This document shows, one piece after another, positions 1-34,457 of a stretch of 34,457 nucleotides of DNA (the stretch's first letter is position 1; every line of letters starts with the position of its first letter). A program made the position numbers and the translations under genes. The notes under the pieces are model-generated. The model was not told the DNA's origin. It worked only from the letters and a program-made list of their open reading frames with translations, and ran no database searches. This stretch comes from Bacteroidaceae bacterium (lineage in GTDB: Bacteria > Bacteroidota > Bacteroidia > Bacteroidales > Bacteroidaceae), in NCBI GenBank assembly GCA_017650045.1, contig JAGCFP010000028.1, positions 1-34,457 on the forward strand, written 5' to 3'.

Positions 1-62
1 AAATGTTAATAGTTACAATTTGTAAATAGTTCAGTGGTACAAAATGATAGGCGAAAAAATAA

Positions 63-86
63 CCGAGATACCGAGATACCGAGATA
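63..86. repeat. Three tandem copies of an 8-nt unit (CCGAGATA)
   Basis: CCGAGATA occurs three times without interruption at 63-70, 71-78 and 79-86. The last two bases of the array are the first two bases of a TANNTTTG promoter element, so the array fills the space where a -33/-7 spacer would lie. Repeat-number change would move any upstream element relative to the -7 box. That consequence is inference. Confidence 0.85.
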
Positions 87-92
87 GCTTTG
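85..92 (+). promoter_or_regulatory. Candidate -7 box (TAGCTTTG) for the HU-like gene
   Basis: TAGCTTTG fits the Bacteroidetes -7 consensus TANNTTTG. No clean TTTG lies at the expected -33 distance, since the place is taken by the 8-nt tandem repeat. If used, the transcript would have a leader of about 280 nt before the HU-like gene. Confidence 0.45.
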
Positions 93-378
93 CAAGTATG
101 AAAATTTTTTTTCCTAACTACGAAAAAATATTTTCCTAGTTAGAAACGTAAAAAATGGCACTTAACCCCTTCACGACTACTTCGGCCATTTTTCGCCTTA
201 TTGACAGATTTTAACACATTAGAAAACGCAGGAGATATTTACATTTATTAACTTTACACCTCCAAAAAAGTGTTAAAAATTTGGCGACACGTGGTCGCGT
301 GTAGTAACTTCGCAGCGTCGATCGATGAAAGAGCAATTAACCTTAAGTTATTAACCTTAAACCAAGAACTAAACAACT
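93..378 (+). other. Long untranslated leader with hairpins and a direct repeat
   Basis: No convincing gene is seen here. There is a 7-bp stem (CTAACTA 114-120 with TAGTTAG 137-143). There is a 9-bp stem (AAAAATGGC 151-159 with GCCATTTTT 185-193), whose T-rich right arm could act as a terminator or attenuator. A short stem GCGAC/GTCGC lies at 284-298. An 11-nt direct repeat ATTAACCTTAA occurs at 336-346 and 350-360, just before the HU-like start. The structures are visible; any regulatory role is inference. Confidence 0.4.
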
Positions 379-945
379 ATGAGTATCAAAGTAATCGCAA
401 AGCAAACCCTAATGAAAATCGGCACCATGGCCGGAACCTACCGTTACGTGCTTCAGGCACAGTTGTACAACAAGCTGGCGGAAGCCAAGGTGATTCGTGA
501 GGCCGCCCTCCGCAGTGGTATCGCACAGGGCACCATCAACGCCTCATGGGCAGCCATCGGCGAGGTGATCAAGGCATGGGCGACCGAGGGTCACTCAGTA
601 GCCATTCCAGGACTGGGTACCATGCGCTTCGGCGTGCGTGCCTCCTCTGTGGCCGACGTGTCGGAAGTGAGCACCGGTCTGATCAAGACGCGTAAGGTGA
701 TCTTCACGCCAAACGTGGACATCAAGGATGAGTTGAAGAGTACGAGCATCAACATCACCTGTTATGACAAGGATGGCAACATCGTGAAGCAGGTGACCAG
801 TGATGATGCGGGCACCATCGAGGAGCCAGACAATGGCGACGACGCTGGCGAGAACGAGGGCAGTGAGAACACTGGTGGCAACACCCAGCCTACGAACCCT
901 GATCCAGACGCTGGAGGTGGCAACGCTGATGGTGGTATCGGCTAA
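379..945 (+). CDS. HU-family DNA-binding protein with acidic tail
   Basis: This 188-aa protein belongs to the longer Bacteroidetes branch of HU-like nucleoid proteins, which bind DNA as dimers. Residues 1-125 match the HU-like fold: an N-terminal helical part (KLAEAKVIREAALRSGIAQG region) is followed by a strand-rich part with VAIPGLGTMRFGV. Residues 135-188 form a low-complexity tail rich in Asp, Glu, Gly, Asn and Pro, not part of classical 90-aa HU. The ATG at 379 follows an A-rich stretch without a clear Shine-Dalgarno site, usual in this phylum. In Bacteroidales such genes often stand next to a smalltalk peptide and a cell-wall amidase. The peptide is present about 300 nt downstream; no amidase is seen. 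The family call is recognition, and the exact role is not known to me. Confidence 0.85.
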   Translation: MSIKVIAKQTLMKIGTMAGTYRYVLQAQLYNKLAEAKVIREAALRSGIAQGTINASWAAIGEVIKAWATEGHSVAIPGLGTMRFGVRASSVADVSEVSTGLIKTRKVIFTPNVDIKDELKSTSINITCYDKDGNIVKQVTSDDAGTIEEPDNGDDAGENEGSENTGGNTQPTNPDPDAGGGNADGGIG

Positions 946-987
946 CACCACAATCCTCTAATCCGACCTCATTTTTGAAGCGTTAAG

Positions 988-1077
988 AAAATCGTAAGCG
1001 TTTTCGGAAAAGAGGGGTGCACCAATAAGAGCGCGAAGCGGTCGTCTTGCGCCCCTCCCGAAAACGTGAACGATTTT
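988..1077. repeat. 90-nt near-perfect palindromic element
   Basis: Three nested arms pair across this stretch. AAAATCGT (988-995) pairs with ACGATTTT (1070-1077), CGTTTTCGG (999-1007) with CCGAAAACG (1058-1066), and GAGGGG (1012-1017) with CCCCTC (1052-1057). The last stem extends by three more pairs at 1018-1020/1049-1051, one of them a G-T wobble. The loop at 1021-1048 is GC-rich. It lies 40 nt after the HU-like stop. It is longer than a simple terminator and has no good T-run, so a structured RNA or a palindromic interspersed repeat are both possible. Confidence 0.7.
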
Positions 1078-1115
1078 TAGTGGAAAAAATGCAGTCGGCG
1101 TGTTTCTTTGGTTCG

Positions 1116-1197
1116 TTTCTTTGCACGAGCAAAGAAATGAAGTGCAAACTGAGAGCAAAAAAAGCTTGTTTTAATTTGCCGAGGTGCAGCCTTCATT
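1116..1197. repeat. Diverged relative of the two-module intergenic repeat
   Basis: TTTCTTTG (1116-1123) and CAAAGAAA (1130-1137) form a perfect hairpin around CACGAG. Next comes a core flanked by AATGAAG (1136-1142) and CTTCATT (1191-1197). The core starts TGCAAAC (1143-1149), has AAGCTTG in the middle (1162-1168) and ends GAGGTGCAGCC (1181-1191). The same three blocks in the same order occur on the minus strand of the repeat at 27406-27596. The flanking inverted repeats differ from those of the other copies, as they do between those copies. Confidence 0.5.
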
Positions 1198-1221
1198 CCT
1201 GCAAAAGAAATGAATAAAATA

Positions 1222-1240
1222 AAACTCTAAACTCTAAACT
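1222..1240 (+). repeat. Tandem heptamer AAACTCT (2.7 copies)
   Basis: AAACTCT at 1222-1228 and 1229-1235 is followed by AAACT at 1236-1240, directly upstream of the smalltalk-like start. The 7-nt period matches that of the arms of the intergenic repeats at 18911 and 27406, although the unit is different. Confidence 0.7.
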
Positions 1241-1247
1241 AATAACT

Positions 1248-1355
1248 ATGAAAAACAAGAAAGAACTTATTAAGTACGGCATTCAGCTATTGATAGCTAT
1301 TCTCACCGCTATAGGAACCTCGATAGGTGTATCCAGCTGCATGAGTATGCTGTGA
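1248..1355 (+). CDS. Smalltalk-type small membrane peptide
   Basis: A 35-aa ORF starts MKNKKELIKYG and continues with a hydrophobic stretch (residues 11-30, ending in GVSSC) and a short tail MSML. The charged N-terminus followed by one hydrophobic segment suggests a membrane peptide; the Ser-Ser-Cys at 29-31 is lipobox-like but weak. I recognise it as the 'smalltalk' family found beside HU-like genes in Bacteroidales, whose function is unknown to me. It lies 302 nt after the HU-like gene and is closed by a terminator hairpin at 1362-1401. The next ATG upstream (1211) is in a frame that stops after six codons, so the 1248 start is preferred. Confidence 0.75.
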   Translation: MKNKKELIKYGIQLLIAILTAIGTSIGVSSCMSML

Positions 1356-1361
1356 AAGAAC

Positions 1362-1401
1362 TCCCGCTGCAAGATTAAAAATCGAGTAGCGGGATTCTTT
1401 T
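1362..1401 (+). terminator. Terminator after the smalltalk-like gene
   Basis: TCCCGCT (1362-1368) pairs with AGCGGGA (1388-1394) and is followed by a T-rich run (TTCTTTT). The stem begins six bases after the stop codon. The 19-nt loop is rather large. Confidence 0.6.
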
Positions 1402-1483
1402 GTCAATTACTGCAGTGTTTTGGTTTCTCTATGACGCAAACGGAGAAAATCTTGATTTTTTAGTAAAAAAAACTGCATTTTTG

Positions 1484-1513
1484 TTTGGAATATAAAAATA
1501 AAGCGTACCTTTG
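1484..1513 (+). promoter_or_regulatory. Strong Bacteroidetes-type promoter
   Basis: TTTG (1484-1487), an 18-nt spacer and TACCTTTG (1506-1513) match the -33/-7 consensus well. Transcription would begin near 1520, toward a 28-aa ORF and two hairpins, with no conventional gene downstream on this strand. Confidence 0.65.
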
Positions 1514-1553
1514 CGCAGTTTTTGTAAGATTTACCTGAAGATCTTTCATAGGT

Positions 1554-1640
1554 ATGAGAATATGTGATGAAAGATTCATACTCTACAAGTATAAGGTAAT
1601 TATAATAGTTTTGTCGTGTTTTATTTTGTGTTTGTGTTGA
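1554..1640 (+). CDS. Candidate 28-aa membrane peptide
   Basis: The ORF reads MRICDERFILYKYK, then a hydrophobic Ile/Val/Leu/Cys segment (VIIIVLSCFILCLC), then a stop. It lies about 35 nt downstream of the expected start of a promoter-driven transcript and ends two bases before a 12-bp hairpin. The charged N-terminus plus hydrophobic end resembles small membrane peptides, including type I toxins, but nothing in the sequence proves translation, and no strong ribosome-binding site is visible. The transcript could equally be a non-coding RNA. Confidence 0.35.
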   Translation: MRICDERFILYKYKVIIIVLSCFILCLC

Positions 1641-1642
1641 TA

Positions 1643-1670
1643 GGGGGACTGCTTGTGAAAGTAGTCCCCC
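1643..1670 (+). ncRNA. 12-bp hairpin with GTGA loop
   Basis: Arms 1643-1654 and 1659-1670 pair completely (one G-T wobble) around a GTGA tetraloop. No T-run follows, so it is a weak terminator. It resembles the hairpin at 1728-1757 in loop and in wobble placement, which suggests a designed RNA structure within the same transcript. Confidence 0.5.
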
Positions 1671-1727
1671 CAAGTTTAACGATAGTTACTTCTGTTATTG
1701 AAATATTGGCAAGTTAATAAATTATCT

Positions 1728-1759
1728 AAGAGGCTGGCTCGTGAGAGTCGGCCTCTTTT
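1728..1759 (+). terminator. 14-bp terminator hairpin with GTGA loop
   Basis: AAGAGGCTGGCTC (1728-1740) pairs with 1745-1757 around loop GTGA, with two G-T wobbles, and runs into TTTTC. It would end the transcript from the promoter at 1484 and may also serve the minus-strand hsdR gene that stops at 1818. Confidence 0.7.
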
Positions 1760-1817
1760 CATTTTCCCTTTAGATTAAGGAGATCAGGTAGCTCCTTATA
1801 GTGATTCTTCCATCTCA

Positions 1818-4745
1818 CTAATAATACATTTCAATATATTGGTAAGCCTTCTCGAATACATCGTTATCCTTTATCTGGTATTTAATCCAGAGGATAGAGC
1901 GTAGTTTCTTCTTGATTTCTCTTCTTGCAGTAACACTCTGGAAAGCATCATTAAATTGGCGAATGATATTTACCACTTCATTGTCGATGTCATTTACTAC
2001 CTGTTCTACAATGATTGGAGTATCGTCTGACTTGATGCTTTGGAATAGATCTGTCAGCGCAGCCCTTGCTTGCGCACGCTTATCCAAAGGTTTCTCTATC
2101 TCTTTCTCTGCTTCAAGCAGTTCACGAGCCATCTGGAGCAGCTGCTTCAGAAAGTCAATGCTTGAAATCAAACTCTGTTCCATACGTTCACGAAGTTCGT
2201 CAAGCTTTTCTGCAAACTTCTTAAACTTAGGATCACCCTTATGCTCTCCAAGACGTATCTTCAGCATCTTCTCCACTTCCACAATCTTCTTCTGGCGTTT
2301 CTTCTCATCATCCAATACAGAGTTGATGATATCAGCATCTATCACGAGGTCTTCAAGTGGAGTACCTATATCAATGGTATCGATGTTGTTATGGATTATC
2401 TCAATAGTCTTGGCACCCAGCAATGTCCAGATAAGATTTCCACCACTTATAGGACGCACACTCTGGTAAACCTGCGCCAGCCATGTGTAATCATTAGAAT
2501 AAGGCGCCAGGAATTCATTTGGTGAAATAATTTCCCATGCCTTTGCCAATCTTGCGAAGTGACGAGCAAAGTTGGTCTTTACGCCTTCTTCCTTCAGACA
2601 TTGTTGCGCTGCAGTCAGACCTTCCCAACCACCAATGGTACGATCTACGCCAGGGAAGAATTGCAGGCATTCATCCATAAATGTGGGAATGAGCGCTTTT
2701 ATCTCATCCATATTCTTAATGATAGTCTTCACGCTCTCTTCATCGAAGGCAAGACTCTTAGCCACATCTTCAAAAACACCCACAAAGTCAACAATCAGAC
2801 CACACTTCTTGTTTTCGTTGTAAGTACGGTTAGTTCGACAAATGGCCTGAAGCAGTGTATGATTCTTCATAGGTTTATCAAGATACATACACTGAAGAAT
2901 AGGTGCATCAAAGCCTGTCAAGAGTTTACTTGTAACAATCACAAACTACAAGGGTGACAACGGATCTCTGAATTGGTCAAGCAGTTTCCTTTCTTCATCA
3001 CGCGTACGCTTGTAGGCCTTGTATTCATCAGCCTTATCACCAGAAGTATGCATCACCACAGTAGTCTGGTCATCTGTTCCCAGTAAGGCATCCAAGGCTT
3101 TCTTGTATTTCACGCAGCAGTCGCGATTATACACCACCACTTGCGCCTTCATTCCTGTAGGTTCTACATAATCATGGAAATGATTCACGATGTACTTGCA
3201 GACATCGTTGATACGCTTCTCTGCAGTGAAGAACGCTTCTACACTGGTGCGTCTCACAAGTTCTTGTTTATCCTCTTCGCTTATCTGGTCTGTAAGCGCA
3301 TCAAACTCCTCCTGAAGTTTGGCTTCATCAAGATGCATTTCCACTGGCACAGTCTTGAAGTTGAGTTCCAGTGTAGCACCGTCATCTACTGAGTTTTGGA
3401 AGGTATATTTGGAAATGTAGCCAAATTCATCTTCTACGCTGCCAAAGCAGGCGAAGGTGTTATGATCATTGCGATTAATAGGTGTATCTGTTAAACCAAA
3501 GAAGAATGCATTCGGCAGGGCTGTACGCATCTTCTTTCCCAGATCTCCTTCTTGTGTACGGTGAGCCTCGTCCATCAGCAAGATAATGTTGTCGCGATCA
3601 TCAATTACCTCACCATCATTCAGGTCACCAAACTTAAAGATAGTGGTGATAAGAATCTTGCGTTGATGAATTTTGGTTTCTAGTTCTTCCTTAGAAGAAA
3701 TGCCGTCCACATTGGGTATTTCTGCACGTGTGAAATCACCTGTTATCTGGTCTTCCAAATCGATGCGATCGTCCACAATAATCACAGTTGGCGCTTTAAG
3801 TTCGTTTTGTTTGCGTAACTTCTGTGCAGCAAACACCATAAGCCATGACTTACCAGAACCTTGGAAATGCCAGATAAGACCTTTTCTTGGTCCTTTCCCA
3901 GCTTTATAAGTATTAAGCACACGCTGCACGATAGCTTCACCGCCAAGATACTGCTGATAACGACAAACTATCTTTATCTTTCTGCCACCAGTAGTACCAG
4001 TAAATACGGTATAAAAACGATAGATGTCAAGCACTCGCTCTGGAGTCAGCAATGATAGATAGTTGTGCACCACATCGTTGAGTGTTACATGACGGCGCTC
4101 TTCATCAGCAAACCAAGGTCCCCATTTATCTACAGGACAGCCTACACTGGCATATTGCAGTTCACGTCCTTCACTGGCAAATGAAAGAACATTGGGAACA
4201 AACATTTCTGGAATACTCTTCTGATAATGCACGATGTCTGTAGCACCATCTGCCCAGGTGACAGACGACTTGACAGGTGTCTTGGCTTCGCCAATGATCA
4301 TGGGAATACCATTTATGATATAAACCAAGTCCAGACGTTTACCACCTTCTTTACTTCTACGTGGGAATTCCCATTGATTGGTGACTACACAGCGATTTTC
4401 TGATGGCACATCGCTGAAGAAACGAATATTGATGTTCTCTCCATCCTCACCAAAGGGGAAGGAATTCTCATCAAACAGCAAACGGCGGAAACGATCGTTG
4501 GCATCAACCAGTTCTTCGTAATTGTTGCCTATACTACATGCAGCACGAAGATGGTTGACCACTTGTGCTGCTTGGTCTTCGGTAATAGGATTAAGTCGCA
4601 TAAGAGCCGTTACCAGCCATTCTACGACCAGTACTTCGTCAGGCATACGTGGCACATTCTTTGGTTCCACATAGATCCAGCCACATTCTCCTGCAGCGTT
4701 GATGAGCATCTGCTCTACAGTGTTTTCTTCATTAAAGTATGCCAT
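1818..4745 (-). pseudogene. hsdR: Type I restriction subunit HsdR with in-frame amber codon
   Basis: HsdR is the restriction and translocation subunit of type I R-M systems. The first part (4745-2946, 599 aa) has the PD-(D/E)xK nuclease (D139, E153, K155 in LDLVYI and GEAKTP). It also has helicase motif I FQGSGKS (294-300), DEAH (392-395) and FGLTDTPI (about 416). A TAG at 2946-2948 ends it. The same frame continues without a shift to 1818 (374 aa) with motif V TGFDAP, motif [10 protein letters not shown] and the C-terminal helical domain. A sense codon there would read [19 protein letters not shown], which fits the family, so AAG to TAG is the simplest history. Without readthrough, the product keeps the nuclease but loses half the motor. 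A GTG at 2942 could start the second fragment. The reading of 975 codons is certain; whether the gene is dead, suppressed or a sequencing error is open. Confidence 0.9.
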
Positions 4746-4804
4746 AATTCCTTATTAAGTTAATGAATATCTATTATAACTCTGTATATAAGTTGTACGT
4801 TTGA

Positions 4805-4875
4805 ATTTACTCTGCAAATAAGAATTGTCTAAAAATCAGGTGCTTACAATCATTACGGATTTACTCTGCAAATAA
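4805..4875. repeat. 17-nt direct repeat between hsdR and the AlbA_2 gene
   Basis: ATTTACTCTGCAAATAA occurs at 4805-4821 and again at 4859-4875, 54 nt apart. The second copy lies against the stop codon of the AlbA_2 gene. The first lies about 60 nt upstream of hsdR. It may reflect a past duplication or insertion at the junction; on the minus strand it reads TTATTTGCAGAGTAAAT, a weak promoter-like sequence. Confidence 0.75.
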
Positions 4876-4877
4876 AA

Positions 4878-6317
4878 CTATCCATAATATGGAATATATG
4901 TCATATATTTCTTTGAAGCAGTCTCAATATCTGCGGATTTTATTAACCCAGCCTCTAGTGTATCTGCAATGATTCGAGATGCAATAGAAGAATCATTTTT
5001 AGTCAATTCAAACCTCTCTCTAACAGATTGGTTATTGATGCTATTCCCGTTTTCATACATCAAACAAGCATGCTGATAACAAGCGGAAATCTTCTCTTGT
5101 TTGGTCATCTCTTTAAGACTTTTCTGCGGATACATAAAGACTCTTGTATGTTGTTCACTCTTTGTAAATTTAACAGGTGGAAGATACATCTTTTCGACAG
5201 CAGCAATAGCTCTATCTATACCACTTCCTCTACGTTCACAGATTCCAAGAGTAAACATCATTTGTGCCAGCTGTTCATTTCTTGACTGAGGTGGTAGATC
5301 TATCAAGCGATTGATATCATTCAGAGGTGCACCTGCATTTGTTATCGAAAGCCTATTTGAAAATATCTCAATAGTCACTGGCATACCAGTAATTCCGAAA
5401 TCTTGATGAACTAACGCGTTGGCAACAAACTCTCTAATAGCCACTCTTGGGTAAGTTGGAACAGCTTCCCTTTTAACATCTATCTTTTCGCTACTAGTGT
5501 TACGCATTATGAAATCTATCAATCCCTCGAAACCTACAACATATCCATAGACACCATGTTGTTCGAATTCTTGTTGCAGATTATTCGAACCAACGTATTT
5601 ACGAACTATCACTTCATGCCCAGCCATATTTGGAAAGATCTGGAGATCATTTGCAAAGAGAATAGCCCCCAAATTAGTAATGCTCCAACTCTCTCCTACA
5701 AGTTTACACAGTTGATAATTGGCTAAACGTTCGATAATGGCATCTGTTGATTGTGGAATGTTTTTATCAAGTATATGATAAAGAGCTTTATAATTAAGGT
5801 ATTTGAGCACATCTTCTTTAGTCAGATTCTCTTTGGCTAACTGTTGTTCAAAGGTTATGCCTTGAGATGTGGCTATCAGTGCCTTCACTTGATTCCTAGA
5901 CATCTTTACTGTCTGACCAGCAGAACGATGGTAAGAGGCATAAATGTCTTTCCCTCGCAAATGAATAGGTTTGTCACTTTGTTCTGGAATATAGAAAAAT
6001 AGTAAAGTATGCCCTTCAAAATCCATCACGGCATGTTCTATAGGAATAGAATAAACCAGATTATTCTGAGCAATATTCCCTAACGTTTGTACAGTTTTGT
6101 CTATCTCTTCTTTTGTCATATCAAAGCAGGTTCCATCATTACGCACACCATAAACTAGGATTCCGCCACCTTTCAAATTGGCAAAGGCAGAAAGATGTTG
6201 GGCCAATCGTTCTGTTTTGTCCGACAAACCACTCTTCCAATCCAGTTCGTTTAATTCTGATGGAATAGGATAAAGACTATCATTCAATACCTTTATAGCT
6301 TTTTCTTTCCAATCCAT
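4878..6317 (-). CDS. AlbA_2 / HATPase-like ATP-binding protein of R-M loci
   Basis: The 479-aa protein has an N-terminal AlbA_2 (Schlafen-type) nucleic-acid-binding domain. It begins SELNELDWKSGLS, followed by AFANLKGGGILVYGV and the GKDIYASYHRSAG region at about 120-135. A GHKL-type ATP-binding part follows with AIREFVANALVHQDFG (around residue 295) and EIFSNRLSITNAG. A C-terminal winged-helix-like segment covers about 410-479. Such proteins are often annotated as RecG-like or transcriptional regulators and are common passengers in type I restriction loci; their function there is not settled. It lies between hsdR (132 nt) and the 363-aa gene (93 nt) on the same strand. The gaps and a direct repeat at one side suggest it is a later insertion in the operon. 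Start ATG at 6317 gives the full domain. Confidence 0.8.
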   Translation of the reverse strand: MDWKEKAIKVLNDSLYPIPSELNELDWKSGLSDKTERLAQHLSAFANLKGGGILVYGVRNDGTCFDMTKEEIDKTVQTLGNIAQNNLVYSIPIEHAVMDFEGHTLLFFYIPEQSDKPIHLRGKDIYASYHRSAGQTVKMSRNQVKALIATSQGITFEQQLAKENLTKEDVLKYLNYKALYHILDKNIPQSTDAIIERLANYQLCKLVGESWSITNLGAILFANDLQIFPNMAGHEVIVRKYVGSNNLQQEFEQHGVYGYVVGFEGLIDFIMRNTSSEKIDVKREAVPTYPRVAIREFVANALVHQDFGITGMPVTIEIFSNRLSITNAGAPLNDINRLIDLPPQSRNEQLAQMMFTLGICERRGSGIDRAIAAVEKMYLPPVKFTKSEQHTRVFMYPQKSLKEMTKQEKISACYQHACLMYENGNSINNQSVRERFELTKNDSSIASRIIADTLEAGLIKSADIETASKKYMTYIPYYG

Positions 6318-6410
6318 ATTGCTGTTTCTTTTATTAACTATTTATAAAACTATTTTATTATCACGTAATAGCTTCTGTTAATTATGAAGCTTAAGTCCAA
6401 ACTCACCATC

Positions 6411-7502
6411 CTAAATTAAATCAGGGAAATTTGGATAACACCTCTTTGCATTTGTTTGAGCTAATGCATAACCAACACTTGTTATTCTAAAGAAAAGAGG
6501 AATCTCTTCAAACCATTCTCTTATCTTCTTAAGTTTTTCATAAGAATCCCATTTCTCCATAAAAGAGGATTGTGCAAGTTTTAATAAATTATCATCTTTT
6601 GAGTAAAGATCGATTATTGGTTTTAATTCCGGTTTCAACTCTCCTTTATTAGAACATCCTATACGTAAATAGCCAGGTAAGCATTCATTCGGAAGTAAAC
6701 AGTTTAATTCATAATGATTCATTTCCAGAATCTCTAAAGCCTTTTTATGTTCTTCTGACCCCTCTTTAATTCCTGCACATGCATAACCATCATAATTACT
6801 TGAGAGTATTATATTAAGCTTGTAAAAATTACCAGATTTAATTCCTACGGCTTTAAGAACATCTAAATGATCTATCCAATTATCTCCTTTTGGTAGCTCT
6901 GTATAAAGCAGCTTAGAGAAAAGCCCATCCATCACTTTAAGACCCTCACTTACACATGGAGCTGTTGGAATAGTCTTAAGTATAGTTGCCACACAAGTCA
7001 ATCCACATAATGAATCATAATCTATTTCATTTACAATCTGAATAGCTTTGTTAATTCCAGCATCTTTTATCATATCACTACCCTTTTCTATATGACAGAC
7101 TAATAACTGGGTAAGCATTTCTAAATCTTCTTGTCGAGAACTTTTTGCAGCAGAGATATTTGCATCTCTAATCATAAATTGAAATTTTGGATCAATAAGA
7201 TTGTTGACTGCATTTTCCATTTTTGTTATAACGGGCACCCATTGTGATTCAAACTTTTCCATTCTGTCTTTACAAATCTCATGGGAGACCTGAGTACACA
7301 GCTTTAAAGCTTGTGCCGTAACTTGTGTAGATACCATAGTAGTAAAAGAAACAACATCGGGTAGGGCAGAAGTAGTGATAGAAACATTGTTTGTTTGGTT
7401 CCCTATTATTGTTTGATTAGAGTTGTCTCCAATCTGCTGATACTGTGATGAATTATCACCAGCTCTTTGTTCCTGATGTGTTTTAGAAATATTCATAATC
7501 AT
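6411..7502 (-). CDS. Unplaced 363-aa protein with N-terminal Q/G/N/S repeat
   Basis: I cannot assign a function. The N-terminus carries a 10-residue repeat QxQxxGxNSx. Q10, Q12, G15, N17 and S18 recur at Q20, Q22, G25, N27 and S28, and a further half unit has Q30. The repeat is followed by a Thr/Asn/Ser-rich linker. Residues 50-363 look globular and mainly helical, with several Cys, and no catalytic motif that I recognise. The overall plan is reminiscent of the LPO_1073/Vpar_1526 family named in public annotation, a weak guess. The start overlaps the stop of the small membrane protein by four bases (ATGA), so the two are probably translationally coupled. It is AT-rich compared with its neighbours. 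The shared motif with the upstream gene suggests that the two proteins contact each other; see the findings. Confidence 0.75.
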   Translation of the reverse strand: MIMNISKTHQEQRAGDNSSQYQQIGDNSNQTIIGNQTNNVSITTSALPDVVSFTTMVSTQVTAQALKLCTQVSHEICKDRMEKFESQWVPVITKMENAVNNLIDPKFQFMIRDANISAAKSSRQEDLEMLTQLLVCHIEKGSDMIKDAGINKAIQIVNEIDYDSLCGLTCVATILKTIPTAPCVSEGLKVMDGLFSKLLYTELPKGDNWIDHLDVLKAVGIKSGNFYKLNIILSSNYDGYACAGIKEGSEEHKKALEILEMNHYELNCLLPNECLPGYLRIGCSNKGELKPELKPIIDLYSKDDNLLKLAQSSFMEKWDSYEKLKKIREWFEEIPLFFRITSVGYALAQTNAKRCYPNFPDLI

Positions 7503-7747
7503 ATCGTTTGCTTCTGTTTGGAGTTTCTTCCTGCTACTTGAGACTGAGAAAAAACGTTTTCATCTTTTGAAGATGTTGAGCGAATAGACTGTTCCTGTTC
7601 TGAATTTGAACCAGATTTCTGCTTCTGTGATATCTTATTCCTAGTTACATACTTGTAAGTTCCTATACAAGATAGGATGAAAATGATAATTGCTATAGCC
7701 CATCCGTCGAATGCTATTTCGGGATTAAAAATGTCAAAACTTTCCAT
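7499..7747 (-). CDS. Small single-pass membrane protein with two Q/G/N/S motifs
   Basis: The 82-aa protein has a short N-terminal part, one transmembrane segment (about 15-31, GWAIAIIIFILSCIGTY) and a polar tail. The tail holds two copies of QxQxxGxNSxQxQxI, at residues 41-55 and 68-82; the second ends exactly at the C-terminus. The same pattern opens the overlapping downstream 363-aa protein. The gene starts three bases after the hsdS stop, so it belongs to the restriction operon. The positively charged residues after the membrane segment (KYVTRNK) predict that the tail is cytoplasmic. No family is recognised. A membrane effector or anchor triggered through the motif is an inference from layout alone. 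Confidence 0.75.
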   Translation of the reverse strand: MESFDIFNPEIAFDGWAIAIIIFILSCIGTYKYVTRNKISQKQKSGSNSEQEQSIRSTSSKDENVFSQSQVAGRNSKQKQTI

Positions 7748-7750
7748 ATT

Positions 7751-8884
7751 TTATAGGTTTTCGTTAATGAGAGATTTTATAACAGCATCTATGGCTTTAA
7801 TGGATTTGCGAAGTTCAAATTCTGATTTATCTGCCTGTTCGGCTTTGGTCACAAACTGCTGCTGTTCCTCTTTGGATGGGATGGGTATCTGTATTTTCCC
7901 AAGATTCGCTCTACTGACGCGAAGTCGTGTAGTTCCGCTAAGAACTTTCTTTATTTGCATTGCATAATCAGGAGTGTTTGTAAATGCTACAAAGAACTTT
8001 GGAAGCACCTTATCATTTAACCTTATGATAGTGCAATCAACAGCTGTGATGGATTTGCCTAATCCAGCAGGAATAATGCAGGCTCGCCCAACTGGGTCTG
8101 GTAATCGAGAGATTAAGATGTCCTCCTCTACCACCTCTGTACAGTTAAGTCGATTAAAGGTTTCTTCGCTTATATATCGAGCCTTATCACCTTTATCTTT
8201 GAATGTACCTACACCAACATTACCCGTTTGAATAAGCCTAATCCCTGAATCAGACTGGTCTTTAGCTTCAATCCAATCTCCGTCAATAAAAGTATCGCAC
8301 AAAGAAGATAATGCGACTCTCTCTGCAGAACTCCCAAACATCTCGATAAATTGCGATTTCACCATTTCTTCAGTGGCAGCAAGAAGCTTCTTGTATGATT
8401 CCTTTAAGCGATATGCTGCCCACACTTTATCAGAAATTTCTTTTTGTTCCTCTGGAGTTGGCAGTTCAAATTCATAATTGGCGATTGATGACCAATTGTT
8501 TGCGAAATTAACACTCCCGACTTTATGGCTTTCACAGTAATCCCAAAAATGATCCGATTGTAACATCACTGCCAAATACTCTTGTGAGAGAACAGTTTCA
8601 TCCTTAGAGCGTAGAATATAACTGGCATCAGAACACAGTCCAGCAAACCGCACCATGCCAGCTTTACGTAGATGAGGATTACGAGCCATAAATACCACAT
8701 CCCTATCTTGAAATGCAAAATGGAATTTAAATCCTAGCTTCCCAAGGTTTTCTTTTAAGAGCCCCTTCTGAGTTACCTCCAATTCATTAGACTCAAAATG
8801 TTCTCCACCGATATAGTATTCCAACTCGGTTGTAAATCTATCGACATTTCCATTTATTCTGTCAACAATATCAGTTAGCTTCAT
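7751..8884 (-). CDS. hsdS: Type I specificity subunit HsdS
   Basis: HsdS chooses the DNA target of the type I methyltransferase and restriction complex. The 377-aa protein has a first target-recognition domain (about 1-145) and a central conserved helix (PTPEEQKEISDKVWAAYRLK, about 141-175). A second recognition domain follows (about 185-335, with SGIRLIQTGNVGVG and LISRLPDPVGRA), then a second conserved helix from PIPSKEEQQQFV to the end. The length is a little short for a two-domain HsdS, and the first domain is compact. It begins one base after the second hsdM stop. No inverted-repeat hsdS fragment or recombinase is seen nearby, so nothing here suggests shuffling of specificity. Confidence 0.9.
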   Translation of the reverse strand: MKLTDIVDRINGNVDRFTTELEYYIGGEHFESNELEVTQKGLLKENLGKLGFKFHFAFQDRDVVFMARNPHLRKAGMVRFAGLCSDASYILRSKDETVLSQEYLAVMLQSDHFWDYCESHKVGSVNFANNWSSIANYEFELPTPEEQKEISDKVWAAYRLKESYKKLLAATEEMVKSQFIEMFGSSAERVALSSLCDTFIDGDWIEAKDQSDSGIRLIQTGNVGVGTFKDKGDKARYISEETFNRLNCTEVVEEDILISRLPDPVGRACIIPAGLGKSITAVDCTIIRLNDKVLPKFFVAFTNTPDYAMQIKKVLSGTTRLRVSRANLGKIQIPIPSKEEQQQFVTKAEQADKSEFELRKSIKAIDAVIKSLINENL

Positions 8885-8885
8885 A

Positions 8886-10412
8886 TTACATAAACATTTG
8901 GGTTAATAATTGGTAAGCCTCATGCATGTCCCTACTACATTCATCAAATTTCTTTAGAGAACTTATTGTATCATATGAGCCTTCATTATTTTTGGAAACA
9001 TATAGGGGAATTGCCAACATATATCCTTTTTGCTTTATTTCTTCAATAGTGGCAACATTGGAGAAACCATCGATGTAATCATACCTCAAATATGCATCAA
9101 GGATCTCTTTTATATGCTCTGGCTCCAAATTACTCTCTGCATTTTTTCGAGTCACCTTGTCTTTGGCATCTACAAATAAAATCTTTCCTTTCCTTCCTGC
9201 CCTTTTATTTTGTTTGCAAATCAAAATACAAGCTTCCATGGGAGAATTATAAAAAAGATTTCTTCCAATACCAATGACACATTCTACTACATCTGATTCT
9301 ACAAGATTTGCTCGAATATCCTTTTCTTCATCTCTTCCCAACACGCCATGTGGCAATAAAATGGCACATCTGCCATTATTCTCACTCATCGAAGAAATAA
9401 TATGCTGTATGAAAGCATAGTCCGCACGTCCTTGCGGTGGCGTTCCAAGGAAATTTCGTCCCCATTTGTCGTTCATAAAAGCGTCACGGTTCCATGTCTT
9501 GATAGAGTAGGGTGGATTCGCCAGCACTACATCAAACTTTCTCAGATGACTACCATCTACAAAAGCAGGATGAGCCAGCGTGTCTTCACGAACAATGCTA
9601 AAGTCTTCAACTCCATTTAGATAAAGGTTCATTCGTGCAATGGAAGCCGTCAAGGCATTGATTTCTTGCCCAAACACCTTTACGCCTTGCCAGGCCTGTC
9701 CCTTTTGGCGCAGGAAGTCAAGACACTTCACAAGCATACCACCAGACCCACAAGTGGGGTCGTAGATGCTTTCGTTAGGTTTTGGTTGAAGAATCTCTGC
9801 CATCAATGTCACTACAGTACGGTTGGTGTAGAACTCCTGTGCTGTATTCCCAGCATCATCTGCAAACTTGCCTACAAGGTATTCGTATGCTTGTCCCATC
9901 TCATCAGCTGGACAAGAATCAAGACTCAAATCATAGCGAGAGAAATCTTCTATCAAAGAAGTGATGATATGATCAGGCATCTTTGCCTTGTTTGTCCATC
10001 CATCTTTGGGGCCGAAGATTCCTGTGAGACCACCGACTATACGCCCATCTCCATCCTCGCCAGGATTGGCTTGCTCAATGGCTATAAATGCCTCTACAAG
10101 CCGTTGCCCTACATTCTCTGTTACTTCACGCACATCTTTCCAGTGGGCACCTTCTGGAATGCGGATAGGCAGTTCTTCAGCTTGCATACCAGCATATTCT
10201 TCGCCCCCTTCGCGAACGAAGCCTTGGTACTGCTCATCAAAGACATCACTGATGCGTTTGAAGAACAGTAGAGGAAAGATGTATTCCTTATAACCAGCAG
10301 CATCTATTTGCCCACGCAGGCGTGTGGCAGCTCCCCATAGGAAAGATTCTAGATCGTCGAGTGAGATCTGACTGCCTGGCATTCGATATGTTTTCTCTGG
10401 ATGTACTTCCAT
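8886..10412 (-). CDS. hsdM: Type I DNA methyltransferase HsdM (second copy)
   Basis: This 508-aa protein is an N6-adenine DNA methyltransferase subunit. The N-terminal helical domain covers about 15-160 (LRGQIDAAGYKEYIFPLLFFKR). The SAM-binding motif is DPTCGSGG (218-225) and the catalytic motif is NPPY (299-302). Between them lies QEFYTNRTVV, where most HsdM proteins have EFYTPR. It is clearly different from the adjacent upstream HsdM in sequence (for example DPTCGSGG and NPPY against DPACGSGG and NPPF). It follows that gene by five bases and precedes hsdS by one, so all three are surely co-transcribed. Both catalytic motifs are intact. Whether it pairs with itself or with the other HsdM cannot be seen. 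Confidence 0.92.
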   Translation of the reverse strand: MEVHPEKTYRMPGSQISLDDLESFLWGAATRLRGQIDAAGYKEYIFPLLFFKRISDVFDEQYQGFVREGGEEYAGMQAEELPIRIPEGAHWKDVREVTENVGQRLVEAFIAIEQANPGEDGDGRIVGGLTGIFGPKDGWTNKAKMPDHIITSLIEDFSRYDLSLDSCPADEMGQAYEYLVGKFADDAGNTAQEFYTNRTVVTLMAEILQPKPNESIYDPTCGSGGMLVKCLDFLRQKGQAWQGVKVFGQEINALTASIARMNLYLNGVEDFSIVREDTLAHPAFVDGSHLRKFDVVLANPPYSIKTWNRDAFMNDKWGRNFLGTPPQGRADYAFIQHIISSMSENNGRCAILLPHGVLGRDEEKDIRANLVESDVVECVIGIGRNLFYNSPMEACILICKQNKRAGRKGKILFVDAKDKVTRKNAESNLEPEHIKEILDAYLRYDYIDGFSNVATIEEIKQKGYMLAIPLYVSKNNEGSYDTISSLKKFDECSRDMHEAYQLLTQMFM

Positions 10413-10417
10413 GCTGA

Positions 10418-11953
10418 TTATGCGTTAATAATACGTCTAAACTCTGCCTCACGGAACTTTACTTCCTCGTAGGCAGCTTTAAATTCTGCTAATACCTCTG
10501 AATAAGGCTTGATAGCCTCACGGTGGTATTGCACATATTTATTTGGCGAAAGGTCGAAATCCTTCGCCTTTATCTCATCGAGAGTAACTACCTGTGAGAA
10601 GTCTTCCACATTCTCGTAGTTGGAATAAAGCTCATAAAGGCGCTCTACATCCTTTTGTTCAAGGATGTTTTGAGCTCGCTTCTGAGTTAAAATCTTAGAG
10701 CCGTCTATCATCAGAATCCGTGCGCTATGTGCTGCTGGTTTTATCTTTCGCAAAATGAGGAAGCATGGAGATATACCTGCACCGTAGAAAAGCTTTTCAC
10801 CAAGAGTGACAACAGCTTCCACCATATCACTCTTCACCAGCTTTTCACGAATGCGTCCTTCTTCATTGCCACGGAAGAGAACTCCCTGTGGCATTACCAC
10901 AGCCATTCTACCTGTACCAGGAGACATAGACGCAATCATGTGCTGAATCCACGCATAGTCGCCGCAAGAGTCGCTGGGAGTTCCCCAAATGTTACGTCCA
11001 TACTTATCTGATGACCATTCCACGGCTCCCCATTTATCAAGTGAAAAGGGTGGATTTGCAATGACACAGTCGAATTTAGCCACCTCTCCACCTTGCAAGA
11101 TTTTGGGATTGCGAAGCGTATCGCCTTGCATAATGATAAAGTCGGATGCACCATGCAGGAATAGATTCATTTTAGCGATGGCAGCATTGGTAACATTCTT
11201 CTCTTGGCCAAAAATAGATCCACAGCAGAGGCTGCTATGATTCATGTGGTGAACTGCCTCTATAAGCATACCACCGCTACCGCATGCTGGATCGTACACG
11301 GTTTCGCCTGGGCGAGGGTCAAGAATTCGGATAAGTAACTGCACTACCGAACGAGGGGTGTAGAATTCTCCAGCCTTAGCTTTTGAGTCATCTGCAAATT
11401 TCTTCAATAGAATCTCATAAGCATCACCCATCAAGTCAGTTGGATAATCTTTATTGCCCAGTTTACGGGTGCTGAGATGCTCTATCAAGTCACGTATCTT
11501 ACCGTCAGATAGGTTTTTCTTATCTGTCCATTTTTGGGAACTGAAGATACTAAGTACGCCATAAAGTGTGTCAGGATTGGCCAACTCAATGCCACGCATG
11601 GCACCCACAATAGCTGCTCCTAAATTCTCAGTGCGCTCACGCACCTCTTGCCAATGGCATCCTTCTGGAATGACAAAACGATGCTGTTCAGGAAGCGAAG
11701 CGTATTCTTCATCGCCACCACTCTCCTCAAGGGCATCTTGTGTCTCTTCATCATATACATCGTTGATGCGCTTATAATAGAGGATAGGCGTTATGTAATC
11801 TTTAAAGTTGTCTTGGCTTACTGGCCCGCGAATGATGTTGCATGCCTCAAAAAGGAAATTGTACAGATTCTGCACACCTTCCAGCTTCAGCTCCTGTGGA
11901 GTCTTAGGAACATTTATTTTATTAGTATCTTTAATTTTCCTATTTTTAGCCAT
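10418..11953 (-). CDS. hsdM: Type I DNA methyltransferase HsdM (first copy)
   Basis: The 511-aa protein is the first gene of the restriction operon. The HsdM N-terminal domain covers about 25-165 and contains IIRGPVSQDNFKDYITPIL. GEFYTPR follows at 195-201, the SAM-binding motif DPACGSGGM is at 221-229, and the catalytic NPPF is at 300-303. All key residues for N6-adenine methylation are present. It is preceded by a Lys-rich start (MAKNRKIKDTNK) not found in the second copy. A -7 box TATATTTG lies at 11992-11999 on the minus strand, about 40 nt upstream of the start. Two full-length, diverged hsdM genes with one hsdS is unusual. It suggests either a heteromeric methyltransferase or fusion of two ancestral loci. 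Confidence 0.92.
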   Translation of the reverse strand: MAKNRKIKDTNKINVPKTPQELKLEGVQNLYNFLFEACNIIRGPVSQDNFKDYITPILYYKRINDVYDEETQDALEESGGDEEYASLPEQHRFVIPEGCHWQEVRERTENLGAAIVGAMRGIELANPDTLYGVLSIFSSQKWTDKKNLSDGKIRDLIEHLSTRKLGNKDYPTDLMGDAYEILLKKFADDSKAKAGEFYTPRSVVQLLIRILDPRPGETVYDPACGSGGMLIEAVHHMNHSSLCCGSIFGQEKNVTNAAIAKMNLFLHGASDFIIMQGDTLRNPKILQGGEVAKFDCVIANPPFSLDKWGAVEWSSDKYGRNIWGTPSDSCGDYAWIQHMIASMSPGTGRMAVVMPQGVLFRGNEEGRIREKLVKSDMVEAVVTLGEKLFYGAGISPCFLILRKIKPAAHSARILMIDGSKILTQKRAQNILEQKDVERLYELYSNYENVEDFSQVVTLDEIKAKDFDLSPNKYVQYHREAIKPYSEVLAEFKAAYEEVKFREAEFRRIINA

Positions 11954-11991
11954 CTTTTGATAACATTGCTCTTTTTGCAGTCATTAACTTG

Positions 11992-11999
11992 CAAATATA
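11992..11999 (-). promoter_or_regulatory. -7 box of the restriction operon (TATATTTG)
   Basis: Read on the minus strand, TATATTTG fits TANNTTTG and lies about 40 nt before the first hsdM. The surrounding 100 nt are strongly AT-rich. No TTTG is found at the ideal -33 distance. Confidence 0.5.
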
Positions 12000-12149
12000 A
12001 GAAAAACAAAAATAATATAGGCTGCTTATTTGGTAAAAAAACGAAAAACGACAACAATATATAGTTTTAGTTAACTACAATTATCACTACTATCATCTGT
12101 GGTGGAAAATACACACTATGTTACTATGGTATTTGTGGTAAATAATTAT

Positions 12150-12157
12150 TATCTTTG
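12150..12157 (+). promoter_or_regulatory. -7 box of the AbiH-like gene (TATCTTTG)
   Basis: TATCTTTG is a perfect match to TANNTTTG and lies 40 nt before the ATG at 12198. An upstream TTTG at 12132-12135 is closer (14 nt) than the usual 19. It supports starting the gene at 12198 rather than at 12099, which would be upstream of the promoter. Confidence 0.55.
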
Positions 12158-12197
12158 TAAAGATAATGATAATGGAAAGATAGAAGTAAGAATAGGT

Positions 12198-13432
12198 ATG
12201 AACAGACTTGTTTTAATAGGTAATGGCTTTGATCTGGCCCATGGACTTAAGACCAGCTACCAAGATTTTATAAATTGGTATTGGGAGCAAAAGATTAATG
12301 AATTTAGAACTACGTATGAGAGAACAATAAAAGATACCCTTTGTTCAATCAGTGTGTTGAATGATCCAACATGCTTTTTTTATGCATACAATCATTTTTC
12401 ACCTCTAATCAAATCATATAAAGATTGTCTACAAACCCTTTGTAATGATAAAGACAATATAAGGTTTTCTTATTCTATTTTCTTTGAGAATATTCTAAAA
12501 AGTATTGAAACCAAAAAATGGGTTGATATAGAAAATGAATATTATTCTTTAGTTAAGAAATATTCTATAGATTATTTCTCGGAAAACAACATGAAAACAT
12601 TAAACAAACATTTACATTTTTTGCAGGAAAAATTGATAGAGTATTTGACAACAGTAAACCAGCAAGTTATAAATATAAAGAAAGATATTAATAATAAAAT
12701 TTATGCGCCTATTCATCCTAATGAAGTGTCTATAGAGGGAAAAAAGAACTTGACGACATTGAAAAAAGATGGAAAAAATTGAAGCCAGATGAATTAAATG
12801 ATTTAATGGAGGAATTATTATCCCGTTATAAAATTACTAATTACATGACTAAAAGGGATTATATTGAGGAGGTAAGGGATTATATTAAAGACCCCCTTCA
12901 TTATAAAGATTATCCCCGTCTATTTATGATGCCTGATAATATCATGCTCTTGAATTTCAATTATACCCAAACAGCTGGTTTATATCACAACCCCAATTTC
13001 ATATTGAACTATATTCATGGAAAATTAGAGAATCCAGACAGTGTGATTTTCGGATATGGAGATGAGCTTGACGAAGACTATAAGAAGATACAAAGTCTTA
13101 ATGATAATGAGTATTTGAAGAATGTGAAATCTATCAGATATATGGAGTCAGATAATTATCGTAATGTGCTGAAGTTCATAGAATCAGCACCTTACCAAAT
13201 ATGTATCATGGGGCATTCTTGTGGTAATTCTGATCGTACTTTGCTTAATACATTATTTGAACATAAGAATTGTATTTCCATCAAACCTTACTATCGTGTT
13301 AAGGATGATGGAACTTACAATTATCTTGAACTTGTTCAAAATATCAGCAGGAATTTCACTGATATGAAACTCATGAGGGATAGAGTGGTAAACAAAACAT
13401 ATTGTGAACCGTTAGTTAAGAGGAATGTATAA
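12198..13432 (+). pseudogene. abiH: AbiH-like phage-defence protein, two frames joined at A AAA AAG
   Basis: The start MNRLVLIGNGFDLAHGLKTSY is the hallmark of the AbiH family, whose founder is a lactococcal abortive-infection protein. Frame one runs to a TGA at 12780-12782 (194 aa). Frame two is open from 12725 to 13432 and carries the rest of the family, including NIMLLNFNYTQT, YIHGKLE and ICIMGHSCGNSD. The last residues of frame one (NLTTLKKDGKN) look unnatural, while frame two upstream of its first possible start reads KELDDIEKRWKKLKPDEL. The switch therefore lies at 12740-12746, A AAA AAG. A -1 step there gives a seamless 411-aa protein. This is either a lost A in the run, with a dead gene, or programmed -1 frameshifting. 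No stable downstream stem is obvious, so loss by mutation is at least as likely. The gene is AT-rich. Confidence 0.8.
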
Positions 13433-13433
13433 T

Positions 13434-14141
13434 ATGATGACTCTTCAAGAAATAGATATTGATTTTGATTTTCGTCTAGACAGCAAAGGCAAAGATCCTG
13501 ATTCTTCTAGTCCTACTATGAAGGCATATCATCAGCTGCTGTGGAGCAAGCCTCTGCCTAATGGGCAGACTATGGCTTTGACTTCTGAAGGTTGCTCATA
13601 CCTCAGATGGAATGATATGTATTTCGGTAGTGACTCCATAACTGCAAGCTTTAGATATATGGCATCCCTTATGGAGAAGGTTAGGGGAACTATGCCCGAC
13701 TTTGATGATTTCATAGAGTATTATTTGGGGCGTGCTTACACAATAGGTGGTGAGATCATTTTCCCACAATTGCATTGGAGCATGAATCAGGCGCGTGGAT
13801 GTAGTCCTAGAATCAGAGATAGATGGGATTTGACACTGGAATGCATTAAGCGTTTCTATGAAGGTGGACATTCTCCACTGGATAGGGCATTGGAGAGGAG
13901 TGCTGATTTTTTTAGGCTCTTTGTGGATTTCAAGGGGTATGTGGATTTCTTCTTCCTTCAGGATTGTGTGGATGAGGATTATAATGTGAAGCTTTGGCTG
14001 GATACGCCTTTGTTTGAGGTTAATCCGATTCCTAAATCTATAGAGAGTTATTTTGATTGGATTGATGCACAACTGGAGTTTGTTGCTAAAAGGAATGAGC
14101 GTATAGCTGGTTATTGCAAAGACTCCGCAATCACGTTTTAA
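13434..14141 (+). CDS. DUF6994-family protein
   Basis: The protein (about 235 aa) begins MMTLQEIDIDFDFRLDS and has KDPDSSSPTMKAYHQLLWSKPLPNG. I recognise this as the DUF6994 family, found beside defence and accessory genes; its function is unknown. It is a soluble protein with many Trp, Phe and Tyr and no signal peptide or membrane segment. An ATG at 13425 would overlap the AbiH-like stop and sit too close to the AGAGG at 13419-13423, so 13434 (or 13437) is preferred. The near-overlap puts it in one unit with the AbiH-like gene. Its stop codon lies inside the loop of the terminator that ends this unit. Confidence 0.8.
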   Translation: MMTLQEIDIDFDFRLDSKGKDPDSSSPTMKAYHQLLWSKPLPNGQTMALTSEGCSYLRWNDMYFGSDSITASFRYMASLMEKVRGTMPDFDDFIEYYLGRAYTIGGEIIFPQLHWSMNQARGCSPRIRDRWDLTLECIKRFYEGGHSPLDRALERSADFFRLFVDFKGYVDFFFLQDCVDEDYNVKLWLDTPLFEVNPIPKSIESYFDWIDAQLEFVAKRNERIAGYCKDSAITF

Positions 14142-14159
14142 TGTGACTGCGGAGTTTTC
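14122..14159 (+). terminator. Terminator overlapping the DUF6994 stop codon
   Basis: ACTCCGCA (14122-14129) pairs with TGCGGAGT (14148-14155), and TCAC (14131-14134) with GTGA (14143-14146), followed by TTTTC. The loop contains the TAA stop at 14139-14141, so the last codons of the gene form the left arm. Confidence 0.8.
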
Positions 14160-14175
14160 TTAATGATTAATTTTT

Positions 14176-14200
14176 TATCTTTGCAGAAACGATAGGAGGA
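14176..14200 (+). promoter_or_regulatory. -7 box and strong Shine-Dalgarno site
   Basis: TATCTTTG (14176-14183) is followed eleven bases later by AGGAGGA (14194-14200), seven bases before the ATG at 14207. Such a strong ribosome-binding site is uncommon in this phylum and suggests high expression of the small proteins downstream. Confidence 0.65.
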
Positions 14201-14206
14201 AATATT

Positions 14207-14446
14207 ATGGGATTCTTTGACAACGACTCTAATGACAATGGGGGCTTCTTTGGTGGGAAGCCTAAGAAGAAGAAGGGGCTGTTTGATGGCTTCTTCGGAG
14301 AAGGTTATAAACCTGACGCATGGCGGAAGGATATACCTTATAATGATACCCACGACTCGCACATCTGGGATTGGGATGCCAATGACAGGGATGGTGACGG
14401 GTATCGCGACGGTAGTGTAGGGGATAGTGATTTGTGGGATGATTAA
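14207..14446 (+). CDS. 79-aa Asp/Gly/Phe-rich small protein
   Basis: I do not recognise a family. The protein has three Phe-Phe units (GFFDN at 2-6, GFFGG at 13-17, GFFGE at 28-32), a basic patch KPKKKK (18-23), and a strongly acidic second half. Residues 60-65, DRDGDG, fit the start of a calcium-binding EF-hand-type loop (DxDxDG, with D68 at the ninth position). It has its own promoter and a strong ribosome-binding site. A 45-aa membrane protein follows after twelve bases. The calcium idea rests on one short loop and is tentative. Confidence 0.7.
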   Translation: MGFFDNDSNDNGGFFGGKPKKKKGLFDGFFGEGYKPDAWRKDIPYNDTHDSHIWDWDANDRDGDGYRDGSVGDSDLWDD

Positions 14447-14458
14447 AGGGATTTCTCT

Positions 14459-14596
14459 ATGTGTGGATTAATGATCATAGTGGCATTCCTGATGTTTTAT
14501 GCGTTTATCACCTTTCCATGGTGGTTTAGTGTTTTATTGGTTCTTTCAGGTTTTTTATTCTTATATTTACAGGATAGGTACTGGAAAAAGAAATGA
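14459..14596 (+). CDS. 45-aa membrane protein with two hydrophobic segments
   Basis: The ORF starts MCGLMIIVAFLMFYAFITFPWW, has a second hydrophobic stretch (FSVLLVLSGFLFLYL) and ends QDRYWKKK. The basic end predicts a cytoplasmic C-terminus. It begins 12 nt after the 79-aa gene and is followed by a clean terminator at 14613-14640, so the two small genes form a unit. The composition is that of a real membrane protein. No homologue is recognised. Confidence 0.6.
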   Translation: MCGLMIIVAFLMFYAFITFPWWFSVLLVLSGFLFLYLQDRYWKKK

Positions 14597-14612
14597 GTAT
14601 GCTGTAAATAAT

Positions 14613-14640
14613 AAGGGACTACTTGATGTAGTCCCTTTCT
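14613..14640. terminator. Bidirectional terminator between small-protein unit and PP2C gene
   Basis: AAGGGACTAC (14613-14622) pairs perfectly with GTAGTCCCTT (14628-14637) around TTGAT, with T-rich sequence to the right and A-rich sequence to the left. It can serve both converging genes. Confidence 0.8.
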
Positions 14641-14653
14641 TATTCTTCATCTC

Positions 14654-15649
14654 TTAATACTGCTCCAGCATCCATAAGGCCAATAGGAATATCAGGATAG
14701 CAAAAAATAGGAAAATCAGGGCCTTGTAGATGCTTTTCTTCTTCACTGGTAATGGTGGGGTGGCTGCCTTGGCTTTCTCTGCCTCTTCGGCCTTCTGACG
14801 GGCTCTCTCTGCGGCTCTGGCCTCTTCCAGGGCGATGGCTTGCTGGATGATGAGGAGGGCGTTGCAGGGGGCTGTGGGCTCCTCGTTGATCAGGGTGTCG
14901 TCTGCCTGGTCTTTGGTCACTTCCTTTACATGGATGATCCATGCGGAATGGTTGTCGGTGTTGGTGGAGGTGATGGCCATGAGTTGCTCACGCTTCTCTG
15001 CGTCTGAGCGCTTATAGGTGAGCAGGGAAACGAGTTCGTCATTGTCCATCTGCTCCAGCATACCGTCTGAGCAGAGGAAGAAGTAGTCGCCTGCCTGCAC
15101 ATCGGTGATGTGGATGATGTCTGGCTGGGAGCGTTTGTCTGCCCCTGGGGTCATGGCACGGGTGACGATGTTCTGCTGCGGATGGGTGGCCATCTCTTTC
15201 AGCGTGATCTTGCCTGCCTGAAGGAGGTCGAACACGACGGAGTGGTCGCGCGACTGGTAGAGCACGCCTGCCTCGGGACGGATATGGTAGATGCGACTGT
15301 CGCCTATGTGGGCAGCGGTGACGCCATTGGTTCCTATGTATAATAAGGTGAGGGTGGTGCACATCTGCTTAGGGGTGTCTTCTTTATAGTGGTCGAGGAC
15401 CTCGTAGGCGTATGCCAGGGCTTCCTTCAGCTGCTGGTCAGTGAATGGGGTCTCTGGGTCGATGTTTGCCTGGAACCATTGCTCTAACGCCTGACTGACG
15501 GTCTGGCTGGCCACTTCGCCCTTGTCGTGCCCACCTATACCATCGCATAAGACAAACAGGCGATGGTCCCACTGGGTGAGGGCGTCTTCCTGCGTGAAGC
15601 GTCGCCCTATCTGGTGGATGGCTAACGGCGGATAGATCTGAATCTTCAT
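14654..15649 (-). CDS. Membrane-anchored PP2C-type Ser/Thr phosphatase
   Basis: PP2C phosphatases remove phosphate from Ser/Thr with two metal ions. The 331-aa protein has the metal-binding motifs RRFTQEDA (16-23), CDGIGGHDKGE (35-45), GDSRIY (about 116) and LCSDGM (about 190). A Glu/Ala/Arg-rich, probably coiled-coil stretch follows (about 270-300). One membrane segment near 308-329 (ALIFLFFAILIFLLALWML) closes the protein, so the catalytic part faces the cytoplasm. No partner kinase or FHA protein is in the window. A -7 box TACATTTG lies at 15698-15705 on the minus strand. Start ATG at 15649. Confidence 0.9.
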   Translation of the reverse strand: MKIQIYPPLAIHQIGRRFTQEDALTQWDHRLFVLCDGIGGHDKGEVASQTVSQALEQWFQANIDPETPFTDQQLKEALAYAYEVLDHYKEDTPKQMCTTLTLLYIGTNGVTAAHIGDSRIYHIRPEAGVLYQSRDHSVVFDLLQAGKITLKEMATHPQQNIVTRAMTPGADKRSQPDIIHITDVQAGDYFFLCSDGMLEQMDNDELVSLLTYKRSDAEKREQLMAITSTNTDNHSAWIIHVKEVTKDQADDTLINEEPTAPCNALLIIQQAIALEEARAAERARQKAEEAEKAKAATPPLPVKKKSIYKALIFLFFAILIFLLALWMLEQY

Positions 15650-15697
15650 AACTGATGGTTTTAATGACTACATGTGGTGTGTATGGTTATCTGGATA

Positions 15698-15705
15698 CAA
15701 ATGTA
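15698..15705 (-). promoter_or_regulatory. -7 box of the PP2C gene (TACATTTG)
   Basis: Read on the minus strand, TACATTTG fits TANNTTTG and lies about 50 nt before the PP2C start. The upstream element is not clear. Confidence 0.45.
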
Positions 15706-15756
15706 TGATTTTTTACGAAATGTAATGCGAAAATAGTGAGAAAAAGTCCATAAGTG

Positions 15757-15787
15757 TTTGATATTTCAAGAATCTTTCTCACCTTTG
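15757..15787 (+). promoter_or_regulatory. Promoter of the GH3 gene
   Basis: TTTG (15757-15760), a 19-nt spacer and CACCTTTG (15780-15787) match the Bacteroidetes promoter with one mismatch in the -7 box. It places the start of translation at 15829 and excludes the in-frame ATG at 15754. Confidence 0.6.
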
Positions 15788-15828
15788 TGATGGTGAAACT
15801 TAAATCTAACACTAATTATATTATCACA

Positions 15829-18030
15829 ATGAAGAAGACTGTCTTATTGCTGGCTGCATTGCTGTGTGTGGGTGTGGCCAAATCTCAGCAGACGAATCCG
15901 CTTCTGCAGCATGAGGCTGAGATTACGGAAATCATTAAGAGTATGACTTTGGAGGAGAAGGTGAATATGCTTCATGGAAAGAACATGTTCTCTTCTGCTG
16001 GTATCGAGCGACTGGGTATCGCTGACATGGAGTATGCCGATGGACCATTCGGTATTCGTGAGGAGATGGAACCGCACTCTTGGACGCCTCTGGGGTGGGA
16101 GAACGACCGTGCTACGTTCTTCCCTACAGGCTCTGCACTGGCGGCTACATGGAGCCCTGAGATAGCTTATGAGTATGGCAAGGGTATGGCCATAGAGGCG
16201 AAGTTGCGTGGTAAGGACATGATTCTGGGACCTGCCATGAACATTCAGCGACTGCCTACGGGTGGACGTACGTATGAGTATCTGAGCGAGGATCCTATCC
16301 TGAGTGGCGAACTGGCTGTGGGCTATACGCTGGGCTCGCAGGATATGAATGAGGCAGTGTGCCTGAAGCACTTCGCTGTGAACAGTCAGGAGAATATGCG
16401 TGGCTTTATCAATGCGCAGATCTCTGAGCGTGCCTTGCGCGAGATTTACCTCACACCGTTTGAGATGGCTGTGAAGAAGGGTAATGCGATGGGTGTGATG
16501 GCTGCTTACAACAAGGTATGGGGTGAGTGGTGCTCTGAGAACTTCAACTTGCAGAACACGATCCTGCGCAACGAGTGGGGCTTCAAGGGGCTTATCATCA
16601 GCGACTGGGGTGGTACGCATTCTACCGTGGGCGCTGCTGTGGGTGGCCTGGATGTGGAGATGCCCGGACAGACTTACATGGGACAGGCGTTGGCTGATTC
16701 TGTAAGGTCGGGCGCTGTGCCTATGGAGGTGGTGGACTCTCATGTGCGTAATATCTTGCGCGTGCGCTTTGCCATCACACCTGTACCTAAGGAGGTGGCG
16801 AATACGAAGGTAACTTCGCAGCCTGAGACGCAGGCCATTGCCTACAAGGTGGCTTCTAAGAGCATCGTGCTGCTGAAGAACGATGGACTGCTGCCTCTGA
16901 AGAACGTGAAGACGGTGGCTGTGATAGGCGACAATGCGACCCGTACGATGGGTCTGGGTGGCGTAGGTGCTGGCGTGAAGACGCTCTATGAGGTGACGCC
17001 TCTGGAGGGCTTGCAGAACGCGCTGAAGGGCAAGGCCCGCATTCGCTATGCGCGTGGCTATGAACCTGCTCCACAGGCTCGCTGGGGACAGCAACTGCCT
17101 GCCAATGCTATGGAGGAGTATGCGAAGCGTATGGATAAGCTGAAGAAGGAGGCACTGAAGGCTGCTAAGGGGGCTGACGTGGTGCTCTTCATCGGTGGAG
17201 ACAACCGTGAGGTGGAGACGGAGGGTTCCGACCGTACTACGATTCAGTTGCCTTTCCAACAGGATGAGTTGCTGAAGGCGATTGCTGAGGTGAATCCGAA
17301 TGTGGTGGCTATCATGGTGGCTGGTGCGCCTGTGGATCTGCGCGTGGTGAATCAGGTAGCCAAGGGATTGGTTTACAGTTGGTTCAACGGTACCGAGGGT
17401 GGTAATGCCCTGGCAGATGTGCTGACGGGTAAGATCGCACCTTCTGGCAAGCTGCCTTTCACCCTGCCTGAGAAGTTGGAGGATTCTCCTGCTTACGCAC
17501 TGGGTGTGTATCCACAGACGGAACAGGGTGGTGGCGACGTGTTCGTGAATCTGGTGAACAACCGCGACCGTCAGGCTGCGCGTCGGGCTGATGCGGAGTA
17601 TTCTGAGGGTATCTTCGTGGGCTATCGCTGGTACACCACTAAGAACGTGAAGCCTATGTATCCATTCGGCTACGGTCTGTCTTACGTGCCTTTCCAGTAT
17701 GCGAATCTGAATGCCAGCGTGCAGGATGACAGCATCGAGGTGACGTTCGACCTCTCCAACCGTGGTGGACAGGAGGCTGATGAGGTGGCTCAGGTGTATA
17801 TCGCTCGCCCTGATTCTAAGGTGGAGCGCCCGAAGTATGAGCTGAAGGGCTTCAAGCGTGTGGCTGTGCAGGCTGGTCAGACGACCAAGGTGACCATCAG
17901 CATTCCGAAGGAGCAGCTGCGTCACTGGAACGAGTTCCAGCATGCGTGGAACGTGGAGAAGGGTAAGGCTGTGATCTACGTGGGTGGCTCTTCTGTGGAT
18001 CTGCCTCTGCAGACTACCGTAGAAATCTAA
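15829..18030 (+). CDS. Secreted or periplasmic GH3 beta-glucosidase
   Basis: A retaining glycoside hydrolase of family 3, likely cleaving beta-linked glucose or xylose from oligosaccharides. The 733-aa product starts with a signal peptide (MKKTVLLLAALLCVGVAKSQ). The TIM-barrel domain (about 25-330) contains the catalytic nucleophile Asp259 in ISDWGG and the substrate-binding segments DGPFGIREE and CLKHFAVNSQE. The second alpha/beta sandwich domain (about 350-560) has EGSDRTTIQLP. The C-terminal fibronectin-type domain (about 620-730) begins near YPFGYGLSYVPF. A promoter lies directly upstream and a strong terminator follows. It stands alone, with no SusCD pair nearby, so the substrate cannot be inferred from context. 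The in-frame ATG 75 nt upstream is rejected because it lies in the promoter. Confidence 0.95.
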   Translation: MKKTVLLLAALLCVGVAKSQQTNPLLQHEAEITEIIKSMTLEEKVNMLHGKNMFSSAGIERLGIADMEYADGPFGIREEMEPHSWTPLGWENDRATFFPTGSALAATWSPEIAYEYGKGMAIEAKLRGKDMILGPAMNIQRLPTGGRTYEYLSEDPILSGELAVGYTLGSQDMNEAVCLKHFAVNSQENMRGFINAQISERALREIYLTPFEMAVKKGNAMGVMAAYNKVWGEWCSENFNLQNTILRNEWGFKGLIISDWGGTHSTVGAAVGGLDVEMPGQTYMGQALADSVRSGAVPMEVVDSHVRNILRVRFAITPVPKEVANTKVTSQPETQAIAYKVASKSIVLLKNDGLLPLKNVKTVAVIGDNATRTMGLGGVGAGVKTLYEVTPLEGLQNALKGKARIRYARGYEPAPQARWGQQLPANAMEEYAKRMDKLKKEALKAAKGADVVLFIGGDNREVETEGSDRTTIQLPFQQDELLKAIAEVNPNVVAIMVAGAPVDLRVVNQVAKGLVYSWFNGTEGGNALADVLTGKIAPSGKLPFTLPEKLEDSPAYALGVYPQTEQGGGDVFVNLVNNRDRQAARRADAEYSEGIFVGYRWYTTKNVKPMYPFGYGLSYVPFQYANLNASVQDDSIEVTFDLSNRGGQEADEVAQVYIARPDSKVERPKYELKGFKRVAVQAGQTTKVTISIPKEQLRHWNEFQHAWNVEKGKAVIYVGGSSVDLPLQTTVEI

Positions 18031-18048
18031 GGTAGAAGGATAACCAAC

Positions 18049-18082
18049 AAAAAAGGTGTGTCACTTCGACACACCTTTTTTT
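18049..18082. terminator. Strong bidirectional terminator
   Basis: An A-run and GGTGTGTC (left arm to 18062) pair with GACACACC and a T-run (from 18068) around loop ACTTC. It lies between the converging GH3 and DUF1460 genes. Confidence 0.92.
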
Positions 18083-18101
18083 ATGGGTTCCAACGAGGGA
18101 T

Positions 18102-18890
18102 TTATTTCTTCATGCGGATGACGCGTACGCCTGTCCAGGACTTGTTGCGACGAAGCATCTCCTTCAGGGATACCTTGGATACCTCCACCTTCATGTCGGT
18201 GGTAGAGGCGTGGAGCAGGGTGAGGGTGCCATCTACGTTCATGGCGATACCCATGTGGGCGATGTCCAAGCCTGGGGTACTGGTGGTGATGGCGATGATG
18301 TCGCCACTGCGGATCCAGAAGAAACCTTCGTCAGTGAGGTAGTCCTTTGGGATGTAGTGTACTTCCGTACCATCAAGGGCGGCTTCTATCTGCTTCATCT
18401 TGTTCAGATTATCTGCAGAGAGCTGCAGCTTAGGATAGTCGCTTACATGATTGGTCATGTAGCTGATGTTCATCTTGGCTGTGTAGGGGCTCTGCACGGC
18501 TGTCACGTCTTCCAGAAAGCCTTGTTTGACGCCATTGGCAATCCACTCTGTCATGTAGTGCAGACGAGAGGTGTAGCCATCGATCACGCCATTGCGATAG
18601 CGGATCTTGGTGAGCCAACGGGTGAAGTCCTGCTCGTTCAGCTGCAGGGTCTGGGAGTTTTCTGCCAACGACATGGCGAGCACGTTCTCTACCAATGTGA
18701 CGCAATCCACTTCATCGGTATTGAGTACCAACTGCTCCTCATTGCTCATGTCGAGGGTCTTCACGCCATAAGGGGTGTTGATGAACGACACAGCATTCAG
18801 CAGCATCTCGTTACGCGCCTGCGTCTGAGCGGAAGCAGTAGCACTTAAGAAGAGGGCGGAAATTGCAAAGAAAGTTGTTATTTTATTCAT
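18102..18890 (-). CDS. DUF1460 N-acetylmuramoyl-L-alanine amidase-like protein
   Basis: A 262-aa exported protein of the NlpC/P60-like DUF1460 family, which acts on peptidoglycan or its fragments in Bacteroidetes. The signal peptide is MNKITTFFAISALFLSATASA. The presumed catalytic Cys63 is in DEVDCVTLVENV, and the His lies in LDIAHMGIAM near residue 215. Length and motif order fit the family. Its start lies about 20 nt from the end of an intergenic repeat (18911-19093) that separates it from the OPT gene on the same strand. No promoter of the usual type is visible within that repeat, so readthrough from the OPT unit is possible. Confidence 0.87.
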   Translation of the reverse strand: MNKITTFFAISALFLSATASAQTQARNEMLLNAVSFINTPYGVKTLDMSNEEQLVLNTDEVDCVTLVENVLAMSLAENSQTLQLNEQDFTRWLTKIRYRNGVIDGYTSRLHYMTEWIANGVKQGFLEDVTAVQSPYTAKMNISYMTNHVSDYPKLQLSADNLNKMKQIEAALDGTEVHYIPKDYLTDEGFFWIRSGDIIAITTSTPGLDIAHMGIAMNVDGTLTLLHASTTDMKVEVSKVSLKEMLRRNKSWTGVRVIRMKK

Positions 18891-18910
18891 AAGCTGTTAT
18901 TGTTTTTTTT

Positions 18911-19093
18911 ATTGAACATTGAACATTGAGCATTGAGCATTACGTTCCGTGAAGTTCGGCGACGTCTCAGCATAGCCCAAGCAAGCTTGGCTCTGCGTTC
19001 GACTTGCACGAACATTACGGCTTCGCCGTTGCCATCCGGATGGATTCATTCTGCATAGTTAATGTTCAATGTTCAATGTTCAATTCTCAATTA
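18911..19093. repeat. Two-module intergenic repeat, copy A (GAACATT type)
   Basis: Heptamer arms read TTGAACA/TTGAGCA on the left (18913-18942) and the complementary TCAATGT type on the right (19059-19093). Module 2 (about 18950-19009) has the palindromic centre CAAGCTTG within AGCAAGCTTGGCTCTG. Module 1 (19010-19067, 58 nt) is bounded by GAACATTA and TAATGTTC and contains ACGGCTTCGCCGT and CCATCCGGATGG. Module 1 is the reverse complement of the same module in copy B (51 of 58 identical). The right arm provides the stop codon of the OPT gene. Confidence 0.85.
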
Positions 19094-21078
19094 TTTTTAA
19101 TTTTCATCGCTGTGCGAATAAAGAATATGATCAGCACGATGTAGGCTACGAGGGACAGCACCTCTGAGAGGGTGTTATTGAGCCAAGCATCGTTCACCAA
19201 ATTCACACCACCAAAACGGATGGCTGCGCTGACTACGCCCATAAGGGCACCTCCAGCGATGAAGCCTGAGGCCAGCAGCGTGCCTTTCTCCTGACGGGCT
19301 TTGTTCACTGCTTCATCCTTGCTGCGGGTGGAGACGTACCAACTGATGGCACCGCCGACAACCAACGGAACGTTGAGCTGCAGTGGGATGAACATACCTA
19401 AGGCGAAGGCGAGGGCAGGGATGCCACAGAAGTTGAGGATGATGGCCAAGATGGCTCCGATGCCGTAGAGCAACCAAGGGGCGCCTACACCATTCATCAA
19501 CGGTTCTATCACGGCTGCCATGGCGTTGGCCTGTGGCGCAGAGAGCTGTCCGCTGGTGAAGCCATAGGTTTCATTCAGCACGATCATCACCAAACCTACG
19601 GTAGCGGCTGAAACGATGGTTCCAAGGAACTTCCACGTTTCCTGCTTGGCAGGGGTAGTGCCCAACCAATATCCGATCTTCAGGTCGGTGATGAAGCCGC
19701 CTGCCATAGAGAGGGCCGTACATACCACACCACCCATGACTAAGGCTGCTACCATGCCTTCTGGACCCTTGAGGCCCACGGATACCATTACGACGGAGGC
19801 TAAGATGAGCGTCATGAGCGTCATGCCTGAGACGGGGTTGGTACCTACGATGGCGATGGCATTGGCTGCCACAGTGGTGAAGAGGAAGGCAATCACAGTG
19901 ATGAGCAGGATGCCTACGATGGTGTGCAGGAGGTTGCCATGCATCACGTCGAAGTAGAAGAACAGCAGCACCAGGATCAAGGTAATGATGGAGCCGATGC
20001 CAATGACCTTCATGGAGAGGTCGCGCTGGGTGCGCAGCACCTCACTGGCAGCGTTCTGCTTGCCACCAATCTCCTTCACAGCCAGTCCGACAGCACTCTT
20101 GATGATGCCCCACGACTTGATGATGCCTATGATACCTGCCATGGCGATGCCACCAATACCTATGCTACGGGCATAGTTGGTAAAGATCTCCTCAGGGCTC
20201 ATCAGGCCAATAGGCGTGGTGATGGCGGGGTTCCACTGATTGAGGACCACATCGCCCCAAAGGAGGTTCATGCCTGGCACGATGATAAACCATACGGCCA
20301 AGGAGCCTGCAGTGATGATAGAGGCATAGCGCAGGCCTACGATGTAACCTAAGCCCAGTACGGCTGCGCCTGTGTTGATCTTGAAGACCAACTTGGCCTT
20401 ATCGGCGATCATGGCGCCAAAATCTACCACGCGGGAGGTGAAGTTCTCGTTCCACCATCCGAAGGTGGCCACGATGAAATCATAGAGTCCGCCCACCAAA
20501 CCAGCAAGCAACAGGGGCTTGGCCTGACTGCCGCCTTTCTCGCCACTGACCAGTACCTGTGTGGTAGCGGTCGCTTCAGGGAAAGGATACTTGCCATGCA
20601 TGTCGCTCACGAAATACTTGCGGAAGGGGATGAGGAACAGGATGCCCAGGATACCACCCAACAAGGAGCTGATGAATACCTGCAGGAAGGTCACGGTGAT
20701 CTCTTCTGGATAAGACTCCTGAAGGATGTAGAGGGCAGGGAGGGTGAAGATGGCACCTGCCACAATCACGCCACTGCTGGCGCCTATGGACTGGATGATG
20801 ACATTCTCACCAAGGGCATTCTTACGTTTGGCAGCACTGGAGACTCCTACAGCGATGATGGCAATAGGAATGGCGGCCTCGAACACCTGACCTACCTTAA
20901 GGCCGAGGTATGAGGCTGCTGCTGAAAAGAGGATAGCCATGGCTATACCCCAGAGTACTGACCATAGATTAACTTCCGGATAAGTCTTTTCAGAACTCAT
21001 CAAGGGGTTATAGACCTCACCTGGTTTCAGTTCGCGAAACGCGTTGTCAGGCAAGGAAACGTTCTTCTCTTTATCCAT
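19087..21078 (-). CDS. OPT-family oligopeptide transporter
   Basis: A 663-aa inner-membrane transporter of the OPT family, which takes up peptides or metal chelates with protons. It has about 14-16 hydrophobic segments. Family features are the opening (NLWSVLWGIAMAILFSAAASYLGLKVGQVFEAAIPIAI) and the NVIIQSIGASSG and PFPEATATTQVLVSGEKGG loops. The length fits the bacterial branch. It lies 11 nt after the DUF1573 gene on the same strand, suggesting one unit. Its TGA stop lies in the heptamer arm of the repeat at 18911-19093. Confidence 0.92.
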   Translation of the reverse strand: MDKEKNVSLPDNAFRELKPGEVYNPLMSSEKTYPEVNLWSVLWGIAMAILFSAAASYLGLKVGQVFEAAIPIAIIAVGVSSAAKRKNALGENVIIQSIGASSGVIVAGAIFTLPALYILQESYPEEITVTFLQVFISSLLGGILGILFLIPFRKYFVSDMHGKYPFPEATATTQVLVSGEKGGSQAKPLLLAGLVGGLYDFIVATFGWWNENFTSRVVDFGAMIADKAKLVFKINTGAAVLGLGYIVGLRYASIITAGSLAVWFIIVPGMNLLWGDVVLNQWNPAITTPIGLMSPEEIFTNYARSIGIGGIAMAGIIGIIKSWGIIKSAVGLAVKEIGGKQNAASEVLRTQRDLSMKVIGIGSIITLILVLLFFYFDVMHGNLLHTIVGILLITVIAFLFTTVAANAIAIVGTNPVSGMTLMTLILASVVMVSVGLKGPEGMVAALVMGGVVCTALSMAGGFITDLKIGYWLGTTPAKQETWKFLGTIVSAATVGLVMIVLNETYGFTSGQLSAPQANAMAAVIEPLMNGVGAPWLLYGIGAILAIILNFCGIPALAFALGMFIPLQLNVPLVVGGAISWYVSTRSKDEAVNKARQEKGTLLASGFIAGGALMGVVSAAIRFGGVNLVNDAWLNNTLSEVLSLVAYIVLIIFFIRTAMKIKNN

Positions 21079-21089
21079 GACAGCGGGCT

Positions 21090-21491
21090 TTATTCAGTCT
21101 TGGCCATCATGTCTCCTTCAATGTAGAGACGGGTAATTTCTGGCTCTGCATTGGTGCGCAGTGTCACTGACTTACGGAAATGTCCCAGCAACTTGCCTTC
21201 ACCATTGTAGGTCACCTTGATGGTACCTGTCTTTCCTGGCTGGATGGGCTCCTGGGTGTAATCAGGAACGGTGCAGCCACAAGAGGCCACGGCCTGGTGG
21301 ATCACCAGCGGACCATTACCTGTGTTGGTAAAGGTAAAGGTAGCCGTCTGGATAGGAGTCGACTCTGAGAATGTTCCAAAGTTGTGTGTGGTCTTGTCAA
21401 ATTCAATCTTAGCGCTGTTCTGTGCAGCCGCAAAGCAGATGCTCATTACAAGAGTCATCAGGAGTAAAGCTAATCTTTTCATCATTTTCAC
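21090..21491 (-). CDS. DUF1573 exported protein
   Basis: A 133-aa protein with a signal peptide (MKMMKRLALLLMTLVMSICFAAAQ) and one DUF1573 Ig-like domain. The domain shows KTTHNFGTFSE, FTFTNTGNGPLVI and the conserved ASCGCTVP. The CGC cysteines are characteristic; the function is unproven. It is the first gene of a pair with the OPT transporter (11-nt gap). An alternative ATG lies three codons inside. Confidence 0.88.
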   Translation of the reverse strand: MKMMKRLALLLMTLVMSICFAAAQNSAKIEFDKTTHNFGTFSESTPIQTATFTFTNTGNGPLVIHQAVASCGCTVPDYTQEPIQPGKTGTIKVTYNGEGKLLGHFRKSVTLRTNAEPEITRLYIEGDMMAKTE

Positions 21492-21557
21492 TTATTAGTT
21501 TAATAACGTTGTTTTCTATAATTATAATCCCTAAAATGGCAGAATACTGCATGCATT

Positions 21558-22535
21558 TTAGCGGTTAGAGTAGTATTTCATGAACTGGTGGCGTTCATAG
21601 ATGGTGGGGTTAGGGAGCTTGGAGGCATCGAGCATGCCCTTGAACTGGGCGATGTTGTGGAAGTTCTGCTCTTCCATCCACTTGCTCAGGCCTTCCAACG
21701 ACTCGGTGATGACGCCTGCGCCCTTCTGATAGATGGCGCTGCACATCTCAACGGCAGAGGCACCCATAATGAGGCACTTAGCCACACCTTCCCAGTTGTG
21801 CACACCCGTAGATCCAGCGATGCTCACATGAGGAATCTTACCACTCAGGATGGCGATCCAGCGCAGCGTGTCGTACAGCTCTTCAGGGCGACTGAAGATG
21901 CTGCCTGGGATAAGCTCGATGGTCTTGAGGTTGATATCGGGCTGGAAGTAGCGATTGAACAGCACGAAGCCATCGGCCCCATTGGCTTGCAACTGATAAG
22001 CCAGGGCGGTGACATTACCCACGTTTCTACCCATCTTCACGGTGAAAGGAATCTTGATGGTCTGGCGCACACGCTTGATCACGTCGATGTAGAGGTCGCG
22101 AATCAGCGGACCATTATGCGTAAGGTCGGTAGAGAGGAAGAAGAGGTTGAGCTCCAAGGCATCGGCACCCGCTTTTTCCATCTCAGCTGCAAACTCTGTC
22201 CAGGCATCGGACTTGTAGCAGTTGATGCTGGCAATCACAGGTACGGTGCAGACCTCCTTCGTACGCTTGATAAGGTCGAGGTAGTCTTGCAAATGATTCT
22301 GCTTCATATAGAGGCGCAGGTATTCCTCGGCCTCGGGGTTATAGTCGTTAGGATCTGAAATCTGGTTGGCCTGTATCTCTATCTGCTCTTCGAAGAGTGA
22401 TTTCAGTACAATGGCTCCTGCACCAGCCTCTTCCAGTTCCTTACTCTTGCTGGGATTACGTGTGAGTCCTGAACTTCCCACGATGATGGGGCTTTTCAAC
22501 TGCAGCCCTGCATACTGTGTCTTAAGATCGATCAT
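21558..22535 (-). CDS. Dihydroorotate dehydrogenase-like flavoprotein
   Basis: The 325-aa TIM-barrel protein resembles dihydroorotate dehydrogenase. It starts MIDLKTQYAGLQLKSPIIVGSSGLT and has VPVIASINCYK, GADALELNLFF, IPFTVKMGRNVGN and a C-terminal FMN-phosphate region (HVSIAGSTGVHNWEGVAKCLIMGASAVEMCS). Annotation pipelines call this group 'DHOD-like'; it usually stands apart from pyrimidine genes, as here, and the true substrate is not known to me. A -7 box TATCTTTG lies at 22576-22569 on the minus strand, about 35 nt before the start. Confidence 0.85.
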   Translation of the reverse strand: MIDLKTQYAGLQLKSPIIVGSSGLTRNPSKSKELEEAGAGAIVLKSLFEEQIEIQANQISDPNDYNPEAEEYLRLYMKQNHLQDYLDLIKRTKEVCTVPVIASINCYKSDAWTEFAAEMEKAGADALELNLFFLSTDLTHNGPLIRDLYIDVIKRVRQTIKIPFTVKMGRNVGNVTALAYQLQANGADGFVLFNRYFQPDINLKTIELIPGSIFSRPEELYDTLRWIAILSGKIPHVSIAGSTGVHNWEGVAKCLIMGASAVEMCSAIYQKGAGVITESLEGLSKWMEEQNFHNIAQFKGMLDASKLPNPTIYERHQFMKYYSNR

Positions 22536-22568
22536 ATAGCATTCTAATTATTTAGACATTATTGGGTG

Positions 22569-22576
22569 CAAAGATA
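22569..22576 (-). promoter_or_regulatory. -7 box of the DHOD-like gene (TATCTTTG)
   Basis: A perfect TANNTTTG match on the minus strand in the 114-nt divergent region, about 35 nt upstream of the DHOD-like start. Confidence 0.6.
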
Positions 22577-22621
22577 ATGTAATTTTTTGACACTATTGCA
22601 CCTTATATAAAAAAGTATCCT

Positions 22622-22629
22622 TAATTTTG
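22622..22629 (+). promoter_or_regulatory. -7 box of the ABC ATPase gene (TAATTTTG)
   Basis: TAATTTTG fits TANNTTTG and lies 20 nt before the ATG at 22650. The upstream element is poor. The leader would be very short. Confidence 0.45.
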
Positions 22630-22649
22630 TAGTCAAATTCTGAAGCGCA

Positions 22650-23672
22650 ATGAACAAAGAAACGATACGCATCGATAAATTATCCATAGGTTACGCGGGA
22701 AAGTCGGATGTGAAGGTGGTGGCACAGGACATCTGTGCGAGTATTTTCAGTGGGGAGCTGACTTGCCTGCTGGGTGCCAATGGTGTGGGAAAGAGTACGC
22801 TGCTGCGCACATTGTCGGCCTTTCAGCCTAAGCTGGATGGAAACATCTTCATAGAGGGCAAGGAAATCTCTGCTTTCACGGACAAGCAACTGTCACGTAT
22901 GATCAGTGTGGTGCTGACGGAAAAGCCTGATGTGCGTAACATGACGGTGACGGAACTGGTGGGACTGGGTAGGAGTCCGTACACGGGGTTCTGGGGCACG
23001 TTGCAGAAGGAGGATAAGGAGATAGTCAGCAGGTCTATCGGCTTGGTGGGTATCTCTGCGCTGAAGGATAGAATGATTCAGACGCTGAGTGATGGTGAAC
23101 GACAGAAAGTGATGATAGCCAAAGCGTTAGCTCAAGAAACTCCAGTAATTTATCTGGACGAGCCCACGGCTTTTCTGGACTATCCCAGTAAGGTGGAGAT
23201 GATGCAACTGCTCCACCAACTGAGTCGGAAGACGGATAAGACGATCTTCCTTTCTACGCATGATTTGGAGCTGGCGCTGCAGATAGCCGACAAGATTTGG
23301 CTGATGGATAAGGCGAAGGGGGTGCGTATAGGAACCCCAGAGGACTTGTCGCTGGAAGGGGTGCTGGGGCAGTTCTTTACGCGTAAGGGCATCGTGTTTG
23401 ATGCAGAGGCGGGCCTCTTTAAGGTGCAGAACGACGTGCATCACCAAGTCCGCATCGAGGGCAAGGGCATCCGAAGGGCCATGGTGGCGAAGGCGCTCTA
23501 TCGCATCGGGGTGCTGGGCAGTCGGGATGTGGAGACAGCAGAGGTGATAGAGACCGACAGGAAGGAGGCGCCCGATGGTTTCTTCTTCCATCAGGCAGCG
23601 GGGCAGGTAACGGCATGTCACAGCATTGAAGAGCTGCTACAGATCGTGAAAACGTACTACAGCATAGACTGA
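22650..23672 (+). CDS. ABC transporter ATPase (iron/cobalamin type) with C-terminal extension
   Basis: A 340-aa ATPase of the FecE/BtuD class, which powers import of siderophores, haem or cobalamin. It has Walker A GANGVGKST (42-50), signature LSDGERQ (146-152), Walker B VIYLDEP (166-172) and the switch His in STHD. These occupy about 250 residues. A further 85 residues (KVQNDVHHQVRIEGKG onward) form an extension of unknown role, containing FFFHQAAG and ending KTYYSID. No permease or binding protein is adjacent; only a MATE exporter follows, after 8 nt. The permease must be elsewhere, or the protein serves another purpose. Confidence 0.88.
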   Translation: MNKETIRIDKLSIGYAGKSDVKVVAQDICASIFSGELTCLLGANGVGKSTLLRTLSAFQPKLDGNIFIEGKEISAFTDKQLSRMISVVLTEKPDVRNMTVTELVGLGRSPYTGFWGTLQKEDKEIVSRSIGLVGISALKDRMIQTLSDGERQKVMIAKALAQETPVIYLDEPTAFLDYPSKVEMMQLLHQLSRKTDKTIFLSTHDLELALQIADKIWLMDKAKGVRIGTPEDLSLEGVLGQFFTRKGIVFDAEAGLFKVQNDVHHQVRIEGKGIRRAMVAKALYRIGVLGSRDVETAEVIETDRKEAPDGFFFHQAAGQVTACHSIEELLQIVKTYYSID

Positions 23673-23680
23673 CAGACTTT

Positions 23681-25048
23681 ATGAAGCCACAAGACAGATA
23701 CACATTACTTACCACAGGCGCTGTGCCGAGTGTCATCACACGGCTCGCGGTGCCTTCCATCATCAGCATGCTGGTGACGAGCTTCTACAATATCGCGGAT
23801 ACATATTTTGTAGGTCAGCTGGACACGCAGTCGACGGCTGCGGTGGGTATTGTGGCAAGTGTGCAGTTCATCGTGCAGGCGGTGGCTTTCTTCTTCGGAC
23901 AAGGGTCGGGCAATTACATCTCTCGCCAACTGGGTGCGAAACAGGTGGATAGTGCCAAAAGGATGGCTGCCACGGCTGCTGTCATGGCGTTTATCTCGGG
24001 CTTGCTCATCGGGGTGGTGTGCTACTGCTTCATCACGCCCATCTCCTTGGCGTTAGGCTCTACACCAACCATCTTGCCTTATACGGAAAGGTACCTTTCC
24101 ATCATCTTGCTGGGCGCTCCTTTCATGGCTGCTCAGATTACTATGAACAACCAGATGCGTTACCAGGGCAATGCGGCTTATGCGATGGTGGGCATCCTCT
24201 CTGGGGCCATCATCAATATCTTGCTGGACCCGCTGTTTATCTTCGTGTTCCGCATGGGTGTGAGTGGTGCGGCGCTGGCAACGGTGGTGGCTCAGATCTG
24301 TGCCTTCCTGGTGATTGTGGCGCTGACCTTCAAGGGGGGTAATCTGCGTATCAATCTGCGTCTTTTCACGCCTAATACCTATTATTTCAAGGAGATTATC
24401 AATGGGGGTACCCCGTCGTTAGCACGCCAGTTGCTGGGCAGTGTGGCAGCCATCATGCTGAATACGGCCGCTGCCCGTTGGGGTGGCGATGCAGCGGTGG
24501 CAGGTATGTCTATCGTCACACGCCTTACGTTCTTCATCAACTCTGTGCTGATAGGTTTCGGACAGGGTTTCCAACCGCTTTGTGGGTTCAGCTATGGGGC
24601 ACACCTCTTTCAGCGGGTGCGCCAGGGGTACTGGTTCTGTGTGCGCATAGGAACCGTTTTCCTGGTACTTATCGCACTCTTTGGCTATGGGTATGCGGAG
24701 GAGATCATTGCCATCTTCCGTGCCGATGATCCCGATGTGATCAGGGTAGGAGCGGCTACGTTGCGCTGGCAGTTCTTCACGTTCCCGCTGGGTGCCATCG
24801 TGATGTACAGCAACATGATGATGCAGACCATCCGTAAGCCTGTGCGTGCCACGATCTTGTCGTCTGCCCGTCAAGGACTCTTCTTTATTCCCTGTATCCT
24901 GATCCTCCCACAGCTGATGGGACTGAATGGTGTCATCGTGTGTCAGGCAGTGGCCGATCTGCTGTCGTTCCTGCTGGCCATCCCATTGGTGTGGAGCGTG
25001 CTCCTGGAGCTGAGGAAAGAGGAGCGCCTCTATCAGCCCCAATCATAA
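23681..25048 (+). CDS. MATE-family efflux transporter
   Basis: A 455-aa inner-membrane exporter with 12 hydrophobic segments in two halves. It is typical of MATE proteins, which expel drugs or metabolites with sodium or protons. Family features are ITRLAVPSIISMLVTSFYNIADTYFVG near the start, QGSGNYISRQLGA, and the second-half GFGQGFQPLCGFSYGAH. It starts 8 nt after the ABC ATPase, so the two are co-transcribed. Two hairpins follow its stop. The substrate cannot be inferred. Confidence 0.93.
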   Translation: MKPQDRYTLLTTGAVPSVITRLAVPSIISMLVTSFYNIADTYFVGQLDTQSTAAVGIVASVQFIVQAVAFFFGQGSGNYISRQLGAKQVDSAKRMAATAAVMAFISGLLIGVVCYCFITPISLALGSTPTILPYTERYLSIILLGAPFMAAQITMNNQMRYQGNAAYAMVGILSGAIINILLDPLFIFVFRMGVSGAALATVVAQICAFLVIVALTFKGGNLRINLRLFTPNTYYFKEIINGGTPSLARQLLGSVAAIMLNTAAARWGGDAAVAGMSIVTRLTFFINSVLIGFGQGFQPLCGFSYGAHLFQRVRQGYWFCVRIGTVFLVLIALFGYGYAEEIIAIFRADDPDVIRVGAATLRWQFFTFPLGAIVMYSNMMMQTIRKPVRATILSSARQGLFFIPCILILPQLMGLNGVIVCQAVADLLSFLLAIPLVWSVLLELRKEERLYQPQS

Positions 25049-25052
25049 AGAA

Positions 25053-25127
25053 AAAATGCCTCGCATCACTGCGAAGCATTTCTTAACTCATCCAACATAA
25101 AGAACCTATGAAAGGTTTCTTTTTTTA
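25053..25127 (+). terminator. Two successive terminator hairpins after the MATE gene
   Basis: The first hairpin pairs AATGC-TCGCA (25055-25065) with TGCGA-GCATT (25070-25080) around TCAC and runs into TTCTT. The second pairs AACCT (25103-25107) with AGGTT (25113-25117) and runs into a seven-T stretch. Together they close the ABC-MATE unit. Confidence 0.75.
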
Positions 25128-25134
25128 ATGAGGC

Positions 25135-25167
25135 GAATACAACTACTTTCGACAAGCCGTTGTATTC
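25135..25167. other. Hairpin GAATACAAC / GTTGTATTC
   Basis: A perfect 9-bp stem (25135-25143 with 25159-25167) encloses 15 nt. No T-run follows. It lies in the 272-nt gap between converging genes, and nothing else is seen from 25170 to 25320 beyond AT-rich sequence. Confidence 0.45.
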
Positions 25168-25320
25168 CAGACTTAGTGAAAACCTAAAAAACTATTCTTT
25201 TACTAAATGAGTATTCTTTTTTACTACGCTGCAAAATTAGTGATAAAAACTAAAAGTGCAAATAAAAATACCGTTAAAAAAGATGTTTTTAGGCACACAT
25301 CGTCGTAATTGGGCTGATTT

Positions 25321-26826
25321 TTATCTGTTAAAGCTGTATCTAAGGCCTATTTTCAAGTTAAAACTCCAAGGTTTATCCTTGTAATAGTTGTCCACCTTAC
25401 TCTTATTATCGATGTAATAGCTCACGCCTGGCTCTGCATAGAGGCCAAAGGCGTTGTTCAGATTGTACTGCACACCAGCGCCTGCATTGACCGACCATTG
25501 CAGGGGCTTTTCAGTGAAGCGGTTGGTCTGGTGTATCAGCTCTTGCTCACTGACGGTGTAGGTGCTTTCTTGCTTGCCTTTCACATTCTTCTCTGCCATG
25601 CCTCCACCAAGTACGTACACTTCGAAGGCTTTGGGATTCCAGAGCGTGAAGAGTACATTGACAGGGATACCTATATAGTGCAGTGTCTGTGTGGTGCGGT
25701 AATAGTTGGCTGGCCCACCTTCGGTGGTTTCTGATTTCCCTTCGGTGGCTTCAGATTCCATGCGGGTGTAGGTCACACCACTTTCAATGGCCACTCTGTC
25801 GGATAGACGGTAGCGTAAGCTGATGCCTCCTCTGAGTGGTTGGTGATGCTTGAGCTCATGCTTATAGTCGGCATAGGAAGACTCGATGAGTGCCCTGTTG
25901 GATGTAGAGCGTACCATCGCGCTGTTTTCTGCAATGCCGTTCTTGTTGTAGCTATTGATGCCTGGATACGGTACATCTGGGTTGGTGATCTCATTGGAGA
26001 TGCCACCTCCTAAAGCGGTTGATCCCGACAAATAAATACCCTGAGAGTCCCCATGGGCATGGCCGTATGCAACAGCACCCATATTGCGGATGCTGCCATA
26101 CCCGTATGGAAGGTTATAGCTGCGCTGTATCTCACGGTCGGTGGCTGTCCCACTGGCATAGAGCGTGGCAGTGAGTCGTCCGTTCTTCGACTTACGACTG
26201 GCGACTGTCGTGGTGGGCCACAAGGACGTGTTGGATCGCTGCACATTTGAAGCGGTGGTGCGGGCAGGGGCTTCTGTGGCTTTGGTCTCGTTCTGAGGAG
26301 CTTTTGGGGCTTCTGCATCAGCAGGAGCTTCTGATGTCATCACGCTTTCTGGGTTAGCGGGCGCTTCTTCTACAGCCATCGCTTCTTCGAAAGGCATCGC
26401 CTGCTCCACTTCGTATGCATCATTCTTCGCATTCACATCCGCCTTAGCCAACAGTCTGGGCGCTTCAGGAATCCTCGCTGAGAGGATGGTAGTGGCAGGC
26501 TTTTCGCTAAGGACATCCGTCGTGTGAGGAGCCGCAGAAGTCGTGGGAGAGGGGGCGACTTCTGTGGTGGCCATCGGTGTAGGCATGAGGGCGACCTCCG
26601 TAGAGGCGTTTCTCCATACCTTTCCTAAGAGTACGACGAGGGCAATGGCTGCAGCAGCACCTGCCAGTCGTCCTAACCATAGGGAGACCGTATGCCTGCG
26701 GTCTGTGTGCGTAGGCGACACAGCAGGCATTTCACGCTCGATGCTCTCCCATAGTCCATCGGGCGCAGGCTCTTCATAGTGAGCCATCTTGTCTTGCAGT
26801 TTCTGCTTCCAGTTCTTGTCCGTCAT
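25321..26826 (-). CDS. Sigma-linked protein: cytoplasmic head, membrane segment, outer-membrane barrel
   Basis: The 501-aa protein starts with a hydrophilic head (1-45, MTDKNWKQKLQDKMAHYEEPAPDGLWESI). One membrane segment follows (about 49-68, LWLGRLAGAAAAIALVVLLG). Next comes a long Pro/Ala/Thr/Glu-rich stretch (75-230), then alternating strands that end in SYYIDN and LKIGLRYSFNR with the terminal aromatic-rich strand of an outer-membrane beta-barrel. It begins two bases after the sigma-factor stop, which fits an anti-sigma or sensor role. Similar proteins are widespread in Bacteroidetes and are annotated as outer-membrane barrels. A true membrane helix and a barrel in one chain raise the question whether it spans both membranes. 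That is inference. Confidence 0.75.
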   Translation of the reverse strand: MTDKNWKQKLQDKMAHYEEPAPDGLWESIEREMPAVSPTHTDRRHTVSLWLGRLAGAAAAIALVVLLGKVWRNASTEVALMPTPMATTEVAPSPTTSAAPHTTDVLSEKPATTILSARIPEAPRLLAKADVNAKNDAYEVEQAMPFEEAMAVEEAPANPESVMTSEAPADAEAPKAPQNETKATEAPARTTASNVQRSNTSLWPTTTVASRKSKNGRLTATLYASGTATDREIQRSYNLPYGYGSIRNMGAVAYGHAHGDSQGIYLSGSTALGGGISNEITNPDVPYPGINSYNKNGIAENSAMVRSTSNRALIESSYADYKHELKHHQPLRGGISLRYRLSDRVAIESGVTYTRMESEATEGKSETTEGGPANYYRTTQTLHYIGIPVNVLFTLWNPKAFEVYVLGGGMAEKNVKGKQESTYTVSEQELIHQTNRFTEKPLQWSVNAGAGVQYNLNNAFGLYAEPGVSYYIDNKSKVDNYYKDKPWSFNLKIGLRYSFNR

Positions 26827-26828
26827 TG

Positions 26829-27392
26829 TTACTTATTGTTTTTTGCTTTATAATCGTTTATCTTTTTTGCCAGGATGCTCTTGGCCCTCGACAGTTGTGA
26901 GGCTGAGGAAGTCTCCTTGATGTGCAGCATCTCTGCGATTTCTTGATGATTGTGGTCCTCGAACACAAAGAGGTTGAAAACCGTGCGATAGCCCACAGGC
27001 AGTTCGCGTATGAACCGTTGGATCACCTCTGGAGGCACATCGTCCACATTGGGCTCTTCTTCTGGCACCTCTGGCAGATGCTCCATATAAGTAATGTTCG
27101 CGATATGCGCATTCTTGCGGAGGCTCATCAATGCCTCATTCACAGTGATGCGGGCAGCCCAAGCCTTGAGCGAGCCTTCTCCACGATAGGCAAAACGATC
27201 GATGGAGGCAAAGATCTTCAGGTAGCTTTCCTGAAGCACGTCTTTCACATCGGCTTCTTGAGAAACATAACGGGCGCAGATGGCGGTGAGGTAGCCCACC
27301 GTAAGGCCATAGAACTGCCTCATGGCATTGCTGTCATGCTCCTGCATTCGTCTGGCCAGACTTTCTTCCGATATGTTTATTGCTTTGCCCAA
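26829..27392 (-). CDS. ECF-type sigma-70 family RNA polymerase sigma factor
   Basis: The 187-aa protein has sigma region 2 (about 20-95, with DVLQESYLKIFASIDRF and an AWAARITVNEAL segment). Region 4 follows (about 125-180), with helix-turn-helix NHQEIAEMLHIKETSSASQLSRAKSIL. It directs RNA polymerase to a regulon that cannot be seen here. It is translationally close to the barrel protein, its probable controller. The start used is TTG at 27392. The first ATG is at residue 16, too late to keep the conserved SEESLARRMQEHD start intact. The upstream 190 nt are the intergenic repeat copy B, so its promoter would lie within or beyond that repeat. Confidence 0.9.
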   Translation of the reverse strand: MGKAINISEESLARRMQEHDSNAMRQFYGLTVGYLTAICARYVSQEADVKDVLQESYLKIFASIDRFAYRGEGSLKAWAARITVNEALMSLRKNAHIANITYMEHLPEVPEEEPNVDDVPPEVIQRFIRELPVGYRTVFNLFVFEDHNHQEIAEMLHIKETSSASQLSRAKSILAKKINDYKAKNNK

Positions 27393-27405
27393 CTACTTAT
27401 TTATA

Positions 27406-27596
27406 TTAATTGAGAATTGAGAATTGAGGATTGAGAATTAACTTCGTTGATTCTCGGCTGCACCTCAACATAGCTCAAGCAAGCTTGGCTCTGTGTTCGG
27501 TTTGCAAGAGAATTGAGGATTAACTATGCAGTGTGAATCCATCCGGATGGAAACGGCGAAGCCGTAATTCTCAATTCTCAATTTTCAATTTTCAAT
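27406..27596. repeat. Two-module intergenic repeat, copy B (GAGAATT type)
   Basis: Heptamer arms read TTGAGAA/TTGAGGA on the left (27406-27441), with complementary TCAATTC/TCAATTT units on the right (27565-27596). Module 2 (about 27442-27507) has AGCAAGCTTGGCTCTG in the same orientation as copy A. Module 1 (27515-27572) is inverted relative to copy A, with bounds GAGGATTA and TAATTCTC. The element begins at the stop codon of the NigD-like gene and ends just upstream of the sigma-factor start. Confidence 0.85.
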
Positions 27597-28337
27597 TTAT
27601 TTCGTCTGATAGTAAAATTGCGCCTGCTTCCATCCTGTGGGTGAGAACCAACGCAGCGTCACGATCTTTACCTCTCCACCCGTGGGAGGCAGATTATCGA
27701 GTTTGAAAGCTATCAGACCATCTGATGGCATTAGGACGTTGCTGTTGCTCACGTATGGAGAGCCATATAAGATCAACTCGTAGTGATCATGGGCATTTCT
27801 GCCTGTGAGCAGATAGATGTTACTCAGATTGTTCCCCTCCACATGATAATGCAGTGTGAGGTAGCCGTCTGTGAGCGAGTTCACCCAGTCGTTCACTATG
27901 TCTATGGTGGATATGGGAAGTTGAGTAAAGATCTCTTCCCAATCTTTTTCAGCACCATTCAGATCTGAGGAGCTTCTGGTATTAATCTCGTCTATCCATT
28001 TCACATACACATCCACCATACCCGCTTGATTAGTGGCTGGCTGCACCACTTCCGTGTAGTACACGATGGCTCTCACCTCCTTACCGTTGAAAGGTGAGGT
28101 GGGCATGTTCACAGGATTCAGCAAGCGCTTCTCGCTCTCTTGCAAGTAGAAATGGCCATCGGCAGTGGTCTTGGTAGTTACCAGTGCCTGTATCACGTTT
28201 CTTGCATCATCTGATCCACCAATTCTGGCATTTATCTCCTCTATGGGTTGATTATCATCGTCCACAGAGCAACTTTGGAGGCTACACAGTGTCAATGCAG
28301 CCATTGCCAACATCATTATTATTCGCATTGTTTTCAT
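27597..28337 (-). CDS. NigD-like lipoprotein
   Basis: A 246-aa lipoprotein with a signal sequence and lipobox (LCSLQSCS, lipidated Cys23). The mature part has an OB-like N-terminal portion (NMPTSPFNGKEVRAIVYYTEV) and a C-terminal beta-sandwich (LTLHYHVEGNNLSNIYLLTG). This fits the NigD-like family common in Bacteroides and Prevotella, whose role is not established. A -7 box TATTTTTG lies at 28377-28370 on the minus strand, about 30 nt upstream. Its stop codon touches repeat copy B. Confidence 0.75.
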   Translation of the reverse strand: MKTMRIIMMLAMAALTLCSLQSCSVDDDNQPIEEINARIGGSDDARNVIQALVTTKTTADGHFYLQESEKRLLNPVNMPTSPFNGKEVRAIVYYTEVVQPATNQAGMVDVYVKWIDEINTRSSSDLNGAEKDWEEIFTQLPISTIDIVNDWVNSLTDGYLTLHYHVEGNNLSNIYLLTGRNAHDHYELILYGSPYVSNSNVLMPSDGLIAFKLDNLPPTGGEVKIVTLRWFSPTGWKQAQFYYQTK

Positions 28338-28369
28338 AACTTTATGTTCCTTTCTTTACTCACTAAATG

Positions 28370-28377
28370 CAAAAATA
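28370..28377 (-). promoter_or_regulatory. -7 box of the NigD-like gene (TATTTTTG)
   Basis: Read on the minus strand, TATTTTTG fits TANNTTTG about 30 nt before the gene. No ideal -33 element. Confidence 0.45.
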
Positions 28378-28454
28378 CGAAAACCTTGCATCAAAAAATG
28401 ACTTTTTTTTGGTCAAATAGCTGCATTTGATATAAATCTGTGGTGAAATAGACC

Positions 28455-28485
28455 TTTCGAGACCAAAGAAATGGCCCTAACTTTG
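28455..28485 (+). promoter_or_regulatory. Promoter of the SDR gene
   Basis: TTTC (28455-28458), a 19-nt spacer and TAACTTTG (28478-28485) match the Bacteroidetes promoter with one mismatch in the -33 element. The ATG at 28508 follows after 22 nt. Confidence 0.6.
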
Positions 28486-28507
28486 CAGAAAAATAAAATA
28501 GAGCGTT

Positions 28508-29335
28508 ATGAAAGTTAAGGACAAGGTTATTTTAGTGACAGGTGCAGGCGGTGGCATGGGCCGTGAGTTAGTGTTGAATCTGCTGAGAAAAGGAGCGCGT
28601 GTGGTGGCACTCGACCTTAATCCCAAGGCATTGGAAGGGACGGTTGAGAAGGCTGGCGAACTGAAGGATAGGGTAGCGACGGTGGTGGCGAATATCACCG
28701 ACCGTGCCCTTATAGAAAGTCTGCGTGAGGAGATCATTGGTAAGTTTGGTGTGCTCGACGGACTCATCAACAATGCGGGTATCATCCAGAAGTTCAGCAA
28801 TCTGGCAGAGACCCCATACGCAGAGATAGAGCGTGTGATGAACATCAACTTCTTTGGTACGCTTTACGTGCTCAAGACATTCTTGCCTTACTTGCTGCAA
28901 CGGCCAGAGGCTCATGTGGTGAATGTGGCCAGTATGGGTGCTTTTCTACCTGTCCCCGGACAAGTGACTTATGGGGCTTCTAAGGCAGCCGTAAAGCTGA
29001 TGACGGAAGGTCTGATGTGTGAATTGGCTGATACCAAGTGCCAGGTGTCTGTGGTATTCCCAGGCTCCATTGCTACCAATATTCAGAAGAACTCTGGTGC
29101 CTCCAATATTGAGGTGACACGCGAGCAGATAGATCAGTATAAGGGCTTCCTTCTCACTATGCCCGAAGATGCTGCAGAGGTCATCGTCCGCGGTATGGAG
29201 CGTGGCAGTAAGCGCATCAAGATAGGTAAGGATTGCAAGACGATGGATGCCCTCACACGTATGAATCCCAACATGGCGGGTAAGCTCATCACCAAGGCCA
29301 TGAAGGGTAAGATAGAGTTGAATAAAGAGCTTTAG
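28508..29335 (+). CDS. Short-chain dehydrogenase/reductase (SDR)
   Basis: A 275-aa cytoplasmic NAD(P)-dependent oxidoreductase of the classical SDR type. It has the cofactor motif TGAGGGMG (11-18), NNAG (around 88), the catalytic Ser in NVASMGAF, and YGASKAA with the catalytic Tyr and Lys (around 156-160). Basic residues near the end of the second strand (LDLNPKALEG) do not decide between NAD and NADP. It has its own promoter and terminator, and its substrate cannot be told. Confidence 0.92.
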   Translation: MKVKDKVILVTGAGGGMGRELVLNLLRKGARVVALDLNPKALEGTVEKAGELKDRVATVVANITDRALIESLREEIIGKFGVLDGLINNAGIIQKFSNLAETPYAEIERVMNINFFGTLYVLKTFLPYLLQRPEAHVVNVASMGAFLPVPGQVTYGASKAAVKLMTEGLMCELADTKCQVSVVFPGSIATNIQKNSGASNIEVTREQIDQYKGFLLTMPEDAAEVIVRGMERGSKRIKIGKDCKTMDALTRMNPNMAGKLITKAMKGKIELNKEL

Positions 29336-29348
29336 AATCTTAGAATAA

Positions 29349-29382
29349 AAATAGTCCGAATCCAGAGGGGTTCGGACTATTT
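29349..29382. terminator. Bidirectional terminator after the SDR gene
   Basis: AAATAGTCCGAA (29349-29360) pairs perfectly with TTCGGACTATTT (29371-29382) between the converging SDR and MBL genes. Confidence 0.85.
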
Positions 29383-29404
29383 GCATAGAGCTGTTTTCTG
29401 CTAT

Positions 29405-30148
29405 TTACTGCATGTCTCTGATTCTTACATCAATGCCAGAATTAGCAGCATCGAGCAACTGCTTCAGTTCCTCGATAGGAGTCTGGCTATAGTGGTAAGG
29501 GAAGAGCACTTTAGGCTTGATGGTCTGTGCGGCATGGAAAGCCTGTCCCACAGTCATGGTATAAGGCTGGTTTACAGGCAAGAAAGCCACATCGATGTTC
29601 TGCAAGTTGCCCATCTCAGGAATGTCCTCGGTATCGCCAGCGATGTAGATACGCAGTCCGTCGATGGTGAGCACATAGCCATTACCATTGCCTTGTGGGT
29701 GGAAGCGCTGACGGTCGGGAGTGATGTTGTAGGCAGGTACGCTTTCCAGCAGGATGTCACCACGCAGATGACGGCTCTGGAAGTTGGCAATCACATCTCC
29801 ACGCTCCAGTTGCTTCTGAGAAGTACCATTGAGAATGATCACGGTCTTGTCGCTCTCCAGTTGGGCGATGGCATTCTTATCGAAGTGGTCGCCATGCTCA
29901 TGGGTCACCAGAATCACATCGGCCTTAGGCATTGTGGAATAGTCCACAGTCATGTCGCCGAACCTCTGTGTGCAGTCTATGGCGATGTTGAAATTGTCAT
30001 AGTTCACGAGGAGGGAGGCATGCTTTATGAGGGTGATAACGACATCCTTACCACTCTGGGTCTTGAATGTCTCCGTACGATAATTCTGTGCAGCTGCACA
30101 TACAGATACAGCAGCCATAGCTGATAATAATAGGATTTTTAGTTTCAT
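29405..30148 (-). CDS. Exported metallo-beta-lactamase-fold hydrolase
   Basis: The 247-aa protein has a signal peptide (MKLKILLLSAMAAVSVCAAA) and the zinc motif THEHGDHFD (H83, H85, D87, H88), with later ligands in GDT (IYIAGDTEDIP) and PYHYSQ. It resembles the UlaG-like branch that hydrolyses lactones or phosphodiesters; the substrate is unknown. It is probably periplasmic. Its promoter lies in a palindromic divergent region shared with the LUD gene. Confidence 0.88.
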   Translation of the reverse strand: MKLKILLLSAMAAVSVCAAAQNYRTETFKTQSGKDVVITLIKHASLLVNYDNFNIAIDCTQRFGDMTVDYSTMPKADVILVTHEHGDHFDKNAIAQLESDKTVIILNGTSQKQLERGDVIANFQSRHLRGDILLESVPAYNITPDRQRFHPQGNGNGYVLTIDGLRIYIAGDTEDIPEMGNLQNIDVAFLPVNQPYTMTVGQAFHAAQTIKPKVLFPYHYSQTPIEELKQLLDAANSGIDVRIRDMQ

Positions 30149-30176
30149 AATTTTTAGTTTTTAAATTACTTTTCGT

Positions 30177-30217
30177 TACTTTTGATGCTCCAAAAGTAGA
30201 TATTTTTCTTATCTTTG
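30177..30217. promoter_or_regulatory. Divergent promoter region with palindromic -7 boxes
   Basis: TACTTTTG (30177-30184) and its exact inverted copy CAAAAGTA (30191-30198) are separated by six bases, and each reads TANNTTTG on its own strand. A further perfect TATCTTTG lies at 30210-30217 for the plus strand, 20 nt before the LUD start. The minus-strand box lies about 43 nt before the MBL start. Confidence 0.5.
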
Positions 30218-30237
30218 CCAAATAAACCCCTATTTTT

Positions 30238-30873
30238 ATGACTGCGATAGAAAAACGAAACGCTTTACTTGGTGAAAAACTGAAGAAAGCTTTACAGAAG
30301 AGACATTTTGAGGCTTACTACTTTGCTAATGCGGCAGAAGCAGTGAAGCAGGTACTGGAACTGATGCCAAAGGGCAGCTCTGTGTCGTGGGGAGGTTCCA
30401 TGACCATCCGTGACATGGGACTGACTGCTGCCATCAAGGCGGACGACTATGTGGTGTACGACCGTGACCTTGCCACTTCGCCAGAAGAGGCGGATGTGGT
30501 GTATCATCAAGCGCTGGGAGCCGACTTTTTCATTACCAGTGCGAATGCCATCACGGAAGAGGGACAGATTGTGAACATTGATGGTAGAGGCAATCGTGTA
30601 GCGGCTATTACCTTCGGTCCTAAGCGTGTGATTCATGTCATCGGATTAAATAAGGTGGCGCGCAATGTGGAAGAAGCCATCAGTCGTGCCCGCCATACCG
30701 CTGCACCCATCAACACCTCTCGCTTAGGCTCTGCTACGCCTTGTACGGCAGATGGGGTGTGCCACGAATGCCTGTCGCCCGCTTGCATCTGCAATGTGCT
30801 GCAAGTGGTACGCAACAGCTTCCCAGCTGGTCGCCACATCGTGGTGTTGGTGGGAGAAGACTTAGGGTATTAG
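30238..30873 (+). CDS. LUD-domain protein (LutC/YkgG-like)
   Basis: The 211-aa cytoplasmic protein has a LUD domain: SVSWGGSMTIRDMGL (around 49-63), GADFFITSANAITEEGQIVNIDG and NRVAAITFGPKRVIHVIG. The family includes LutC, a subunit of the lactate-oxidising LutABC complex. Here lutA and lutB are not adjacent, so it belongs to the stand-alone group of unproven role. A cysteine cluster near the end (TPCTADGVCHECLSPACICN) could bind metal. A terminator follows. Confidence 0.88.
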   Translation: MTAIEKRNALLGEKLKKALQKRHFEAYYFANAAEAVKQVLELMPKGSSVSWGGSMTIRDMGLTAAIKADDYVVYDRDLATSPEEADVVYHQALGADFFITSANAITEEGQIVNIDGRGNRVAAITFGPKRVIHVIGLNKVARNVEEAISRARHTAAPINTSRLGSATPCTADGVCHECLSPACICNVLQVVRNSFPAGRHIVVLVGEDLGY

Positions 30874-30881
30874 AAAGAATT

Positions 30882-30910
30882 AAGGCTCCTCAACGGGAGC
30901 CTTATTCTTT
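30882..30910. terminator. Bidirectional terminator after the LUD gene
   Basis: AAGGCTCC (30882-30889) pairs with GGAGCCTT (30896-30903), followed by ATTCTTTT. It lies between two converging genes and touches the stop of the phosphodiesterase gene. Confidence 0.85.
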
Positions 30911-32097
30911 TATCTAAGTATTTCCTTGATGTTTTCCAACTTGCCATCTACAGGGGCAGGTTTGATTTTCAGCAGATGACATAATAATGGATAGATGTCA
31001 ATGTTCTGGAACATGCTGGACTTATAGCCACCTTTCTTGAACGATGGTCCTACGGCACGGAAGAGGGCCCACATCTCTTTGTCGTGTGGGTCGTACCCAT
31101 GATTACCGCTCTGATGCTTAGGAACGTCTCCGAACTGCCATCCTAAATCGGGCACCACCACGATATCGCCCGTACGCTCATTGGAGCCAAACTGCATCAG
31201 TGGAGGGATGTCCTCCTTCTTATAATACTGCACGTGCGGGGTGTGCTCCAGTGCCTGTGCGATGGAGTCGCGATACTGCGGTTTACTGAAGATGAAGGCA
31301 GGGATACCAGGCACGATATGGTCTATCCATTCAGGATTGATATAGTCGGAAGGTCTCACACAACGCTCATCGCTGATGCTGCTCATGCCATGGTCGGCCA
31401 GCAGGATAAGGTTCACTTGCTTAGCGATTTTCAGCTTGCTGATCTCACTACGCAGGTAGCCAATCACGCTGTCCACACGTTCTACAGCCTTCGCTACCTC
31501 TGGCGAATCTGGGCCATGGAGATGTGCCTCATGGTCGGGTTCGTCGAAGTAGATCATCACCAGACTCGGACGTTCACTCTTAGGTCTGCTCAGATGTGCC
31601 ATCGCCGTATCTACGCGGGCATAGTAGTCCAGTAGCGGCGGTTCGCGATACGACTTGTAGGAATCTGGAAATTCACCATTCACAGCCACGTCTGAGCCCA
31701 CCCAATACACCACTGTGGTATGCAGTCCCTGATGCTGTGCAGTGAGCCAGATGGGCTCGCCTCCGAAGTAGTAGCCGTTGCTGCTGGTCTCAGGATTACC
31801 AGATGAAAAGGTGGTCTGTGTCTGAGGGTCCCAGAATGTATTATTCACGATGCCATGATGGTCGGGTACCAGTCCGGTAGCTATGGCATAGTGGTTGGGG
31901 AATGTCGAAGCAGGATAGGAGGGCAGCATGTTGGTCCACACGCCTTCACGCCCCACTTGCTCTATGTTCGGGGCCTTATATTTCTGTGTATAGTCCCAGC
32001 GAAATCCATCCATAGAGACTACGATGGTATAGGTTTTCTTGGCTTGCAGCGTCAGCGCCGCGAGCAGCAGTACCAGTAGGAGAAATCGTTTCTTCAT
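30910..32097 (-). CDS. NPP-type alkaline phosphatase superfamily phosphodiesterase
   Basis: A 395-aa exported enzyme resembling ectonucleotide pyrophosphatase/phosphodiesterases. After a signal peptide (MKKRFLLLVLLLAALTLQA) it shows the complete two-zinc set. These are D30 in VSMDGFRWD, nucleophile T65 in PASTFPNHY, D185 and H189 in YFDEPDHE, D235 and H236 in LADHGM, and H333 in SGNHGYD. It probably cleaves nucleotide or lipid phosphodiesters in the periplasm. It lies alone, divergent from the tannase-like gene. Confidence 0.92.
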   Translation of the reverse strand: MKKRFLLLVLLLAALTLQAKKTYTIVVSMDGFRWDYTQKYKAPNIEQVGREGVWTNMLPSYPASTFPNHYAIATGLVPDHHGIVNNTFWDPQTQTTFSSGNPETSSNGYYFGGEPIWLTAQHQGLHTTVVYWVGSDVAVNGEFPDSYKSYREPPLLDYYARVDTAMAHLSRPKSERPSLVMIYFDEPDHEAHLHGPDSPEVAKAVERVDSVIGYLRSEISKLKIAKQVNLILLADHGMSSISDERCVRPSDYINPEWIDHIVPGIPAFIFSKPQYRDSIAQALEHTPHVQYYKKEDIPPLMQFGSNERTGDIVVVPDLGWQFGDVPKHQSGNHGYDPHDKEMWALFRAVGPSFKKGGYKSSMFQNIDIYPLLCHLLKIKPAPVDGKLENIKEILR

Positions 32098-32153
32098 TCT
32101 TATTCAGAGATTAATATTAGTCCACAAAAATAGGTATTTTTCTTCAAAAGTGC

Positions 32154-32161
32154 TATATTTG
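32154..32161 (+). promoter_or_regulatory. -7 box of the tannase-like gene (TATATTTG)
   Basis: TATATTTG fits TANNTTTG and lies 30 nt before the ATG at 32192. Confidence 0.5.
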
Positions 32162-32191
32162 CTGTCAGTTAAATAATAGCCCCATTAAACT

Positions 32192-34297
32192 ATGAAAAGA
32201 ATTTTCCTCTTTGCATTGGCAGCCTTGTTGGTTAGTGTAGTCCTTCCAGCCAAAAATCTGAAAGGTGTTAAACTGCCGTTTGCGTACAGCGACACCCAGT
32301 TTAAGAACCCCTTTATCGACGTGGACAAGACCATCAAGTCGCCCATCCTTTGTCGGTACATTCACGGAGGCTTCGACGATGGTACGCGCTTCTCTTTCTA
32401 TTTCCCCATAGAGAAAGCCGATTTTAAGGGGCGTTTCTTCCAGTATATCACACCTTTCCCCGACAGTGAGACGTCGGCACAGGCTTCGCCCGATTACCTG
32501 AGTCCTATCATCTTCAGCATCGAGCATGGCTCATATTTCGTGGAAACCAATGAGGGTGGGGCGATAGACCTCAGCAACCCCAACGATGGACGTGATGCGA
32601 CCATTGGCGCCTATCGAGCCAATGCCGCATGTGCGGAGTTCTCTCGTGTGGTGGCAAAAGCCATCTATGACTGTGAGCGCCCTTATGGCTACTGTTATGG
32701 GGGCAGTGGTGGTGCCTATCGTACGACGGGTGGTATGGAAAGCACAGAAGGGATATGGGACGGCTCTGCGCCCTTCGTACTGGGTAGCCCCCATGCCATA
32801 CCCAATGTGTTTGGCGTGCGTATGAACGCTCTGCGTGTGCTGCGTGACAAGATGGATGATATCGTAGATGCCTTGGAACCAGGTGGTAGTGGAGACCCTT
32901 ATGCGACCCTCAATGCAGAGCAACGCCAAGTGTTGCAGGAGGCTACCAGTATGGGATTCCCCATCAAGTCGTGGTACGGATGGAAGAACATGGATGCCCA
33001 TGGCTTCTTGGTGCTCTATCGCAGTGTGGTGGGAGCAGACCCTTCTTATTTCCGTGAGGACTTCTGGAACAAGCCTGGCTACTTAGGCTTCGACAATCCC
33101 CCTTCGCTGGCACGCGATCATGTACAGGTGCCTGCCCACATTACGCGTATTTTAGGACAGGCAGATGCGGAGCAGTTGGGCTTGGTGGCTCCAATGAATG
33201 AGGCAGATCGTGGCACTGCTGACCGTGCTTGGGCCAGTATGGGTACTGAGATTAAGGATAAGCCAGTGGCTTATGAGATAGACCAAGAGGTAGAGATGCA
33301 CACCATGGGTGGCGATCTTATCATCCTCTCAGGCGCAGGGGAGGGACAACGTCTGCAAGTCACAGAGGCTAAAGGGCGCTATGTGGTGCTGGCCAACGTG
33401 AATACGGTTCAGTCGCTTACCTATCTGAAGGTGGGTGATCGGGTGCAGGTGGACAACAGCGACTGGCTGGCTGTGGAGACTTATTATCGCCACCAGATGC
33501 CTACGCCTGATTTTTATGCTTGGAACCAGTTCCGTGGCTACGATAATCTGCCCATCTATCCACAACGTCCCATGCTGTTGGGCCCCATGTTCACCTTTGC
33601 AGCTGCAGGCTGTCTGCCAACAGGAAAGATACATGGAAAGATGATTCTGTGTTGCTCTGTATGGGATCGCGAAGCTTTCGCCTGGCAAGGCGACTGGTAT
33701 CGCCACAAAGTAGAAGAATACTTAGGTAACGCTACAGATGACAACTTCCGCTTGTGGTACACTGATCGTGCCACACATGGTGAAACAGATGACCCTACCG
33801 AGGTAGTGAGTTATCAGAGCACTTTGTTCCAAGCCTTGCTCGACCTCAGTGATTGGGTGGAGCGTGGCATCATACCTTCTAAAACCTCTGCCTATGAAAT
33901 CAACGATGCCCAAGTGATGCTGAGTAATGATGGTCGCAATCGTGGAGGTGTGCAGCCCGTGGTTACAGCCCTTGTCGATGGTAAGGAACGTGCCGAAGTA
34001 GCTGTAGGGCAACAGGTAAAGGTACATGTTACGGTGGATATACCCAAGGGAACTGGTCGTGTGGTAAAGGCAGACTGGTGCTTGGATGATTCTAAGGAGT
34101 TCACACTACCTGTTGATTTAAGTCGGGCTACTTATAGTGCCGATGGCGAACACGTGGAGTTCGACACCACTATGAGCTATCAGAAGCCTGGTACCTATTT
34201 TGCTACCGTCTTGGTACACTCCGAGCGTCATGGAGATGCCAATGCTACGCAGACGTTCATTCCCAACTTAGGGAAAGTCAGAATTGTTGTCAAGTGA
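32192..34297 (+). CDS. Exported tannase/feruloyl-esterase-like hydrolase with C-terminal Ig-like domain
   Basis: The 701-aa protein starts with a signal peptide (MKRIFLFALAALLVSVVLPA). Residues about 60-575 look like an alpha/beta-hydrolase of the tannase/feruloyl esterase type. The likely nucleophile is Ser172 in CYGGSGGA, a late His lies in RATHGETD, and FTFAAAGCLPTG fits the lid region. An insert of beta character (about 350-430) interrupts the fold. Residues about 590-701 form an Ig-like domain (TALVDGKERAEVAVGQQVKV to the end). No ester substrate can be assigned. The next neighbour is a phosphodiesterase on the other strand. Domain calls are from motif and length only. Confidence 0.7.
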   Translation: MKRIFLFALAALLVSVVLPAKNLKGVKLPFAYSDTQFKNPFIDVDKTIKSPILCRYIHGGFDDGTRFSFYFPIEKADFKGRFFQYITPFPDSETSAQASPDYLSPIIFSIEHGSYFVETNEGGAIDLSNPNDGRDATIGAYRANAACAEFSRVVAKAIYDCERPYGYCYGGSGGAYRTTGGMESTEGIWDGSAPFVLGSPHAIPNVFGVRMNALRVLRDKMDDIVDALEPGGSGDPYATLNAEQRQVLQEATSMGFPIKSWYGWKNMDAHGFLVLYRSVVGADPSYFREDFWNKPGYLGFDNPPSLARDHVQVPAHITRILGQADAEQLGLVAPMNEADRGTADRAWASMGTEIKDKPVAYEIDQEVEMHTMGGDLIILSGAGEGQRLQVTEAKGRYVVLANVNTVQSLTYLKVGDRVQVDNSDWLAVETYYRHQMPTPDFYAWNQFRGYDNLPIYPQRPMLLGPMFTFAAAGCLPTGKIHGKMILCCSVWDREAFAWQGDWYRHKVEEYLGNATDDNFRLWYTDRATHGETDDPTEVVSYQSTLFQALLDLSDWVERGIIPSKTSAYEINDAQVMLSNDGRNRGGVQPVVTALVDGKERAEVAVGQQVKVHVTVDIPKGTGRVVKADWCLDDSKEFTLPVDLSRATYSADGEHVEFDTTMSYQKPGTYFATVLVHSERHGDANATQTFIPNLGKVRIVVK

Positions 34298-34348
34298 TGT
34301 AGCGTTTGATTTTCGTATTCAGCAGGCGAATAATCCATTTAAAGTTGG

Positions 34349-34391
34349 TTTTTGGCAAAGATTTGGAGAAAATTCCTATCTTTGCCAAAAA
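34349..34391. promoter_or_regulatory. 14-bp perfect inverted repeat spanning a promoter
   Basis: TTTTTGGCAAAGAT (34349-34362) is the exact reverse complement of ATCTTTGCCAAAAA (34378-34391), 15 nt apart. The right arm contains most of the -7 box TATCTTTG (34377-34384), and the left arm gives a near -7 box on the other strand. It precedes the last gene and may be an operator; its last base is the first base of an ATG. Confidence 0.65.
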
Positions 34392-34402
34392 TGCTTTTTT
34401 CT

Positions 34403-34457
34403 ATGAATAAATCTTTAAGCTTGCTGGCAGGATTATTGTTGGCATCAAACTTTTTAA
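34403..34457 (+). CDS. Start of an exported protein, cut by the window end
   Basis: Eighteen codons are visible: MNKSLSLLAGLLLASNFL, a typical signal peptide. An in-frame ATG at 34391 would add four residues, but it lies too close to the -7 box (34377-34384) to be the likely start. Nothing can be said about the mature protein. Confidence 0.65.
   Translation, partial: MNKSLSLLAGLLLASNFL

Follow-up and report, generated by a model that had tools for sequence, protein, structure and literature searches.

Two adjacent genes in a 34,457-nucleotide stretch of DNA from a Bacteroidaceae bacterium (the whole stretch is hereafter called the window) belong to a recurrent gene pair in which a small membrane protein and a longer partner of the LPO_1073/Vpar_1526 family share a 15-residue motif at their facing ends. 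We assign a probability of about 0.5 to the reading that this pair is an autonomous, mobile, NLR-free two-gene abortive-infection unit, with the motif joining an LPO_1073 sensor or adaptor to a membrane effector. The pair, its linkage, a natural fusion of its halves, the motif, its strand-like conservation, and its defense settings are all supported by the data presented here. Signalosome-type abortive infection without an NLR would fit the gene layout, a motif alike on both sides, the fusion, and the defense settings; an amyloid interpretation of the motif is plausible, and there is a real chance that the pair represents a new class of system. An earlier note on this DNA had pointed to a motif shared by the two window proteins, an observation that is correct and more general than first seen. 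The window locus is organized as follows.

7499..7747, minus strand: small membrane protein, 82 aa, candidate membrane effector or anchor (open reading frame, family alignment)
7661..7717, minus strand: predicted transmembrane (TM) helix of the small protein, residues 11-29 (Kyte-Doolittle scan)
7583..7627, minus strand: motif copy 1 of the small protein, QKQKSGSNSEQEQSI, residues 41-55
7502..7546, minus strand: motif copy 2 of the small protein, QSQVAGRNSKQKQTI, residues 68-82, the C-terminus
7499..7502, minus strand: ATGA overlap of the small-gene stop and the long-gene start
6411..7502, minus strand: long partner, 363 aa, LPO_1073/Vpar_1526 family (NF045477, E = 1.1e-22, 81 bits)
7431..7475, minus strand: N-terminal motif of the long protein, QEQRAGDNSSQYQQI, residues 10-24
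7401..7445, minus strand: second, overlapping motif register of the long protein, QYQQIGDNSNQTIIG, residues 20-34 (score 30.5)
6429..7322, minus strand: LPO_1073 domain, residues 61-358 of the long protein
7751..8884, minus strand: hsdS, specificity subunit, context (Methylase_S 3.3e-16; Specificity_I 1.8e-55)
8886..10412, minus strand: hsdM, methyltransferase, context (N6_Mtase 2.6e-89)
10418..11953, minus strand: second hsdM-like methyltransferase, context (N6_Mtase 7.6e-94)
4878..6317, minus strand: SLFN_AlbA_2 and HATPase_c_4 protein downstream of the pair, context
2946..4745, minus strand: hsdR N-terminal part, stopping at an in-frame TAG, context
1818..2942, minus strand: hsdR C-terminal part, in the same frame as the N-terminal part, context

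The motif has a QxQxAGDNSxQxQxG-like pattern and is common to the 82-aa and 363-aa proteins; its composition is polar and Q/N/S-rich, with few hydrophobic residues. Columns 1, 3, 6, 8, 9, 11, 13, and 15 are identical in all three window copies, confirming the earlier count of eight shared columns out of 15, and the placement of the copies at small-protein residues 41-55 and 68-82 and long-protein residues 10-24 checks in every coordinate and residue, as does the ATGA gene overlap at 7499-7502. A 10-residue repeat had also been described at the start of the long protein. Its recurring residues (Q10/Q20/Q30, G15/G25, N17/N27, S18/S28) are present, but the conserved unit is about 15 residues long, and among 26 loci only the window and L020 have the second register. 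Across all six frames of the window the pattern Q.Q..G.NS.Q.Q has three matches, always within the two pair genes, and it has 58 in 1.43 million six-frame residues of other loci, a total made up of loci fetched as relatives with repeat fetches counted; judged by sequence, those 58 matches are pair proteins or three viral proteins with a hydrophobic segment. When the window long protein was scanned with a motif profile made from the small proteins of 25 other loci, including the close relative L020, the score peaked at residue 10 (31.1); past residue 60 the best score was -3.9, and 200 shuffles of the first 60 residues reached a maximum of 16.4.

We assembled 26 gene pairs (one a near-duplicate) and one natural fusion, with named sources in Bacteroidota, Bacillota, Lentisphaerota, Patescibacteria, Spirochaetota, Actinomycetota, and Pseudomonadota in addition to prophages and viral contigs. 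In all 26 the genes are adjacent on the same strand, spaced by -26 to +14 bp depending on our choice of start codons, and the first gene encodes a 57- to 93-aa protein with the motif at or near its end while the product of the second gene starts with the motif; mostly the genes overlap, with the small hydrophobic product first. Homologues lacking either the motif or the neighbor, which the earlier note named as evidence against its proposal, are absent among relatives with a readable start (the 26 pairs and the fusion). Because the motif was among the patterns used in the second genome-contig scan (18 loci) and the first viral scan (2 loci), members found by other routes were tallied separately. 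Among those from whole-protein, HMM, or motif-free searches, motif and partner are present in 11 of 11 readable members (G056, G315, G398, G475, G510, G772, G1443, L063, L064, Escherichia coli L069, and phage record L047), a set that includes G510 as a near-duplicate of G398 and leaves out a twelfth member, G335 (L018), truncated by a contig end. The whole-protein queries themselves contained the motif; four of their matches began at residues 18-21, in the motif tail, and the others spanned it. Motif-free viral scans found L038 and L039 again, which were not counted since both were in the query alignments. L035, a near-duplicate of L032, was dropped from the 25-locus counts and kept among the 12 Bacteroidota loci and in the set of 11, and L031 and L047, whose long frames are shortened, were used for the motif only.

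At L063 both halves of the pair are fused into one 442-aa protein, in which a hydrophobic start leads into two motifs, the first degenerate (score 18.6) and the second scoring 24.0, and then into the LPO_1073 domain. Natural fusions commonly indicate proteins that work in contact.

The LPO_1073/Vpar_1526 family is rare and patchy. Relatives of the window protein occur in 2 of 158 genomes of its genus and 6 of 399 genomes sampled from its family, and HMM matches in 2 of 395 sampled Bacteroidota genomes, its own genome being included each time; likewise, HMM matches were found in 1 of 344 genomes in the phylum of G915, which is G915 itself, and in 2 of 198 genomes in the order of G923, including G923. 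A version similar at the DNA level over most of the locus is present in 6 of 5426 E. coli genomes. A genome-contig scan with the window protein alone gave no matches, nor did a plasmid tblastn search with the long proteins of the window, L038, and L034 and one small protein. In 201 genomes, an HMM of the small protein recovered the pairs of the window genome (2.27 Mb, 76.6% complete) and G315 as well as a TM protein in G250 without the Q motif; a match in G286 was rejected as chance.

Across 25 loci, with both sides pooled in the pattern-seeded set, positions 1, 3, 5, 9, 11, and 13 (Q, Q, A, S, Q, Q) carry 3.3 to 4.2 bits and the turn positions 6 to 8 (G, D, N) 2.3 to 3.0 bits, against only 1.2 to 1.6 bits at positions 2, 4, 10, and 12. 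Since a pattern-seeded register favors conserved columns, bits were recounted on plain MAFFT alignments, which yield the same conserved columns: 3.2 to 4.1 bits at conserved positions versus 1.5 to 2.7 at variable ones in 21 small proteins, and 3.3 to 4.1 versus 1.3 to 2.0 in 20 long proteins. Judged from sequence, this alternation fits what would be expected of two beta-strands joined by a tight G-D-N turn, with one face packed and the other exposed. Scored with a profile built from small proteins outside the locus concerned, the long-protein motif exceeds all 200 composition-preserving shuffles in 25 of 26 loci, and at L048 one shuffle in 200 reaches its score. The earlier note had counted a lack of conservation across homologues against its proposal; the motif is in fact the conserved part of the pair proteins, the rest of which has diverged.

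Departures from the consensus at core positions tend to match between partners (P = 0.0006 for inward and turn positions in 22 representatives). Both partners have KSG..S.NIQ at L038, A-V/I-Q in place of Q-x-Q at L069, and QAGRDxN at L048. Matching within loci is not significant at outward positions (P = 0.28), and at inward and turn positions it is gone when L038, L069, and L048 are left out (P = 0.32); over all 15 positions in the 19 loci without those three divergent ones it is weak (P = 0.027 by BLOSUM, 0.11 by identity; P = 0.0016 in a less reduced locus set).

The window small protein has one predicted TM helix with flank charges of -3 (N) and +5 (C). Among the 26 small proteins, 23 pass the TM threshold of 1.6, those below it being L021 (1.33), L033 (1.43), and L039 (1.58). 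The C-flank is more positive than the N-flank in 21 of the 23 with a scored TM segment, so that by the positive-inside rule the motif is predicted to be cytosolic; the other two are two-TM hairpins with both ends predicted on the same side. At least three membrane modules bear the same motif: one of a W-F-D-G-x-G-T type, often with GxxxG repeats, one typified by L038, and a two-TM hairpin present in L048 and L069, to which the start of L063 looks similar by eye. The small proteins contain little besides TM segment and motif. For the window small protein no Pfam family scored above its cut-off and no NCBIfam cut-off was reached; a PDB sequence search returned two weak matches (E of 0.035 and 0.14). 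A PADLOC match to PDC-M43A (0.0078) was rejected as chance, because the small proteins of three relatives had no PADLOC match at E ≤ 1 and only 1 of 101 genomes matched, at 9.1e-4.

The 363-aa window protein belongs to NF045477 (1.1e-22, 81.0 bits against a curated cut-off of 45), as do 15 of 15 further records scanned, all above the cut-off. Where relatives align from the first model position, the matched part opens at residues 26-29, just past the motif, which therefore lies outside the annotated family, and the family name gives neither function nor partner. Long proteins measure 280 to 400 aa, and 4 of 26 have one segment marginally above the TM threshold (1.65 to 1.67). No Pfam family above its cut-off was found for the long protein, no NLR domain (NACHT/NB-ARC) by Pfam at E ≤ 1 in the long proteins of the window and four relatives, and no solved structure in the PDB at E ≤ 10 with the long-protein profile. 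Homology to Abi_alpha/DUF4393 (PF14337), suspected from the helix pattern, was dismissed after hhalign gave a probability of 0.2% against one member. In openly licensed PMC papers, the locus tags LPO_1073 and Vpar_1526 had a proteome table as their sole match, and the pair is named in no title or abstract opening that we found. There, Table 1 of PMC5491611 lists Vpar_1526, a homologue, with the proteins of outer-membrane and surface fractions from Veillonella parvula, a listing consistent with membrane association and not obviously with a cytosolic protein.

At least 11 of the 25 loci adjoin recognized defense or restriction genes, a lower bound because PADLOC or Pfam was applied to some of the neighbors; on that coverage, 14 loci have no recognized defense neighbor counted. 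Type I restriction-modification (R-M) genes flank the pair in the window, L020, L021, L022, L025, and L028. L023 adjoins Gabija and an hsdR-like fragment (phmmer 2.3e-20, without a Pfam match), L024 and L030 adjoin DNA methyltransferases, and L033 adjoins BREX brxC and brxL, with the pair directly 3' of brxL; L069 neighbors Hp1 in the gpA-gpQ hotspot of a P2-like prophage. L029, next to an N6_Mtase/HSDR_N_2 protein, was left out of the 11. An SLFN_AlbA_2 and HATPase_c_4 protein like that of the window also lies 3' of the pair in L033. Among other neighbors, one first labeled SIR2like is AbiH by Pfam, one labeled PglZ has no Pfam match at 1e-5, and the label BroN is provisional.

The window, L020, L021, L022, and L025 have the pair between hsdS and hsdR on the same strand and include two kinds of HsdR by best match; L020 has an hsdS-hsdM fusion, and in the window and L021 hsdR is separated from the pair by other genes. 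HsdM lies within 8 kb of the pair in 3 of 12 Bacteroidota loci versus 0.07 expected when loci are treated as independent, an expectation based on 42 HsdM_N matches in 116 Mb (rounded genome sizes) from 41 genomes of the window's family. The small protein has two motif copies in 6 of 7 type I-linked loci versus 1 of 18 others (Fisher P = 0.0003; P = 0.003 after collapsing close relatives), an association spotted post hoc. The earlier note had lodged the pair in a type I R-M operon, and the window operon is indeed of type I; an in-frame TAG breaks its hsdR reading frame, however, and type I loci are one of several settings. No type I neighbor was recognized for 18 of the 25 counted pairs, which lie in prophages, viral contigs, the P2 hotspot, and elsewhere. 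The E. coli copies sit between replication endonuclease and portal genes, with Hp1 in one arrangement, and hold this position while their neighbors differ between two arrangements (L069 and L082 versus L081). On both counts, a position kept despite differing neighbors and a type I operon that is one setting among several, the pair looks autonomous rather than a component of R-M.

A strict DNA pattern of the motif found four stretches in viral sequences, one being a pair (L074, the record of L039) and three encoding other proteins with a hydrophobic segment (L075 to L077). The L075 protein has relatives in 22 Gordonia phage records; AGDNSTQ is invariant in four aligned Gordonia phage relatives, in which whole-protein identity falls to 42 to 43%. 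Viral RHIM proteins act as decoys in animals, and by analogy the motif-bearing membrane proteins of Gordonia phages and other viral contigs are possibly decoys, though they may put the motif to another use.

We propose that the small protein would be an inner-membrane protein with a cytosolic motif, as its predicted topology suggests, and that the LPO_1073 partner would be a soluble sensor or adaptor with an N-terminal motif of the same kind. Each motif may form a beta-arch (strand QxQxA, turn G-D-N, strand SxQxQ) with Gln, Ala, and Ser facing inward. A trigger, most probably phage attack or the inhibition of a neighboring restriction or BREX system, would make the motifs of the partner cluster and seed a mixed stack that takes in those of the membrane protein. 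This would bring the membrane helices together and depolarize or permeabilize the cell in an abortive infection. The steps of this proposal differ in strength. Physical contact via the motif is probable, and an anti-phage role is nearly as well favored; amyloid-like polymerization is evenly balanced, and for membrane killing the odds could fall to either side.

In the closest competitor, the two motifs would pair one to one in a beta sandwich or short solenoid, holding the LPO_1073 protein at the membrane without a polymer and leaving the LPO_1073 domain as the effector. Short motifs in one or two copies per protein, small proteins that are little more than a TM segment and a motif, the single chain of L063, and the tendency of partners to match at core positions would all suit such static docking. 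The same kind of motif occurs on both sides, however, as stacking would require, whereas a lock and key would be free to diverge, and the LPO_1073 domain has no Pfam family above cut-off; moreover, Gln at alternate positions suits stacked beta-arches. We consider docking alone unlikely, if a serious contender. A toxin-antitoxin pair, in which the LPO_1073 protein neutralizes a small membrane toxin by capping its motif, would account for gene pairs that mostly overlap and begin with a small hydrophobic product, the patchy distribution (the 2 of 395 Bacteroidota genomes, own genome included, and 6 of 5426 E. coli genomes above), and the glycine-rich helix in many small proteins. At 280 to 400 aa the putative antitoxin would nevertheless be large, a natural fusion of toxin and antitoxin such as L063 would be unusual, and the placement between hsdS and hsdR resembles a guard position, which together make this account less probable still.

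Five loci with the order hsdS-pair-hsdR on one strand, spanning two HsdR types by best match, and the pair directly after brxL in L033 could instead point to an accessory or regulatory subunit that tethers a type I R-M or BREX enzyme to the membrane. The motif is retained whatever the neighbor, though, and with 18 of 25 counted pairs having no recognized type I neighbor we find such a subunit decidedly improbable. The Gln/Asn/Gly repeats are like curlin repeats in style. Extracellular curli-like fibers or adhesin subunits would also agree with the detection of Vpar_1526 in envelope fractions (PMC5491611), but the motif is predicted to be cytosolic by the positive-inside rule, the Pfam results for the window pair contain no curlin match, and the settings include defense genes, so that we give this idea very little weight. 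Polar, Q/N/S-rich composition might even suggest a chance resemblance or a functionless low-complexity linker; conservation refutes this, as fixed positions are kept over seven phyla at both facing ends and shuffles fail to reproduce them, leaving it hardly any credence.

Returning to the abortive-infection unit that we favor, its broadest form remains tentative, and we would sooner bet against it than for it: NLR-free signaling amyloids would be widespread in ordinary unicellular bacteria, LPO_1073 proteins would template mini membrane proteins via a Q/G/D/N/S beta-arch, the copies between hsdS and hsdR would guard restriction, and the phage proteins would possibly be decoys. If true, this would account for a family so far named only by locus tags, put a second kind of gene in the guard position between hsdS and hsdR, and make motif-bearing phage proteins possible antagonists. 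NLR-independent signaling amyloids in fungi and bacteria are posed as an open question in a 2021 review (PMC7889193), and the pair is a concrete, small candidate for one. Its presence in E. coli prophages and gut Bacteroidales makes laboratory tests simple.

Among known systems, RHIM has the core I/V-Q-I/V/L-G, which was not found in the window motif copies; IQIG occurs in L021, L028, and L047. In RHIM, fungal PP, and HET-s systems a partner seeds an effector through a short motif (PMC7885112), and the same is proposed for the pair, whose sequence pattern differs. Four published signaling-motif peptides gave no match to the pair motif profile, and the motif is therefore not filed as BASS, RHIM, or PP. 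In EcoprrI, prrC is placed between hsdS and hsdR. The pair resembles this locus as an accessory defense gene linked to type I R-M and as a possible second line upon restriction inhibition, the guard role described for the PrrC anticodon nuclease in PMC2610378. It differs in having a membrane protein and a shared motif instead, and neither window protein has a Pfam match to an ABC-ATPase or anticodon nuclease domain. The E. coli pairs share the position of the P2-like gpA-gpQ defense hotspot of PMC9122126, a paper whose main text lacks the term LPO.

The nearest parallel is the bacterial amyloid signalosome of an NLR and a BELL protein (PMC7889193, PMC8086366), where, as in the pair, a small membrane-type protein carries a short motif at its C-terminus and the adjacent product carries it at its N-terminus, and where a predicted beta-arch motif likewise accompanies adjacent or overlapping genes. 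The earlier proposal of an amyloid-type signaling pair is supported in part, by the layout, which is as in the signalosomes (PMC7889193), and by the strand-like alternation. Pfam gave no NLR domain in the long proteins of the window and four relatives, and the one BASS3 peptide compared scored -6.3 against the motif profile where the weakest pair instance scored 21.8. In the pair the partner is an LPO_1073-family protein rather than an NLR, the effector is a single-TM or two-TM mini-protein, and the hosts include gut bacteria and prophages, whereas BASS systems are found mainly in filamentous actinobacteria and cyanobacteria according to the review (PMC7889193). The same review describes amyloid motifs accompanying several effector domains, and several membrane modules likewise bear the motif of the pair.

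A small protein with two copies of the Q/G/D/N/S-rich motif (Q motif) coincides with a type I R-M neighborhood (6/7 versus 1/18 loci), an association noticed post hoc; the loci named for this coincidence are the window, its close relative L020, L021, L022, L025, the Treponema locus L028, and L047. One gene of the window operon is interrupted and another, beside it, is split:

2946-2948, minus strand: in-frame TAG in hsdR, with both pieces sharing one frame
12099-13432, plus strand: AbiH gene lying upstream of the operon and split between two frames

The hsdR of L020 is an intact single frame of 989 aa, and in the related locus L013 AbiH occupies a single frame adjoining the hsdR of that locus.

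Immediately upstream of the Treponema pair lies a match to the PADLOC candidate PDC-S60 (L028 6981-7790; 1.2e-22). In one arrangement of the P2 hotspot (Escherichia coli prophage locus L069, 2690-5440), the pair shares the site with Hp1 (PADLOC) and two more unknown genes; different unknown genes accompany it in a second.

Membrane module and motif are each found outside the pair. A 306-aa protein of locus L060 (7539-8459, minus strand), whose gene adjoins an Eco57I/TaqI_C-type methylase gene, carries the same N-terminal membrane module as the small proteins (MEYIEWIFSGIG...GYKIGIRN) and has no Q motif. The Q motif also occurs in viral-contig proteins of other kinds that have hydrophobic segments (L075 3887-4279, L076, and L077; L078-L080). 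These viral carriers include Gordonia phage proteins, four of which, when aligned, share an invariant AGDNSTQ.
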